This document shows, piece by piece, positions 1 through 64,000 of a stretch of DNA of 64,000 nucleotides. This stretch comes from Pseudohongiella acticola (lineage in GTDB: Bacteria > Pseudomonadota > Gammaproteobacteria > Pseudomonadales > Pseudohongiellaceae), in contig NZ_MASR01000001.1 in assembly GCF_001758195.1 (NCBI RefSeq), positions 1,116,001 to 1,180,000 on the forward strand, written 5' to 3'. The notes below the pieces were generated by a model, which was not told the DNA's origin, did no database searches, and saw only the letters and a program-made list of their open reading frames with translations. Within the stretch, counting starts at the first letter, position 1, and every line of letters starts with the position of its first letter. The position numbers and the translations under genes were made by a program.

Positions 1-752
<752 letters not shown>

Positions 753-809
753 GAGAGTGTACGAGGTTGCATGAAATCATCCTTGAAATCGGTAATAAAG
801 GAAGACAGT

Positions 810-1250
810 ATGTTCAATAACTTGTCTAACATGATAGTCCGCATTGGTGACAAAGCTGGCTTTAGCGGGGCCCTGGTTGCAGGAATAGGATGTTCCGCGT
901 GTTTCCCCGCACTGGGCGCTATAGGCGCGGCTTTGGGCTTAGGATTTCTCAGTCAGTGGGAATCGGTACTCGTGAGCTGGGTCATTCCGCTCATAGCCGT
1001 TCTGGTGATGGTCGTCAATGTGTTGGGGTACTTCAGTCACGGGCAGTGGCCTCGTGCAGCGCTGGGGTTGATTGGCCCGATATTAATATTGATCGGAGCC
1101 ATAACGATGAGTGAATGGTATTTCTATCCGGGGCTTGGATTCATGCTGGGTGTCTCGGTCTGGGATATGGTTTCAGCCCGAAATAAACGATGTGAACCGA
1201 AAAACACGGGGGGCAGGTGCGAGCACAACGAGGAGAAAACAGGTGACTGA
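810..1250 (+). CDS. merC: MerC-type mercury transport membrane protein
   Basis: Inner-membrane protein of about 146 residues that brings Hg(II) into the cytoplasm for MerA. It has four hydrophobic segments (roughly residues 17-40, 48-65, 72-92 and 97-115) and the MerC cysteine pair C28-S-A-C31 in GIGCSACFPALGAIGAA in the first one. The frame is open from 771, but the ATG at 810 is preferred because AAAGGAAG lies six bases upstream and the 13 extra residues would be polar. It lies directly downstream of merA; merR, merT and merP are not visible. The C-terminal tail is polar and carries cysteines (KRCEPKNTGGRCEHNEE). The stop overlaps the GTG start of the next, truncated flavoprotein frame. Confidence 0.9.
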   Translation: MFNNLSNMIVRIGDKAGFSGALVAGIGCSACFPALGAIGAALGLGFLSQWESVLVSWVIPLIAVLVMVVNVLGYFSHGQWPRAALGLIGPILILIGAITMSEWYFYPGLGFMLGVSVWDMVSARNKRCEPKNTGGRCEHNEEKTGD

Positions 1251-1449
1251 CCAAACGTATGATTTAGTCGTGATTGGCACCGGCACTGCCGCCACCGTCA
1301 CCGCGTTTGGTTGCCGCAAAGCCGGTCGGTCGGTAGCCATCAATGACCATCGGCCTTATGGTGGCACCTGCAGGCTGCGCGGCTGTGACCCGAAGAAGAA
1401 GCTGATCGCGGCCACCGAGGTAATCGATGGCTACGAGCGCATGAAATGA
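1243..1449 (+). pseudogene. truncated N-terminus of an FAD/NAD(P) disulfide oxidoreductase
   Basis: A 68-codon frame with the N-terminal FAD-binding signature LVVIGTGTAATVTAFGCR and a redox-active-type disulfide GGTCRLRGCDPKK, as in MerA-like dihydrolipoamide dehydrogenase homologues found in mer/metal regions. Such enzymes are usually about 450 residues; here a stop follows DGYERMK and no further homologous sequence is visible in any frame. The likely start is the GTG at 1243, with AGGAG at 1231-1235, overlapping the merC stop. The N-terminal dinucleotide fold is incomplete, so it cannot be a working enzyme. I read it as a remnant left by recombination, with the junction near base 1447. Confidence 0.75.
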
Positions 1450-1507
1450 CACTCCGCTGAAGTCGCCAATCTTCGGAAAAGCTCATAGAACGAAAACTGG
1501 AGGAACT

Positions 1508-1723
1508 ATGACTAAGATGTTCGAGAAGCTGTTTTTTCTAATGCCAGGACTCTTAATGCCCACTCTTATTCTTGCCCAAGAGCCCGATCGCATGGGCGAT
1601 GGCATGATGGAAGGCTGCATGATGCCGGGCATGGGTATCTTCATGGCAGTTATCTGGGTTTTTCTGATTGTTCTGCTGGTGGTTGCCATCTTGGCACTGA
1701 TCAAATATTTAAGGAAAAAGTGA
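1508..1723 (+). CDS. small Met-rich membrane protein of the metal island
   Basis: A 71-residue protein with a near-consensus ribosome site (GGAGG at 1499-1503, four bases before ATG). It has an N-terminal hydrophobic stretch that can act as a signal peptide (residues 6-22, ending ILAQ), then a Met-rich segment with one Cys (DRMGDGMMEGCMMPGMG, about residues 27-43), then a second hydrophobic helix (44-64) and a basic end KYLRKK. This suggests an inner-membrane protein exposing a thioether-rich, possibly Cu(I)/Ag(I)-binding face to the periplasm. I do not recognise a named family. Its place between mer and cus genes supports a metal-handling role, but function is inferred from composition only. 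Confidence 0.7.
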   Translation: MTKMFEKLFFLMPGLLMPTLILAQEPDRMGDGMMEGCMMPGMGIFMAVIWVFLIVLLVVAILALIKYLRKK

Positions 1724-1727
1724 TAAG

Positions 1728-1907
1728 CTGGAAAAGTATCTACTGGCGCATTGGGTTGAACGCTATAACGCGACTCATCCACATAAGGGCCTTGAAATGA
1801 AATCGCCACGCGAATATCGTGTGCTATCGATGGAGATATCACAATCATGTTGGCAGCCTGATAAGCAATTGAGCGAGCACATTTCAAAGTTCTCTGCTGC
1901 CCACTAA
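1728..1907 (+). pseudogene. C-terminal remnant of an IS3-family transposase (OrfB)
   Basis: A 59-codon open stretch without its own start. It carries the C-terminal integrase-core signature of IS3-type OrfB proteins: WVERYNATHPHKGLEMKSPRE, comparable to the family pattern YN..RPH..L....P.E. The upstream part of the transposase, including the D,D residues of the DDE triad, is absent: the Met-rich gene ends only four bases earlier. No matching inverted repeat of an IS3 element was seen. It is a scar of an earlier insertion and deletion. The bases from 1908 to the IS256 left end hold nothing I can assign. Confidence 0.7.
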
Positions 1908-2044
1908 GCTGTAGCAATGCCAATCTAGCCGTTGATTTCCTTTGAACGTATCTACGAAACAGCGACCCAGCAATAGGGGCTTAGTTTCAAAGCAAGCGCA
2001 GCACTGATCGTGTTGCCCAGAAAACAACCCCTGCCATCAGATAA

Positions 2045-2072
2045 GGAGTTATAACTGAATCTGGTGTTCAGG
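2045..2072 (+). repeat. left terminal inverted repeat of the IS256-family element
   Basis: The outer eight bases GGAGTTAT and the inner block AATCTGGTGTTCAGG match the reverse complement of 3404-3431. Five central bases differ. Confidence 0.85.
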
Positions 2073-2148
2073 GAGGTTGAAAAGAAGCGACGTATCTGGT
2101 TGATTTGTTGTCGCCAAACAAGTCAATCAACACGAGGAATACGCCGCT

Positions 2149-3396
2149 ATGGACAAGAGTAACGTTGTTGGGTTTGCAGGTCGAGAGAAGATTGCCGATC
2201 CGTTGACACAATTACTTCGTCAAGGTGCCCGAGAATTGATTCAACAGGCCGTAGAAGCCGAGTTGTCAGAGTATTTACAACAATTCACAGAACGACGACT
2301 GGAAGATGGCCGTGCCGCAGTTGTGCGCAATGGCTACCAGCCGGAGCGCGACATTCAGACGGGAGTTGGACCCGTGACGGTCAAGGTACCTAAAATTCGC
2401 GCCAAAGATGGTAAACCGGTCACCTTTCGCTCAGCGCTGGTACCGCCGTATGTGCGCAAGACGCGTTCGCTGGAGGCTGCTCTGCCGTGGCTGTATCTGA
2501 AAGGCGTCTCGACGGGCGAGATGGACAATGCATTGCAAGTGCTGGTGGGCCCCGAAGCCAAAGGTTTGTCCGCCAGTACCGTGGCACGGCTGAAACGTCA
2601 GTGGGCGCAGGAGTATACCGCCTGGCGACAATCTCGGCTGGACAGGGATCGTTGGGTGTATCTGTGGGCTGATGGTATCTACAGTGGCCTGAGGGCCGAG
2701 GATACCAAGCTGTGTGCGCTGGTGATCATTGGTGTTAATGAACGCGGTCAGAAGCATTTTTTGGCCATTGAGGACGGTGTTCGCGAGTCGACACAGAGTT
2801 GGCGTGAGGTGTTGCTTGATCTGAAAGCCAGGGGAATGAATACACCCAAACTGGCCGTTGGTGACGGAGCGATGGGCTTCTGGTCGGCATTGGATGAGGT
2901 GTATGGTGCGACCCGTCAGCAACGGTGTTGGGTGCATAAAACAGCCAATGTGCTGAACGCGGCCCCCAAGTCAGTACAGCCGAAGATGAAGCAGGCGCTT
3001 CATGAGATCTGGCAGGCGGCAACGCGAAAAGAAGCCGAGGCGGCTTTTGAGCAGTTTGAGCGCATGTACGAGGCAAAGTATCCCAAAGCGGTGCAGTGCT
3101 TACACAAAGATCGTGAGGAGTTGATGGCGTTTTATGATTTTCCAGCCAAGCACTGGCAGAGTTTGAGAACGACCAATCCTATCGAGTCGACATTCGGTAC
3201 GATCCGTCACCGGACGAAACGCTCAAAGGGCTGCCTGAGTCGAGACGGTATGTTGCACATGATCTATAAGTTGGGGGAATGTGCTCAGAAGAACTGGCGC
3301 AAACAGCGCGGGTTTAATTACCTGGCCAAGGTGGTCCAGGGTGTGAAGTTCAGGGATGGTGAAGAGGTGATAACAGCTGACCAGAAAGTCGCTTGA
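2149..3396 (+). CDS. IS256 (Mutator-like) family transposase
   Basis: A 415-residue DDE transposase, the normal full length for the family. It catalyses cut-and-copy movement of the surrounding IS. The catalytic triad can be placed: first Asp in VYLWADGIYSG (about residue 175), second Asp in AVGDGAMGFW (about 240), and Glu in the family signature TTNPIESTFGTIRHRTK (about 347). The C/DxxH-type segment QQRCWVHK of the insertion domain is also present. The N-terminal 150 residues form the DNA-binding region, with the typical RNGY...RDIQTGVGPV stretch. No frameshift or stop is seen, so it may still be active. It lies inside the 28-bp repeats and reads in the same direction as the cus genes. Confidence 0.97.
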   Translation: MDKSNVVGFAGREKIADPLTQLLRQGARELIQQAVEAELSEYLQQFTERRLEDGRAAVVRNGYQPERDIQTGVGPVTVKVPKIRAKDGKPVTFRSALVPPYVRKTRSLEAALPWLYLKGVSTGEMDNALQVLVGPEAKGLSASTVARLKRQWAQEYTAWRQSRLDRDRWVYLWADGIYSGLRAEDTKLCALVIIGVNERGQKHFLAIEDGVRESTQSWREVLLDLKARGMNTPKLAVGDGAMGFWSALDEVYGATRQQRCWVHKTANVLNAAPKSVQPKMKQALHEIWQAATRKEAEAAFEQFERMYEAKYPKAVQCLHKDREELMAFYDFPAKHWQSLRTTNPIESTFGTIRHRTKRSKGCLSRDGMLHMIYKLGECAQKNWRKQRGFNYLAKVVQGVKFRDGEEVITADQKVA

Positions 3397-3403
3397 TCAA
3401 ATG

Positions 3404-3431
3404 CCTGAACACCAGATTTGACAATAACTCC
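3404..3431 (-). repeat. right terminal inverted repeat of the IS256-family element
   Basis: Reverse complement of the left repeat apart from five central positions. It starts eight bases after the transposase stop codon and ends exactly where the cusC-like reading frame becomes recognisable. Confidence 0.85.
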
Positions 3432-3928
3432 CCGACCGGGACCTGACCTATAAAAACGACTTCCCCGACGTACAGGTCAATGTGGGTTACAACGAACTGT
3501 GGAATGCCAGCGACCTGCGCCTGCAGGTGGGCGTATCAGTCAACATACCCCTGGATTTTGGCAAGCGCTCTGCACGCAAAGCCGCGTCAGACTACCAACT
3601 TAACAGTGCCCGAACCGACATCCAGTATCTTCACAATCAGCTGCTTGCCGAGCTTGAACAAGCACTATCACGCGCCGAGGAAGCCCAACACGCCATCGAG
3701 TTGTGCCGTGAGCAGTTGATACCTATCGCACAGCAATCACTGACAGCGTCACAGTCTGACTATCAGGAGGGCATCGCGGATTTCTCCAATGTTATTCAGG
3801 CTGAGCAGGCCCTGCTTGAGGCCCGACTACTGTTATCCCGCTCCATGGCCGACCAGTATCAGGCCCATGCAGAAATAGATCGACTGGTAGGCGGGCGGCT
3901 TTGGCCCTTTGAGTTCTCTGGTCACTAA
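3432..3928 (+). pseudogene. cusC-like outer membrane efflux protein, 5' truncated by IS256
   Basis: About 165 codons of a TolC/CusC-family outer-membrane factor, in frame from the IS right end to the stop at 3928. Seen: a beta-strand segment DVQVNVGYNEL, the second-half signature LQVGVSVNIPLDFGKRSARK, then two long helical stretches including LHNQLLAELEQALSRAEEA and the YQEGIADFSNVIQAEQALLEAR segment that defines the second repeat of the family. The family is usually 400-470 residues, so signal peptide and first repeat are missing. No start codon with a good ribosome site is seen. Without the N-terminal half it cannot form the trimeric channel. It belonged to a cusCBA operon with the next two genes. 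Confidence 0.9.
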
Positions 3929-3959
3929 AACTGCGGCATCTGCTGAAGAGAGAAGAATC

Positions 3960-5470
3960 ATGAACACACGAAACATGTTACTTGCCGGAATCGTAGTCGC
4001 TGCACTGATTTTGGTAGCTGCCTATTTCATTTTAATGCCCCAGCAAGCCAATATCTCTGCTGAGCATGCATCATCGACAACAAGGCAGCCCCTGTATTGG
4101 GTCGCCCCGATGGACCCGATTACCGACGGGATGAGCCCGGCCTCTCTCCCATGGGTATGGACCTGGTGCCAGTCTATGACGAGGGTGACGATGGCGCCGA
4201 TGTCACCATCTCCCCCACTGTGCAGCAGAATCTGGGCGTACGTCTGGGGATAGCAACAATGGGCGAGTTCCGGCAGCAGGCTGATGCTGTGGGTTATACC
4301 GCGTGGGATCAGTCAACTATTCAGATGCTGCACCCGCGCGCCGAGGGCTGGCTGGAACAGTTCAATGTGGCCAGCGTCGGTGATCGTGTCAGCGCTGGCC
4401 AGATCCTGTATCAGCTTTTTTCACCGCGACTGGTCAGTGCTCAGCGCGAATACCTCAACGCCGCCGGAAATGCCGTTCTTCGCAAGGCGGCTGAAGATCG
4501 ACTGCTTGCGCTGGGTGTGACACCGGCGCAGGTGACGGAACTTGCCAGCAGCAATGAAGTCAGTGCCCAACTAGCCTATCGCGCCGAATCAGATGCGGTG
4601 GTATCGGCCATTGGCGCCCGCGAGGGCAGCTATGTGACACCGGCAGATACCATTCTGACGCTGGCCTCACTCGACCGGATATGGCTGGATGTCGAAGTAC
4701 CGTCCACCGCCATGTCCTGGATGGAGGTGGGCTTGCCGGTCACTGCCGAATTCCCAGCATACTCCGCCGAACAATGGCAGGGTCAAGTCGCACTTGTCTA
4801 TCCGGAACTTGATCCTGTCACCCGAAGTTTGCGGTTGCGGCTGGAAATCGACAATCCGGAACACAGGCTGAAACCCAATATGTTTGCCAGCGTCCAGGTG
4901 GAAGGCCCTACTCGACACAACGTCGTCAGTGTGCCAACAGAAGCGGTGATCCGCTCCGGTCAGGGTGCCCGGGTGTTGCTCGCCGCAGGCGACGGTCGTT
5001 TCACGGTAAAGCCGGTTCGCACCGGTGTGACACGCGGTGACCGGATTGAAGTCCTGGACGGGCTGAGCGATGGCATGCAGGTCGTTACATCGGGTCAGTT
5101 TCTGCTGGACTCCGAAGCTAATGGAGAGCAGGCAATGGCAAGACTTAACGCCGCTGGCTCTGATTCTGACCTCGACCCGGAGCAGGTCAATGACCAGCAA
5201 GAAGACACTGGCACCGCCCCGGCCACGCTGACCGGCACCGGGACTATCCAAAGCATCAGCGACAACCGCGTGACGCTGGACCACGGTCCCATACCTGCTC
5301 TGAATTGGCCTTCAATGGTCATGGGATTCCAGATCATGCCCGGCGTTGATCTGTCTGATGTCGCCGAAGGCGATCAGATCGAATTCGACTTTATGCCGAT
5401 GTCTGCCGGCGGCTACAGCATCACGGCGCTGCGCCCGGCGAAAACGTCAGGCCCGGGAGACACGCCATGA
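3960..5470 (+). pseudogene. cusB: CusB-like metal efflux adaptor with CusF-like tail, frameshifted
   Basis: Periplasmic adaptor of a Cu(I)/Ag(I) RND pump. The start is the ATG at 3960 (GAGAAGAA upstream), giving an N-terminal anchor helix (residues 6-25). The heavy-metal-binding motif begins in this frame as YWVAPMDP and continues one frame over as YRRDEPGLSPMGMDLVPVY. The break is at 4119-4120, where a codon such as AAT, expected for MDPNYRRDEPG, has only two bases. The remaining ~450 codons are intact: barrel-sandwich/lipoyl and hairpin region, beta-barrel, and a C-terminal extension with ALNWPSMVMGF, the Trp/Met/Met metal site of CusF. The stop overlaps the cusA start (ATGA). Either the gene is broken or the base is a sequence error; translation from an internal start would lose the membrane anchor. 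Confidence 0.88.
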
Positions 5471-8400
5471 TTGAAGCTGTCATTCGCGCCTCCCTGCGCA
5501 ATCGCGGGCTGGTACTGGTTGCCGCCCTGCTGTTGACCATTGCCGGGTTGCTGAACCTGCGCACCATGCCAGTCGATGCCCTGCCCGATCTATCTGATGT
5601 CCAGGTCATCATCCGTACACCTTTTCCGGGGCAGGCACCGCAGGTGGTCGAGGATCAGGTCACCTATCCGCTGACTACCGCCATGCTGTCGGTGCCCGGT
5701 GCGGAGACGGTGCGAGGATACTCGTTCTTTGGTGATTCCTACGTCTACATCATTTTCAGCGACGATACCGATCCCTATTGGGCGCGCAGCCGGGTACTGG
5801 AATACCTGAGTCAGGTCAGCTCGCGCCTGCCTGACGGCGTGGCACCGGCGCTGGGGCCCGATGCCACCGGTGTCGGCTGGGTCTACGAATACGCCCTGGT
5901 GGACAGAAGCAATCAACATGATCTGTCGCAATTGCGCGCCATTCAGGACTGGTTTCTGAAATACGAACTGCAGACCGTGGCAGGTGTGTCAGAAGTTGCG
6001 TCAGTCGGTGGCATGGTCAAACAGTACCAGGTCATTGTTGATCCGGATCGGCTGAGTGCCTATGGCCTGACGCTGTCTGCGGTGAGCCAGGCGATTCGGG
6101 CCGGCAACCAGGAAGTGGGCGGCTCAGTCATCGAGATGGCGGAAACCGAGTTTATGGTGCGGGCCACCGGTTACATTCAGGGCCTGGATGATCTGCGGGC
6201 CATTCCGTTAAAAGTCACACAGGACGGCACTGCGGTGCTGCTGGGTGATGTTGCCCGCGTGCAGACCGGCCCGCAGCTGCGCCGGGGTGTTGCCGACCTG
6301 AACGGTGAAGGCGAAGTGGCTGGAGGAATCGTGGTCATGCGCTCCGGTGAAAATGCCCAGGCAACCATCGCAGCTGTCAAGCAGCGCCTGGATGAACTGC
6401 AGGCAAGCCTGCCAGAGGGGGTAGAAATAGTTCCCACCTATGATCGCTCAGAGCTGATTGGTCGATCAGTCGACAACCTTTACAGCAAGCTACTTGAAGA
6501 ATTTGCAGTGGTCGCCTTTATCTGCGCGCTGTTTTTATTCCATTTGCGCTCATCACTGGTTGCCATTGCCACACTGCCGCTTGGGATATTGGCGGCACTG
6601 CTGATCATGCGCGGCCAGGATCTTAACGCCAACATCATGTCACTGGGCGGTATCGCCATTGCCATTGGCGCGATGGTTGATGGCGCCATTGTCATGATCG
6701 AGAACGTGCACAAACATCTGGAGCATGATCCCGAAAAGGCAAAAACCGATCGCTGGGGTGTCATTGCCAGGGCCTCTGCCGAAGTGGGTCCTGCCCTGTT
6801 TTTCTCACTGCTGATCATCACGTTCAGCTTTCTGCCGGTGTTCACCCTGGAGGCCCAGGAGGGGCGTCTGTTTGCGCCGCTGGCGTTCACCAAGACTTAC
6901 GCGATGGCTGCCGCCGCTATTCTGTCAATCACTGTGGTGCCGGTACTGATGGGTTACCTGATTCGAGGCAAGATACTACCGGAAAACAAAAACCCGGTAA
7001 ATCGACTGCTGGGCTGGATTTACCGGCCCGTGATCGGCATGGTCATGCGTGCGCCCTGGGTGATGGTCGCCGCCGGTATCCTGGTGATGACTTCAGCGAT
7101 CTGGCCGCTGTCCCGACTCGGTTCGGAGTTCATGCCACCACTGGATGAGGGTGACTGGATGTACATGCCCACCACCCGACCTGGACTGTCCATCGGTGAG
7201 GCCACCCAGTTGCTGCAGCAGACCGACCGGCTGATCAAGTCTGTGCCGGAAGTAGCACAGGTGTTCGGCAAGATCGGCCGCGCCGATACCGCCACCGATC
7301 CGGCGCCGCTAAGCATGATAGAGACCATCATCCGCTTCAAACCTGAGTCCGAATGGCGCGAGGGCATGACCATTGAGCGCATCCGCGAAGAGATCCGGCG
7401 CACGGTGGATCTGCCAGGCGTCACCAATGCCTGGGTTATGCCGATCAAGACCCGTATCGATATGTTGGCCACCGGTATCAAGACACCGGTGGGTATCAAG
7501 ATCGGCGGTCCCGAATTGCCGGTCATACAGAACATTGGTGCGGATATCGAGGCATTGCTACCGCAGGTGCAGGGAACCGCCAGCGTGTTTGCCGAACGGG
7601 TCGCCGGCGGGCGTTATGTTACCGTGGATATTGACCGGGCGGCAGCGGCCCGCCATGGCCTGAATATCGACGAGGTGCAGGCAGTTGTTTCGTCGGCGAT
7701 CGGCGGCATGAATGTTTCCGAAACCATTGAGGGCCTGGAGCGCTTCCCGATCAATGTGCGCTACCCGCAGGAAATCCGCAACTCGGTCGATGCCATCAGG
7801 GATCTGCCCGTATTAACATCGCAAGGGGCACGCATTCGTCTGGGTGACGTGGCACATATAGAAATACAAGACGGACCACCGATGATAAAGAGCGAGAATT
7901 CGCTGCCTACCGGGTGGGTATATGTGGACATCGCCGAGCGTGATATTGGCTCTTATGTCCAGGCCGCACAGCAACACCTGGCGGACAATCTGGCCTTGCC
8001 CGCTGGCTATTCACTGACCTGGTCCGGACAGTACGAATACATGGAGCGGGCCAAGGAGCGGCTGACACTGGTGGTACCGCTGACCCTGCTGATAATCGCA
8101 TTTCTGCTCTACATGGCGTTCCGCGGGCTGGCGGAAGTCTTGATCATCATGGCCACGCTGCCCATGGCGATTGCCGGCAGCAGCTGGCTACTGTGGTGGC
8201 TTGCCTTCGATCTGTCGGTCGCCGTCGCCGTTGGGTTCATCGCCCTGGCAGGTGTGGCGGTGGAAATCGGTGTCATCATGCTGATCTATCTGAACCAGTA
8301 CCGCGCACGCTACCTGGCTGAGGCACGTGAACAAGGCGGCCCGACTGTGGAGGGCTTACGGGATGCAATTGCCAAAGGCGCACTGCAGCGGCTGCGCCCT

Positions 8401-8601
8401 GTGGTCATGACCGTGGCGGCCATCACAGTGGGCCTGTTGCCGATCATGCAGGGGCACGGCACCGGCGGTGAAATCATGCAGCGCATAGCAACACCGATGG
8501 TGGGCGGCATGATCAGCACCCTGGTGCTGACCCTGCTGGTGTTGCCTGCAGTGTATTTTTTATGGCAAAGGTGGCAACTGCACTCTGAACTCCTGAAGTA
8601 G
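5467..8601 (+). CDS. cusA: CusA/CzcA-family heavy-metal efflux RND pump
   Basis: Inner-membrane proton-driven pump of 1044 residues (normal length) that extrudes metal ions through an adaptor and outer-membrane channel. Seen: 12 transmembrane segments in the RND 1+5/1+5 layout, HME-RND signature SDDTDPYWARSRVLEYL (about residue 98), the proton-relay Asp in AIGAMVDGAIVMIENVHKHL of TM4, and RIDMLATGIKTPVGIKIGG near residue 666. The Met of that last segment corresponds to Met672 of E. coli CusA, and the MYMPTTRPG segment also matches CusA-type pumps. This favours Cu(I)/Ag(I) over Zn/Co/Cd. It is the only intact member of the local cus operon, coupled by ATGA overlap to the frameshifted adaptor. 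Confidence 0.95.
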   Translation: MIEAVIRASLRNRGLVLVAALLLTIAGLLNLRTMPVDALPDLSDVQVIIRTPFPGQAPQVVEDQVTYPLTTAMLSVPGAETVRGYSFFGDSYVYIIFSDDTDPYWARSRVLEYLSQVSSRLPDGVAPALGPDATGVGWVYEYALVDRSNQHDLSQLRAIQDWFLKYELQTVAGVSEVASVGGMVKQYQVIVDPDRLSAYGLTLSAVSQAIRAGNQEVGGSVIEMAETEFMVRATGYIQGLDDLRAIPLKVTQDGTAVLLGDVARVQTGPQLRRGVADLNGEGEVAGGIVVMRSGENAQATIAAVKQRLDELQASLPEGVEIVPTYDRSELIGRSVDNLYSKLLEEFAVVAFICALFLFHLRSSLVAIATLPLGILAALLIMRGQDLNANIMSLGGIAIAIGAMVDGAIVMIENVHKHLEHDPEKAKTDRWGVIARASAEVGPALFFSLLIITFSFLPVFTLEAQEGRLFAPLAFTKTYAMAAAAILSITVVPVLMGYLIRGKILPENKNPVNRLLGWIYRPVIGMVMRAPWVMVAAGILVMTSAIWPLSRLGSEFMPPLDEGDWMYMPTTRPGLSIGEATQLLQQTDRLIKSVPEVAQVFGKIGRADTATDPAPLSMIETIIRFKPESEWREGMTIERIREEIRRTVDLPGVTNAWVMPIKTRIDMLATGIKTPVGIKIGGPELPVIQNIGADIEALLPQVQGTASVFAERVAGGRYVTVDIDRAAAARHGLNIDEVQAVVSSAIGGMNVSETIEGLERFPINVRYPQEIRNSVDAIRDLPVLTSQGARIRLGDVAHIEIQDGPPMIKSENSLPTGWVYVDIAERDIGSYVQAAQQHLADNLALPAGYSLTWSGQYEYMERAKERLTLVVPLTLLIIAFLLYMAFRGLAEVLIIMATLPMAIAGSSWLLWWLAFDLSVAVAVGFIALAGVAVEIGVIMLIYLNQYRARYLAEAREQGGPTVEGLRDAIAKGALQRLRPVVMTVAAITVGLLPIMQGHGTGGEIMQRIATPMVGGMISTLVLTLLVLPAVYFLWQRWQLHSELLK

Positions 8602-8804
8602 CCGCACGCAAGGCAAGGCCCCTTCAGCATCATCAGGTGGGGGCTGCCTCACCATCGGAGTGTTTCCGAACGCCATAATTAATCGTGAACATAGGACTGT
8701 TATTGTGGTCATGGGAATTCCCGCAAACTCCCGCATTCTAACGGTTTCAAACCCGAGGACAGTCTACCTAAAGGATTTCAAACCATTGTTATAAAAGGAA
8801 ATAT

Positions 8805-8881
8805 TGGCGCACCCGGAGAGATTCGAACTCCCGACCAAGTGGTTCGAAGCCACCTACTCTATCCAGCTGAGCTACGGGTGC
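8805..8881 (-). tRNA. tRNA-Arg (anticodon TCG)
   Basis: On the minus strand a full cloverleaf is readable: acceptor GCACCCG / CGGGTGC, D-arm TAGCTCAGCTGGATAGAGTA, anticodon arm GTGGCTTCGAACCAC with loop CTTCGAA (anticodon TCG, reads CGA), T-arm GGGAGTTCGAATCTCTC, discriminator G and an encoded CCA at 8805-8807. Its 3' end faces the metal-resistance segment at lower coordinates, a frequent integration target for islands. The 200 bases between cusA and this tRNA contain no recognisable gene. Confidence 0.95.
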
Positions 8882-8936
8882 GTAGGGGCGGCATTATATA
8901 GGGATCTGTGGCGCAGGTCACCCGTCTGTGGGCAGA

Positions 8937-11291
8937 TTATTCACTGTCTTCCTGATATAGCCTGAAATCGTTGCGGCCCGCGCGTTTTACCTGGTACAAA
9001 GCGGTGTCGGCCTTCCTCAGAAGATCCTCAGCGGTGTCAGGGCTGCCGGGGTCATAGATGGCAATTCCTACACTGAGCGAGACCTTCAACTGCAGGAGAT
9101 CGCTATCAAATTCCTCACGAATTGCGCGGAATACCTTGCGGGCAACCAAAGCAGCGTCCTCAGGCGCGCTGATTTCTGACAACAGCAAGACAAACTCATC
9201 ACCGCCCTGACGGGCCAGGGTATCGGAGTTTCTGACCACAGCACTCAACTTGTCCGCGATCCATTTCAGCAGGTCGTCTCCTACATCGTGACCGTACTCG
9301 TCATTTACCTGCTTAAAATGGTCTACATCGATAAACATGAGCGCAAAAGAACGTTTATGTCGGCGGCTCAATGCCAGGGTATGGTTCAATCGCTCCTGCA
9401 GTAGCCGGCGGTTGGGCAGCGCGGTCAGCTCATCATGGCTAGCTTGGTGGGCGACACGTTTCTCAAGTCTCTTGCGCTCGGTGATATTCTCAATTTGAGA
9501 GACATAGTGCTGCGGCTGCCCTTTATTGTCTGTCACCATGGAGGCGCTGAGCACAATCCAGATGAGAGAGCCATCCTTGCAGAAATAACGCTTTTCCATC
9601 TGATATCGGGGTATCTTACCGGCGGTGAGCGCTTCCAGGTGCTCAAGATCCAGCTCCAGATCGTCCGGGTGCGTGATATCCTGAAAGGTGAGTTGCAGCA
9701 GCTCGCTTTCTTCATACTGCAACATATCCAGCAGCGCCTGGTTTACTTTTAACCACTCGCCCGCCAGCCCGACCAGAGCCATGCCCACAGCAGCCGATTC
9801 AAATGAACCACGGAAGCGCTGATCGCTTTCGCTCAGCGCCAGCTCCAGTGTCTTCAGACGGTCGATGTCGGTATGGGTGCCGATAGTACGGGCAGGTTTG
9901 CCATCTTGGGTCCAACTGACAATTGCCCCCCGGGTCAGGATCCAGCGCCACTGGTCATCGCGGGTCTTCAGACGATGTTCAACGCTGTAGTTATCGCTCT
10001 TGCCGGAAATGAAGTCAGCGATCGCGGCCTCCGCGCGAGGCCTATCGTCGGGATGAACCAGACGCTCCCATTCCGAGAAATCATTCCGGATCTCATCGTC
10101 CGCAAATCCCAACATGGATTTCCATTCAGTATTAAAATTCACTTCATTGGTGACATTGTTCCAGTCCCAGACGCCGTGCCCGGCACCCGAGAGCGCTGAT
10201 TTCCAGCGGAATTCGGTTTCGGATAACTCCTGATTCATGACTTCCGCTCGGACTTCTGCACGTTCACGGCTTGTTGACAATGCCCACGTCAGCAACGCCA
10301 TTAAAGCAGTGAAAAGAGTACCTATAAACAGCACCAGTCCTGGCTCGGTGTTTTCGTGCGGCTGAATAAAGCTACTATCTGCTGAGAACCTGACAGTCCA
10401 GGTACGCTGGGCAAATTCGATCTGCTCTGTGCGCAGGAAAGGCAGACCGGTTGCCTCCAGCGTTTCGTTTGATGTTGCATATAATTGCGCATCGCTATTG
10501 ATGTCGGCCCCGTCGTAGAGGCCCAGCGCTACCGGGGACTCGTCCAGCTGAATACCCTGCATCAAAATGTCCATGCTGAAGGGTGCATATACCCACCCCA
10601 GTAGCTCATCAACATTAATCTCAGCATCGTTGATCTCGCCTTGATAGAGAGGCAGATACAACAGAACTCCGGCAATCGGACCGCGATCAACATCCTGTAC
10701 CAGGCTTACTTTGCCGGATAACGCCAGCTCACCACTGACCCGGGCTCTGTCCATCGCCTCGCGCCTGACTGGCTCGGAATACATATCGAAACCAAAGGCG
10801 TTCAGATTATTGCCACTGAACGGCTCGATATAGACGATGGCAGAGTATTGATCACGATCACCGGAGGGGGCCACGGTATAGTCCGGAAAACCGCTGGTTC
10901 GGACATTGGTGATATGTTGATCCAACTGGTCTGGGGCTATATTCAGCGCGTAGGCAATACCCAGAATCCCGGGGTAATTCTCTTCCAGATTAAGCTCGTT
11001 AGTATACGAGCGAAATTCCTCGCGGCTGACATCGTCCGAGGCAATAAACAGGCCCTTGACTCCCCTGAGCACCTGCCCGTAAATAGCCATTCGTTCCTGA
11101 ATAAGCTCCAGGCTTTCACTGGTCGCATCAAAAAAGCGGTCCTGATCTTCATCATTCACGACACTGACTGCATTTCGCCAGGCCAGTGATGTCAGCAATG
11201 CCCCGAAGGCCAGAACGGCAACCGTTAATGAAGAGATTCGCGTGACACGAAGCCATTTACTCGAAAAAGACTTAGCTCTGTTTATCATCAT
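8937..11291 (-). CDS. membrane diguanylate cyclase, CHASE-PAS-PAS-GGDEF
   Basis: A 784-residue sensor that makes cyclic di-GMP from two GTP. An N-terminal membrane helix (about 17-40) is followed by a periplasmic CHASE domain (about 80-290, with NYPGILGIAYALNI and YTVAPSGDRDQYSAIVYIEP), a second membrane helix (about 318-340), two PAS domains with PAC-type ends, and a C-terminal GGDEF domain. The active site is GGDEF at residues 696-700, and RNSD at 687-690 is a correctly spaced RxxD inhibitory site, so product inhibition is likely. No EAL domain follows. The start is six bases after the stop of the M48 protease gene, so both are probably one transcript. The CHASE ligand is unknown. Confidence 0.93.
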   Translation of the reverse strand: MMINRAKSFSSKWLRVTRISSLTVAVLAFGALLTSLAWRNAVSVVNDEDQDRFFDATSESLELIQERMAIYGQVLRGVKGLFIASDDVSREEFRSYTNELNLEENYPGILGIAYALNIAPDQLDQHITNVRTSGFPDYTVAPSGDRDQYSAIVYIEPFSGNNLNAFGFDMYSEPVRREAMDRARVSGELALSGKVSLVQDVDRGPIAGVLLYLPLYQGEINDAEINVDELLGWVYAPFSMDILMQGIQLDESPVALGLYDGADINSDAQLYATSNETLEATGLPFLRTEQIEFAQRTWTVRFSADSSFIQPHENTEPGLVLFIGTLFTALMALLTWALSTSRERAEVRAEVMNQELSETEFRWKSALSGAGHGVWDWNNVTNEVNFNTEWKSMLGFADDEIRNDFSEWERLVHPDDRPRAEAAIADFISGKSDNYSVEHRLKTRDDQWRWILTRGAIVSWTQDGKPARTIGTHTDIDRLKTLELALSESDQRFRGSFESAAVGMALVGLAGEWLKVNQALLDMLQYEESELLQLTFQDITHPDDLELDLEHLEALTAGKIPRYQMEKRYFCKDGSLIWIVLSASMVTDNKGQPQHYVSQIENITERKRLEKRVAHQASHDELTALPNRRLLQERLNHTLALSRRHKRSFALMFIDVDHFKQVNDEYGHDVGDDLLKWIADKLSAVVRNSDTLARQGGDEFVLLLSEISAPEDAALVARKVFRAIREEFDSDLLQLKVSLSVGIAIYDPGSPDTAEDLLRKADTALYQVKRAGRNDFRLYQEDSE

Positions 11292-11297
11292 CCAGGC

Positions 11298-12881
11298 TCA
11301 ATTGACCGACACGCCGCGCACAATGACTTGCGCCTGTACAGTCTGTGGATCAGTTTCCGCCGGCAGCGTCAGCCCGGAAGCAACATCACGCGCCTGCCCG
11401 GCAGCAAGACCACGCACGGTGACGGCACGGCGCACGCCTTCTCTGCCCACTGACGCCTGCAATTCGAGTTCGATCAGCACCATGGGCACGGGCGCCCTGT
11501 TCAGCACCCGCACCTGAATCTGCCCACCGGCACCAACAAAGGCCTGCGCCTGAATGTAGGCGCCGGGATTGTCCGCCACATCCAGACGTATGTAAGCGGC
11601 CTGAGCCTGCTCCCCCAATTGACCGGGTGCGCTGGCCGCCTGTTCAAAATACTGTTTGGCAAGACCCCGGTCGTTAGCAGCCAGGGCCATGGTGCCCAGC
11701 TCGTTCATCGCCAGCGCTGTTGGTAACAGATCGACGCTGGCCTGCAGATCTGCCCGTGCCTGTCGCTCGTTACCCTGCCGGGAGTAGGCCAGGCCACGTC
11801 CCAGATAATAGTCGAAATAGGCATCATCCCGCGCCAGTGCCTGATTGTAAGTGTCAATGGCAGCACTGTATCGACGCTGCATCAGGGCGATATCGGCTTT
11901 CAAACCATAAAACCGGGCTTCTTGCGGCAACATGGCAATGGCGCTGTCCAGTTTCTGCTCGGCCTCTTCAACCTTGTCATCACGCACCAGGGCATAGGCT
12001 TCGTCAAAGGCTTCATACGCGGGCTGGGTTTCGCGTAACCGGGCGGTGCGCTGCTGGTAGCGTTGTTCACCCAGTTCACCATCGGTGTAACCTTCCGTCC
12101 TTAACTGCGCCGTCAGTTCGCGGTTGTTTTGCACCCGTTCGGTGGACGCCGGGTGACTGGCAAACAGCCCGTCAATCCAGCCTGGGGCATTGCCTTCCGA
12201 CAGTCGCACAAAGGTTTCTTGCAGGCTGACTGCTGCAGCCGGATCGTAGCCCGCTTCGGCCATATACCGGGTACCATACAGATCACCTTCGCGTTCGGCA
12301 TCGCGGCCATAGCGCTGACTGACCAGTTGCGCACCAAGCTGGGCCCCGCCGACAATAAAGCCACCGTACTCATTATCACTCACCGCGACCGCGACCGATG
12401 TCGCCAACAGCGCACCCTGCAGCAACATGCCGCGCTCCATGGACTGGGCTCCATGACGCGCGGCCGAGTGCACCACTTCATGCCCCAACACCGCAGCCAA
12501 CTCAGCCTCATTATCCAGCTCCGTTAACAGGCCCCGGTTGATGGCAATTTTGCCACCCGGCAGCGCCCAGGCGTTGGGTACAGAGCTGTTGAGTACAACA
12601 AATTCATACGGCAGATCGCGCGGACTCTGTGCGGCTACCCGCTGGCCAACTTCACTGACGTAGGCCGTCAGCTCAGTGTCGATATTCCACTGCCCGCCCT
12701 GGCTCTGCTGAGTGGGCAGGTAATTTTCTTCACCCAGGTTTATTTCCTGGCGTTCGGAGACAAAGGTCAGTTCCCGGTCACCGGTCACCGGGTTTTCAGC
12801 GCAGGTGGTCAGCACCACTGCCAGCGCAACCATGGCCAAATGTCGCCATATCGATGGCTGGACCCGTGCATCGTCAGTCAT
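11298..12881 (-). CDS. M48-family zinc metalloprotease with TPR region
   Basis: About 527 residues, exported and probably periplasmic. A hydrophobic signal (residues 14-26) ends at VLTTC27, lipobox-like but with an atypical Thr before Cys. The M48 domain holds the zinc motif H134-E-V-V-H138 in AAVLGHEVVHSAARHG and the downstream Glu ligand region REGDLYGTRYMAEAGYDP. The second half has helical repeats of TPR type (YGLKADIALMQRRYSAAIDTYNQALARD, 20 seen of the pattern) like BepA/YfgC, an envelope chaperone-protease for outer-membrane assembly. The frame opens 162 bases earlier, but the ATG at 12881 has GGGAG upstream and directly precedes the signal peptide. It is upstream of the cyclase gene. 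Confidence 0.9.
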   Translation of the reverse strand: MTDDARVQPSIWRHLAMVALAVVLTTCAENPVTGDRELTFVSERQEINLGEENYLPTQQSQGGQWNIDTELTAYVSEVGQRVAAQSPRDLPYEFVVLNSSVPNAWALPGGKIAINRGLLTELDNEAELAAVLGHEVVHSAARHGAQSMERGMLLQGALLATSVAVAVSDNEYGGFIVGGAQLGAQLVSQRYGRDAEREGDLYGTRYMAEAGYDPAAAVSLQETFVRLSEGNAPGWIDGLFASHPASTERVQNNRELTAQLRTEGYTDGELGEQRYQQRTARLRETQPAYEAFDEAYALVRDDKVEEAEQKLDSAIAMLPQEARFYGLKADIALMQRRYSAAIDTYNQALARDDAYFDYYLGRGLAYSRQGNERQARADLQASVDLLPTALAMNELGTMALAANDRGLAKQYFEQAASAPGQLGEQAQAAYIRLDVADNPGAYIQAQAFVGAGGQIQVRVLNRAPVPMVLIELELQASVGREGVRRAVTVRGLAAGQARDVASGLTLPAETDPQTVQAQVIVRGVSVN

Positions 12882-13108
12882 GTCGGTGCTCCCGGAAAGT
12901 GAGATTGAGGTGTAATTGTAATCTGCACGGCGGTGATCAGCAATCGCCTCAGCTGACGCGGCTCTGACACGTTCTGTTGCAGAACCGTGCTTTCTAGGGC
13001 GCAACAAACACGGTAATATTGTGGTCTGACCTGGCAACACCATCGAATAATTAGAAAAACCCCCAGACTTGTCACCATCATCCGAATTCAGGAAAGAGGA
13101 GAATCCGC

Positions 13109-15298
13109 TTGATCAGATTTCTGCTGCTCATGTTATTACCCATTTTCGCATCCGTCAGTGCCCACGCACAGACGGCGTCTGCCGAACGCGGTGCCACCCT
13201 GTTTCAGTCGGAATGCGCTCGCTGCCACGTGCAGGCCGACATTGAAATGCGCATCACCAATGACTGGCTGGGCCTGCCTGCCAATGAGCTGCATAGCCAG
13301 ATCATGGCAACCATGCCTGCGGAAACGCCCGGTTCCCTGAGCCCGGACGAATATCTGGATTTGACAGCCTATGTCCTGCAAATGGCCAATGCCACCGAAA
13401 CCGGCAGCGGCATGAGCATCGCTCAGCTGGCGGGTTTCAACATTGCGCGCGGCGCTGCCGGTGCCGGCCCGGACTATTACCCCTGGACCAGCATGAACGG
13501 CGGTTTGAACTCCAATCGCTACTCACCTCTGGAGCAGATTAATGCCGACAATGTTGGCGAGCTGGAAATTGCCTGGACCTGGAGCGGCGCTAACTACGGC
13601 CCACGCCCTGAAGGTCTGAACGTCACCTCTCCCATCATGATCAATGGCGTGCTGTATGCCACCGTTGGCACCACCCGTAATGTGGTGGCCATTGACGCCG
13701 GCACTGGCCAGACCCTGTGGATGTGGCGTCCGCTGGAGGGCGAGCGCTTTGAAGAGTCACCGCGCAAAAATTCCGGCAAAGGTGTTGCCTATTGGTCTGA
13801 TGGTGAACAGGAAACCATATTTGTGGTGACGCCGGGTTATTATCTGGTAGCCCTGAACGCAGAAGATGGCCGCATGGTTGAGTCGTTTGGCAACGGCGGT
13901 ACACTGGACCTGATGGACGGCATGCGTTTTAGCGATGCCCGTGAGGACCGTGACATCACTCTGACTTTCCCGCCCACCGTGATTGAAGATGTGCTGGTCG
14001 TGGGTGCCGCGCACCAGGTCAGCATGCGTCCGCCAACCGCCGACAATGTCAAAGGTGATGTGCGTGGCTTTGATATCCGCACCGGCGAACTGCTGTGGAC
14101 ACACCGCAATATTCCGACCAAGGGTGAAGAAGGCTATGACACCTGGCTTGAGGGCTCCGCTCAACATACCGGCAACGGTGGTGTCTGGACAGCCATGTCG
14201 GCCGACCCTGAACTTGGCCTGGTTTACCTGCCCGTGGAATCTGGCACCGGTGATCGCTACGGTGGTGACCGCCCCGGCAGCAATCTGTTTACCGGCTCCG
14301 TGGTAGCGGTTGATTACCGCACCGGCGAGCGCAAATGGTATTTCCAGCACCTTCGCCACGATATCTGGGACTACGACACGCCGTCCGCACCGGTGCTGGC
14401 TGACCTGCCCGATGGTCGCAAATTGCTGGTACAGATGACCAAACAGGCGTTCGCCTACGTACTGGATCGCGAGACCGGTGAGCCGATCTGGGAAATGCAG
14501 GAGCGTGCGGTGCCGCAATCCGACGTTCCTGGCGAATGGACCTCTCCGACCCAGCTGTTCCCGACGCGCCCCCCGGCCTACGACCGCCAGGGTATTAGTG
14601 AAGACGACCTGGTCAACTTCACCCCGGACATTCTGGCCATGGCCAAAGAAGCAGTGAAGCCTTATCGCATGGGGCCTTTATTCCAGCCAGCGTCGCTTGC
14701 AGATGCCGACGACGGCACCATTGGCACACTCAGCCTGCCTGGCACACTGGGTGGCTCCAACTGGGAAGGCGCAGCTTATGACCCGGACACAGGCATGCTG
14801 TACATCCCCTCTCGCACCGACGTGGCGGTATTGTCACTGGTTCCGGGTGCAGAGTTCTCCGACGTTGACTGGATCCAGGGCCCTGCCCGCACTCCCAACG
14901 TCGATGGCCTCCCTATTGTGCAGCCACCGTGGGGCCGGATCACTGCGCTCGACCTGACCACCGGTGATATGGCGTGGTGGATCGCCAATGCGGACACACC
15001 TGATCGCATCGCCAATCACCCATTGCTGGAAGGGCTCGAGATTGACCGCACTGGTATCCCGACTCGCGCGGGTCTGCTGGCCACCAAGACACTGCTGTTT
15101 GCCGGTGAAGGCCAAGGCGGCAACCCGATCTTCCGTGCTCATGACAAGGCAACGGGCGAGATCGTCGCCGAGATCGATTTGCCAGCGTCTCAGACCGGCC
15201 TGCCCATGACTTATGCTCATCAGGGCAAGCAATACATCGTCATGTCGGTCAGCGGTAGCGGCCCGGCACAGTTTGTTGCATTGACGTTGCCGGACTGA
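13109..15298 (+). CDS. cytochrome c / PQQ-dependent dehydrogenase (quinoprotein)
   Basis: A periplasmic quinoprotein of 729 residues that oxidises an alcohol or sugar and passes electrons to its own haem. It starts with a TTG at 13109 behind the strong site AGGAAAGAGGAG. A signal peptide (cleavage near AHAQ, residue 21) precedes a cytochrome c domain with C36-A-R-C39-H40, then an eight-bladed PQQ propeller from about residue 145. Trp-docking-type repeats such as VAIDAGTGQTLWMW, FDIRTGELLWTH, VDYRTGERKWYFQ and LDLTTGDMAWW are visible, with LRHDIWDYDTPSAP as in the glucose dehydrogenase branch. The N-terminal position of the haem domain differs from ethanol dehydrogenases, which carry it at the C-terminus. 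Substrate is not predictable. PQQ synthesis genes are not in the window. Confidence 0.9.
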   Translation: MIRFLLLMLLPIFASVSAHAQTASAERGATLFQSECARCHVQADIEMRITNDWLGLPANELHSQIMATMPAETPGSLSPDEYLDLTAYVLQMANATETGSGMSIAQLAGFNIARGAAGAGPDYYPWTSMNGGLNSNRYSPLEQINADNVGELEIAWTWSGANYGPRPEGLNVTSPIMINGVLYATVGTTRNVVAIDAGTGQTLWMWRPLEGERFEESPRKNSGKGVAYWSDGEQETIFVVTPGYYLVALNAEDGRMVESFGNGGTLDLMDGMRFSDAREDRDITLTFPPTVIEDVLVVGAAHQVSMRPPTADNVKGDVRGFDIRTGELLWTHRNIPTKGEEGYDTWLEGSAQHTGNGGVWTAMSADPELGLVYLPVESGTGDRYGGDRPGSNLFTGSVVAVDYRTGERKWYFQHLRHDIWDYDTPSAPVLADLPDGRKLLVQMTKQAFAYVLDRETGEPIWEMQERAVPQSDVPGEWTSPTQLFPTRPPAYDRQGISEDDLVNFTPDILAMAKEAVKPYRMGPLFQPASLADADDGTIGTLSLPGTLGGSNWEGAAYDPDTGMLYIPSRTDVAVLSLVPGAEFSDVDWIQGPARTPNVDGLPIVQPPWGRITALDLTTGDMAWWIANADTPDRIANHPLLEGLEIDRTGIPTRAGLLATKTLLFAGEGQGGNPIFRAHDKATGEIVAEIDLPASQTGLPMTYAHQGKQYIVMSVSGSGPAQFVALTLPD

Positions 15299-15335
15299 CC
15301 TCAGACTGGACAGACCCCGCAGACCGCAAGGGCTG

Positions 15336-15376
15336 CAAACAAAAACGGCGCCTACTGATGGCGCCGTTTTTGTTTG
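15336..15376 (+). terminator. intrinsic terminator after the PQQ dehydrogenase
   Basis: A 17-bp perfect stem, CAAACAAAAACGGCGCC and its reverse complement, around a seven-base loop, with A and T tracts inside the outer stem. This can act in both directions. Confidence 0.9.
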
Positions 15377-15404
15377 CCCGGAGACAGGATCGCCCCGGAC
15401 GGCT

Positions 15405-15433
15405 TAGACATCAAGGTGATATTTTGATATAAT
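15405..15433 (+). promoter_or_regulatory. sigma70-like promoter of ectABC
   Basis: TAGACA (15405-15410), a 17-base spacer and a perfect TATAAT (15428-15433), inside an AT-rich stretch between the upstream terminator and ectA. Transcription would begin near 15440, leaving a leader of about 108 bases. Osmotic control of ect operons by sigma70/sigmaS-type promoters is known; no operator or EctR gene is visible here. Confidence 0.65.
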
Positions 15434-15547
15434 TATCACGTTTTCATTATTCATAGATAAAAGTTATAGACATCCGATGCTGTTATGGTCACGTAGCAAT
15501 GTCGGGTACATTAATTCTCATAAACAAAGGGAAACTGACTGTTTGTT

Positions 15548-16108
15548 ATGACTACTTTTCAAGAAGCGCCAGCGCTTCAAGAAAGACCCGACCCCCGACA
15601 ATCCATCCAATTGCGCCCCCCGACATCGGAAGACGGCGCACCTGTCCATAATCTGATTCGCAAGAGTGCGTTTCTGGACGATAACTCCCTGTACTGCTAT
15701 CTGGCTATCTGCACACATTTTTCGCAGACCAGTGTTGTTGCCACTATGGGTGAAGATATCGTCGGCCTGGTAACTGCCTATATTCCGCCTGAACAACCAG
15801 ACACTTTGTTTGTCTGGCAGGTCGCCGTTGATACGGTTGCGCAGAAGCAGGGACTGGCTGGCCGCATGTTGAATGCAATCCTGGCCGCCGATGCGTGCAA
15901 AGCGGTTAAATTTGTGGAAACCACGGTTACCAGCGACAACGCCGCCTCGCGTGCGATGTTTGCCTCTCTGGCCCGACGCAACGATTGCGGTATTGATGAA
16001 TCTGTCATGTTTGACCGGCAGACTCATTTTCTCAATCTGCACGACACCGAATACAAGTTGCGCATTGGCCCTCTTAGCAAAGACACCCTTGATGGAGAAC
16101 AGAAATGA
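15548..16108 (+). CDS. ectA: diaminobutyrate acetyltransferase EctA
   Basis: GNAT-family enzyme (186 residues) that acetylates L-2,4-diaminobutyrate with acetyl-CoA, the second step of ectoine synthesis. Seen: LRPPTSEDGAPVHNLIRKS at the start of the fold, the conserved DDNSLYCYLAICTHFSQTS segment specific to EctA, and the acetyl-CoA loop VAVDTVAQKQGLAGRML near residue 100. The ATG at 15548 has no good ribosome site at normal distance (AAAGGGAAA is about 15 bases away), and an in-frame stop lies just upstream, so the start is weak but forced. The stop overlaps the ectB start (ATGA). Confidence 0.95.
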   Translation: MTTFQEAPALQERPDPRQSIQLRPPTSEDGAPVHNLIRKSAFLDDNSLYCYLAICTHFSQTSVVATMGEDIVGLVTAYIPPEQPDTLFVWQVAVDTVAQKQGLAGRMLNAILAADACKAVKFVETTVTSDNAASRAMFASLARRNDCGIDESVMFDRQTHFLNLHDTEYKLRIGPLSKDTLDGEQK

Positions 16109-17379
16109 CAGACATTTTTAAAGACATCGAATCTGAAGTACAAAGTTATGCACGGGCATTCCCGGTCATTTTTGACAGAGCTCAGGGCGCCTATCTGTAT
16201 GACACTGACGACAAAGCCTATCTGGACTTCCTGGCCGGCGCGGGCACCTTGAATTACGGTCACAACAACCCGGTCCTGAAAAAGGCCCTGCTGGAATATA
16301 TCGAGCGTGACGGTATTGCTCACGGCCTGGACATGCACACCAGTGCCAAAGAAGAGTTTCTGACCAATCTCAATGAGCTGATTTTCAAGCCACGCGACCT
16401 CAACTACATGGTTCAGTTTACCGGCCCGACTGGCACCAACGCGGTTGAGGCAGCGCTGAAGATTGCCCGCAACGTAACCGGTCGGCATAACATTGTTGCC
16501 TTCACGAACGGCTTCCACGGTGTATCGCTGGGCGCCATGGCTGCCACCGGTAACTCACACCACCGTGATGCTTCCGGCATTCCGCTGGGTGGCGTGACGC
16601 ACGTGCCCTACTCCAATTATATGGGTGAAGAGCTCGACACCGTGAAGTTGCTTGAAAACCTGCTGGAAGACTCTTCCAGCGGTCTGGACAAGCCGGCGGC
16701 TGTCATTCTGGAAACAATCCAGGGTGAAGGTGGCCTGAATGTGGCCAGCAATGAATGGCTGCGTGCTATCGAGAAGTTGTGTCGTAAACACGAGATCATC
16801 CTGATTGTCGATGATATTCAGGCGGGTTGTGGCCGTTCCGGCAACTTCTTCAGCTTTGAAGAATCCGGCATCAAGCCGGACCTGGTCACCCTGTCGAAAT
16901 CATTGAGCGGTTATGGCCTGCCGTTTGCGGTAACGCTGATCAAACCTGAGTATGACACCTGGAAGCCGGGTGAGCACAATGGCACATTCCGAGGCAACAA
17001 CCACGCCTTTGTAACTGCCAACGCTGCACTCAAGGAGTACTGGTCGGACGATACGTTTGAAAAAGATGTGCAAAAGAAAATTGCACATTTGACCACGCGA
17101 CTGAAAAAGATTGCCGGCAAATACGACAAGAAGCTGATCAAACAGAAAGGCCGCGGCTTTATGCAAGGGTTGGAATGCCGTGACGGCGATCTGGCCGGCA
17201 AAATCTGCAAGTACTCGTTCAGCAAAAGCCTGGTCATTGAAACCAGTGGTGCCGACAGCCAGGTGGTTAAATGCCTGTGCCCGTTGATCATCACCATGGA
17301 AGAACTGGATAAGGGTCTGGATATTCTGGAAGAAGCCGTTGCGCACACCTTCCAGAAAGAGCTCAGCATTGCGTCGTAA
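16105..17379 (+). CDS. ectB: diaminobutyrate--2-oxoglutarate aminotransferase EctB
   Basis: PLP-dependent class III aminotransferase (424 residues, normal length) making L-2,4-diaminobutyrate from aspartate semialdehyde and glutamate, the first committed ectoine step. Seen: substrate-side FLAGAGTLNYGHNNP, the PLP phosphate-binding FTGPTGTNAVEAALKIAR, the cofactor Asp in LIVDDIQAGCGRSGNFFSFE, and the Schiff-base Lys in LVTLSKSLSGYGLPFA (about residue 268). GGAG at 16094-16097 is correctly placed for the ATG at 16105. It is coupled to ectA by a 4-base overlap and followed by ectC after 51 bases. Confidence 0.97.
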   Translation: MTDIFKDIESEVQSYARAFPVIFDRAQGAYLYDTDDKAYLDFLAGAGTLNYGHNNPVLKKALLEYIERDGIAHGLDMHTSAKEEFLTNLNELIFKPRDLNYMVQFTGPTGTNAVEAALKIARNVTGRHNIVAFTNGFHGVSLGAMAATGNSHHRDASGIPLGGVTHVPYSNYMGEELDTVKLLENLLEDSSSGLDKPAAVILETIQGEGGLNVASNEWLRAIEKLCRKHEIILIVDDIQAGCGRSGNFFSFEESGIKPDLVTLSKSLSGYGLPFAVTLIKPEYDTWKPGEHNGTFRGNNHAFVTANAALKEYWSDDTFEKDVQKKIAHLTTRLKKIAGKYDKKLIKQKGRGFMQGLECRDGDLAGKICKYSFSKSLVIETSGADSQVVKCLCPLIITMEELDKGLDILEEAVAHTFQKELSIAS

Positions 17380-17430
17380 GGCGTAGCTGGCATCTGATAT
17401 CCGCCCGGAAACAAACAAAAGGATGACAAC

Positions 17431-17814
17431 ATGATAGTAAGACAGCTACAGGAGTGCGAACAAAGCGATCGCAGCGTGAAGTCGAAAACCTGGCAGAGTG
17501 TTCGTATGCTGCTGGCAGACGACAACATGGGATTTTCGTTCCATATCACGACCATTTTCGCTGATACCGAAACGCACATGCATTACAAGAATCATCTCGA
17601 GTCGGTGTACTGCATCTCCGGCAAAGGTGAAATCAAGGATCTGGCTACCGGTCAGACGCACCAGATAACGCCCGGAACGCTGTACGTGCTGGACAAGCAT
17701 GACAAGCATATTCTTTATGCGTTTGAAGAACTGAGCCTGGCATGCGTTTTCAACCCGCCGGTCACCGGTCGTGAAGTGCATGATGCAGATGGCGCCTACC
17801 CGGCTTCGTCGTAA
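17431..17814 (+). CDS. ectC: L-ectoine synthase EctC
   Basis: Cupin-type cyclase of 127 residues that closes N-gamma-acetyl-diaminobutyrate to ectoine. It begins [18 protein letters not shown]-like as in other EctC proteins, and has the metal-binding cupin stretch [20 protein letters not shown] with a Glu/His set, and the second cupin motif [27 protein letters not shown] seven bases before the ATG is a good ribosome site. It is the last gene of the operon: a strong terminator follows at 17854. ectD (hydroxylase), ectR and an aspartokinase are not present next to it, so the product is ectoine unless hydroxylation genes lie elsewhere. Confidence 0.97.
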
Positions 17815-17853
17815 ACGTCCCGGTTTGCGCTAACGACGGCGCCAACCCTGATA

Positions 17854-17897
17854 CAAAAAAAGCCCGCCCCCGGTACGACAGGGGCGGGCTTTTTTTT
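17854..17897 (+). terminator. intrinsic terminator of ectABC (bidirectional)
   Basis: AAAAAAAGCCCGCCCC and its complement GGGGCGGGCTTTTTTT flank a 10-base loop. The A tract on one side and T tract on the other allow use by ectC and by the converging gene at 17911-18486. Confidence 0.93.
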
Positions 17898-17910
17898 GCG
17901 CTGGCAACCA

Positions 17911-18486
17911 CTAGAACGCGGTCAGGCCAGTCACCGGAACAATGCTGGACACAAGGATCAGATAAGCCAGATTAAACAATAACAGCCCGTAGTGGACGCT
18001 GCGATTCTTCGTGAATAGCAACCAGATGACTGAAAATGTAACCAGCACGGTACCCAGGGAGCGACGCTCCCAGGTGTCAGCGAAATCAGGTAACAAGGGG
18101 TCTGATGCACGTGACAGCACCAGGAAGATGATCACCATGCAGAAAAACCAGTTCTTGGTCTGGAGATAATGCGCCTCCAGATCCATCTTCTGGTAAAACC
18201 GCAGCTCCGGCGTCAACACAAAGGTCAGCAACACCATCATGATGGGGGCTGCCAGAAACAGCACCATCGGCGCAACCTTGGTGAAGTTGTAGGCCTGATA
18301 CTCCCAGAACCCCAGGTAGTGGTAAGTAATGATGATCAGTAACCACACCGACCAGCCGGCCAGCAACCAGGGGTGACTGACGCGGTGCCGTGCTCGAATG
18401 ATTTTACCCCAGCCCATCAGCAGTTCGGCCATGGCAAACGCGACCACAACCGAGACAAACATCATGATGAACTCGAATTTTGACAC
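17911..18486 (-). CDS. six-helix membrane protein of unknown function
   Basis: A 191-residue protein made largely of hydrophobic helices (about residues 5-24, 40-60, 72-93, 112-127, 142-159 and 165-188). The first helix holds an acidic residue, AFAMAELLMGWGK, followed by a basic loop IRARHRVSHPW, a motif also seen in other small uncharacterised bacterial membrane proteins. No catalytic motif is recognised. It starts five bases after the stop of the receiver-like gene at 18492-18980, so the two are co-transcribed and probably work together. Function cannot be assigned. Confidence 0.75.
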   Translation of the reverse strand: MSKFEFIMMFVSVVVAFAMAELLMGWGKIIRARHRVSHPWLLAGWSVWLLIIITYHYLGFWEYQAYNFTKVAPMVLFLAAPIMMVLLTFVLTPELRFYQKMDLEAHYLQTKNWFFCMVIIFLVLSRASDPLLPDFADTWERRSLGTVLVTFSVIWLLFTKNRSVHYGLLLFNLAYLILVSSIVPVTGLTAF

Positions 18487-18491
18487 GCGAG

Positions 18492-18980
18492 TTACTCCTG
18501 ATCACGTTCCGTCAGAAACGTGGCCATGGCCTGTTGATTCAGGGATTCGGCCTTGTCCTGATAAACGATCTGCTCAAGCAAAGCGGCGAGCGACTGTTTA
18601 AAGTCATCGGGGTGCAGGTAGGCCGCAACGTGTCCGTCATCAGTTGCCAGTGCCCGCTGTTTCAGATCATGGCGATGATCTTCGCTAATGATGATGACCG
18701 GCGAGTGCTCGCGCAGAGGGCTTTTACGCTCCATGGCACGCAAGCGGTACAGGAACTGGTCACGAGGCTTTTTGTGATTGTTCCAGCCGGTAATCACGCA
18801 GGCAAGTTTGTTGGTCAGCCAGCCAAAGCCGCGGTCATATTGACGCACAGCATCCATGGCATTGGCTTCGTTATAGGTATTGATACTGGTGTACCGGCCG
18901 GTAATACCAATCTCGGCGGCAACATCGTCAACCAGGCGGTTATCAATGTCGTAAATCAGAATGACAGGTTTGAAACGCAT
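18492..18980 (-). CDS. stand-alone receiver-like protein lacking the phospho-acceptor
   Basis: A 162-residue protein with the order of a CheY-like receiver fold: beta1 KPVILIYDID with the acidic pair D11/D13, beta3 KLACVITGWNN, beta4 SPVIIIS with Ser99, and beta5 VAAYLHPDDF. At the site where the phospho-accepting Asp normally sits (ISDWNMP-type), this protein has Gly65, and the usual Lys near beta5 is replaced by His123. The assignment is from pattern only. If right, it would be a pseudo-receiver that signals without phosphorylation. It has no output domain; its partner is probably the membrane protein encoded five bases downstream. Confidence 0.65.
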   Translation of the reverse strand: MRFKPVILIYDIDNRLVDDVAAEIGITGRYTSINTYNEANAMDAVRQYDRGFGWLTNKLACVITGWNNHKKPRDQFLYRLRAMERKSPLREHSPVIIISEDHRHDLKQRALATDDGHVAAYLHPDDFKQSLAALLEQIVYQDKAESLNQQAMATFLTERDQE

Positions 18981-19022
18981 CGTGCCCTCGGGCTTCTCTT
19001 TATTGTTTTGTGACTGCAGTCT

Positions 19023-19700
19023 TTAACGTGAGCTTTTCATAAACACGCTGGCCGACACCGGATCACGGGTGGTTCGGGTGCGATTGGCTGCCACCGAGCT
19101 GTCTTCGTAACCAAATGCCAAGCCAAACAGTATACGGGTTTCATCACCCAGCCCAAAGGCTTCACGCACCAGTGCCGGGTAGTTGCGCATGGTGCCCATC
19201 GGACAACTGTGGACACCGTTGGCCACCATGGCCAGCATCAGATTCTGCGCGTACATGCCAACATCAAGCGCGACTGTGGTGCCAAATGCCTTGTCCATGC
19301 CAATAAAGGCCATGTAAGGGGCATCAAAAAACTCGAAATTGCGTAGTACCGCGCGCTCGCGCCCTTCCCGGTCATTTCGCTCGATGCCCATCTGTGAATA
19401 CAGGGCAACAGCACACTCGACCTGTCGCTTGCGATACTCTCCGGCAAAATCGCCGCGATATTCGTAATCCGGTTCAACCGGTTCGCGGGCAATCACGCGC
19501 CGCTGCATTTCGGCACTGAGCTGATCACGCAGCTCGCCGGTGGCAACAAACACCTTCCATGGCTGTACATTGCAATTGGACGGAGCCAGTTGCGCCAGCT
19601 CAAAAATCCGGGTCAGCACATCATCCGGTATCGCATCCGGCAGGTAGCCACGAACCGAGCGGCGTTGGTGTATTGCGTCATGAAGCGTCATGTCAGCCAT
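19023..19700 (-). CDS. nitroreductase-family FMN oxidoreductase
   Basis: A 225-residue flavoprotein of the NfsA/NfnB superfamily, which reduces nitro, quinone or ene substrates with NAD(P)H as a cytoplasmic dimer. FMN-binding elements seen: RRSVRGYLPDAIPDDVL (phosphate site, residues 13-29), APSNCNVQPWKVFVATG (about 39-55), and NGVHSCPMGTMRNYPALVR in the C-terminal half. The start overlaps the stop of the preceding SDR gene (TGATG), so they form one unit. The natural substrate is unknown. Confidence 0.9.
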   Translation of the reverse strand: MADMTLHDAIHQRRSVRGYLPDAIPDDVLTRIFELAQLAPSNCNVQPWKVFVATGELRDQLSAEMQRRVIAREPVEPDYEYRGDFAGEYRKRQVECAVALYSQMGIERNDREGRERAVLRNFEFFDAPYMAFIGMDKAFGTTVALDVGMYAQNLMLAMVANGVHSCPMGTMRNYPALVREAFGLGDETRILFGLAFGYEDSSVAANRTRTTRDPVSASVFMKSSR

Positions 19701-20431
19701 CAGCTTAACAACTGCCCGCCGTCGACATCGACGGTCGTTCCGGTGGCGTATCCGTTGAGCATCAGGTAGACCAGCGCACTGGCAACCTCTTCCGGACGCC
19801 CAATGCGACGTACCAGCTGCCCCTGCGTCATGGCCGAAACCCGTTCTGTCTTTTCGGAGCCCATCCAGTCAAACAGCGCGGTATCAATAATGCCGGGGGA
19901 CACCACATTGACCCGAATCGGGCTGAGCTCTACCGCCAGACACCGAACCATGTTCTCTACGGCCCCCCCGACACAACTTAGTGCTGACATATTGGGCTTG
20001 AAACGCCGCGCCGGCGCCCCGCTGACAAAGGTGATGGTGCCATCCTGGGCAACAAAAGGTGCACCGATGCGCGCGACTTTGGCGTAACCCCACAATTTGC
20101 CGAATGCAGCCTGAAACTGCTCTTCGCTCTGTTCGATCAACGGCTTCAGCGTACGTGTGCCGCCGGTTGCGGCTGACACCAGATGGTCAATGCGGCCTAT
20201 ATCTGTGAACAGGCGTGTCATGGCTGCGTCATCGTGTGTATCCAGCTGTACCAGCTCGACCTTGCCTGCAGTGGCCTCACGCGCTTTTTCCATGTGCTCG
20301 GCAGAGCGACCACACGCCCAGACCCTGGCACCCAGCTTGCTGGCGGCAATGGCCGTGGCCAGACCAATGCCCGATGTGCCACCAATAACAACAACATTTT
20401 TCCCGTTCAGCACAGTTTCTGGTGCCTGCAT
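19700..20431 (-). CDS. SDR-family protein without the canonical Tyr/Lys pair
   Basis: A 243-residue short-chain dehydrogenase/reductase. The NAD(P)-binding motif is intact (VVVIGGTSGIGLATA, residues 13-27), as are the strand 4 region DHLVSAATGGT and FVSGAP with Ser137. Where YxxxK should stand, aligned by the AVELSPIRVNVVSPGIIDT block, the sequence is ALSCVGGAVEN, so Leu151 and Gly155 replace Tyr and Lys. A subgroup of SDR proteins with a non-standard active site is known. It may bind cofactor without normal hydride chemistry. It precedes, and is translationally coupled to, the nitroreductase gene. Confidence 0.88.
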   Translation of the reverse strand: MQAPETVLNGKNVVVIGGTSGIGLATAIAASKLGARVWACGRSAEHMEKAREATAGKVELVQLDTHDDAAMTRLFTDIGRIDHLVSAATGGTRTLKPLIEQSEEQFQAAFGKLWGYAKVARIGAPFVAQDGTITFVSGAPARRFKPNMSALSCVGGAVENMVRCLAVELSPIRVNVVSPGIIDTALFDWMGSEKTERVSAMTQGQLVRRIGRPEEVASALVYLMLNGYATGTTVDVDGGQLLS

Positions 20432-20674
20432 AAACCTTCTCCAACGTGATTAAGCAATGCCGCGATATTAGCACAATTGCCCATACACCTGCCTGCGCTC
20501 CTGACACAGTGTCAAAAACCGTGAAGCAACGCACACCTTTAGTCCACCTGGGCAGTTGCCAAGCGCTATAGAACAAGGATAATACACAGCGTTATTCTCT
20601 TGCCTGAATACGTTCAAGATCGACCCTGATAGTCGACCGCAGGCAGGCATAAAAACCAATATGAGGCTTTTTGT

Positions 20675-21040
20675 ATGACCCGCTCCGTAATCCACATGGC
20701 TGCCAGGCACACTCGCCGGATCGCCAATGCCCGCCTGCCCTTGCTGGCAGCCGCCGCTCTGTTACTCGCAGCCTGCGGCAACAGCTGGGTGCAGGTGACC
20801 CCCGAGGGCGAACGCGTCAGCCTGGCCACCGCTGCCGACGTCGGCAACTGTCGCCGCATTGGCGCCGCCAACGTCAACGCTCTGGACAGTATCGCCTTTG
20901 TCGATCGCGGTGCTAACCGGCTGCAGGAAGAACTGGTTAATCTGGCCCGCAATGAGGCCGGCGCAGCCGGTGGCAACCGTGTGGTACCAGAGTCAACGAT
21001 TGAGGAAGGCCGTCAGACCTTTGGCATTTATCAATGCTGA
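20675..21040 (+). CDS. DUF4156-type lipoprotein
   Basis: A 121-residue exported lipoprotein. The signal region LPLLAAAALLLAAC gives a lipobox LAAC at about residue 34. The mature part has WVQVTPEGERVSLATAADVGNC, then RLQEELVNLARNEAGAAGGNRVVPE and a final FGIYQC, the pattern of the small DUF4156 family of outer-membrane lipoproteins with a conserved Cys pair. GAGG eight bases before the ATG supports the start. It sits 96 bases ahead of the MMPL transporter operon and may be co-transcribed. The function of the family is unknown. Confidence 0.85.
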   Translation: MTRSVIHMAARHTRRIANARLPLLAAAALLLAACGNSWVQVTPEGERVSLATAADVGNCRRIGAANVNALDSIAFVDRGANRLQEELVNLARNEAGAAGGNRVVPESTIEEGRQTFGIYQC

Positions 21041-21136
21041 GAGCACTGATGACAGAACAACGTTAATTTCACCCGATAACAACAAAACAATCAGTCCTTG
21101 TGTGATGCGGTAACAGGGCATACTGGAGTCACCCTA

Positions 21137-23890
21137 ATGGAAAATGGGCTTCTGGTGCTGAGCCGCTTTTTTGCCAGCACACCGGCTGTCATGGTCAGGC
21201 ACAAAATACTGGTGTGCCTGTTGCTGCTCATCGGCACCCTGCTCAGCGCATACAGCATTGCCACCCGCACCAGTCTGGACATGAGCATTGACAGCTTTCT
21301 GGATCAGAGCGATCCCGCCATTGAGGCACTGAATTCGTTTCGCACCCAGTTTGGCAGCGACGACTCCGTGTTTCTGGTCTACGAAGCACGAGACGGCAAC
21401 GTCTTTTCTGCCGCCTCGCTGCGTGCCGTCCGTGAACTGACAGACAAACTGCGCAACTGGCGCGACCTTGATGCCGACAACTACAGCGCCGACCTGACCG
21501 AACTCGACCAGATACGGCGTGTGCAATCCATCACCACCTTGCGTATTCAGCGCGTGGACGGTGACACCCTTCGTTCCGACAGACTGGTTCCCGATGTCAT
21601 TCCGGACGATCCGGCTGCCCTGGCAACCATCCGCCAAGAGGCCATGGCAGAGGATGACTTCAAGCTGGCATTCTATTCCGCCGATGCCCGCTTTGGCGCC
21701 CTGATGCTGCAGACCACGTTTGGCGCCGAGCCATTGCCGGACTTCGAACCCGCCGTTAATGCCGATGACATCACCCTGGGTGACTCCTTCAGTAATTTTG
21801 ACAGTGCCACCACCGGTGACGGCGGCTTTGACCTGTTCTATGACGAAAGCGCAACCGTGCAGGATATCCCGTTCCAGACGGTCGACATGCTCGAGTACCA
21901 GCGCTTTTACAGCTCGCTGAGCCAGGTGTTCGCGGACGTGGAAGACACACTGGAATTTTACCCGGTGGGCAATCCTCCGCTGATGGCCTGGGTGTATGAG
22001 GTTTTACAGCAATTTGCCTGGCTGGCAGTGGGCATGGTGGCGATTTTTGTATTCCTGCTGCGAACCCTGTTCGGCTCGTTCAGTGCCGTGGTCTGGTCCA
22101 TCCTCACCATTGCACTCAGCCTGGCCTGGACCTGGGGTATTACCGTTGCGTTTGGTGTCACCCTGTCAACCATGATTTCATTGACCATGTTGCTGGTGTT
22201 TGCGGTCGGTATTGCTGATTGCGTGCACGTGATGAGCGCCTACTTTGTCTATCGCCAGCAAGGCCAGCAGCATGACCAGGCACTGGCCGGCGCCTATGGC
22301 AAGACCGGCCTGGCCATCATGGTTACCACCATTACCACCATGACCGGAGTACTGGCACTGACCACATCCGGCCTGATCCCGATCCGTGTGTTTGGCGCCA
22401 TGTCGGCGCTCGGCGTATTCATGGCCTTCTTCTTCACGCTGGTGTTGTTGCCCATCCTGCTAAGCGTCTGGCATCCGGGGGCAAATCAGAACCCAAAACC
22501 GGGCCGGTTACAGGCGTTCTGGCAACAGGCCACGTTGCCGGTCCAGGGATTGCTGATCATTGTCGCACTGGCAACCATCATGTGGCTCACCGGCATTGCC
22601 CTCGGACTGTATATCGCCCTGATCGGCGCACTGGCGCTGGGCATTTTACGCTGGCAGGATCGATTGCTTGAAGCCTGCTCGCCGCTGGTCGCCAACCGAC
22701 CGGTTACTATTCTGCTGATTTTTGCAGCCATATTCACGACATCACTTTATGGTACCAGTCAGGTTCAGATCGACAGCAACGTCTCCGAACTGGCGCGCCA
22801 GGGCAGCCCGCCTCGAGTCGCCTACAACATGGTTGATGAACACATGGCCGGCGCGCAGAGCATTTCCATCATGATTGACAGTGGCATCAGCGACGGACTG
22901 ATGGAACCGGCATTGCTCAGAGCCATGGACTCACTGCAGACGCGCATCGTCAATCGTTACCCTGATGAAGTGTCACGTACCTATTCACTGGCCAATATTG
23001 TCAAAGACACCAATCAGGTGATGAACCAGGACAACGACCAGTTCTACCGTATCCCTGACTCGGCCATTACCGTGTCGCAGTTGATGTACCTGTTCAACAG
23101 CGCCAACCCGGAAGAACGTCGCAGCCTGGTGTCGGACGATTTCAGTCGCAGCCATATCACCATCAATGCCTACAACGCCGGGTCTTATCAATACCAATTG
23201 TTTTTTGAAGAACTCGGCGCCGAAATCGATGCCGTATTCGAACCGCTGCAGGCACAATTTCCCGAGCTGGAAGTCACCGTCACCGGTTCGGTGCCTTTGA
23301 TGATGCGGGCAATGGATGAAATCGCGCAGTCACAGTACAGCAGTTTCCTGCTCGCACTGGCCGTCATCAGTGTCATCATGATACTGACGCTGGGTTCCGT
23401 TCAGGCCGGCCTGATATCGATCGTTCCCAACCTGATTCCGGCCTTGCTGGCATTTGGTTTGATGGGGCTGCTGAACATTCCGCTGGATACTGACACCCTG
23501 CTGATTGCCCCGGTAATCATTGGCATCGCGGTGGATGATACGATCCACTTTATGACACACTATCGCGTCGAGCTGACACGCACCCGGAATATGCAGCAGG
23601 CACTGGACAGCACCGTGCGTGACGTGGGTCGGGCGGTTCTGTTTACCACCATGATTCTGGGTCTTGGATTTGCCATTCTCGGCTTCTCGGAATATCTGGG
23701 CATGGCCAAGATAGGCATCTTTGGCGCACTGGCCATTCTGATGGCCCTACTGTGTGACCTGCTGCTACTGCCAGCGCTGCTGATGAAATTGAAACCACGC
23801 TTCGGGCTCATGGGTCCGATACAGGGATTTGCATCAAGGGGCGACGCGGACACCCGTATCGCCAGCAATCAAGCCGGAGACAATGCATGA
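21137..23890 (+). CDS. MMPL/RND-superfamily exporter
   Basis: A 917-residue inner-membrane transporter with two copies of one large periplasmic loop plus six helices. Each half has the proton-relay element of the family: AVGIADCVHVMSAYFVYRQ (about residue 365) and IIGIAVDDTIHFMTHYRVEL (about residue 800). The N-terminal loop carries ASLRAVRELTDKLR-type helices. This architecture is shared with MmpL and hopanoid/lipid exporters (HpnN-like). The frame opens at 21098, but the ATG at 21137 has TGGAG eight bases upstream and starts at a sensible membrane anchor. The last four bases overlap the LolA-like gene, and an outer-membrane protein follows, pointing to export of a hydrophobic substrate. Confidence 0.92.
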   Translation: MENGLLVLSRFFASTPAVMVRHKILVCLLLLIGTLLSAYSIATRTSLDMSIDSFLDQSDPAIEALNSFRTQFGSDDSVFLVYEARDGNVFSAASLRAVRELTDKLRNWRDLDADNYSADLTELDQIRRVQSITTLRIQRVDGDTLRSDRLVPDVIPDDPAALATIRQEAMAEDDFKLAFYSADARFGALMLQTTFGAEPLPDFEPAVNADDITLGDSFSNFDSATTGDGGFDLFYDESATVQDIPFQTVDMLEYQRFYSSLSQVFADVEDTLEFYPVGNPPLMAWVYEVLQQFAWLAVGMVAIFVFLLRTLFGSFSAVVWSILTIALSLAWTWGITVAFGVTLSTMISLTMLLVFAVGIADCVHVMSAYFVYRQQGQQHDQALAGAYGKTGLAIMVTTITTMTGVLALTTSGLIPIRVFGAMSALGVFMAFFFTLVLLPILLSVWHPGANQNPKPGRLQAFWQQATLPVQGLLIIVALATIMWLTGIALGLYIALIGALALGILRWQDRLLEACSPLVANRPVTILLIFAAIFTTSLYGTSQVQIDSNVSELARQGSPPRVAYNMVDEHMAGAQSISIMIDSGISDGLMEPALLRAMDSLQTRIVNRYPDEVSRTYSLANIVKDTNQVMNQDNDQFYRIPDSAITVSQLMYLFNSANPEERRSLVSDDFSRSHITINAYNAGSYQYQLFFEELGAEIDAVFEPLQAQFPELEVTVTGSVPLMMRAMDEIAQSQYSSFLLALAVISVIMILTLGSVQAGLISIVPNLIPALLAFGLMGLLNIPLDTDTLLIAPVIIGIAVDDTIHFMTHYRVELTRTRNMQQALDSTVRDVGRAVLFTTMILGLGFAILGFSEYLGMAKIGIFGALAILMALLCDLLLLPALLMKLKPRFGLMGPIQGFASRGDADTRIASNQAGDNA

Positions 23891-24780
23891 GATTGACACT
23901 ACGCGGCCTGTTAATGGCCTCAGCTTTAATCACCATGACCGTGAATGCACAGGAAACGACGCAGGAAGACGGGCGTCAGATTCTCGAGCAGGTGGAAGAC
24001 AACATGCGCGCCGTCTCCGATGCTGCCTTCAACCGGATTCAGCTCTCCAGCTGTCGTTTCGGTCTGCAGAACAGCCAGATCACCTGCGCCGAGCGCCCCA
24101 GAATCAAGGCCCTGGAATCGGTCAGCATCAATACCGGTGCTGACAATCGTGACACACAGTCCATTTCCATTGTGCTGGAACCTGCCGCCGAGCGTGGCAT
24201 AGGCATGCTGAGTTATTCCTATGACGATGCCGACCGCGACAACGAAACCTGGCTGTATTTGTCCGCGCTGGGTCAGGTAAAACGGATTGCCAGTGGCAAT
24301 TCCGACGACGACTCGGAATCCGCCTCGCTGTTCGGCTCCGAATTCACCACGGAAGACCAGGACACCGGCAAACTGGAAGAGTACGAAATCAACATTCTGG
24401 AGTCAGGCACCGAATCAGGCCGTGAGGTCTGGGTCATCGAGACCATTCCCAATGCCGAACGTGCCCGCAAGACCCGCTATGCCCGCACCGTGCAGTACAT
24501 CGACAAGGAGCGGTTTGTGGTACTGCGGGCTGACATGTATGACCGCCAGGGCCGTGAAATCAAACGCCTGATGGCATCGCGCATTGAGCAGGTCAATGGG
24601 GTATGGACAGCGCGCTCCCTGACCATGATGAATCTGGTGGCCAATAGACTGTCCAATATGGCGATACTGGAAATCAATACCGGCATCGATGTGCCGGAAA
24701 ATTTCCTGACCCCAAGAACGCTGACCGATGTCGCCTTTCGGGAAGCCGAGCTCAGCAGGATTCGCGCGCAGGTCGATTGA
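23887..24780 (+). CDS. LolA-like outer membrane lipoprotein-sorting protein
   Basis: A 297-residue periplasmic protein with a signal peptide (cleavage near VNAQE, residue 19). The mature part reads as a long antiparallel beta sheet with WLYLSALGQVKRIASG (about residue 122) and LFGSEFTTEDQ, as in the LolA-like family (PF17131 type) that accompanies RND/MMPL transporters. LolA-fold proteins carry acyl chains in a half-barrel, so this one could ferry the substrate from the inner-membrane exporter to the outer membrane. It overlaps both neighbours by four bases (ATGA before, TTGA after), strong evidence of one operon. Confidence 0.85.
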   Translation: MRLTLRGLLMASALITMTVNAQETTQEDGRQILEQVEDNMRAVSDAAFNRIQLSSCRFGLQNSQITCAERPRIKALESVSINTGADNRDTQSISIVLEPAAERGIGMLSYSYDDADRDNETWLYLSALGQVKRIASGNSDDDSESASLFGSEFTTEDQDTGKLEEYEINILESGTESGREVWVIETIPNAERARKTRYARTVQYIDKERFVVLRADMYDRQGREIKRLMASRIEQVNGVWTARSLTMMNLVANRLSNMAILEINTGIDVPENFLTPRTLTDVAFREAELSRIRAQVD

Positions 24781-26345
24781 CGTCCGCCCAACTGACACCG
24801 CTGGAGACCGGACTGTTGCCAACCACGTTCGACATAAAGCTGAGGCTGAGGCATAAACTGACCTGCTGCCTGGTGACGCTGCTGCCAATGGCAGGCCTGT
24901 CTGCTCAGGACGAGGACGCCAGTGAATTTCCTGATGATGTCGAGTTTGGCGGGGCTTTCCTGAACCCCGATGGTTTGAACCCGGATGCGTCCAACAGCGA
25001 TGGCTTTGATGGCAGCAGCTTTGACAGCAGTGCGTTTGATGACACCATGTTTGACGGGGCTGATCTGTTCAATACGGAGGTTGAAACGCCCAACAATTTT
25101 CGTTTCCAGCTCAGTCAGCAGACCGTTGCCCATATCAGCAGGCATCGTTACAAAACGCCTGCCGACAACACCGAAACGCAACATCGCGGTCTGGAGAACA
25201 ATCGATTCGGTCTGAATATTCGTTACCAGAACCCATTTGCGGCGGGCTGGCTGCTGCAGAGCAGCGCTCAGTTACGTGCTTACCTGCCCGGCGACTATGA
25301 ACGTGACAGCCCGGGGCGTGACGGCTGGGAATGGCGACTGAACGAATTATTCGTGCAGCGCAGTGGCGCACAGAACAGCTTTTCTTTTGGTCGCCAGACC
25401 ATTGTCTGGGGTGAAACCATCGGCATGTCCGTGCTGGATGTTATCAACACCACTGAATACCGCGACCTGACCATCATCGACATTGAAGATGCGCGTCTCA
25501 ACCAGTGGCTCGCGGTGTGGGATCATTTTAGCGACAGTGGCAACTGGTCCAGTTTCATCAATCTCTATCCCGAATTTGATCCGGTACCGGTCACCGGCAG
25601 CCCGCTGTTCCCGCAACCCTTGCAGGTTAACGGGCAGACGCTGCGACTGGGCAGCTACGACCGGGATAAAGAGTTGTTTGAGGTCGGCACACGCTGGAAC
25701 CGAACACTAACTGGCGGTGACATAGCAATAATGGCAGCCAGATTGTATGAGAATACCCTGCGCTATACCTTGCCCGAAGACGGCAGCAACCATGCCCAGA
25801 TTCATATCAATGACTTCGCGCTGCTCGGTTTCAGTGCCAATCGCGCCATCGACCGCCTGTTGTTAACCTTCGACCTGGCCTACAGCCATGGCCTGCTGAC
25901 AGACACCCTGCGCCAGGTTCCGGATGGTGCCGGCGGTGACGCATGGCTGCCGGGTTACGACCGGCAGGATCGGGTGAGCGTGGCCGCCGGTTTTGAGTAC
26001 GGCATCTCCGCCACGCGCCAGATCAGTCTGGGCATTCAGGCACAGCGGTTTATTGACCTGCCAGAGGACTCAGCAACCCGGCAATGGCGCCAGCGTGACG
26101 CCGAAGGCAATGCCTTGCTGCGCTACAGCCACAGCCTTCGCAACGAAGAATTGATGCTGTCAGCAACCGCACAGGTGGCGCTGGATGGTGACGAAATATT
26201 GTTGAATCTGGCGGCAGACTACCGCCTGAGCGATGCCTGGGAGGTCACCGGCCAGCTCATTCTGACCCGCGCCGCTGATGACAGCGCGATCTATTTTCTG
26301 GAACGTGATGTACGTGCCGGCCTGACACTGAGCTGGTCGTTCTGA
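24777..26345 (+). CDS. DUF1302-like outer membrane beta-barrel protein
   Basis: A 522-residue outer-membrane protein: a late signal peptide (about residues 28-43, CCLVTLLPMAGLSAQ), an acidic Asn/Asp/Phe-rich spacer, then alternating amphipathic beta strands with FSFGRQTIVWGETIGMSVLD, as in DUF1302-like barrels, and a terminal Phe (LTLSWSF) as needed for BAM recognition. Residues 76-95 form four xFDxx repeats. The TTG at 24777 overlaps the previous stop; because the signal peptide begins late, one of the in-frame TTG/CTG codons near 24815 could be the true start. It is the outer-membrane member of the MMPL/LolA-like triad. Confidence 0.82.
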   Translation: MTSAQLTPLETGLLPTTFDIKLRLRHKLTCCLVTLLPMAGLSAQDEDASEFPDDVEFGGAFLNPDGLNPDASNSDGFDGSSFDSSAFDDTMFDGADLFNTEVETPNNFRFQLSQQTVAHISRHRYKTPADNTETQHRGLENNRFGLNIRYQNPFAAGWLLQSSAQLRAYLPGDYERDSPGRDGWEWRLNELFVQRSGAQNSFSFGRQTIVWGETIGMSVLDVINTTEYRDLTIIDIEDARLNQWLAVWDHFSDSGNWSSFINLYPEFDPVPVTGSPLFPQPLQVNGQTLRLGSYDRDKELFEVGTRWNRTLTGGDIAIMAARLYENTLRYTLPEDGSNHAQIHINDFALLGFSANRAIDRLLLTFDLAYSHGLLTDTLRQVPDGAGGDAWLPGYDRQDRVSVAAGFEYGISATRQISLGIQAQRFIDLPEDSATRQWRQRDAEGNALLRYSHSLRNEELMLSATAQVALDGDEILLNLAADYRLSDAWEVTGQLILTRAADDSAIYFLERDVRAGLTLSWSF

Positions 26346-26366
26346 CCAGCGCCTGCCGACCGGCAT

Positions 26367-27650
26367 TCAGATTTCTGACCGCTGCCGACTCTTACCGGTC
26401 GAATCAAAGACTTCCCGATCAAACTCATTTTCCCAGTTCGCCACCGTTGTCGCCACGGACAGGTCACCGGTGATATTGACGCTGGTCCTGAGCATGTCCA
26501 GCGGGCGATCAAAGGGCAGTACAAACCCCACCACAACCGCAATCTGCTCCGGGCTGAGACCGATCGTGCCCATCACGGCCGCCATCAGGAATACCGACGC
26601 TCCGGGCACGGCCGCCGTGCCAATGGATACCATGGTCGTGGTCGCGGCTACCAGCAGATAGTCAATCAGACTCAGATCAACACCAAAAACCTGCGCTGCA
26701 AAAACAGACACCACACCAACGTAAATGGCTGAACCATCCATGTTGATGGTTGCACCCAGCGGCAACACCGTAGAAGCAACAGCCGGTCTAATGCCCAGAT
26801 TCTCTTCCGCCGCGGTCAGCGTCACCGGCAACGTCGCCATACTGGATGACGTGGAGAACGCCACCAGCATGGCGTTCTTGGCGCCCTTAAAGAATTTCAC
26901 CGGCGACAGACCCAGCACAAATTTCATGATGCTGCTGTGCACAACCACGGTGTGAAAAACCAGTGCCAGAATCACCGTCGCCGCCAGTGCCACGACATCC
27001 AGCAATGCCGCGACCCCCTGCGTGCCAGCCACCCAGGCAATCAGTGCGAACACCCCGAACGGGGCAAACTCCATGACCCAGTGCGTCAGCTTCAGCATGA
27101 CTTCAGCGCCAGCGTCCATGATGTCGGCCATGGGTTGGGCATTTTTGCCGACGACCAGAATCCCCATGCCGAAAATCACGGCAAAAAAGATGATCGCCAG
27201 CACATTACCTTCCGCCAGCGCCGCCACCGGGTTGGTTGGCACAATTGACATCATGCGCTCCCCGATGGGAATCGGCGCCTGAAGTTCGCCGGGCGTTGCT
27301 GCCGACAGGTCCACGCCCACACCGGGCTGAATGATCGCCGCCAGGGTCAGGCCAACGATAATGGCCACCAGTGTTGTGCCCATATAAATAGCCAGGGTCT
27401 TGATGCCCAGCGAGCCCAGTTTTTGCGGGTCCCCCATCGCCACAATGCCGGCGACGATGGTGATGAAGATCAGAGGCACCACCACCATCTGTATCAGACG
27501 GATAAACAGATCACCTATCCAGCGAATGGACTGGGCACCTTCACCCCAGAACGCGCCGACAATCACACCCAGAATCAGTGCCAGCACAATTCGTTTCCAC
27601 AAAGGTGTCGCAAACCATTTCTGAGTAACTGTTGTTGATGAACCCGCCAC
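26367..27650 (-). CDS. dicarboxylate/amino acid:cation symporter (DAACS)
   Basis: A 427-residue inner-membrane symporter of the GltP/DctA (SLC1) family that takes up glutamate, aspartate or C4-dicarboxylates with Na+ or H+. Seen: eight helices, the serine-rich re-entrant loop AFSTSSSMATLPVTL (about residue 275), the TM7 motif GATINMDGSAIYVGV (about 312), and the second re-entrant loop with GTAAVPGASVFLMAAV. The final motif FDRPLDMLRTSVNITGD has Asp and the Arg seen in acidic amino acid or dicarboxylate carriers. It stands alone, converging on the outer-membrane gene and diverging from the ferredoxin reductase gene. Substrate choice within the family is open. Confidence 0.95.
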   Translation of the reverse strand: MAGSSTTVTQKWFATPLWKRIVLALILGVIVGAFWGEGAQSIRWIGDLFIRLIQMVVVPLIFITIVAGIVAMGDPQKLGSLGIKTLAIYMGTTLVAIIVGLTLAAIIQPGVGVDLSAATPGELQAPIPIGERMMSIVPTNPVAALAEGNVLAIIFFAVIFGMGILVVGKNAQPMADIMDAGAEVMLKLTHWVMEFAPFGVFALIAWVAGTQGVAALLDVVALAATVILALVFHTVVVHSSIMKFVLGLSPVKFFKGAKNAMLVAFSTSSSMATLPVTLTAAEENLGIRPAVASTVLPLGATINMDGSAIYVGVVSVFAAQVFGVDLSLIDYLLVAATTTMVSIGTAAVPGASVFLMAAVMGTIGLSPEQIAVVVGFVLPFDRPLDMLRTSVNITGDLSVATTVANWENEFDREVFDSTGKSRQRSEI

Positions 27651-27794
27651 TGTTGTTGTCCTCTTGCTGGATTTTTATCGTTATCTGGCTTTATTTAGCG
27701 TTGCCGAACAGACTATCTAAAACCTTGACGAAGTGCCAATTATTTCCATTTGTGCGACAATGCCGCCTCTCTCGCGCATTGCAGGCAGGACTTC

Positions 27795-28541
27795 ATGACA
27801 GACTGGGTCAAAGGCGTGGTTGCGGCCAACACGCACTGGACAGACAATCTATTTTCGCTACGTATTCAGGCAGACATCGCACCTTTTACTGCGGGTCAGT
27901 ACACCAGCCTGGCGCTGGATATTGCTGGCGAGCGCGTGGCACAACCGTATTCGCTGCTCAGTGCGCCCGGCGCTCAACCGCTGGAGTTTTTCTTCTATAC
28001 CCAGCTTGAAGGTGACCTGTCACGCGCACTGTCGCGCAAAGTCGAGGGCGACACCGTCTGGGTGCAGCAGCAACCTGAAGGCACATTGACACTGACAGGC
28101 ATCACCGAATCCGGTAAAAACCTGTGCTTGATGGCGACCGGCACCGGCGTCGCGCCATTCATATCAATGCTGCAGACAGATCAGCCCTGGCAGCAGTTTG
28201 AACATGTGATCCTGGTGTACGCAGCGCGTCACTGGGCCGACTTCCAATATCAGGATCTTTTTACCGCGCTGCAAAAACGCTACCCGGACCGGTTCACCCT
28301 GCTGCCTTTCATCAGCCGTGAACAGATTGCCGGCACCCTGCAGGGGCATATACCTGACAAGTTGCGCTCAGGCGAACTGGAGCAGCAGCTGGGTCGTCAA
28401 TTTGATCCGGCCCATAGCCATGTCATGCTGTGCGGCAACCCGGGCATGGTCAAAGACGCCGTTGCTGTTCTGCAGGCACGCGGATTCAGCGATAATCGAC
28501 CAGGCCAGCCCGGTCAGCTGAGTTACGAAAGCTACTGGTAA
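27795..28541 (+). CDS. fpr: ferredoxin--NADP reductase
   Basis: A 248-residue FAD enzyme exchanging electrons between NADPH and ferredoxin or flavodoxin. It has FAD-binding QPYSLLSAPGAQ (about residue 56), the NADP-site LMATGTGVAPFISML (about 114), HVMLCGNPGMVKDAV near the end, and the short C-terminal tail LSYESYW typical of the bacterial subclass I enzymes. The ATG at 27795 has AGGA five bases upstream; the frame is open 45 bases further, without support. It is a single gene, 88 bases before the M16 peptidase. Confidence 0.92.
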   Translation: MTDWVKGVVAANTHWTDNLFSLRIQADIAPFTAGQYTSLALDIAGERVAQPYSLLSAPGAQPLEFFFYTQLEGDLSRALSRKVEGDTVWVQQQPEGTLTLTGITESGKNLCLMATGTGVAPFISMLQTDQPWQQFEHVILVYAARHWADFQYQDLFTALQKRYPDRFTLLPFISREQIAGTLQGHIPDKLRSGELEQQLGRQFDPAHSHVMLCGNPGMVKDAVAVLQARGFSDNRPGQPGQLSYESYW

Positions 28542-28629
28542 AACACTGAGGGTTATCTCAGCTCTGGATTTCTGCGCGAATTCCTATACATTAGGGCGTT
28601 GCCGCAGTTTCTATCCGGAGAGTTTTACC

Positions 28630-31600
28630 ATGGTCAATTCCGCATTCGCCGGCGCCTGCCGCCTGCTTCGCCGCCCTTACACTGGATTTTTCGTCGCATC
28701 GCTGATGCTGGCGGCCTGTTCACCCGATGCAACTTCTCCTGATTCAGCGCTCCCCGAGACAACGTCGTCGGAAAACAGCGCCACCGGTCAGCCTCAGCCT
28801 TCGTCAGGCTATACCCGGGTTTATCCGCCCAATGCCGATGACGCGCTCGACGCCCACATTTATGAACTGGATAACGGGCTTCGTGTGTACCTGACACAGA
28901 ATACCGAAGAACCGCGATTCTATGCCGAAATTGCCGTCCGCGCCGGCAGTAAGCAGGACCCTGAAAACGCGACCGGCCTGGCGCACTACCTGGAGCACCT
29001 GTTGTTCAAAGGCAACCAGTCTTTGGGCACGCTGGATTACAGCGCAGAGCAGCCCTATCTGGAACAAATTGAAGCCCTTTATCAAGAGCACTTCAGTGAA
29101 ACCGATGAGCAGCGCCGGGCCGAGATTTATGCGGAAATAAACCGGGTGTCGCAACTGGCTGCCATGTATGCCGTCCCCAACGAAATCGACACCCTGTATA
29201 ACAGCATGGGCGCCAGCGGCCTCAACGCGCATACCTGGCATGAAGAAACGGTATACAAGGTCAGCCTGCCCGCCAATCGTTTAAAGCAATGGGCCGCGAT
29301 TGAGGCAGACCGTTTTGTCAATCCGGTGTTCAGAATGTTTCACACCGAGCTGGAAGTGGTTTACGAGGAAAAGAACCGGACGCTGGACAACCGCGATCGC
29401 ATCTCCTATTACGCGCTGGCGGACCTGCTTTACAAAAACCACCCTTACGGCCAGCAGTCCACCATCGGTGACGCCGACCACCTGAAAAACCCGTCTCTGG
29501 TCTATATTCAGGAATATTTTGATACCTGGTATGTGCCCAACAATATGGCCATTTTTATCAGTGGCGATATCGACATCGAAGACACCTTGCAGGTGATCAG
29601 TGACGAATTCTCGGACTGGGAACCCGGCCCGCTGCCACCGCAACAGACATGGCAGGAAGACCCGATCAACGCTATTGAGCGCGTTACCGTGACCTATCCC
29701 GGCCAGGAAGAGGTGCAGATGGCATTTCGCACTGTGCCCAACGGGCATCCTGATCAGGAAGCACTGATGCTGCTGGACATGATACTGGACAACCGCACAG
29801 CAGGCCTCATCAACCTGAATCTGAACCAGCGCCAGCGTGTGCTGGCAGCTGGCTCGTCACCCGAATTCCTCAACGACTATGGCTCACAACGATTGTGGGG
29901 CGTACCCCGGGAAGACCAGACGCTGGAAGACGTGGAGGCCCTGCTGCTTGAACAACTGGCCATCATCAAACGTGGTGAATTTGAGGACTGGATTCTGCCC
30001 GCCATTCTTAATGATTTCCGGCGTATGAACATGCGCGCGCTGGAGTCCAACACCGCCCGTGTTGCCGACATGCGCGCAGCATTCCTCAGCGACAGTGACT
30101 GGGAATACCACATCAACCAGATGGCGCGACTGGAAGCGGTCACCCGCGACGACATCGTTGAGGTAGCCAACCGGTACTTCGACGATAACAGCTATGTCGC
30201 CGTGCACCGCGTCGACGGGCCCGCCGTCATCCCGCCAGTGGACAAACCGCAGATTGATCCGGTAGAAATTGACCCGAGCCGCCAGTCACAGTTCGCCGCG
30301 CAGATCCTGGCCATGCCATATGAACAAATCGAACCCACTTTTCTTGAGGCAGGTCGTGACTATCAGCTTAGCGAATACGCGCCCAATGTCCCGCTTTATT
30401 ATGCCCGCAACCCGCTCAACGAATTGTTCACGTTCAGCATCAGCATTGACGTCGGTACTGAAGAGAACGACCTGCTGAGTCTGGCCGGCGCACTCATGGG
30501 CAAGGCGGGAACCGAAAACCTGTCCGCAGAAGAACTGCAAAAGGAGTGGTACCGACTGGGCAGTGATTTTGGACTGAGCAGCAGTGCCAATGAAACCAGC
30601 ATTGCCATTACCGGTCTGGACTCACAGTTTGAAGCAACTCTGGCACTGATGCTGGAACTGATCAGCGCGCCACGCGCTGAAGAAGAAACCTTTGCCGATC
30701 TGAAGGCGACGATTCTGCAGGCCCGCCGCGAGCAAAAGGAAGATCCAGGCGCAATCAGCCGGGCCCTGTATCTGTATAATCGCTACGGTGATGACTCTCC
30801 CATGCTGCAGGCGATGAGCAGCGATGCTATTGCGGCAGTCGATCTCGACGAGCTGACTGCCCTGATCAGCAGCCTGCAACAGTATCAGCATCGCATCAGT
30901 TACACCGGGTCAATGCCACTGGAGCGCGTCACCGCCATTCTGCGTGAGCACCATCAGCCCGCTGACGATCTGCTGGAACCACCGGCCTACGAATACCGTC
31001 GCGCGCGTCAGGTCGCTGACAATGAAATCTTTGTCATTCATCGGGAAACGGCACAGGCGCAAGTACGCCTCGAATTCCCCGACGGCACCTATGAGGAAGA
31101 TCTGGTGGTACCGTCTTCGGTTTACAACAGTTATTTTGGCACCAGCATGTCCAGTGTCGTATTTCAGGAATTGCGCGAGGCTCGCGCCCTCGCCTATTCT
31201 GCCGGCGCCAGCTATTCGCAGGGCAGCCGGCCGGAGGCACAGACCATGGTGTTGGGCGCCATCGGTTCACAGAACGACAAGGCGGTGGAAGCCACGGCCG
31301 CTTTTGTTGACCTGTTCGACAATATGCCGCGCTCGAGCGACCGGTTCGAGGACGCGGTCAATGCTCAGCTTAACCGTTACCGCACCTCCACCATCGGTTT
31401 CCGGCAGATCCCTGGGACCGTCTATGCCTGGCAGCAACTTGGACTCGACGGCGACCCACGTCAGCAGCGCTTTGCCCGTTTGCAGGAGATGACACTGGAA
31501 GAACTGCTGCAGTTTCAGCAGACCCATGTTGCCGGCCGTGCCAAGCTGATATCCATTGTCGGTGACACCAGCCGCATCGACATGGACGCACTGGCGGAAC

Positions 31601-31647
31601 TGGGCACCATTCGTGAACTGACAGTCGCTGACGTTTTTGTGGAGTAG
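28630..31647 (+). CDS. M16-family zinc peptidase, lipoprotein
   Basis: A 1005-residue double-length (pitrilysin/PqqL-like) metalloprotease. The signal SLMLAAC30 is a good lipobox, followed by a Ser/Thr/Pro-rich linker (about 31-66), so it is anchored on the periplasmic side of a membrane. The N-terminal M16 domain has the inverted zinc motif H119-Y-L-E122-H123 and the downstream Glu ligand in TELEVVYEEKNRT. The usual second-half M16 domain starts near residue 570 (YYARNPLNELFTFSISIDVG) and lacks the zinc motif. The ABC ATPase gene follows after four bases, making this the first gene of a packed run. It may process the substrate of the exporter next door. Confidence 0.92.
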   Translation: MVNSAFAGACRLLRRPYTGFFVASLMLAACSPDATSPDSALPETTSSENSATGQPQPSSGYTRVYPPNADDALDAHIYELDNGLRVYLTQNTEEPRFYAEIAVRAGSKQDPENATGLAHYLEHLLFKGNQSLGTLDYSAEQPYLEQIEALYQEHFSETDEQRRAEIYAEINRVSQLAAMYAVPNEIDTLYNSMGASGLNAHTWHEETVYKVSLPANRLKQWAAIEADRFVNPVFRMFHTELEVVYEEKNRTLDNRDRISYYALADLLYKNHPYGQQSTIGDADHLKNPSLVYIQEYFDTWYVPNNMAIFISGDIDIEDTLQVISDEFSDWEPGPLPPQQTWQEDPINAIERVTVTYPGQEEVQMAFRTVPNGHPDQEALMLLDMILDNRTAGLINLNLNQRQRVLAAGSSPEFLNDYGSQRLWGVPREDQTLEDVEALLLEQLAIIKRGEFEDWILPAILNDFRRMNMRALESNTARVADMRAAFLSDSDWEYHINQMARLEAVTRDDIVEVANRYFDDNSYVAVHRVDGPAVIPPVDKPQIDPVEIDPSRQSQFAAQILAMPYEQIEPTFLEAGRDYQLSEYAPNVPLYYARNPLNELFTFSISIDVGTEENDLLSLAGALMGKAGTENLSAEELQKEWYRLGSDFGLSSSANETSIAITGLDSQFEATLALMLELISAPRAEEETFADLKATILQARREQKEDPGAISRALYLYNRYGDDSPMLQAMSSDAIAAVDLDELTALISSLQQYQHRISYTGSMPLERVTAILREHHQPADDLLEPPAYEYRRARQVADNEIFVIHRETAQAQVRLEFPDGTYEEDLVVPSSVYNSYFGTSMSSVVFQELREARALAYSAGASYSQGSRPEAQTMVLGAIGSQNDKAVEATAAFVDLFDNMPRSSDRFEDAVNAQLNRYRTSTIGFRQIPGTVYAWQQLGLDGDPRQQRFARLQEMTLEELLQFQQTHVAGRAKLISIVGDTSRIDMDALAELGTIRELTVADVFVE

Positions 31648-31651
31648 CACC

Positions 31652-32584
31652 ATGACAGGTGCGGGAACAATCGAGCAGGTGTTGTCCATTGCCGCGCTGG
31701 AAAAGCGTTATGGCAACACCCGTGTGCTGGCACAACTGGACCTCACCGTGCAGCGCGGCGCCATACACGGACTGGTCGGACTCAATGGCTCCGGCAAAAC
31801 CACAACCCTGGAGTGTGTGCTGGGCATGCAGACTTTCCAGGCCGGTGAACTGACGGTGTTGGGCCGGGCGCCGTCCAGGCTCTGGCAGGGTCGCGGTGAT
31901 GTTGTCGGCATTTTTGATGCGCCCAGCCTGCACCCCACGCTCACAGTACGTCAGGTACTTGAGCACGCCCGACTGATCTGCGGACAGCCCGTTCGCAGTC
32001 CGGCCGAGGTTGAGACACTGCTGGGCATCAGCCGCTACAGCAACTACAAAATAAAGCAGCTGTCGCTTGGTAACCGGCGACGCGCCTCTATTGCGCAGGC
32101 GCTTATTGGCCAGCCCGAGTTTATTGTGCTTGATGAACCGTTTAACGGTCTGGATGCCGGCGGCGTTGATGATGTGCTGGCGCTGATCCGACAGTTAAAT
32201 CTGCAACATGGCACGACCTTTCTGTTATCCAGTCATCAGCTCGCCTACCTTGAAAATATCTGCACCGATTTTGCCATTCTGCATCAGGGTCATATCGCGT
32301 TGAACGGCAGTGTCGACACCCTGTTCCGGGACCAGCACACACAGCTCAATGTTCGCTGCGATCAGTCAGCAAAAGCCTGCGCCCTGCTCACCGCGATGAG
32401 TGGCATCAGCTCCGTCACCAGCGCCGGCCCGGACGAGGACGCCCTGCTCACACTGACACTGGACAATATCGATGCAGCAACCATCAATAGCGCGCTGGTG
32501 CATGCTGGCATTGCCGTGGCCGGGCTTGAACTACAGAAGCCAAGCCTGGCCCAGCTCTTCCATAACATTGTGGAGACACACTGA
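31652..32584 (+). CDS. ABC transporter ATP-binding protein
   Basis: A 310-residue ATPase of the ABC-2 (NatA/CcmA-like) type that powers the permease encoded next. Walker A is GLNGSGKTT (residues 43-51), the signature is LSLGNRRRA (137-145), Walker B is FIVLDEPFNGLD (157-168), and the H-loop is LLSSHQ. After residue 230 there is an extra C-terminal domain of the type found in ABC-2 exporters. The ATG at 31652 is preferred to the GTG at 31637; GTGGAG lies just upstream. Its stop overlaps the permease start (TGATG). Confidence 0.93.
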   Translation: MTGAGTIEQVLSIAALEKRYGNTRVLAQLDLTVQRGAIHGLVGLNGSGKTTTLECVLGMQTFQAGELTVLGRAPSRLWQGRGDVVGIFDAPSLHPTLTVRQVLEHARLICGQPVRSPAEVETLLGISRYSNYKIKQLSLGNRRRASIAQALIGQPEFIVLDEPFNGLDAGGVDDVLALIRQLNLQHGTTFLLSSHQLAYLENICTDFAILHQGHIALNGSVDTLFRDQHTQLNVRCDQSAKACALLTAMSGISSVTSAGPDEDALLTLTLDNIDAATINSALVHAGIAVAGLELQKPSLAQLFHNIVETH

Positions 32585-33444
32585 TGGAAGGGTTTGTCAC
32601 TGCATTAAAAGCCGAACTGTATGTTGCCCTGCGCAGTAACTCCACGCGTCTGGTGGTATTGCTGCCGGCCATTATCAGCAGCCTGCAACTGCTGCTGGTG
32701 AGTTTTCGCAACGCCGGTGAACAGGCGCGCGATGCCGTATCCAATCAGGGATTCAGTCAGGACCTGGTGGAAGGCGCGGATGCCTGGGGCGCCCTGGTGG
32801 ACGCCATGTCGACCGGGTTGACGCTAATCGGGCTGATACTGGTTGCCTATGCCGCATGGAGTTTTGCTGGCGACAAGGACAGCGGCGCACTGCGGCACTT
32901 GCTGATCCGCCGCGTCAGTCGACGGGCATTGGTTGCTGCCAAACTGGTCAATGCCCATATCGTCGGGATACTGTCAGTGATGCTGATGCTGGGTGTCGCT
33001 GCACTGATCGCCAGTGTACTGTGGGATTTTGGTCCTGTGGTCGAAGATGGTTATGAGCTAATAGGCACGCAGGAAATCCACAATGAGATACGCCTGGGCC
33101 TGATACTGGCGCTGATACCGCTGCCTGCCGCCATCGCACTGGGTACGCTGATTTCGGTGAGCACACAGAATGCCACACAGGCGATCACGGCCGCGCTCGG
33201 TCTGACGCTGGCACTGGATATTTTCAAAGGGCTGATGGGGAATTTTTCCGCCTATCTGTATGTCAACTATCAGGCGTCGTTACTCAATGAGTCTTATTTG
33301 AATGATGTCAGTCGTCTGGTGCGCGGTTTTTCAGACGTCCTGATCGACCCGTCGGCATTGCAGCTCAATCAGTGGGCACCGTGGCCACAAATGCTGGCAT
33401 TGATAATCGCCAGTCTTATTATTGTGCAGTATCGGAAATTGTGA
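32584..33444 (+). CDS. ABC-2 type permease
   Basis: A 286-residue inner-membrane protein with about six hydrophobic segments (about 22-40, 75-95, 122-145, 170-190, 200-220 and 262-283). The cytoplasmic signature DKDSGALRHLLIRRVSRRALVAAKL (residues about 100-124, first 20 shown matter) is the coupling element of ABC-2/NosY-like permeases after the second helix. One permease and one ATPase form a dimeric exporter. Substrate is unknown; the neighbours are a peptidase, a PDZ protein and secreted repeat proteins. Confidence 0.88.
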   Translation: MEGFVTALKAELYVALRSNSTRLVVLLPAIISSLQLLLVSFRNAGEQARDAVSNQGFSQDLVEGADAWGALVDAMSTGLTLIGLILVAYAAWSFAGDKDSGALRHLLIRRVSRRALVAAKLVNAHIVGILSVMLMLGVAALIASVLWDFGPVVEDGYELIGTQEIHNEIRLGLILALIPLPAAIALGTLISVSTQNATQAITAALGLTLALDIFKGLMGNFSAYLYVNYQASLLNESYLNDVSRLVRGFSDVLIDPSALQLNQWAPWPQMLALIIASLIIVQYRKL

Positions 33445-33455
33445 CGGAGTCAGGC

Positions 33456-34439
33456 ATGCACTCCAGGATAGCAACAGGTCATTATATGGCACTAAAACTC
33501 AGCACATTCATCGTTTGCCTCGCCACATTGACTGCCTGCGTCAGCTTTGAACCCAGACAGCGAGTGCCAACGCTGTCACTGTCACCCAATAACGTCATGC
33601 TGGCAGACAACAACGGCGCTGCGCAGACACCCGGCGTCAGCTTCGGTTTGACCGGGGGGATCAACGAGTCCGACTCACTGACCAACATCAGCGTGCTGCC
33701 AGGCATCCGGGTTCGCGCAGTTGCACCTGGCGGCGCTGCCGAACGTGCCGGCATTCGTGCCGGCGATGTCATTCTCAGCATTGATGGCGCCGACAGTAAC
33801 CACCCCGATGTGCTGGATGCGCTGGCATTACAGACCTCAGAGGCACGCCAGTTTGCGTTCGAAGTCAGGCGCAATACCACGGTGTTCATGGCTTCAGTAG
33901 GAGTAACGCCGGTGATAGCGCAACAGGCTGCTCCCATTGAGCTGTACCGGGCCGACCCGGTGCTTCTGCGCGCCGGTTTCAGTACCGAGCTGTTGCAGGA
34001 TTCAGACGGCAAGCGCGTGTCCGGTGCCCGCGTCGTGCGCCGATTTGATGACAGCCCGCTGATGGAGGCTGGCATCCGTGTCGACGACATCATTCTGACG
34101 CTGGATGACACCCGCATTGAGTCTGCCCAGGGCCTGGTCGATTCGCTGACACAACAGTATGCCCCGGGCGAGAGCGTCACGCTTGGCGTAAGCCGGAACA
34201 ACGCAGTGCAATACCAACGTGTCGATCTGTGGCACCCGGGGCGCAAATTGAGCCAGCTTAGCCTGTGGCCGCTGTTCAATTATCAATCCACACTTAGCCC
34301 GGACCAGACCCGGTTCAGCCTTGGCGATCTGATCCTGTTCTCCGTGTTTTCATATCAACGTACCGGCGCTGAGCGCGAAATCAGTATCCTCGGATTGTTC
34401 CGCACGGCCAGTGACTATGGTGAACTGATTGAAGATTGA
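33456..34439 (+). CDS. lipoprotein with two PDZ domains
   Basis: A 327-residue lipoprotein. The signal ends with lipobox L-T-A-C28. Two PDZ domains follow: the first around VRAVAPGGAAERAGIRAGDV (about residues 98-160) and the second around ARVVRRFDDSPLMEAGIRVDD (about 205-265). No protease triad is visible, so it is an adaptor rather than a DegP-type enzyme. It may recognise C-terminal tails of a partner, such as the M16 peptidase or the repeat proteins. The ATG at 33456 has ACGGAGT upstream; another ATG at 33486 would also leave a signal peptide. The stop is one base before the next start. Confidence 0.85.
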   Translation: MHSRIATGHYMALKLSTFIVCLATLTACVSFEPRQRVPTLSLSPNNVMLADNNGAAQTPGVSFGLTGGINESDSLTNISVLPGIRVRAVAPGGAAERAGIRAGDVILSIDGADSNHPDVLDALALQTSEARQFAFEVRRNTTVFMASVGVTPVIAQQAAPIELYRADPVLLRAGFSTELLQDSDGKRVSGARVVRRFDDSPLMEAGIRVDDIILTLDDTRIESAQGLVDSLTQQYAPGESVTLGVSRNNAVQYQRVDLWHPGRKLSQLSLWPLFNYQSTLSPDQTRFSLGDLILFSVFSYQRTGAEREISILGLFRTASDYGELIED

Positions 34440-34440
34440 G

Positions 34441-36030
34441 ATGCGTCGTCGATCGCAAACATTGTCAGCCCTGGCATTAAAGGCCGGTTTTGTTTTGACC
34501 GGTTTCGTTCTGAGCGGACCCAACGTCCTGGCTCAGCAAACTTCGGGACAGATCAATTACATTGCATCCGAAATGCCAGCACCTGAATGGCCCAATCAGG
34601 TAGCGATGGCCGACCTCAATGGCGACGGCCGCGAGGACCTGATACTGCCGCAATGGACACCTGGCGCTGGCCGCCAATTGCTGGTTTTTCTGCAACAAAG
34701 CAATAACCGATTTCTTGCACAGCCATCAAGTTACATTGCCATCGTTCCGGAAATAGTGGCGGTCAGTTTTGCCGACATTCGTCCCGAACCCGGCACCGAG
34801 TTGCTGCTGTTTACCGGTACCAGTGTATTCAGCCTGTCATCTGCCATCGATGGTTACAGTGGCAATATTCGACGCCTGTTCGACTGGCCTCTGATTGCTG
34901 CCATTCCGGATCGAAGGGGCATTGAATTTTTGCCACCGCCTGTTGACGTCACTGGCGATGGCCACATTGACCTGCTACTGCCCGGCCCGGAAGATTATGG
35001 TGTGTTCGAGGGTGGCCCTGATGAACAGTTCAACCTTAAGCATCGCTTTAGCACCGTCAATGCAGATCTGGCCCCGTCTGAATTGCCCAACAGCGGAGGC
35101 CGCTTTTCCACACAGGTACAGTTCAACCGGCAGGACGGGCTGGTTGTGAGGATCAACGCACGCCCCAACACCGCGTTTGAAAACTTTCTCGATGCTGCCA
35201 GCAACGACGACAGCCGCGTGTTACTTGACCGCAGTGTCTGGCAACCACCTGCTGTGTTCAGCGCCATCACCGGCCCCGACAGCAACGACATTGTTTACCT
35301 GAACATCGGCAACGACCTTCGTGGCCAGATTAATGTGTTGTCCGGCAACAACGCTGGCACATTCAATACCCTGCCAGACTGGCAAGGCCCCATCGACATG
35401 GAAGGCGAGATACGGCTACAGGACATAAATGGTGACGGCATCTCCGATGTGATGCGTGTTGTTGAAGAAAACAATGACTGGACCGTCTACTTTTACCTGA
35501 ATCGCGACGGGCGTTATACGTTCGATCAGCCCGATCAGGTCATGCGTTTCAGTGGCTACGACCTGCAGGTCGACGTCAGCGACATCCTGAATGACGGTCA
35601 CCCGGTGCTCAGTGTCAGTTTCTATACCATCCCGGTGGTCAATGCCATCCGCAATACCAGCATTGTTCGCACCCAGTTGTTATATGGCAACAATCGCAAT
35701 CGCGATCAGTACCGTTTCAACAGCCGACCCGACTTCAGTCTGGAAGAACGTTTTTCCGCCAGCAGCATTCGCGGTCTGTCCAGCCCCATCATCCTGAACA
35801 CCGACCTTGACGGCGATGGACACAAGGACGCCCTGGCACTGAACAGCGATGGCACACTCACTGCAACATCAATCAATAATTCCCTGCAATTTGCCAGCGA
35901 GCCTTTCTGGCAATACGTACCGCAGCGCACCATTACCGGTTTCAGCGTACAGGATCTGAACAAGGACGGACGGCCCGACCTGCTGCTGAACCACTCCAAT
36001 ACCATCACAGCCCTGGTGTCATCTCCATGA
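34441..36030 (+). CDS. secreted FG-GAP/VCBS repeat protein A
   Basis: A 529-residue exported protein with a signal peptide ending near VLAQQ (residue 32). It contains at least six calcium-binding DxDxDG-like blade motifs: MADLNGDGREDLIL, VDVTGDGHIDLLLPG, LQDINGDGISDVMRV, VSDILNDGHPVLSV, NTDLDGDGHKDALAL and VQDLNKDGRPDLLLN. These are typical of integrin-like FG-GAP beta-propellers that bind ligands or polymers outside the cell. No enzyme domain is seen. The ATG at 34441 follows the PDZ gene stop directly, and its own stop overlaps the next start (ATGA). Confidence 0.85.
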   Translation: MRRRSQTLSALALKAGFVLTGFVLSGPNVLAQQTSGQINYIASEMPAPEWPNQVAMADLNGDGREDLILPQWTPGAGRQLLVFLQQSNNRFLAQPSSYIAIVPEIVAVSFADIRPEPGTELLLFTGTSVFSLSSAIDGYSGNIRRLFDWPLIAAIPDRRGIEFLPPPVDVTGDGHIDLLLPGPEDYGVFEGGPDEQFNLKHRFSTVNADLAPSELPNSGGRFSTQVQFNRQDGLVVRINARPNTAFENFLDAASNDDSRVLLDRSVWQPPAVFSAITGPDSNDIVYLNIGNDLRGQINVLSGNNAGTFNTLPDWQGPIDMEGEIRLQDINGDGISDVMRVVEENNDWTVYFYLNRDGRYTFDQPDQVMRFSGYDLQVDVSDILNDGHPVLSVSFYTIPVVNAIRNTSIVRTQLLYGNNRNRDQYRFNSRPDFSLEERFSASSIRGLSSPIILNTDLDGDGHKDALALNSDGTLTATSINNSLQFASEPFWQYVPQRTITGFSVQDLNKDGRPDLLLNHSNTITALVSSP

Positions 36031-37844
36031 ACGGGATTACTACACAGCTTTACCGTCCCGATTTAACACTGAGCCGCTGCATTGTATTGCTGGCCCTGTC
36101 TTCTACCCTGCTGGCTTCTCCTGCCCATGCGCAGAACCCGTCGGCGGCGGTTGCAGAATTGCCAGGCTACCGCCCGTTCACGTTCAACCTGCCCGCAGAC
36201 ACCGAGCGCATGCTGACCATCGATGCCGATGGCGATGGCCGTACTGACCTGATGACATTCGCTGGCAACACCGTCAGTCTGTACTTTCAGAATGCTGACG
36301 GTTTTGATTTCTCGACTGCCAGCACAGAATTGACATTGCCGGGTGAAGCCGTGGGCTGGGATGTCAGCGACAACTATGCAACGGAGCCGGGTGATGACAC
36401 CTGGTCGCTGATCGCGCTGGTTGACGGCAACCGTGTACAACGCTGGCCTATCCGGCAGCATCAGTTTGGCGCCGCTGAGACATTGCTCACCGACATCAAC
36501 GGGTTTACCGGGCCGGGTTATTATCGACTCAATTTTTCCCGGGATATCAACGACGATGATCTCGCTGATCTGATCATCCCGGGCGCCGGCGAGCTTGCCT
36601 TGCACATTCGCAATCCAGATGGCAGCTACCAGCCGCCGTTGGCGATCTCGTCTGAAATGCAGCTGCGCACGGTACTGACACCCGATAACCGCCGCGGACT
36701 GGATATTGTCGGCTCGAACACTCGCGACCTGCAGCCGGTTGAGCTGACACGGGACGTGGGGCAGAGCCTGCGTATCCCATTGCTGGCATTACGTGATATC
36801 AATGGTGACGATAAACCTGATCTTGTTTCCGATACCGATGAACGTCTGGATGTATTTCTGGCCAACAACGCCAGCGATGACAATTATTTTTCGTCTACAC
36901 CCAATTTCAGTGTTGATCGTACCGAGATCCGCGAACGCCTGGGTGAGTTCGATGTCGATCAGCTTGATTTTGCCAACCTGACCGGTGTGCTGGCATTAAC
37001 TCATGAAGAAATCCTGCAGGACATGAACGGGGATAATGTAGATGATCTGATTTTGCGCGAGGGCGGCCGCGTTGCCCTGCATCTGGGACGTCCTGATGGC
37101 ATCAATCTGGATGACACCGAGCAGATCCTGCGCTCAAGCGGAAATGTGCTCAGTGTCTTTCTTTACGACGAAAATGGCGACGAACGCCCTGATTTGTGGC
37201 TGTGGCGTGTCGAGCAGGTATCACTGGGCGATGTGTTCCTGTGGCTCGCCATTTCCGGTTCGATCAACATCGAGGCCTTTGTCTACCCTAACGAAGGCAA
37301 TGCCTTTGCCCGACGCCCCGCACGCCGAATCACTGTTGCGCTGCGTTTTCCGTCAGCGGTCAGAATGATCAGTTCAGTACAGGAGGTCCGTGATCGCGCC
37401 AGCGACAGCGAAGTGATCCTGCCAACAACACGCGCCCTGCTGCCCCCGAATCAGGATAGTACTTCGTCACGCGCCGGTCCGGTCATGGAAGACCTGCTGA
37501 TTCTGCTGGAAGACCAGGTCGATGTATTTTTTAGTGCACTGACACCGGAGTCCGAAGCGGACGATGACCGCTTTCTCGCCTCAATCGATTATCAACGCAA
37601 CCGTGACGACTATGAAATTGATATCCGCCGCATCATTGATGAGTTTGATATAGAGGTCAATCGTGACGTCAGAGCGGTGGCACAGCGGCAGCCGGACGTC
37701 AGCCTGCCACTGAACGGTCAGTCCCGTCGTGGGGATATTGTCACGGTTGATCTCAATGCCAACGGCATGGACGATATCATTGTGTTCACCGAGCGTAATG
37801 ATGAAGCCGTGACGGGTATGATATGGCTGTCAGGATTTAACTAA
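36027..37844 (+). CDS. secreted FG-GAP/VCBS repeat protein B
   Basis: A 605-residue exported protein, companion of the gene before it. The signal peptide ends near AHAQN (residue 37). Repeat motifs: IDADGDGRTDLMTF, SRDINDDDLADLIIPG, LRDINGDDKPDLVSD, LQDMNGDNVDDLILR, LYDENGDERPDLWLW and VDLNANGMDDIIVF, again a calcium-loop beta-propeller. The two proteins share architecture but little sequence outside the loops, so they are ancient paralogues or a heterodimeric pair. A ~100-residue segment with many Arg and Asp (about 440-560) separates the last blade. No catalytic residues were recognised. Confidence 0.85.
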   Translation: MNGITTQLYRPDLTLSRCIVLLALSSTLLASPAHAQNPSAAVAELPGYRPFTFNLPADTERMLTIDADGDGRTDLMTFAGNTVSLYFQNADGFDFSTASTELTLPGEAVGWDVSDNYATEPGDDTWSLIALVDGNRVQRWPIRQHQFGAAETLLTDINGFTGPGYYRLNFSRDINDDDLADLIIPGAGELALHIRNPDGSYQPPLAISSEMQLRTVLTPDNRRGLDIVGSNTRDLQPVELTRDVGQSLRIPLLALRDINGDDKPDLVSDTDERLDVFLANNASDDNYFSSTPNFSVDRTEIRERLGEFDVDQLDFANLTGVLALTHEEILQDMNGDNVDDLILREGGRVALHLGRPDGINLDDTEQILRSSGNVLSVFLYDENGDERPDLWLWRVEQVSLGDVFLWLAISGSINIEAFVYPNEGNAFARRPARRITVALRFPSAVRMISSVQEVRDRASDSEVILPTTRALLPPNQDSTSSRAGPVMEDLLILLEDQVDVFFSALTPESEADDDRFLASIDYQRNRDDYEIDIRRIIDEFDIEVNRDVRAVAQRQPDVSLPLNGQSRRGDIVTVDLNANGMDDIIVFTERNDEAVTGMIWLSGFN

Positions 37845-37883
37845 ACAAAAACGCAATCAGAAAAATAATTCAGGTCAAAAATA

Positions 37884-38138
37884 ATGAAAAAAATCGTCTG
37901 GATCAGCTTTATCAGTGCGCTCGTCATTGTCAATCTGCTGGCATTTGTTGCCGACTATCTGGGTGGCGTTTACATCGCTCTGCCCTATCGTCTGGTGGTT
38001 GTGCTCGGCATCACCATGATCAGCTGCGTATTCGGCGGCGCCTGGGTTCTGATGTCCCGTGCCGACGAAGAGGTGCCCAACAACCAGAACAGCCCTCAGA
38101 ACAGCAACCAGAGAACTGACAACAGCAATGGGCAGTAA
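37884..38138 (+). CDS. small two-helix membrane protein
   Basis: An 84-residue protein with two hydrophobic helices (about residues 4-24 and 33-55) and a polar, Asn/Gln/Ser-rich tail (NNQNSPQNSNQRTDNSNGQ). It starts with MKKIVW 39 bases after repeat protein B and closes the run; the convergent SLC13 gene ends 15 bases later. No family is recognised. It could be an accessory subunit of the upstream system or unrelated. Confidence 0.65.
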   Translation: MKKIVWISFISALVIVNLLAFVADYLGGVYIALPYRLVVVLGITMISCVFGGAWVLMSRADEEVPNNQNSPQNSNQRTDNSNGQ

Positions 38139-38152
38139 GCTGAAGCCTTTTC

Positions 38153-40189
38153 TTACAGCGGCCAGACCCAAAGCAGCACTGGCAGACTGACGGCGACCAC
38201 AACAATTTCAACCGGCAGGCCCAGTTTCCAGTAGTCGCCGAATTTGAAACCACTGGGACCCAGAATCAGCGTGTTGTTCTGGTGCCCAATGGGCGTCAGA
38301 AATGCGCAGGAAGCACCGATGGCCACAGCCATCAGGAACGAGTCGGCATTGACACCCAGTTGTCCTGCAATACTGATGGAAAGTGGACACATGACAGCAG
38401 CCGTTGCGGCGTTATTCATGAAGTCCGACAGTGTCATGGTGACGATCAGCACCAGTGCCAGCGCCACCACCGGGTTGCCCTGGGCAACCGAATCCAGCAG
38501 CGCCGTTGCCAGCACATCCGCCGTACCCGTGCTGGCCATGGCCCCAGCGACAGGCAGCAATGCCCCCAGCAACACAATCACTGGCCAGTCAATGGCACTG
38601 TAGACTGCGCGCGGCGGCACGATGCGCAATGCCATATAGGCTAGCACGGCTGCTGAAAATGACACCGCAACCGGCAACAGCCCCAGTGCAGTGATGGCAA
38701 TAGCACTCAGAAAAATGCCAACCGCCAGCACGGCCTGCCCCTTGACCGGCACGCGGATATCCCGGGTCGCCAGCGGCACACACAGGTAGTCCCCGGCAAA
38801 CCCGGATACCGCTTCCGGTACGCCCTGCATCAGCAGAACATCACCGGCTTTGATGGTGGTTGAACGCAGGCGCTTGATAGAACGGCGACCCTGCCGGGAC
38901 ACTGCCAGCATGTTGATGCCATAACGTGTGCGTAACTCTATATCGGTTGCCGAGCGCCCCTGCAGTGGCGACCCCGGCATCACCACAAGCTCCTGAATCA
39001 CCAGTTCATCTGATTTAGCCGGTGCCTTGCTGTCAGCTTCGCTGTCGTCGCTATCTGCGCTCTTGCCGTCCCCGCCAGAGGCGGAGCCCGCGCTCTTGGC
39101 AGCGCCTTTGCTCACAGTGGCTGCTTTCTTGCTGGAGCCTTTACCGCCAGCCGCTTCTGTCTTGACAGCGTCGTCCGAACCTCGCTTGGCTGAACGTGCC
39201 TTTTTGCTGTCAGTCTTTTTGCCTTCACTCTTTTTGGAGTCCTTCTGCTCAGCACCCTCTGCGTCTGCTTCTTCCTGGTCCTGGTCTTTGTCGCTTTCCA
39301 GCACCTCCTCTTCCAGTTTCAGGCCAACACTGGATAGCGCCGCGCCCAGCGACTCCGGTTCTGCTTCGATGACCAGAATATCGTCTTCCCGCAACACCCG
39401 GCGTGAATACGGAGCAATGACCCGTACTTCACCCCGCACCAGGCCGACAATCTGCGCATCTGCTTTTTCCAGATGCACTTCCACCTCGCGCAGCGTTTTG
39501 CCAATGGCCTTGCTTTCGGCTTTGATGCGGACCTCGGTCAGATAGGTGCCAGTATCAAAGCTGGCGGTCTCGGCATTGCGCCGTGCCGGCACCAGCCGCC
39601 AGCCCACCAGACCCACAAAAAGAATACCAACAACCGTGATGGAAAGACCCACCGGGGTAAAATCGAACATGCCATAGTGACCCATGCCCGCTTCCGCGCG
39701 AAAACCCGAGACAATCAGGTTGGGTGGTGTCCCGATCAACGTCGTGGTCCCGCCCAGTATCGAACCGAACGCCAGTGGCATTAATACTCGACCGGGCGGC
39801 AGGTCCTGTTTGACCGCCACCTGCAAGGCGACCGGCATCAATAGCGCCAGAGCACCTACATTGTTCATAAATCCGGAGAGAATGGCCGCGAGCGCGGTCA
39901 GGGAAAAAATACTGAGTGTCTGTCCGGCGCTGGCAGGCAACACTTTCTGTGCCAGTGCATCAACAGCACCAGTCACCTGCAGGCCGTAACTGAGCACCAG
40001 TACGCAGGCAACCGTGACCACCGCTGGATGGCCAAATCCGGCAAACGCGTCAGCCGAAGGCACCAGGCCGGTGAGGATACAGGCCAGCAACGCACCACCG
40101 GCAATCATGTCATGGCGCCAGCGCCCCCACATGAACATACCCATGCTGCAGACCAGAATGGCAATTATTATCAGCTGGTCTACCGTCAT
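38153..40189 (-). CDS. SLC13-type anion permease with RCK_C domains and a charged linker
   Basis: A 678-residue inner-membrane carrier of the DASS/ArsB-NhaD superfamily (possible substrates sulfate or dicarboxylates). Two blocks of helices contain the family's re-entrant signatures: LSGFMNNVGALALLMPVAL (about residue 105) with GTTTLIGTPPNLIVSG, and DFMNNAATAAVMCPLSISI with ASCAFLTPIGHQNNTLILGP near the end. Two cytosolic TrkA-C (RCK_C) domains lie between (about 218-290 and 396-465). They are joined by about 100 residues of Lys/Glu/Asp/Ser/Ala low complexity (genomic 39008-39304), unusual for this family. The ATG at 40189 has GGAG seven bases upstream; an upstream start at 40222 lacks support. 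Confidence 0.9.
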   Translation of the reverse strand: MTVDQLIIIAILVCSMGMFMWGRWRHDMIAGGALLACILTGLVPSADAFAGFGHPAVVTVACVLVLSYGLQVTGAVDALAQKVLPASAGQTLSIFSLTALAAILSGFMNNVGALALLMPVALQVAVKQDLPPGRVLMPLAFGSILGGTTTLIGTPPNLIVSGFRAEAGMGHYGMFDFTPVGLSITVVGILFVGLVGWRLVPARRNAETASFDTGTYLTEVRIKAESKAIGKTLREVEVHLEKADAQIVGLVRGEVRVIAPYSRRVLREDDILVIEAEPESLGAALSSVGLKLEEEVLESDKDQDQEEADAEGAEQKDSKKSEGKKTDSKKARSAKRGSDDAVKTEAAGGKGSSKKAATVSKGAAKSAGSASGGDGKSADSDDSEADSKAPAKSDELVIQELVVMPGSPLQGRSATDIELRTRYGINMLAVSRQGRRSIKRLRSTTIKAGDVLLMQGVPEAVSGFAGDYLCVPLATRDIRVPVKGQAVLAVGIFLSAIAITALGLLPVAVSFSAAVLAYMALRIVPPRAVYSAIDWPVIVLLGALLPVAGAMASTGTADVLATALLDSVAQGNPVVALALVLIVTMTLSDFMNNAATAAVMCPLSISIAGQLGVNADSFLMAVAIGASCAFLTPIGHQNNTLILGPSGFKFGDYWKLGLPVEIVVVAVSLPVLLWVWPL

Positions 40190-40407
40190 ACGCGCACTCC
40201 ATCCTTTGCCTACAGCCTGCATTGCATGCCCTGAACAACACCCTGGGGTCGCAGGCCTTTGCCGTATTAGACACTAACACCTGAACAGGAGCAATGCCCT
40301 GTCGTGGCAACCGTTCATCGCGTCCTGCTTGTTGTCTGTCCACGCTTTCTGGTACGCTCCAGCGACCCTGCAGCCTCTGCAGATCCGGCAAAACAAGGAG
40401 CTTGATC

Positions 40408-40851
40408 GTGAAAAAAACAATGTTTAAAACAATGATGAGTACCCTGGCGTCAATCACATTCGTGGCGCTGACCGCGCTGCTCGTACCGGCCCACGCGCAA
40501 GCCCAGGCACAGGACAATGGTCCCGTCTTCGAATTGCGTACCTATACTGCAACCCCCGGTAATCTGGACAAACTGCTGACACGATTTCGTGACCACACCA
40601 TGGCGTTGTTTGAAAAACACGGCATGACCAATGTCGGTTACTGGGTGCCCACCGACCCGGAAGCCGCACAAAACACGCTGATTTACCTGCTCAGACATGA
40701 CAGCCGCGCTGCCGCCAACGCCTCCTGGAGCGCCTTTGGCTCTGATCCAGCCTGGGCCGTGGTGAATGAAGAATCCAATCGCGATGGTGCGATCCTGCAG
40801 GGCGTCGAGCGCAAGTACCTGACTGCTACTGATTTTTCACAGATGAAGTAA
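40408..40851 (+). CDS. exported NIPSNAP-family protein
   Basis: A 147-residue protein starting with GTG at 40408, behind AAGGAG. The signal peptide (about residues 8-31) ends near AHAQAQAQ. The mature part is one ferredoxin-like alpha/beta barrel unit of the NIPSNAP family: FELRTYTATPGNLDKLLTRF, then EKHGMTNVGYWVP and LIYLLRHDSRAAANASW. The function of the family is poorly known; the fold resembles dimeric alpha-beta barrel monooxygenase-like proteins. It lies between two SLC13 genes on the opposite strand. Confidence 0.85.
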   Translation: MKKTMFKTMMSTLASITFVALTALLVPAHAQAQAQDNGPVFELRTYTATPGNLDKLLTRFRDHTMALFEKHGMTNVGYWVPTDPEAAQNTLIYLLRHDSRAAANASWSAFGSDPAWAVVNEESNRDGAILQGVERKYLTATDFSQMK

Positions 40852-40881
40852 CAGACATTGATTAGACCGTCAGCGCAATCG

Positions 40882-43230
40882 TCATAATGGCCAGACAATG
40901 GGCATCAGGATTGCGCCGACAATAAAGATCAACAACGTCAATGGCAATCCCAGCTTGAGGAAGTCAACAAAGCGGTAGCCACCCGGCCCCATCACCAGCA
41001 CGTTGGTCGGATGCGAAACCGGGCTGGCAACACTGACTGCAGCGGCCAGCGCCACCGCCATCATGGCGGCGTGTGGCTGAACATCCAGACCGATACTCAC
41101 CGATAGCGCGATCGGCGCCATGATCACCACCAGCACCACGGTCGGAATGATCAATGTCCCCATGACGGTCAGCAGGTACAGGCTGGCCACAGTCAACCAC
41201 GGGCTATGATTCCCGGTCAGCATCAGTAATTGATCCGACAGGTATATGGCGGCACCACTGCCCTGCATGGCCGCGCCCAGCGGCATCATGCCAGCCAGCA
41301 CCACGATCGAGCGCCAGTGAATCGCCTTGTAGGCCTGCTCCATGTTCAGGCAGCGTCCCAGCACCATCAACGTTGCACCAATCAGCGCAGCGATATAGAT
41401 TGGCATCACCCCCAATATCGACAGCAACACCACCAGCGCCATACTGCCGACCGCAACTGGCGCCCGTGACTTGTCCACCTCTGGTGCTGACACCGGGTTC
41501 AGAATGATCAGATCAGCATTCCGGTTCAGTGCGGCCAGCTGTTTCAGGGGCGCCACCAACAACAGGGCATCGCCGCGCTGCAGCTCCATATCACCCAGAC
41601 CAGACCTGTGCGGCCGTCCGCCACGCCACAGAGCTGCGACCTCCACCTGCCATGCCTCCCTCAATTTCAGGCTGGCGACGGTTTTATTGTTGATCCATTT
41701 ATGTGGATGCATGATCGCCTCCACCATCGCCAGCTTGCCCTGCTCAAAAATTTTCATGTAAGGCGTGGCGTCATCCAGCATGCGTAATTGCTGCAAACCC
41801 CGCAACAGATCAAAATCTTCCTGGCGGCCCTGCACCAGCAGCAGGTCACCACCCTGTATTTCCTCGTCAGCCGGCAAGGGCCGGATAAAATCGCCATCCC
41901 GGAACATGGCCAGCAGGCGCAGATCAAATGCCTTGCCCAGGCGGGTATCGCCCACACTGCGACCCGCCAGAGCCGCTTCCTTAGGTACCCTGAGTACCAG
42001 CAGACGTTCATCCAGCTGGTATTTCTGCTGCACGCGTTCCTTGTCGAGCGGCGTCCCGCCGATCAGCTGGTACTTCTCACGTAGCGTTTTGAGTACTTTT
42101 TCGTCCCCCTGGATCAACAACTGGTCGCCACTGCGAAAGGTATAATCAGCCAGTCGCGTGCGACGCACGGTTTCACCGCTGAGCACTGCCAGCAACCAGG
42201 ACTGGGTTGAATCATAGAATTCGGCGGCGGTCATGCTTTTGCCTGCCAGCGAAGAGTCATCACTCAGTGTGACTTCGTACAGGCCTGCGTCTTCCAGCAG
42301 CCGGTCGTGTAGCACTGGTGCCTCACGCTCGATAGACAGTTCGCTCCATTGTCGCAGCAGTTTGAAACGATCCAGCCGCCCCTGTGTTAACAGAATATCG
42401 CCAGCCTGCAGCCGCGTCACTGACGAGGGCAGGGCCTGGGTATGTCCGCCGCGACTGAGCGCGATAATCATCAGTCCCGCCGCACTGGTCAAACCGGCTT
42501 CGCCCAGGCTCTTACCCACCAGCAACGACTCGTCGGGTACCTGGACTGCAAAAATACGCTCCTGCAGACTGTAGAGCTCACGCAGATCACGGCTGTCTCC
42601 GGTCTCGGCAACCGGATCCCGGGCCGGCAACCAGTGCCGACCGACCAGCGCAACAAAGGCGGTGCCAACCAGCAACACCGGCACTGCGATAGGGGCGAAG
42701 TCAAAGAATCCAAAACCCTCAAAACCCGCTTCCTGCAGCGCGGTGCTGACCAACAGATTGGGCGGCGTACCGATAATGGTCAATGCGCCGCCGAGCAGAC
42801 AGCCAAACGCCATCGGCATCAACAGCCGCGACGGCGTCGCCCCCACCTGGCGCGCGACACCAACAACCACAGGCAGCAGCAATGCGGTGACACCGATATT
42901 GTTCATGAACGCGGACAATATACCCGCCAGCAGCATGAAAGTGATCACCAGTGCCATTTCGCTGCTGCCGGCGACCCTGATCACCCGCTGGCCCATGGCA
43001 TCAGCAATACCGGCGCGGGTCAGCCCGTCACTGAGGATGAACATGGCCCAGATGGTTATCACTGCCGGGTGACTGAAGCCGGCAATGGCTTCTTCAGGAC
43101 TGACCAGCCCGGTCACTGCCAGCGTGCACAGCACCAGCAACGCAACCACATCCATGCGTAATTTTTCGGTGGCAAACAGCAGCACCGCCACCAACAGAAT
43201 GAGCAATACCAGTGCGATATCAAATGTCAC
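40882..43230 (-). CDS. SLC13-type permease with multiple TrkA-C domains
   Basis: A 782-residue inner-membrane carrier related to the gene at 38153-40189 but longer. Helix block one has LSAFMNNIGVTALLLPVVVG and GALTIIGTPPNLLVSTAL; block two has ASPVSHPTNVLVMGPGGYRF. Between them are about four RCK_C/TrkA-C type repeats (for instance EVTLSDDSSLAGKSMTAAEF, RVPKEAALAGRSVGDTRLG), each with the pattern of an x-S-x-L-x-GKS/GRS turn. Such soluble domains are regulatory ligand sensors in many SLC13 permeases of marine bacteria. It has no low-complexity linker. Substrate is unknown. Confidence 0.9.
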   Translation of the reverse strand: MTFDIALVLLILLVAVLLFATEKLRMDVVALLVLCTLAVTGLVSPEEAIAGFSHPAVITIWAMFILSDGLTRAGIADAMGQRVIRVAGSSEMALVITFMLLAGILSAFMNNIGVTALLLPVVVGVARQVGATPSRLLMPMAFGCLLGGALTIIGTPPNLLVSTALQEAGFEGFGFFDFAPIAVPVLLVGTAFVALVGRHWLPARDPVAETGDSRDLRELYSLQERIFAVQVPDESLLVGKSLGEAGLTSAAGLMIIALSRGGHTQALPSSVTRLQAGDILLTQGRLDRFKLLRQWSELSIEREAPVLHDRLLEDAGLYEVTLSDDSSLAGKSMTAAEFYDSTQSWLLAVLSGETVRRTRLADYTFRSGDQLLIQGDEKVLKTLREKYQLIGGTPLDKERVQQKYQLDERLLVLRVPKEAALAGRSVGDTRLGKAFDLRLLAMFRDGDFIRPLPADEEIQGGDLLLVQGRQEDFDLLRGLQQLRMLDDATPYMKIFEQGKLAMVEAIMHPHKWINNKTVASLKLREAWQVEVAALWRGGRPHRSGLGDMELQRGDALLLVAPLKQLAALNRNADLIILNPVSAPEVDKSRAPVAVGSMALVVLLSILGVMPIYIAALIGATLMVLGRCLNMEQAYKAIHWRSIVVLAGMMPLGAAMQGSGAAIYLSDQLLMLTGNHSPWLTVASLYLLTVMGTLIIPTVVLVVIMAPIALSVSIGLDVQPHAAMMAVALAAAVSVASPVSHPTNVLVMGPGGYRFVDFLKLGLPLTLLIFIVGAILMPIVWPL

Positions 43231-43448
43231 TCAACGCATCCTTTTGTGTGTCACTCACGACGTCATGCCTCAGGGTTGCAAACAACGGTCAACAGCACAA
43301 CCATAATCCCAAAAAAAACCTGAAACATCAATATGATAAATCTGTCTCCGCATAATTCCCAAGTCAACAGGGGCGTGGCACTCAGTTCTCCGCCTGATCG
43401 TAGCAGGCTGATTGAGCTTTGTTTGGAAATGTGATTATATCTGCGCCC

Positions 43449-44510
43449 ATGAAGACACGACTGACAGTACTCTTGCTTGCCCTGATGTCCCTTGCTTCCT
43501 GCTCCGACGAGCTGGCGAGTAACCGGCCCTTTATTCTGACCACAGCAACCACCGGTGGCGCCTATTATCCCATCGGGGTAGCCATTGCGACCATCGCTAA
43601 ATCCCAGCTCAGCGACGAATACGATATCAGCCTGTCCGCCATCAGCTCCGCAGGTTCACTGGAAAATATCAAACTATTGCGGGACAACCAGGCTCAGTTT
43701 GCCTTATTGCAGGGACCATTCGCCGCCTGGGGCTGGAATGGCGAAGGCCCGATCGGACGTCCCCAGACCGAACTACGCTCGGTCGGCGCGGTATGGCATA
43801 ACGTGGAGCACTTTGTGCTGATGAGTGATCTGGCAGAGACCGGTACCATGCAGGATTTTCGCAACCTGGATGGCGAACGCTTTGTACTGGGCGCACGTAA
43901 CTCCGGTGCCGAACAGACCGGCCGGTATATCTTCGACGCGCTCGACATTGACTATGAGAACCGTCTGTCGCTGGCCTACATGGGTTACGGCGGTTCCGCC
44001 AATGCCATTCAGGACGGCAACATTGTTGGCATGAACGTTCCCGCAGGGGCGCCGGTCAGTGCCATTACCCAGGCTTTTGCGCAGATGGGTGACAGTATTT
44101 CGCTGCTCAATTTCACGCAGGCAGACCTGGACGCAATTAACAGCCGCTACGATTTGTGGGACTGGTATGACCTGCCCGCTGGCACATACCCCAATCAGAC
44201 AGAGCTGGTGCGCTCGATTTCCAGCCCCAACGTGCTCGCCGTTCGCGCCGATGTGCCGGAGGATGTGGTTTATCACATTACCCGTACTATCTGGGAAAAC
44301 CTGGCGGCGTTGCAGGAAATTCATGGGGCGACACGCGACATGCGACTGGATCGCGCCGCGCGCGGTCTCGGAGCGCCACTGCATCCGGGTGCCATTCGCT
44401 ATTATCGGGAACAGGGCCTTGAGATTGCTCCCCACCTGATAATGCCCGGCGACGACCGACCCGCAAATGGCGATGTTCCTTACGCCACTAACAGCGCCAC
44501 AGAACAATAA
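43449..44510 (+). CDS. TAXI-family TRAP transporter solute-binding lipoprotein
   Basis: A 353-residue periplasmic binding protein. The signal ALMSLASC18 is a lipobox. The TAXI signature follows: LTTATTGGAYYPIGVAIATI, with SAGSLENIKLLRDNQAQFAL, and GYGGSANAIQDGNI in domain two. The ATG at 43449 lacks a clear ribosome site, and the frame is open from a TTG at 43419. It delivers a solute (possibly glutamate or another organic acid) to the fused permease encoded 18 bases downstream. Confidence 0.93.
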   Translation: MKTRLTVLLLALMSLASCSDELASNRPFILTTATTGGAYYPIGVAIATIAKSQLSDEYDISLSAISSAGSLENIKLLRDNQAQFALLQGPFAAWGWNGEGPIGRPQTELRSVGAVWHNVEHFVLMSDLAETGTMQDFRNLDGERFVLGARNSGAEQTGRYIFDALDIDYENRLSLAYMGYGGSANAIQDGNIVGMNVPAGAPVSAITQAFAQMGDSISLLNFTQADLDAINSRYDLWDWYDLPAGTYPNQTELVRSISSPNVLAVRADVPEDVVYHITRTIWENLAALQEIHGATRDMRLDRAARGLGAPLHPGAIRYYREQGLEIAPHLIMPGDDRPANGDVPYATNSATEQ

Positions 44511-44528
44511 AAGCAGCGAGACCGCATT

Positions 44529-46550
44529 ATGAAATCACCTTTACTGAAATGGGCTGCGTTCTTGTTTGCCCTGTTTCATGTCTACGTCAATGTGTTTGCC
44601 ACCATGTCGGAACTGTGGTTTTCCGCCATTCACTTTGGCGGTTTTGTTGCGTTGTGCGCGCTGTCAAGCAATGAAAGGAACGCAGATGGCGTAGCGCCCG
44701 GCATGGCCATGAAGATCCTGAACGTGGTACTGGCGGTTGCAGCGGTCATCGTGACCGCTTACATGATCCTGTTCGAAGATGCGCTGTACGCACGCGAAGC
44801 TGAATTCATTCTGTCCGACTATGTCATCACGGCGCTGGCAGTGGGCCTGGCCATCGAGTTCACGCGCCGCACCACGGGCTGGTTCATGCCCATACTGATT
44901 CTGATTTCACTGAGTTACATCCTGTTTATGGGTCGCTACATCAGCGGCGTGTTCTCATTTCCCGGTCTTAGCCTGGAGACAGTGCTTTACCGCAGTTATT
45001 TCAGTGAAGAAGGCATGTTTGGCATGACCGCCAACATCTCTGCCACCTATGTCTTCATGTTCATTCTGTTCGGCTCCTTCCTGCTCAAGTCCGGCGCCGG
45101 TGACTTCATTGTCAATTTTGCGCGTTGTCTGGCAGGCCGTTTTACCGGCGGTGCCGGTATCGTCGCCGTGGTTGGCTCCGGATTGATGGGGTCGGTTACC
45201 GGTTCTGCCGTCGCCAATACCGTGTCCACCGGGGTCATCACCATCCCGATGATGAAGCGCTCCGGCTTTAATTCCCAGTTTTCAGCCGGTGTGGTCGCCG
45301 CCTCTTCTACCGGTGGCGCGTTGATGCCGCCCATCATGGGCGCTGGCGCCTTTGTGCTGGCCAGTTATACCCAGATTCCCTACCTGCACATCATTGCGGT
45401 CTCGGCGCTGCCCGCGTTGCTGTTCTATCTGACCGTGATCTTTTTTGTACGTATCGAAGCCAAACGACTGGGCCTGCTTGCCGACAAGGCCGGTGACCAT
45501 GAAAGTATCTGGCGGGTAGTCAAACAGGGTTGGCACTTCATCATCCCGCTGGCCGTGCTGGTAGGTTTGCTGGTCGCCGGCTACACCCCGATTCGTGCCG
45601 CTGCGGTCGCCATCCTGGCGGTCATTGCCTCATCCTGGTTATCACCGACACCCATGAAACCCGGTGACATTTTCGAAGCGACTGTGGATGGTGTGCGCAC
45701 CATGGTTTCGACCGCGTTGCTGCTGGTCGCCGTTGGCCTGATCATCAACGTGGTCACCACGACCGGTGTCGGCAACGCCTTCTCACTGATGATCGTGGAA
45801 TGGGCGCAGGGCAGCCTGCTGATCAGTCTGGTCCTGGTCGCACTGGCGTCTCTGATTCTGGGCATGGGCCTGCCGGTCACTGCCTCCTACATCGTGCTGG
45901 CAACGCTGGCCGCGCCCATTCTTTTCGATCTGATTGCTCAGGATCAGATGCTGACGGCATTGCAGGCCACCGACCTGCCAGCCAGTGTCACTGCCACCCT
46001 CAACCTGTTTGGCGGTGACCCGATGGTGGCACTGCGCGAAATGCCTCTGGAGATGCGCCAGATCCTGCGCCAGGAGCTGCTCAGCCCGGAGCTGCTGACG
46101 GGCATGCTGCTTAGCGCGCATCTGATCATCTTCTGGCTGTCGCAGGACAGTAACGTGACGCCGCCGGTTTGTCTGGCGGCCTTCGCTGCGGCCGGTATTG
46201 CCGGCACCAAACCCATGGCGACCGGCGTGACATCATGGAAGATTGCCAAAGGCCTGTATCTGGTGCCGGTGCTGTTCGCTTACTCGCCATTGATTTCAGG
46301 CACCTGGCCGGAACGGTTTTATACATTCTTCTGGGCCGTCATCGGTCTGTTTGCCCTGGCAGGTCTGTTACAGTGGCGATTGGATCGTCCCCTCAATCTG
46401 ATGACAGCGGCGATGCTGGCAGTCGGCGCCGGTTTACTGATGTGGGCCCCCTTGAGCGTCTATCATCATATTGCAGGCGCATTGTTGGTCGCTGCTGTTG
46501 TATTCTGGCAACGGTATCAGGAAAAGGTGGCGAACACGGCACAGGCCTGA
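44529..46550 (+). CDS. TRAP transporter permease, 4TM/12TM fusion
   Basis: A 673-residue inner-membrane protein fusing the small DctQ-like and the large DctM-like TRAP subunits, as is standard for TAXI systems. The first ~120 residues carry four helices, then the large domain has GSGLMGSVTGSAVANTVSTG and SSTGGALMPPIMGAGAFVLA, both conserved substrate/sodium-site loops, and the repeat PVTASYIVLATLAAP. TRAP systems import substrates with Na+ or H+ gradients rather than ATP. It forms an operon with the binding protein. Confidence 0.95.
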   Translation: MKSPLLKWAAFLFALFHVYVNVFATMSELWFSAIHFGGFVALCALSSNERNADGVAPGMAMKILNVVLAVAAVIVTAYMILFEDALYAREAEFILSDYVITALAVGLAIEFTRRTTGWFMPILILISLSYILFMGRYISGVFSFPGLSLETVLYRSYFSEEGMFGMTANISATYVFMFILFGSFLLKSGAGDFIVNFARCLAGRFTGGAGIVAVVGSGLMGSVTGSAVANTVSTGVITIPMMKRSGFNSQFSAGVVAASSTGGALMPPIMGAGAFVLASYTQIPYLHIIAVSALPALLFYLTVIFFVRIEAKRLGLLADKAGDHESIWRVVKQGWHFIIPLAVLVGLLVAGYTPIRAAAVAILAVIASSWLSPTPMKPGDIFEATVDGVRTMVSTALLLVAVGLIINVVTTTGVGNAFSLMIVEWAQGSLLISLVLVALASLILGMGLPVTASYIVLATLAAPILFDLIAQDQMLTALQATDLPASVTATLNLFGGDPMVALREMPLEMRQILRQELLSPELLTGMLLSAHLIIFWLSQDSNVTPPVCLAAFAAAGIAGTKPMATGVTSWKIAKGLYLVPVLFAYSPLISGTWPERFYTFFWAVIGLFALAGLLQWRLDRPLNLMTAAMLAVGAGLLMWAPLSVYHHIAGALLVAAVVFWQRYQEKVANTAQA

Positions 46551-46613
46551 CATATATACATTCATCCACGCCAGAACCGGACAAGCGTCAGCGCTTAAGA
46601 GAAGTTTCCGCTC

Positions 46614-47021
46614 ATGTTTTCTGAAAAAGAACTTAATCTGGAAGAACATGAACTGCGGGAGCAGATCAGAAGCCTGTCCGGGCCGCAGCGGGCTTATTAC
46701 CTACAACGGGAAAGCGCCGGACTAAAGAGCCCCGATCGTTATCTGCTGTTGAATCGGCTGTTTCCGCTGGGACTGCATCATTTTTACCTTGCCCGCTGGG
46801 GCCGCGGCCTCCTCAACAGTGGTTTGACCATTACCGGGCTGATTCTGCTACTGGGCACCGACCAGGTTGGTTTCGGCCTGATGTTGCTGACTGCCATGGT
46901 GTTTGTTGAAATCCCGCAACTGCTCAATGCCAGGCACCTGGTCCACAGTCGAAACAATCAAACCATGGCCAGATGCCTGGCGCGCGCTCAGAAATACAAG
47001 CCCAGTGGGGGCAGCCGCTGA
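46614..47021 (+). CDS. TM2-domain-like membrane protein
   Basis: A 135-residue protein: a charged helical N-terminus (residues 1-35), then LLLNRLFPLGLHHFYLARWGRG and SGLTITGLILLLG, which look like the TM2 domain pattern (two helices joined by a short loop with H-x-FYL), and a third hydrophobic stretch (about 87-105). Its stop shares bases with the DUF58 gene start (TGATG), so it belongs to that operon. TM2 proteins have no settled function in bacteria; the assignment is by pattern. Confidence 0.7.
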   Translation: MFSEKELNLEEHELREQIRSLSGPQRAYYLQRESAGLKSPDRYLLLNRLFPLGLHHFYLARWGRGLLNSGLTITGLILLLGTDQVGFGLMLLTAMVFVEIPQLLNARHLVHSRNNQTMARCLARAQKYKPSGGSR

Positions 47022-48364
47022 TGTCTGCTGCAATGCTGCTACCGCTTTCCTCACGGTTGCGAGTCGTCAGTGTTCGGGCTCAGCAGCTGTTCGTCCGCAT
47101 TCGTCCTCACTTCCCGTTAACGGTGTCCGGCCTGGCGGTGCTTGCCATGGCACTGCTGGCATTGCAGGGTTTCGGCTACCGTCGCATGGACCTGGTCGTG
47201 TTTGCGCTGACCGTCTGTGCACTCAGCATCGTCACGTTCAGTGCCTTGATGGTTACCCTGTCCGGCCTGTGGCTGCGTCAACGTCTGCGACGTATCACCG
47301 CAGACGCCTTACCCCCTTGTCAGGCCGAAGCCGGATTCCCCAATGAAACCGGGTTCCGGTTGCCCGCGCTGGCCTGGTTGCCGCTGATGACACTGGAGTG
47401 GCGCGTCATCGCGCCCGATGACTTTGTCACGATTAACAGAATCAATTCGGATGATCACACCCAGGACGAAGAAATAACGCCGTGGCGACGCTGCCGTAGC
47501 AATCAGCTGGTGCGATTATTCACCCTGCGCGATGTGTTGGGTCTGTGTCGTTTTTCGTGGCGTCAGGCACAACACATGCCATTACTGGTATTGCCACAGA
47601 CAGGCCGCATTCGCACCCTGCCGGTGCTGCGCTCAATGGAATCAGAGGATGGCATTCCCAACCCGGCCGGCAGGCCGGAGGGTGACCGCATGGATATTCG
47701 ACGTTACGCTGCCGGTGATTCAGTACGCGATATCATGTGGCGGGTGTACGCCCGCAACCGACACCTGAATGTTCGGCTGGCAGAGCGAAGTGTTTTTCAC
47801 AGTGACCGCACCCTGGCCTATCTGGTCACAGGCGACGCGGACGAGGCCGCAGCCGGCGTCGCCCGCTTCGCCCTGAGCCGTGGCGCCATTGGTTCACCCT
47901 GGGTATTCGGCGCCGATGCCAGCGACGACACGGCCACCTCACTGGCCGCCGCGTTACCGCTGATTGCCGGCTCCCGACCAATCAATGCAGCGTTGCGGCA
48001 ATCCACACCTGATTACGGCCTGGATCGGTTTCTCAACCGACAGGGTTCGACGCAGTCTGCCTGCATCATTTTTGCACCGGCCACGCCCGGGCCCTGGACT
48101 CAGCGATTGCAAAAAACGCTGCAGTCCCAGCCCGGACCATTTTCGGTGGTTTTCAGCACTGATGGCATCAAAGACAACAAACCCGAACCCTGGTGGCGGT
48201 CTCTGATTCTGGCGCAGCCAGCGGCCGCCGGAACATCGAAGGACAGTCAAAGCACCGCAACGCTGCGACAACTGATGACCGAGTTTCACAAACTGGGGGC
48301 GCATGTTGTAATGGTTGACCGGCAATCCGGTCTGTCTTTTGACCAGCATCTGAAAAGAGTTTAA
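47021..48364 (+). CDS. DUF58 domain membrane protein
   Basis: A 447-residue protein of the family that accompanies MoxR ATPases and transglutaminase-like proteins. Two helices lie in the first 95 residues (about 27-50 and 57-80). The DUF58 core signature is DRMDIRRYAAGDSVRDIMWRVYA-like (first 20 residues matter, about residue 225), followed by NVRLAERSVF. The region after residue 270 is a weak von Willebrand A-like fold. The frame is open from 46973, but the ATG at 47021 overlapping the previous stop is preferred. It is probably a substrate or partner of the MoxR ATPase downstream. Confidence 0.88.
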   Translation: MSAAMLLPLSSRLRVVSVRAQQLFVRIRPHFPLTVSGLAVLAMALLALQGFGYRRMDLVVFALTVCALSIVTFSALMVTLSGLWLRQRLRRITADALPPCQAEAGFPNETGFRLPALAWLPLMTLEWRVIAPDDFVTINRINSDDHTQDEEITPWRRCRSNQLVRLFTLRDVLGLCRFSWRQAQHMPLLVLPQTGRIRTLPVLRSMESEDGIPNPAGRPEGDRMDIRRYAAGDSVRDIMWRVYARNRHLNVRLAERSVFHSDRTLAYLVTGDADEAAAGVARFALSRGAIGSPWVFGADASDDTATSLAAALPLIAGSRPINAALRQSTPDYGLDRFLNRQGSTQSACIIFAPATPGPWTQRLQKTLQSQPGPFSVVFSTDGIKDNKPEPWWRSLILAQPAAAGTSKDSQSTATLRQLMTEFHKLGAHVVMVDRQSGLSFDQHLKRV

Positions 48365-48392
48365 TGTCATTCGCTTATGGCTGAGCAAATCA

Positions 48393-50606
48393 ATGATTGA
48401 AACCACATCACAGACTCAGGGCCTGACCCCGACGTCATCGCCGCGCGCGCACCAGAGTGCCGTCCGGGCCTTGATACTGGCCATTGCCTGCTGGGTATTG
48501 AGTACGCCGCTGACCACCGTTGCCGGTTCGGCAGCTGCCTTCTCCGGCTGCCTGCTGGCCTGCCTCTGGCTGGACCGACAGACGGCGCAGGCTCGCATTT
48601 TTCATCTGCGCTCGCCCCTGATTGTGTTTATGATTGTGGTCGCGGTTGCAATCAGCGCCAGCATTGCCGGGTGGATGACCAGCACCTCGATGATTGCACG
48701 GACGCTGGGTGCAATGACGAGTTACCAGGCGGGACAGATCGTGTTCTGGCTGTTGCTGGCCGCGGGCATCGGTCTGACTCTGAGGTTGCTGGCGCGACGC
48801 CACAGCTGGGGCAGTATTCCGGAGCTGTTGTTTGTTGCCAGTGCCTTTGTCATTACCCTGGCAGCCCATCAGCGCGGCATGATCGACAGACCCTATTTCA
48901 TAGGCGATTTTGCGCTGATACGGGGCATTGATCCGTCCTCCATTCTGATGGCGATTGGGGTCGTTGCGGTCTTGGCGCTGGCCGTCCTGTTGATGATGGA
49001 GAACAATCACAAACGCCTGCCCTACCATTTTTCCGTGCTAGCGGTGCTGTGTTTCTCGCTGTTGGCATACGTGCAGTTCTTTGGCATGCCCACGCCCAGC
49101 CTGACCGATGACCTTGGCCTGACTGGACAATCCGCAGCAGGCGGCGGGTCACAGTCTGACAACCCGTTCCGGGATGGTGAAAACGATGCCAGTGACCGCG
49201 AAGCGCCGGTTGCCATTGTTCTGTTCCGCGACGATTACGAACCTGACAGCGGTGCGTACTATTTCCGCGAATCGGCGTACTCACAATTTAATGGCACACT
49301 GCTGTGGACGGCTGAAGGTGACAGCCTGGATCAGGATCTGGTCAGTGACTTTCCCTCATCGGCGATCGAAGTATCAGACCAGATTCCGGCACAGGATAAA
49401 CGCCGCCGGGTAACCACCACCATCGGCCTGCTGACGCCTCATCGCAGCCCCTTTGGTCTCGACGCACCGGTGCGTTTTGAGCGCGCTCCCAATCCCAACA
49501 GCCTGCGCTTTCGACAGACCTACACTGTCGAATCGCTGGTGCCAGAATTCAGTTTCGCTGATCTGATCGGACGTCAGGCCGGCTCACCGGACTGGACGGT
49601 TGGCCAATGGACCGAATATCTGGAAATGCCCGATGATCCGCGCTATGGCGATTTTGCCCGGGAGCTTATTTCAGGGCTACGCGCTGAATTTGCAGACGAC
49701 CCTTATGCCAAGGCACTGGCGGTGAAGGAATGGCTGGACACCAATGGCATCTACAGCCTGGCCAATGAACATGCCTATGCCACCGACCCGGCCGCCTCGT
49801 TTCTGTTTGGCGACATGACCGGCTACTGTATTCACTTCGCCTACGCCGCCACCTACCTTTACCGCAGCCTGGGCATTCCGGCCCGTGTCGGTATCGGTTA
49901 CTCGGTGCCGTCAGCCAATCGCGCCGGTGGCTCGGCATTGCTGATACAGGCGGTACATGGCCATGCCTGGCCGGAGATTTACCTGCAGGGTCTGGGCTGG
50001 GTCATCGTTGACCCCACGCCGGCACGCACCCTGGTTGACATGTCCACCGACCCGCAGGATTCATTGCAACAGATGCTCGCCGACATGTTACGTGATGACG
50101 CCGCCTTTGAAGCCTTTCTGCGCGATCAGGGTGGTGACAGTAACTGGTCGCTGGCCGGTCTCGTGCGCACAGCAGTGGCGATGATGGCAGCACTGCTGCT
50201 GGCTGCCTACCTGATCAGGATATATCGAGTGCTGGCGCCCAACTGGGCAAGCTCTCAGCAACAATACCGGTTGCAGTATCGGGCCGTCCTGGACTCGCTG
50301 GCAGCCTTCGGCATGACGCGCAGACGGGGCGAGAGTCGCGAAGCATTTGCCCGCCGTCTGGCACCGACACTGCCTGCTTTCAGCGAACTGACACAACGAC
50401 ATTTGTCTGTGACACCGGGTTACGGCGTATCACCTTCGGGGGCCTGGCAACTGGCTGCCAGCCAGGCAGGCGACGGCAGTGGCAGCGAAAAACGACACTG
50501 GCGGCAACAACGCAAACACTTGCAGCGCCAGCTGGCACAATCACAGACGCGGTGGCGACGCAGTATCGCCCTGCTGCACCCGGTCCCTTGGCTGGCCAGC
50601 CGTTAA
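48393..50606 (+). CDS. TgpA/DUF3488-type membrane transglutaminase-like protein
   Basis: A 737-residue inner-membrane protein: about six N-terminal helices (residues 25-220), then a periplasmic region with a transglutaminase-like catalytic core. The nucleophile is Cys in GDMTGYCIHFAYAATYLYRS (about residue 477), the His is in AVHGHAWPEIYLQGLGW (about 520) and the Asp in VIVDPTPA. A further helix (about 590-610) and a cytoplasmic tail with RRRGESREAFARRLA follow. This matches the TgpA-like family of cell-envelope proteases/transglutaminases in DUF58-MoxR operons; P. aeruginosa TgpA is reported as essential. It is co-directional with its neighbours on both sides. Confidence 0.92.
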   Translation: MIETTSQTQGLTPTSSPRAHQSAVRALILAIACWVLSTPLTTVAGSAAAFSGCLLACLWLDRQTAQARIFHLRSPLIVFMIVVAVAISASIAGWMTSTSMIARTLGAMTSYQAGQIVFWLLLAAGIGLTLRLLARRHSWGSIPELLFVASAFVITLAAHQRGMIDRPYFIGDFALIRGIDPSSILMAIGVVAVLALAVLLMMENNHKRLPYHFSVLAVLCFSLLAYVQFFGMPTPSLTDDLGLTGQSAAGGGSQSDNPFRDGENDASDREAPVAIVLFRDDYEPDSGAYYFRESAYSQFNGTLLWTAEGDSLDQDLVSDFPSSAIEVSDQIPAQDKRRRVTTTIGLLTPHRSPFGLDAPVRFERAPNPNSLRFRQTYTVESLVPEFSFADLIGRQAGSPDWTVGQWTEYLEMPDDPRYGDFARELISGLRAEFADDPYAKALAVKEWLDTNGIYSLANEHAYATDPAASFLFGDMTGYCIHFAYAATYLYRSLGIPARVGIGYSVPSANRAGGSALLIQAVHGHAWPEIYLQGLGWVIVDPTPARTLVDMSTDPQDSLQQMLADMLRDDAAFEAFLRDQGGDSNWSLAGLVRTAVAMMAALLLAAYLIRIYRVLAPNWASSQQQYRLQYRAVLDSLAAFGMTRRRGESREAFARRLAPTLPAFSELTQRHLSVTPGYGVSPSGAWQLAASQAGDGSGSEKRHWRQQRKHLQRQLAQSQTRWRRSIALLHPVPWLASR

Positions 50607-50654
50607 GCCATGATCCATGACATCAACAGCAGCAACTTTATGCAGGAGTAAACA

Positions 50655-51686
50655 ATGCAAGTGATGGAAGCGGAAGCCTCAACAAGCCCGGCACTGACGG
50701 AAGCCAGTGATGTCCTGCAACGATTGGCAGGCGCAGTGCGTGCGCAGGTAATCGGGCGCGATGACGTTATTGATCTGACCGTGATTGCTCTGATGGCCGA
50801 CGGTCATGTGCTGTTGGAGGATTTTCCCGGCTCTGGCAAAACCACCCTCGCCAAAGCACTGGGTGAAGCCATTGTTGATGATCAGTCGCCCACAGAGACC
50901 AACCACGCTGTACCCATCGCCGCTTTCCGCCGCATCCAGTTCACACCGGATTTGTTGCCTTCGGACGTCACCGGCAGCCCTGTGTTTGACACCAACAGCA
51001 ACAGCTTTCATTTCCGTCATGGCCCCATCTTTGCTCACGTTGTGTTGGCAGATGAAATCAACCGGACCTCCCCCAAGGTACAATCGGCGATGCTGGAAGC
51101 GATGGGTGAGAAACAGGTGACGGTCGATAATATTACCTATGCGCTGGACCCGCTGTTTTTTGTTATTGCCACGCAGAACCCCCTGGACCTGGTCGGTACA
51201 TATCCGCTGCCGACACCGCAACTGGACCGCTTTCTGTTTAAGATCACCATGTCGCATATCGATCGCGATGCAGAACTGGCCGTGCTCGACACCTGGCAAC
51301 AGCGCCGTAGCCCGGCTGCCGACCGCGTCCGCGTGACCCGCAATGAAATTCTTGCGGCCCGTCGCAGCATCGACGAGCATGTGTATATCGCCGATGGCAT
51401 TAAATCCACACTGGTCGACATATCACGCGCATTGCGCGCAGATGAACGCGTATTACAAGGCAATTCCACACGCAGCCTGGTTCTGATACTGCCCGCACTG
51501 CAGGTGCTGGCCGCCCTGCGTGGTCGCGCCTACGTCAATGCCGATGACCTTGACATGCTGTTGCCCCATGTACTGGCGCACCGGGTAGAACTGGCGCCCG
51601 GCGTTGCCGATTTTGCCAAAGTGCTTCGTGATTGCATGCGCGAACCGCTCGAACAACTGGCACGAAGCACGCTCAAGGCTCACTAG
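50655..51686 (+). CDS. MoxR-family AAA+ ATPase
   Basis: A 343-residue AAA+ chaperone-like ATPase. Walker A is FPGSGKTT (residues 57-64), Walker B is LADEINRTSPKVQSAMLEAM, sensor 1 is VIATQNPLDLVGTYPLPTPQ, with the Arg-finger region QLDRFLFKI. Family members activate or assemble partner proteins with MIDAS/VWA-like domains, often DUF58 or VWA proteins encoded next to them, as here. It lies 48 bases after the transglutaminase gene and 25 bases before the TPR gene. In most genomes MoxR comes first; here it comes after DUF58 and TgpA. Confidence 0.94.
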   Translation: MQVMEAEASTSPALTEASDVLQRLAGAVRAQVIGRDDVIDLTVIALMADGHVLLEDFPGSGKTTLAKALGEAIVDDQSPTETNHAVPIAAFRRIQFTPDLLPSDVTGSPVFDTNSNSFHFRHGPIFAHVVLADEINRTSPKVQSAMLEAMGEKQVTVDNITYALDPLFFVIATQNPLDLVGTYPLPTPQLDRFLFKITMSHIDRDAELAVLDTWQQRRSPAADRVRVTRNEILAARRSIDEHVYIADGIKSTLVDISRALRADERVLQGNSTRSLVLILPALQVLAALRGRAYVNADDLDMLLPHVLAHRVELAPGVADFAKVLRDCMREPLEQLARSTLKAH

Positions 51687-51711
51687 CCAATCGACAATTA
51701 CACTGGTTTTT

Positions 51712-53808
51712 ATGTCATTTAAATATTTGTCACACGATGCCGGCATCATCCGCCTGCCCGCGTTTGCCACAGGCGTGATAGCGGTCGCCCTGCTGCTGGC
51801 TGCGCCGGCCCTGCAGGCGCAGGAAACCGGCAATGACTTCGATGGCATTCAATTCGGCTCGCAACGACTTTGTTTTGGCATGAGTGGTATATCTGAAGAG
51901 CCGGCACTGGCAATCTGTGACGCGCTGGCGCTGGGCGAGAATGTGCGCGCACGGGAACTGGCCCAGCAATGGGTTAGCGAAGAGCCTGAGGCACCGGGGG
52001 CGCAGTTTGCTCTTGCCGAAGTTCTGTTTCGTGTTGAAGGCAATTTACCCCGCGCCCTGTTCCACCTGAATATTGCCGAGTCCCTGACCGGCTACAGTTC
52101 TCTGGGGCGGGCCATGGCGTCGGGCAATCTGGAGTGGCATTACCTTACCCTGAGCCAGCTATCCTATGCCCATCAATTGATTGGCGACCAGGAAAAATCG
52201 CTGGCTTACCTGGATCAGATCAGCGCCATCTACGGACAGGACACAGAATCGTTTCGTGGCTGGCCACTGATTAAAATGAAACGCTACGATGACGCCCGCG
52301 CCAGTGCCGAAAAAGTGTTGAGTTCAAGCGACAACCCGCGTGAACGCAGCCGTGCCTGGAACACCCTGTGTGCGGTTGAACTGGCCGATCTGCGGCCGGC
52401 GGAATCCCTGCAGGCCTGCGAAAATGCAATGACTGAGGATGAAGGCATCGCGGCCTCTCAGGCCGAAGAGCTGGACACAGTACACCTGCTCAATGCATCG
52501 GAAGTGTCGCTGAACCTGCTGCGTTTCGAGGAAGCAGAGGACTATCTGGATCGCGCATCACGCCAGATTGACCCGGACAGCGTGGGCAATCCGTGGATCT
52601 ATAAACTTTACCTGTATATGAACCAGGGCCGTTTCGATGACGCCCGCAATGCCCTGGACAATATGCTGGTCTGGCGCAACAGCCAGTCACCGCTGGTCGG
52701 GGTAATGAATCGTACCGACCATTTTATGGTCAGTGGTATTTTCCTGATGCTGGCCGGGTACCCCGAGGACGCTGCCAGACTCACCCAGACCGCGCTCAAT
52801 CAACCCGACCGCACTGGTTCCTATACCGCTGACGAAGCGCAAAAAGACTCTTTCGCCGCGCTGGTCAACAGTGTCGCACATCAGGTCCGTTATCAGCGGC
52901 TTCGTGAAGAGCTGGCCACCCTCCCCCGTTTTGGGGCCTGGCGCCTGCGTATCGAGGCTCAGGCAGCACGTTTCCGCGCCTGGCGCTCCGCGCGACATGC
53001 CGCCTCCCTGTTTGCCAACGCCGAGACGCTGAGTAACCGACTTCGTCCCTATGCGCCACTGGACGTTCATATACCGGAATGGCTGGAACCGGAATTGATC
53101 GCATTGATTGGCCCGGGGGTCATGCAGGAACTGCTTAACGACACTGCAAGTGAAGGTGCATTCGCACTGAACCAGGGCTATGTGTTTGCCTACCAGACTG
53201 AAATCGCGGCTCGCCAGGGTCAGCATGCCGAGGTATTGACCATGGCGGAACAGGCCCTGGCACAATTGCCTGCCCAGGAAGCCATGCTACGGGCGCGGGT
53301 GTCAGCACGGCTGGCGCAGGCCGCGTGGCAGGAAGGCCAGCGTGGCCGGGCACTGGACCACTATGCGGCGGCGCTGCGCCAGGACCCGACTGTGTTGCGC
53401 CGTCTGGACCTGGCCGTTCCGATCACACCGGGCGGCAGCAACAGTCCATTTGGCGCCGAACTGATGTCTTACCTGCAACGCTCTCCCCGGTTCGCTGTTG
53501 TCGATCAGGGCCTGCCGCTGGAAATTCTGTCAACCGACACGCCCAGCCTGTGTCTGCGCGACCGCTCCGGCGATGCGCTCTCCTGTGTCGCCTTGCAGCC
53601 AGCAGACCCGGCGACGGCCCGCGCCGATTCTCTCCTCGATGACAGTACTGACGCGCAGAGGCTGGCACGTCAATTCCACGACAGCACCTTCAGTCTCGCG
53701 TATACTATTGACCGTTCTCAGCGCGTTGCCCTGCTCGGCAACAGCGTTATCTTCAGTAACCAGAACTCCGACCTGCAGCAACGACAAGAGTCCGTGCTGC
53801 AGCGCTGA
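51712..53808 (+). CDS. periplasmic TPR-repeat protein
   Basis: A 698-residue exported protein with a signal peptide (about residues 15-36, ALLLAAPALQAQE). The body is almost all helical hairpins of TPR/SEL type, for example ARELAQQWVSEEPEAPGAQF, RFEEAEDYLDRASRQIDPDS and QAAWQEGQRGRALDHYAAAL. A C-terminal ~120 residues (after 570) have mixed sequence with two Cys (PSLCLRDRSGDALSC). No enzyme motif was seen. The start at 51712 is preferred because it gives the signal peptide; the frame is open further upstream inside the MoxR gene. It probably scaffolds the MoxR/DUF58/TgpA machinery on the periplasmic side. Confidence 0.8.
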   Translation: MSFKYLSHDAGIIRLPAFATGVIAVALLLAAPALQAQETGNDFDGIQFGSQRLCFGMSGISEEPALAICDALALGENVRARELAQQWVSEEPEAPGAQFALAEVLFRVEGNLPRALFHLNIAESLTGYSSLGRAMASGNLEWHYLTLSQLSYAHQLIGDQEKSLAYLDQISAIYGQDTESFRGWPLIKMKRYDDARASAEKVLSSSDNPRERSRAWNTLCAVELADLRPAESLQACENAMTEDEGIAASQAEELDTVHLLNASEVSLNLLRFEEAEDYLDRASRQIDPDSVGNPWIYKLYLYMNQGRFDDARNALDNMLVWRNSQSPLVGVMNRTDHFMVSGIFLMLAGYPEDAARLTQTALNQPDRTGSYTADEAQKDSFAALVNSVAHQVRYQRLREELATLPRFGAWRLRIEAQAARFRAWRSARHAASLFANAETLSNRLRPYAPLDVHIPEWLEPELIALIGPGVMQELLNDTASEGAFALNQGYVFAYQTEIAARQGQHAEVLTMAEQALAQLPAQEAMLRARVSARLAQAAWQEGQRGRALDHYAAALRQDPTVLRRLDLAVPITPGGSNSPFGAELMSYLQRSPRFAVVDQGLPLEILSTDTPSLCLRDRSGDALSCVALQPADPATARADSLLDDSTDAQRLARQFHDSTFSLAYTIDRSQRVALLGNSVIFSNQNSDLQQRQESVLQR

Positions 53809-53828
53809 CACCACCTTCAGGCAGGTTT

Positions 53829-55010
53829 ATGCACAATATCCCGGGATCATTGTCTCGCGGCTTGATACTGTTGCTCGCCGCCGCGTCCGCTCTGGGCCCG
53901 GTCGCCATGCAGATCATGTTGCCCGCCATCCCTGTTGTTCGCGAACGCTTTATGGTCAGCACCGGCACGGCGCAGCTTACGCTAAGCCTGTCGATGCTTT
54001 CCATTGCCATTGCCACCCTGATCTATGGTCCGCTGTCGGACCGTTACGGGCGACGGCCGATCATGCTCACGGGTATCTGTATCACCGTGTTTGGCTCACT
54101 GCTTTGCATGCTCGCAGGCAGTATTGAATGGCTTATCGTGGGACGCATCGTGCAGGCTGCGGGCGGTGCTGTCGGTCTGGTACTGGCGCGCGCCATCGTC
54201 CGCGACGTCTACCCGGCCGATGAAGCGGCTGGCATCATTGCCACGCTGGTAATGGTCATGGTGGTCATGCCCATGCTCTCCCCGCTGGTTGGCGGTGAAA
54301 TGCTGGTGCGCTTTGACTGGCACTCAATTTTCTACCTGGTCGCCGCCATCTCACTGGTCATGCTGGTTGCGATGTTCCGCTACCTGCCTGAAACACTGCA
54401 TCAAAAGGTCAATTTCACGGGCGTGGGCAGCATGCTGAAGGGATTTGCCACCTTGCTGCAATCGCGTACTTTCTCGGCCTATGCGTTTAACGTCGCCTTC
54501 GTGTCCGTGGTGTTTTTCAGTTTCATTTCGGCGGCGCCGGAAGTCATGGTGTCCGTGTTCAATCGACCGCCCAATGAATACGGGTACTACTTCATCATGG
54601 TCCCGCTCGCCTTCATGATCGGCAATTACATGGCACGCGGGCTGTCGAAGAAATGGGGCATTCACCGGATGATCAGCATGGGGTCCCGGCTCAGTATTGT
54701 TGGCATCTGCATCGCCATCGGCCTGCAGCTTGCCGGCTTTCACCATCCACTGGCGCTGTTTACGCCCATTGCACTGAGCACCTTCGGCAATGGGGTTTCC
54801 CTGCCCAACGCTCAGGCGGGCGCCATCAACGAATTTCCTGCCATGGCAGGCAGTGCGTCGGGGCTTACCGGTTTTCTGCAGATGGGTCTGTCGTCAATTG
54901 CGGCGCAGCTGGTCGCACTGCTGTTCAATGGCACCGTGTACCCGATGCTGCTACTGATGCTGGCTGCGGCGCTGATCTCATTGTGGAGTTTTACCCGGGT
55001 TCGGCGCTGA
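53829..55010 (+). CDS. MFS exporter, Bcr/CflA type
   Basis: A 393-residue, 12-helix major facilitator protein for efflux of drugs or small metabolites by H+ antiport. Motif A is GPLSDRYGRRPIMLTG (about residues 66-81), motif C-like ARAIVRDVYPADEAAGI (about 120), typical of the Bcr/CflA branch, and the second-half QAGAINEFPAMAGSASGLTG. It begins 20 bases after the TPR gene and may be the last gene of that transcript, but the function is not obviously linked. Confidence 0.92.
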   Translation: MHNIPGSLSRGLILLLAAASALGPVAMQIMLPAIPVVRERFMVSTGTAQLTLSLSMLSIAIATLIYGPLSDRYGRRPIMLTGICITVFGSLLCMLAGSIEWLIVGRIVQAAGGAVGLVLARAIVRDVYPADEAAGIIATLVMVMVVMPMLSPLVGGEMLVRFDWHSIFYLVAAISLVMLVAMFRYLPETLHQKVNFTGVGSMLKGFATLLQSRTFSAYAFNVAFVSVVFFSFISAAPEVMVSVFNRPPNEYGYYFIMVPLAFMIGNYMARGLSKKWGIHRMISMGSRLSIVGICIAIGLQLAGFHHPLALFTPIALSTFGNGVSLPNAQAGAINEFPAMAGSASGLTGFLQMGLSSIAAQLVALLFNGTVYPMLLLMLAAALISLWSFTRVRR

Positions 55011-55076
55011 TACATGGCCAAACGGGATTACACGCGGCGCCCGCAAAGGGCGCACACAGGAAGATTTGAAGTAGCG

Positions 55077-56771
55077 TTACAGGCCGGCGTGGGCTTCGAC
55101 GTAGTTCACGGTGTGATTCTTGATGTGCTGCAGTGACATGAACATGTCGCTGTAGGTCTGGGCCGTGACTGCCTGGCAATCGCCAGTACGCAGACGATCA
55201 AGGTGTCGCTCACGCATTTCCTTACCCATCTTCCTGATCGCTTTCGACTCCGTGATCAGTGCTCTGAATTCGCTCGCATCAGCATCACGTTCGCGCGCCT
55301 TGGTCAGGCGATCAAAATAAGCGGCAACTTCATCAAAGAAAGTCAGTATGTCGGCCCAGGCTTCCGGGCTGATCTCTTCGTTGCGCTTGAACAGACGACT
55401 GCGATAGATACTGAAAGACTGCAGGGCGTCGGCAATGCTTTCGATTTCATCAGCCATGCGCATCAGGCCATACGAGCGCGACGATTGCCCTCGCGATACC
55501 GATCCCGTCAGCACAATGGTAATGAAATTGATCATCTCCTCTTCGATATTATCGGTGATATCTTCGAGGTGATTGATGCGGTCAAACAGTTTCTTTTTGT
55601 GTTTGGGGCTGGTCACATACTCCCGGGTGACCTCAAACATCTCCCGCGTAATGTCGACCATATTGTCCATTTCCAGCCCGGCCTGCTGCAACGCCACCTC
55701 AGGCGCCATGGTGGTGCGATTACCAAGGTAGCGAAGTTTGTGGACTTCTTTTTCTTCTTTCTGCGGCACCAGCCAGATCACGGTTTTGGTCAGGAATCCA
55801 ATCAGGGGTATCCAGAACAACACGTTAAGCACATTGAACATGGTGTGGGCGACGGCAATATGCCAGCCGATATTGGGACGGGAACCGTCTTCTGCCTGCA
55901 GATTGGCCTCGCCAGCGACAACAAAATCGATAAAATCGACATACCAGGGGAAAACTGCCACAAACAGGGCTGCCCCCAGAATGTTAAAGATGGCGTGCGC
56001 GCGCGCTGCCCGCACGGCTGAGGTATTGGCACCGATGGCAGCCAACTGTGCGGTAATGGTGGTGCCGATATTCTCACCGATAATCAGTGCCACGGCGGTG
56101 TCAAAGTTGATGACGCCCGTGGCTGCCAGGGTGATGGTGATACCCAGCATGGCGGAACTGCTCTGCACAATCACTGTCAGGAAGCAGGCCAAGGCAATAC
56201 AGGCAAGCAGGCTGCCCAGAGACTGCGCATCAAACAGATAGAGATAGGATATAAAGTTTTCGTCGGTCCGCAGAGGCACAAACGCGCCACTCATGAACTC
56301 CAGACCAGTGAATATCAGGCCCAGCGCCACCAGCGCCTTGCCCAGGGTGTTCAGCCAGGTGCGCTGGGCCGCCACCATCGGGTAAATACCCAGACCGATG
56401 AACAGCAGGCCGAACTTGCCGACTTTGAAAGAGATGATCCAGCCAGTAACAGTGGTGCCGATGTTGGCACCCAGGATGACACCGATAGCCTGTTTCAACT
56501 CCATCAGCCCGGCATTGACCAGACTGACGGTCATCACCGTGGAAATACTGCTGGACTGGACAAAAACAGTGATGCCGATACCTGCCAGCACCGCCAGTAC
56601 ACGGTTTCGTGTCAACGATGCCAGTATGCCGCGAATAGCTTCTTTGCCGCTCGACTGCAGCGACTCCGACAGGTATTTAAGACCCAGAAAGAAGATGCCC
56701 AGGCCACCAATCGCAGTGTAAGAAATTTCAAAATAGTCCATGGGCGCGAAGTCTATAAAACCAGCGGCCAT
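55077..56771 (-). CDS. Na/Pi cotransporter with PhoU-like C-terminal domain
   Basis: A 564-residue protein. The membrane half has the two family QSSS repeats, TVFVQSSSISTVMTVSLVNA (about residue 70) and LTVIVQSSSAMLGITITLA (about 205), each followed by IGANIGTT/GENIGTT-like loops that bind phosphate. The C-terminal half (after about 350) is helical and PhoU-like (NMVDITREMFEVTREYV, EDITDNIEEEMINFI), as in YjbB-type bacterial proteins that export or import phosphate with Na+. It converges with the MFS gene. No pho-box was identified. Confidence 0.93.
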   Translation of the reverse strand: MAAGFIDFAPMDYFEISYTAIGGLGIFFLGLKYLSESLQSSGKEAIRGILASLTRNRVLAVLAGIGITVFVQSSSISTVMTVSLVNAGLMELKQAIGVILGANIGTTVTGWIISFKVGKFGLLFIGLGIYPMVAAQRTWLNTLGKALVALGLIFTGLEFMSGAFVPLRTDENFISYLYLFDAQSLGSLLACIALACFLTVIVQSSSAMLGITITLAATGVINFDTAVALIIGENIGTTITAQLAAIGANTSAVRAARAHAIFNILGAALFVAVFPWYVDFIDFVVAGEANLQAEDGSRPNIGWHIAVAHTMFNVLNVLFWIPLIGFLTKTVIWLVPQKEEKEVHKLRYLGNRTTMAPEVALQQAGLEMDNMVDITREMFEVTREYVTSPKHKKKLFDRINHLEDITDNIEEEMINFITIVLTGSVSRGQSSRSYGLMRMADEIESIADALQSFSIYRSRLFKRNEEISPEAWADILTFFDEVAAYFDRLTKARERDADASEFRALITESKAIRKMGKEMRERHLDRLRTGDCQAVTAQTYSDMFMSLQHIKNHTVNYVEAHAGL

Positions 56772-56818
56772 ATTACAATTTGTTTACAGTGTGGCAACAG
56801 AAAAATCTTACACGCGTA

Positions 56819-57763
56819 TCAGGAGGCAGGACCGGTCAGAGTCGTAAACACCGCGGTTACCAGCAAAATGAGGATGGTCAGCCCAATCTGGCCAGCAATC
56901 GAGCGACGCAGGCGCAATGCACCTGTCAGCATCAATTGCGGCACCAGCATGAACTTGTGTCTGGCGCTCAGGCCCAGCAACCCGGCCACCAGCAGCAACT
57001 TTAAGGTCAGCAATTGACCGTAAGCGGTGGTTACCAGAGCTCCGGGGCTGTCGACCAGCTGCCATGTTAACCAGAGCCCACTCAGGAACAACGCGCAGAG
57101 CACAACCCAGGCAGACTGGCCAAACAGCACCATTAAACGCTGCAGAGACTGCCGATCAGCCTCCGGTCTGCCGGAAACCTCGGGGCGACTCAGGAGATAC
57201 AACGGAACAAATGACCCCGTCCACAGACAGATCGCGGTGATATGCAGCACCAGCATCAGCCGACTGACCAGCGTCAGCTGACTGACATGGCCGAGCACGG
57301 CAAAGGACAGGGAAATGCACAGCACAGCCCCAGCAGCGAGCGCCACGGTGACAGAGGCAGACAGGATTCCGGACCGGGCTGTTGCCGTCGATACGGACTT
57401 CGCGATATACCACTGACCTGCAGCCAGCAGCGCCAGGAAAAAACCCGCCAGGCGCCAGCGAAGCCCGTCACCCAGCGAAGACTGCGCCAGAATCTGCGCG
57501 ATTACCGGGTCGAACATCCCGCCAGCGCCACGCTGATTGATGGCACCCACCTGAAACAGAAAAAATGCGCTGGTCGCCAGGATGCCCAAAACCGTCGCTG
57601 GCAGTAACAGGTGGGACAGCACACGCCTGTCAACATCAGGTCTGTCGCCAGACAACTGACGGCATAACCAGGCCACAAAGACAGCGCCCGGTATTGCCAG
57701 CATGGCCAGGTACGACAGCCATTTGGCCAGCAGTACGGCGATATCCCACAGCGATGCGCTCAA
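56819..57763 (-). CDS. copD: CopD-family copper resistance membrane protein
   Basis: A 314-residue protein with about eight transmembrane helices and the CopD-type C-terminal half: VLHITAICLWTGSFVPLYLL (His and Trp conserved, about residue 173), and GALVTTAYGQLLTLKLLLVA (about 235). CopD moves copper across the inner membrane, taking it from CopC. It lies eight bases downstream of copC, on the same strand, forming a copCD pair. Confidence 0.9.
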   Translation of the reverse strand: MSASLWDIAVLLAKWLSYLAMLAIPGAVFVAWLCRQLSGDRPDVDRRVLSHLLLPATVLGILATSAFFLFQVGAINQRGAGGMFDPVIAQILAQSSLGDGLRWRLAGFFLALLAAGQWYIAKSVSTATARSGILSASVTVALAAGAVLCISLSFAVLGHVSQLTLVSRLMLVLHITAICLWTGSFVPLYLLSRPEVSGRPEADRQSLQRLMVLFGQSAWVVLCALFLSGLWLTWQLVDSPGALVTTAYGQLLTLKLLLVAGLLGLSARHKFMLVPQLMLTGALRLRRSIAGQIGLTILILLVTAVFTTLTGPAS

Positions 57764-57771
57764 AACCGGTC

Positions 57772-58185
57772 TCAGTGGTGGTGATGTTCGTTTTGCTCGT
57801 GCGTCTGCACTTCGGCCTCTTCGCCGCCATCACTGACCACAAAATTGAACAACCCGGTGATGGTGTGCCCATCAGCCCCAATGATTGTCCAGTTCACTGT
57901 ATGGGCGCCCAGCATCAGATCGGGCAGCTCATAACTGAACATGCTTTGCGCGTCTGTCGACGGGCTGAAACCAAACTCGATATTGTGGCTGGCACCGTGG
58001 ACCAGTGCCAGACGCAACATTCGCACATCACCATTAAAATTCAGCACCAGCTGCTCGGGAGACACCACTACCGCCTCATGACCGGGCGCCGACGAGGTCA
58101 GCTGATTGTGAGCCAGGGCCTTAGCTGCTGGCACCATGACAATAGCGACCAGCATGACTGCTTTCAACCAGGACAATATTTTCAT
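57772..58185 (-). CDS. copC: CopC-family periplasmic copper-binding protein
   Basis: A 137-residue protein with a signal peptide cleaved at KALA/HNQL, leaving His at position 1 of the mature chain as in the Cu(II) site of CopC. The copper-binding His in IGADGHTITGLFNF and the Asp before it are conserved. The Met-rich Cu(I) motif of some CopC proteins is absent. A C-terminal tail EAEVQTHEQNEHHHH adds extra His ligands. AAGGAGT supports the start. It works with copD downstream. Confidence 0.93.
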   Translation of the reverse strand: MKILSWLKAVMLVAIVMVPAAKALAHNQLTSSAPGHEAVVVSPEQLVLNFNGDVRMLRLALVHGASHNIEFGFSPSTDAQSMFSYELPDLMLGAHTVNWTIIGADGHTITGLFNFVVSDGGEEAEVQTHEQNEHHHH

Positions 58186-58406
58186 AGTAACTCCTTGAAA
58201 CTGATAATCAGGTGTACGGATGAATATCCGAATTTAGCCACATTGTACACCGATGTGCTGAATACGCGCTTAACATCGCCTGTGACAATTCGTCGCATGC
58301 TGCCACCCGATGCCTTCAACCGAGCAATCCATGCTGAAACAATACACGTAGTCCGATACAATGCAGTACAGTTGGAAAGCAACGTTAATTCATATGGGGA
58401 ATGTTC

Positions 58407-59531
58407 ATGAACAAGAAAACCTGGTTAAGCGCCGCCGCCATCACGCTGGGCTCCTATGCTTTGTCCTTTTCTGCTATCAACAATGCCCTGGCTCAGGGCC
58501 TGCCAGAATACAGTCTGGAGACGATTACCAGCGACATTCAGATGCCATGGGGCATGGTATGGCTGCCCGAAGGCGACATATTGGTCACAGACCGAAACGG
58601 AGATATCTTCCGGGTTAGCAATGGTCAAGTCGGCGACCCGCTGGGTGGCGTGCCGGAAGTACACACCAATGGCCAGGGCGGCCTGCTGGATATAGTGCTG
58701 CACCCGGACTATGCTGACACCGGCTGGCTCTACATCAGCTACGCCAGTGAGGAGGGCGCGGGCGAAGGCAGCAATACCGCTATCATGCGCGCACGCCTCA
58801 ATGGCAACCAGTTGGTAGACCAGGAGGTACTGTACAAAGGCGCCGAGAATTCCATGCGCGGCCAGCACTATGGCGGACGTATGATTTTTGACAACGACGG
58901 CTACCTGTATTTCTCCATCGGTGACCGCGGCGACCACTTCACCAACGTACAGGATCTGACCCGCGATGGTGGCAAAATCTACCGCCTCAATGCCGATGGC
59001 AGTGTTCCCTCAGACAACCCCTTTGCCGGCCGTGATGACGCCAAAGCAGCGATCTGGTCCTACGGTCACCGCAACCCGCAGGGTATCGACATTAACCCGA
59101 CCACCGGCCAGGTCTGGGCCAGCGAACACGGCCCGCGTGGTGGCGATGAAATCAATATTGCCGAAGCAGGCAAGAACTATGGCTGGCCCTATGTCGGCTA
59201 TGGCATCAATTACAACGGTGAGCCGCTGGCTGAAGCCAAATTCGGTGAAGGCGTAGAGCAGCCCATCTGGTATTGGGATCCGTCCATTGCCGTGGCCGGC
59301 ATCACCTTTGTCACCAGCGAGCGTTATCCGGAGCTGCAGAATCATCTGCTGGTGGGTGCTCTGCGCGCCACCAAACTGGAGTTACTGGAAATTCATGACG
59401 ACCGCGTGCTGCGCCGCACAGATCTGCTGACCGATATTGGCCGCGTACGATCGGTACGTCAGGGTCCGGACGGTTATGTCTACCTGGGCATTGAAGGTGA
59501 AGGCATCAAGCGGCTGGTGCCCGCTGATTGA
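58407..59531 (+). CDS. PQQ-dependent soluble aldose dehydrogenase-like protein
   Basis: A 374-residue periplasmic six-bladed quinoprotein of the YliI/Asd family, which oxidises aldoses using PQQ. Signal peptide: ALSFSAINNALAQG (cleavage near residue 30). Family motifs: MPWGMVWLPEGDILVTDRNG, GLLDIVLHPDY, the HYGGRMIFDNDGYLYFSIGD active-site region and WSYGHRNPQGIDINPTTGQ, the latter two holding PQQ-contact residues (His, Arg, Asn). Two ATG codons lie close together; GGGGA at 58395 favours the one at 58407. It diverges from copC. Confidence 0.93.
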   Translation: MNKKTWLSAAAITLGSYALSFSAINNALAQGLPEYSLETITSDIQMPWGMVWLPEGDILVTDRNGDIFRVSNGQVGDPLGGVPEVHTNGQGGLLDIVLHPDYADTGWLYISYASEEGAGEGSNTAIMRARLNGNQLVDQEVLYKGAENSMRGQHYGGRMIFDNDGYLYFSIGDRGDHFTNVQDLTRDGGKIYRLNADGSVPSDNPFAGRDDAKAAIWSYGHRNPQGIDINPTTGQVWASEHGPRGGDEINIAEAGKNYGWPYVGYGINYNGEPLAEAKFGEGVEQPIWYWDPSIAVAGITFVTSERYPELQNHLLVGALRATKLELLEIHDDRVLRRTDLLTDIGRVRSVRQGPDGYVYLGIEGEGIKRLVPAD

Positions 59532-59586
59532 GCGGGTATTAACAAGTAAAAAGTAATCAACGTAACAGGCAGGAAATAGAAGACGG

Positions 59587-60228
59587 ATGAGCGAGAAACT
59601 ACTGGAAGGATACAAACGTTTCAAAGCAGGTTATTTTGCGCAGAACAAAGACAGACTCAGGGCGCTGGCTCAGGACCAGCGCCCCTCTTATGTGTTGATA
59701 ACCTGTTGTGACGCCCGGCTTGAGCCATCATTGATTTTTGATACCGAGCCGGGTGACCTGTTTGTCATCCGCAATGTTGCCAACCTGGTGCCGCCTTACG
59801 AAATCGAGGGCTCCTATCACGGCACCAGTGCGGCATTACAGTTTGCCATTACAGTGCTGGAAGTGCCGGAGATTATCGTGCTGGGTCACTCGCGTTGCGG
59901 TGGTATTCGCTCGCTGGTAACGGGTCAGGACAAAATGGAAAAGGACTCATTCATTTCCCGCTGGATGTCGATCGTGGCACCAGTGGCGAAACTGGCGAAC
60001 CCGGACAACCCCATTGATGACAAAACCCTGTCTCATTGTGAACAGACCGCTGTAGGATATTCGTTGTGCAATCTGATGACATATCCCTGGATTGCCAGCC
60101 GGGTGGAAGCCGGCACTCTGAAGATGAACGGCTGGCATTACGATATTTACAGCGGGGCGCTGAAAAAGATCCACGATCAGGACACCATCTCGACCATCAT
60201 TGAATCGGACGAGACCTCAGCGGACTAG
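59587..60228 (+). CDS. beta-class carbonic anhydrase
   Basis: A 213-residue zinc enzyme for CO2/bicarbonate exchange, cytoplasmic. Zinc ligands: Cys41 in ITCCDARLEPS (with the catalytic Asp42/Arg44 pair), His101 and Cys104 in VLGHSRCGGIRSL. The GTSAALQFAITVLEV segment matches the family core. It begins 55 bases after the aldose dehydrogenase gene on the same strand. Its 3' end is followed by a long perfect hairpin. Confidence 0.95.
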   Translation: MSEKLLEGYKRFKAGYFAQNKDRLRALAQDQRPSYVLITCCDARLEPSLIFDTEPGDLFVIRNVANLVPPYEIEGSYHGTSAALQFAITVLEVPEIIVLGHSRCGGIRSLVTGQDKMEKDSFISRWMSIVAPVAKLANPDNPIDDKTLSHCEQTAVGYSLCNLMTYPWIASRVEAGTLKMNGWHYDIYSGALKKIHDQDTISTIIESDETSAD

Positions 60229-60231
60229 CCG

Positions 60232-60283
60232 ATCGACCTCATCAACATCCGCCCCTTGTCAGGCGGATGTTGATGAGGTCGAT
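60232..60283. terminator. 22-bp perfect palindrome between converging genes
   Basis: ATCGACCTCATCAACATCCGCC (60232-60253) is exactly the reverse complement of 60262-60283, with an eight-base loop. It starts four bases after the carbonic anhydrase stop and includes the stop codon and last seven codons of the RND pump gene. No T tract follows on either strand, so termination is likely but not of the classic type; an inverted-duplication origin is also possible. Confidence 0.7.
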
Positions 60284-63200
60284 GCACTGCTCTGTGCGCT
60301 GGCTTTGCGACCAGGCAAACGCGCTGCCAGGCGATCACGAAGATCATTGGCGGCGACATAAACGATCGGAATAAACACCAGCGTAATCAATGTCGACGCC
60401 GCAAGCCCGCCGATCACCACGCGGGCCAGTGACGCCTGCATTTCCGCGCCCGCCCCGATACCCACCGCCAGTGGGAACAGTCCCAACACGGTAGTCAATG
60501 TTGTCATCAGAATGGGTCGCAGGCGCAGACGACCTGCTTTCACCACGGCCTCAATCACCGGCATCTGTTCTTCGCGACGCATCAGATTGATATAGTCCAC
60601 CAGCACGATGGCATTGTTCACCACGATACCAATCAGCATCACCATCCCCATGAAGCTTTGCATATTCAGTGTGGTGCCCGTCAGCAAGAGCGTTGGCACC
60701 ACACCGATGAATGCCAGCGGCACCGAGAACATGACAATGAGCGGATCAAGGAAACGCTCAAACTGCGCTGCCATGACCATATAGATCAGTATCAATGCCA
60801 TCACAATGGCCATGATGAAATCGCGCTGCGCCTTGATCTGCTCTTCATACTCGCCGCCATAAACGATGGAAAAACCGTCCGGCAAACTCATCGTGGCCAG
60901 GTCAGCCTGAATCGCCTGCACGGCATCACCCAGCGCAACACCGCTGTCGAGATTGGCATTAATGTACGTCACACGCTGACCATTAATTCGGCGGATATCC
61001 GTGGGGCCACGATCATAGGTCGTGGTAACGAGAGATGACACCGGCACCACCTGACCATCACCAGCGCGCACCGATATATTATCTATGTCCTGAACATTCA
61101 GGCGGTCTTGCGGGCGCAGGCGTACGATAATGTCCACTTCGTCGCCCTGCTCGCGGAACACACCTGCCCGCGAACCGCCAATGCTGCTCTGAATGGCACG
61201 ACTGACGTCAGCTACACCAATGCCCAGACTCGCCATACGCTCACGATCAAACCGCACATTCTGCTCAGGACGCCCTTCCAGGCGACTCAGATTGACATCG
61301 GCAATACCAGGCACGGTTTCCACTCGATCACGAATCGACTGCGCCAGTGTTTCTGCCATATCAAGATCATAGCCGCGCAACTCGATCTGCACAGCGTCTT
61401 CGCCACCAGAGCCGAATATACGTCGCATGATCCACATGCCTGTCTGCGCGCGCACCTGCACGCGCATGCCGGGTATGGCTGATTCAACACGAGCCCGGAT
61501 ATAGTCGGTCAGGTCATCAGCATTCATGCTGCGCTGGCTCTGATCAACCAGCGCAAATTCGATCTCGGCATTGCTGTTGCGCACATCGCGCGTGTAATAA
61601 AGCACGTCATCCCAGGGCACGATTTCCTGAACGATGTTATCCATTTCCATCATGTAGGAATGCAGAATGGCAATGTTGGTGCCTTCGTCCATATTCATAC
61701 GAATACTGATCTGATCGGCTTCAGTCTGGGGCGCCAGTTCGTAAGACAGATACCTGACGCCATACACCGACGCTCCCAGCAATAGTACTGTCGCCCCGAC
61801 AATGGCAAGACGGTGATGCAGTGACCAGCTCAGTATCGACTCGTAGCGTGCCTCCACTGCCTGCAGGAAGCGCTCATTGCCTTTGAGCGGCCCGGTACGC
61901 TCAGTGTCAGGCACAACGTTCAGGAAACGGCTCGACAGCATTGGCACCAGTGTCAATGCGACAAACAGTGAACACACGAGCGAGAACACCACCACCAGGG
62001 CCAGCTCCTGAAACATGGTGCCGGTCAGCGTCTGCATGAACACCACCGGCAGAAAGATAACGCAGGTGGTAATGGTTGACGCCACGATGGCGCCGGTGAC
62101 CTGGCGAGTGCCCTGGCGCGCCGCGCGTTTTTTTGAAGCACCGTTCTGGCGCAGACGCACGATGTTCTCGATCACCACAATGGCATTATCAACAATCAGC
62201 CCCACACCCAGTGCCAGACCACCGAAACTCATCTGGTTAAGCGTCAGACCACCAAAGAACAGCAAGGCAAACGTGGCCACAATGGCGATGGGAATGGAAA
62301 CGGCGATAATGCTGGTGATTGAACCGTTACGGAAAAACGCCATCAACACGATAACAGCAAGAATGCCGCCCCAGACGGCGGAGTTACGGACGCTGTCTAT
62401 CGAATCCTGAATAAACTCGCTCTGGTCAGTCACGATCAGCATGTTGATGTCGGAGCGTTCCTGATTGATACGCTCGGCCTCGCGGCGAATCTGCGCGGCA
62501 ACTTCTACCGTATTGGCACCAGACTGTTTGCGAATACCCAGGCGCAGCATGGGAACGTCATTGATCTCCACGTAGCGCCCCATGTCAGCGCGGTCATACT
62601 CCACGTCGGCAACGTCGGAAACCCGCAGCGCGACGCCATTGACAGTGCGAATAACGGTATCCCGAATCTCATCAATAGTGCTGTACTCACCCAGCGATCG
62701 CACGTAAAGGTCGCTCAATCCGCGCTGCACATTGCCACCCGGTGAGTTGCTGCTCTCGCGGCCAATGGCCTGCACAATATCATTCATGGTCAGACCGCCG
62801 GCCAGCAGCCGGTCGCGATCAACCTCGATGCGGATCTCGCTGTCGATACCACCCCAGACATCAATCGCGCCGACCCCCGGAATTTGCTCAAAACGTCGCC
62901 GTAGATCGCGCTCTAGCACGGTGGTCAGGTCCATCAGGTCCATGTTGGACTGCGCACCTACCACCACAATGGCAGAATCATCAGGATTGAATCGGTTGAT
63001 GCGTGGTGTGTCGGCATCTTCCGGCAATTGCCGACGCAGGCGATCCAGCGCTTCGCGCACATCATTGCTGACCGAGTCCAGGTTGGTGCCCTGGGCAAAA
63101 CGTATTGACACCCAGCTGTTGCCCTCGCGTGAGTTCGAACTCATGCGCTCCACGTTCTGCACCGTTGACAGCGCATTTTCCAGCGGCTCGGTGACCAGCA

Positions 63201-63381
63201 ACTCCATTTCTTCCGGACCGACATTGGGATAGCTGATCTGCACCGAAAGTTCAGGCATTTCGATTGGCGGCAACAGGTCAACCGGCAGATAACGAAACCC
63301 CAGGGTGCCCAGAGTGATGATGATCAGAAACACCATTGATGTGGCAATGGGCCTTTTTATTGAATTTGCAGTTAACGCCAT
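60259..63381 (-). CDS. AcrB-type (HAE1) RND efflux pump
   Basis: A 1040-residue inner-membrane multidrug or hydrophobic-compound exporter. Features: N-terminal IKRPIATSMVFLIIITLG helix, large periplasmic loops with the pore motif PYPN-like ISYPNVGPEEME, TM4 proton relay GLIVDNAIVVIENIVRLRQ (one Asp, then Asn where AcrB has a second Asp), and the second half with MVMLIGIVVNNAIVLVDYIN. The C-terminal tail is Ser/Ala/Thr-rich (ASAQSSASTSSTSA), and its last codons fall in the palindrome. The adaptor gene lies upstream, 30 bases away, so the pair is one operon. Confidence 0.95.
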   Translation of the reverse strand: MALTANSIKRPIATSMVFLIIITLGTLGFRYLPVDLLPPIEMPELSVQISYPNVGPEEMELLVTEPLENALSTVQNVERMSSNSREGNSWVSIRFAQGTNLDSVSNDVREALDRLRRQLPEDADTPRINRFNPDDSAIVVVGAQSNMDLMDLTTVLERDLRRRFEQIPGVGAIDVWGGIDSEIRIEVDRDRLLAGGLTMNDIVQAIGRESSNSPGGNVQRGLSDLYVRSLGEYSTIDEIRDTVIRTVNGVALRVSDVADVEYDRADMGRYVEINDVPMLRLGIRKQSGANTVEVAAQIRREAERINQERSDINMLIVTDQSEFIQDSIDSVRNSAVWGGILAVIVLMAFFRNGSITSIIAVSIPIAIVATFALLFFGGLTLNQMSFGGLALGVGLIVDNAIVVIENIVRLRQNGASKKRAARQGTRQVTGAIVASTITTCVIFLPVVFMQTLTGTMFQELALVVVFSLVCSLFVALTLVPMLSSRFLNVVPDTERTGPLKGNERFLQAVEARYESILSWSLHHRLAIVGATVLLLGASVYGVRYLSYELAPQTEADQISIRMNMDEGTNIAILHSYMMEMDNIVQEIVPWDDVLYYTRDVRNSNAEIEFALVDQSQRSMNADDLTDYIRARVESAIPGMRVQVRAQTGMWIMRRIFGSGGEDAVQIELRGYDLDMAETLAQSIRDRVETVPGIADVNLSRLEGRPEQNVRFDRERMASLGIGVADVSRAIQSSIGGSRAGVFREQGDEVDIIVRLRPQDRLNVQDIDNISVRAGDGQVVPVSSLVTTTYDRGPTDIRRINGQRVTYINANLDSGVALGDAVQAIQADLATMSLPDGFSIVYGGEYEEQIKAQRDFIMAIVMALILIYMVMAAQFERFLDPLIVMFSVPLAFIGVVPTLLLTGTTLNMQSFMGMVMLIGIVVNNAIVLVDYINLMRREEQMPVIEAVVKAGRLRLRPILMTTLTTVLGLFPLAVGIGAGAEMQASLARVVIGGLAASTLITLVFIPIVYVAANDLRDRLAARLPGRKASAQSSASTSSTSA

Positions 63382-63411
63382 GATGTTGTTGTCCGTCTGG
63401 GAATCGAAGGA

Positions 63412-64000
63412 TTAACTGTCGGAGAGGGCCTGACGATCTTCGCGCGACTGCTCGATGATGTTGAAAATGTCACGGCTCTGCATTCGCTGCATTTCCATGA
63501 TGCGATCCCAGGGCATCAATCGGGCGCGTGCCTCGCTGATGGCACCCACCAGCATGTTCTGGCCTACAGTGATGACCCACTGCCCTTCATTGACACCCCG
63601 AACACCACTGGCCATGCGGCCAGCTGCAATCACATCAATCGCAACAAAACTGACCGGCATCGGTGGTGATACTGCCGGTGCGCCGTCCACATCTGCCACC
63701 GGACGCAGTTCCTCACCGGGTGCATTCATGACATACACACCTTCAACACCGGTGCGTGGATGGCGATAAATGGCGCTGTTGGGAATCAGCACTGCCTGCT
63801 CGGTCTCGCCGTAAAGCACATCAACGTTAACGAACATGCCGGGGCGCATCAGATTGTCCGGATTGGCCATATCAATATAGGCTTCGGTACGCAAGGTCTC
63901 CGGATCGAGAAAAGGCGATATCCGAGAGATATCAGCATCCAGCATGGTGCCCGGCCAGTTCTCTGAATACAGATTCACCGACATGCCTTCGCGAATATAG
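63412..64000 (-). CDS. RND efflux adaptor (HlyD/AcrA family), N-terminus outside window
   Basis: The frame is open to the window edge on the minus strand: five codons before the internal ATG at 63984 read YIREG, so the gene continues beyond 64000. The visible ~195 residues are the beta-barrel and membrane-proximal domains: LDADISRISPFLDPETLRTE, NLMRPGMFVNVDVLYGE, AVLIPNSAIYRHPRTGVEGVYV. The C-terminal tail is long and hydrophilic (QRMQSRDIFNIIEQSREDRQ). It is the periplasmic partner of the RND pump downstream. Confidence 0.9.
   Translation of the reverse strand, partial: YIREGMSVNLYSENWPGTMLDADISRISPFLDPETLRTEAYIDMANPDNLMRPGMFVNVDVLYGETEQAVLIPNSAIYRHPRTGVEGVYVMNAPGEELRPVADVDGAPAVSPPMPVSFVAIDVIAAGRMASGVRGVNEGQWVITVGQNMLVGAISEARARLMPWDRIMEMQRMQSRDIFNIIEQSREDRQALSDS

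Follow-up and report, generated by a model that had tools for sequence, protein, structure and literature searches.

Gene order and sequence comparison delimit a unit of five adjacent genes in the window, that is, the whole stretch of 64,000 nucleotides analysed here (positions 1116001-1180000 of contig C1 in a 3.6 Mb genome, G000). By these comparisons the unit consists of genes for an ABC ATPase, an ABC-2 permease, a double-PDZ lipoprotein and two FG-GAP proteins (FG-GAP-1 and FG-GAP-2), and it spans window positions 31652-37844. The genes on its two sides, encoding an M16 metallopeptidase lipoprotein and a small protein, are separable from it. The five-gene module matches no named system that we found, and the earlier remark that the run could not be matched to a nameable system was thus borne out.

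Gene run in the window

All seven genes of the run lie adjacent to each other on the forward strand:

28630..31647, + strand, M16 metallopeptidase lipoprotein, 1005 aa, Pfam assignment, catalytic HYLEH kept (attached gene)
31652..32584, + strand, ABC ATPase (core gene 1), PF00005 at 86 bits, resembles the NosF, ABCA and LanF groups
32584..33444, + strand, ABC-2 permease (core gene 2), PF12679 at 61 bits against a cut-off of 27.2, about six transmembrane segments by hydropathy
33456..34439, + strand, double-PDZ lipoprotein (core gene 3), PDZ_2 at 74 bits in two stretches, start at 33456 or 33486
34441..36030, + strand, FG-GAP-1 (core gene 4), FG-GAP_3 at 85 bits in four stretches
36027..37844, + strand, FG-GAP-2 (core gene 5), FG-GAP_3 at 56 bits
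37884..38138, + strand, small protein, 84 aa, two hydrophobic segments by eye (attached gene)

Six of the seven proteins gave Pfam matches above the curated cut-offs (Peptidase_M16_C 117 bits, ABC_tran 86, ABC2_membrane_2 61, PDZ_2 74, FG-GAP_3 85 and 56), and the motifs HYLEH and ELEVVYEE as well as the lipoboxes LAAC (M16) and LTAC (PDZ) are present. This confirmed the packed run and the gene identities given in the first-pass annotation. The small protein showed no Pfam or NCBIfam family over the cut-off. Read from the DNA, 4 bases separate the M16 gene from the ATPase gene (ATG 31652), the ATPase and permease genes overlap by 1 base (TGATG), 1 base separates the PDZ gene from FG-GAP-1 (ATG 34441), the two FG-GAP genes overlap by 4 bases (ATGA), and 39 bases lead from FG-GAP-2 to the small protein. 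The spacing of at most 39 bases claimed earlier holds when the PDZ gene starts at ATG 33456, 11 bases after the permease gene, and does not hold with ATG 33486, where the gap is 41 bases.

Rfam models found a single tRNA and nothing else in the window. The promoter scan gave 7 sites against 5.0 in shuffled sequence, and the terminator scan gave 7 against 8.2; these counts are near the shuffle values, so the scans were uninformative.

Delimitation of the five-gene unit

Genome G012, which belongs to the same genus and is 100% complete, carries the flanks of the window together with M16 (70% identity) and the small protein (38%), and only 77 bases separate these two genes. The core genes were unmatched in this 19-kb stretch (tblastn, 1e-3), and the permease and FG-GAP-2 profiles were unmatched in the whole genome. 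In genome G460, M16 and the ATPase gene are set apart by about 3.4 kb holding six open frames (two on the opposite strand), and the core and the small protein follow.

An order-wide permease search gave 14 matches in 390 genomes, 12 in the family of the window and two in another family (G751 and G820). The loci of these two genomes, L114 and L115, contain the same five genes in the same order with 25-46% identity by tblastn, and neither M16 nor the small protein is found beside the core. Their flanks look unrelated, by eye, to those of the window and to each other. Order kept at this identity in another family is more than chance, and conservation of order beyond close strains, on which the first-pass annotation had staked its gene run, was thus found, for five genes. 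No permease match was obtained among sixty other genomes of the second family (two of the same genus; G820 is outside this sample).

Because M16 occurs without the core in G012, the core occurs without M16 in L114 and L115, and an insertion separates them in G460, we read the M16 peptidase as an attachment outside the core unit. So the earlier idea that all seven genes belong together has to be narrowed to five, with M16 and the small protein set apart.

The gene junctions were counted with gene starts picked by script. Overlaps of 1 or 4 bases occur between ATPase and permease in 24 of 27 loci, between permease and PDZ in 7 of 28, between PDZ and FG-GAP-1 in 14 of 28 and between the two FG-GAP genes in 26 of 28; at the outer junctions they occur in 0 of 26 (M16/ATPase) and 2 of 22 (FG-GAP-2/small protein). 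The permease/PDZ junction is the loosest in the core, with gaps of 18 and 25 bases in L114 and L115. Of the four core junctions, three in L114 are overlaps of 4 bases; L115 has two such overlaps and a third of 10 bases (taking the longest frame). In the measured loci no gap within the core exceeds 98 bases, except in one locus with a cut ATPase frame, and therefore a precursor gene of usual size has no room inside the core.

Distribution in Pseudohongiellaceae

A search with the single FG-GAP-2 protein matched 29 of 76 genomes including its own, every one in the family of the window, and 0 of 29 sampled genomes from other families of the order. With a profile, FG-GAP-2 was found in 110 of 137 family genomes (again including its own), in five of the eight genera; nothing was matched in genera g2, g3 and g8 or in G012, and some of the 27 genomes without it are incomplete. 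The permease profile matched 109 and M16 (at E 1e-100) 112 of the 137 genomes. In the class (369 genomes), the FG-GAP-2 profile matched one genome besides that of the window, G080. This match was weak (52 bits), lies beside what we read as an RND pump in a genome without a permease match, and was rejected.

Permease and FG-GAP-2 are both present in 108 genomes; FG-GAP-2 occurs without a permease match in two genomes and the reverse in one. In 97 of the 108 they lie on one contig and one strand, 2486-3304 bases apart, and in the other 11 on different contigs. M16 and permease likewise occur together in 108 genomes, 100 times on the same contig and strand and eight times on different contigs. 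Their distance is at most 1370 bases in 99 of these 100 and 4312 bases in G460. The permease profile that finds 109 of 137 genomes found none in 19 genomes (18 family genomes without FG-GAP-2, plus G080). This joint absence of permease and FG-GAP-2 counts for the five genes as a unit. The PDZ profile matched only frames of 431-499 aa in these genomes, which is the size of HtrA proteases, and we read them as HtrA.

The neighbourhood was read in 28 loci out of the 110 genomes holding FG-GAP-2. The five core genes stand in order in 27 of them; L045 begins at a contig end, and the ATPase frame of L055 is cut short. M16 is present in 26 loci (the other two begin at contig ends) and the small protein in 22. 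The nearest flanks were found in at least 6 (downstream CitMHS transporter), 11 (upstream reductase) and 12 (upstream SDF transporter) of the 28 loci, these being lower bounds as some stretches end before the flanks. Since the flanks recur in few loci, the genomes are not simply collinear. Pairwise identities over 15 loci correlate at 0.80-0.95 among the core proteins and at 0.69-0.85 with M16, which indicates joint descent and draws no sharp distinction between core and M16.

A divergent gene of efflux type, encoding an outer-membrane protein, lies upstream in nine of the 28 loci. In the three loci that were followed further (L124-L126) it continues into an HlyD-type gene and a MacB-type ATPase/permease (MacB by eye). 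This cluster is self-contained, so we did not count the efflux gene as a part of the module. Downstream of the block, on the same strand, a TAXI-kind binding protein is encoded in 12 of the 28 loci and a DctM-type permease in eight (Pfam was run for L052 only), and the small protein may therefore belong to that system.

Features of the encoded proteins

The ATPase profile matched the solved chains of ABCA4 (E 1.7e-47) and NosF (7o0y, E 9.1e-45), and among bacterial chains NosF ranked first. The residues of Walker A, signature, Walker B and H-loop are kept; when L114, L115 and four NosF rows are aligned with the ATPase, G51, G53, K54, T56, D166, E167 and H200 are among the invariant columns. 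In a plasmid search with the ATPase, 10 of 40 among the matches listed were annotated beside NosD; permease and FG-GAP-2 matched nothing on plasmids at E 1e-3. The best NCBIfam model for the ATPase was the lantibiotic-protection model TIGR03740, though below its cut-off (128 bits against 309.75), so a role in expelling a substrate fits as well. PADLOC left six of the seven proteins without a match and matched the ATPase alone, to several ATPase models.

PF12679 is the best Pfam family also of the three NosY proteins tested. Direct alignment of the permease with four NosY rows by hhalign was weak (E 1.2e-4, probability 54.9%), and the permease profile matched no solved chain at E 0.01. Across 13 rows from both families, including L114 and L115, 22 of the 44 invariant permease columns fall in residues 147-168 and 233-264, which make up 54 of 286 residues. 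From hydropathy and charge, both segments would be placed on the periplasmic side. Twelve other genomes of the class (of 369) gave permease-profile matches of 22.5-32.3 bits, all with partial coverage. We took them as generic ABC-2 permeases rather than as copies; the class profile was built including L114 and L115.

The C-terminal part of the PDZ protein is conserved without a known family, and differs in L114 and L115. The lipobox cysteine of the protein is kept without exception in both alignments (18 of 18 and 13 of 13 rows). It is followed by V, I, A or L, and no row that was read has Asp there. Lipoproteins without Asp after the lipobox cysteine are generally sorted to the outer membrane, and by this rule the PDZ lipoprotein is predicted to be located there.

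FG-GAP_3 is over the cut-off in the window, L114 and L115. FG-GAP-1 has an N-terminal hydrophobic segment which by eye looks like a Sec signal, and FG-GAP-2 has a conserved hydrophobic stretch in the middle of the protein (about residues 398-413). Aligned with hhalign, the two proteins gave 99.2% and E 6.3e-20; they are distant paralogues. The calcium-loop positions, chosen by motif in the window's own sequence, are kept at 0.90 against 0.58 for the remainder in one FG-GAP protein and 0.89 against 0.56 in the other (13 rows). Structures predicted from five-row alignments were too poor for use (mean pLDDT 45.6 for FG-GAP-2 and 44.7 for the PDZ lipoprotein).

Among the M16 rows, HxxEH is kept in 17 of 18 (the eighteenth, from L037, is cut at a contig end) and the downstream ELExVYEE in all 18. 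Both the zinc motif and the downstream Glu of an M16 metallopeptidase are thus present.

Comparison with named systems

NosDFY is described as a membrane-spanning ABC transporter required for maturation of the CuZ site (PMC7660919). The module resembles it in its ATPase, nearest to NosF among bacterial solved chains, and less clearly in its permease, which shares a Pfam family with NosY and is weakly alignable to it. In four nos regions the overlap between the ATPase and permease genes is 4 bases, and in the window it is 1 base. The nos regions also encode a partner protein and NosL next to this pair. The partners in the window are the PDZ lipoprotein and two FG-GAP proteins, and the gene order differs. 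No NosD family was found among ten window proteins or ten L114/L115 core proteins (Pfam; NCBIfam for the window), and the ten proteins scanned in the window included neither NosL nor NosZ. Structural work on NosDFY was reportedly carried out by Muller et al. in 2022.

The likeness to LanFEG and BcrAB lies in the ATPase, through its match to TIGR03740 under the cut-off. The module differs from them by a single permease gene (window, L114 and L115) and by its extra periplasmic proteins. In Alb-type operons an M16 peptidase adjoins an ABC exporter, and an M16 peptidase also stands beside the ABC transporter in the window, but no radical-SAM family was found in the scanned proteins and M16 lies outside the module core.

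Type VII ABC systems (MacAB, LolCDE, FtsEX, YbbAP-TesA) are described as doing periplasmic work without transport (PMC12646458). They share with the module the proposed principle only, an ATP cycle coupled to periplasmic work. The permease of the module is of the ABC-2 type (PF12679), another fold than the FtsX/MacB type; a MacB/FtsX-type domain was absent, and the permeases of the window, L114 and L115 matched ABC2_membrane families only. A search of open-licence papers (PMC7660919, PMC10457321 and PMC12646458 included) turned up none that describes the module.

Possible function of the module

We tentatively propose, with somewhat less than even confidence, that the core is a NosFY-like ABC system doing ATP-driven work on periplasmic partners. 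We infer every step between the conserved packed unit and mechanical work. An inner-membrane ABC complex resembling NosFY would be built from two ATPase and two permease copies, and its ATP cycle would move the two strongly conserved periplasmic permease segments. This movement might do work on the PDZ lipoprotein, in the outer membrane by the sorting rule, and on the two propellers, for example extraction, folding or handover of an envelope component. In the lineage that has it attached, the M16 lipoprotein may play an accessory part, trimming peptides or clearing them away. Simple export of a soluble peptide is probably not what the core does. Rather doubtful, in our view, is the narrower proposal that a NosFY-type ABC uses ATP for mechanical work rather than transport. 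This work would be done on a periplasmic assembly of the two calcium propellers and the PDZ lipoprotein of the outer membrane. The NosFY motor would then have been put to use a second time, independently and with partners of its own, in a machine reaching from the inner membrane to the outer.

It is also conceivable, if somewhat unlikely, that the module serves maintenance of the outer envelope, in line with the alternative named in the first-pass annotation, moving lipids or lipoproteins or aiding assembly of outer-membrane proteins, with the propellers as calcium-dependent scaffolds. This differs from ATP-driven work of a NosFY-like core in that a substrate is named. The absence of Asp after the cysteine of the PDZ lipoprotein, the secretion of the propellers and vertical inheritance in the family agree with such a role; however, FG-GAP-2 is unseen in 27 of 137 family genomes (some incomplete) and in three whole genera, so the module is not essential.

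We consider it unlikely that the module is a pump for immunity or detoxification in the manner of LanFEG or BcrAB. In that case the ABC transporter would expel a peptide or lipid active on membranes out of the inner membrane, to be taken over by the propellers and the PDZ lipoprotein, and M16 would destroy peptides. The lantibiotic-protection ATPase as best NCBIfam model would fit, as would M16 attached in the family and the divergent efflux-type gene upstream in nine of 28 loci. But the 128 bits are far below 309.75, there is one permease gene instead of two, no bacteriocin family was found in the proteins scanned, M16 is absent beside both copies outside the family, and the PADLOC matches concern the ATPase alone and several ATPase models.

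That the module exports and matures a peptide or protein ligand bound by the propellers, as the first-pass annotation had suggested, is quite improbable: peptidase, transporter and secreted proteins do occur together in most family holders, but the peptidase is separable (G012, G460) and absent from the two outside copies (L114, L115), the short gaps would hardly accommodate a precursor gene within the core itself, except in one odd locus, and the ABC pair resembles NosFY as much as exporters.

In one family, most sampled genomes encode a coherent ABC machine that has no name. Evolution has drawn the limits of its five genes: one genome lacks them, another has an insertion next to them, and two distant copies come without the attached genes. 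Experiments by deletion and co-purification can therefore be planned straight away. Should the NosFY motor be used here with other partners, ABC systems of this class would act as general motors of the periplasm rather than solely as specialists for a copper site.

C-terminal tails and variation within the block

In each of the 18 aligned rows, the M16 peptidase has F-V followed by a single final E, D, Q or K at its C-terminus (window 31633-31647), and this F-V-x tail may be a PDZ-domain ligand. The PDZ protein itself carries a GEL-type tail in most family rows, and this tail was not seen in the rows of L114/L115, the core copies from another family. The middle of FG-GAP-2 is similar to a lone FG-GAP gene in another family of the class (L101:10173-11723), and this middle stretch may be common to a wider FG-GAP subfamily.

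In G012, a genome of the same genus, an inverted repeat lies in the short stretch between the M16 and small protein genes (L100:8720-8815), where the five core genes are missing. The ATPase frame is shortened to 176 aa in L055 (genome G028), which may reflect a frameshift or an assembly error.

Genes around the block

Upstream, an outer-membrane efflux gene was found in 9 of the 28 loci. In the three loci followed further, a divergent operon encodes an outer-membrane efflux lipoprotein and a HlyD-type adaptor, together with an ATPase and a permease that look MacB-like by eye:

L124:8257-14202, divergent from block, efflux operon
L125:8365-14361, divergent from block, efflux operon
L126:10123-16176, divergent from block, efflux operon

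Also upstream in L126 (132-9880; one genome, genus g5) is a tandem trio of similar genes, TonB-dependent receptor-like, a reading whose Pfam basis is a relative in locus L046 only.

Beside the block in the window, a convergent CitMHS/TrkA_C transporter gene (38153-40222) encodes a long insert rich in lysine, serine and acidic residues before the second TrkA_C stretch.

Downstream, a same-strand gene for a TAXI-type binding protein was present in 12/28 loci, immediately following the small protein gene in several of them, and a DctM-type permease gene in 8/28. Two of the loci with the binding protein are:

L052:14297-17353, same strand as block, TAXI-type binding protein region (Pfam NMT1_3 in L052)
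L054:14179-17342, same strand as block, TAXI-type binding protein region (Pfam assignment from L052 only)

The small protein may be part of a TAXI/DctM-type transporter.
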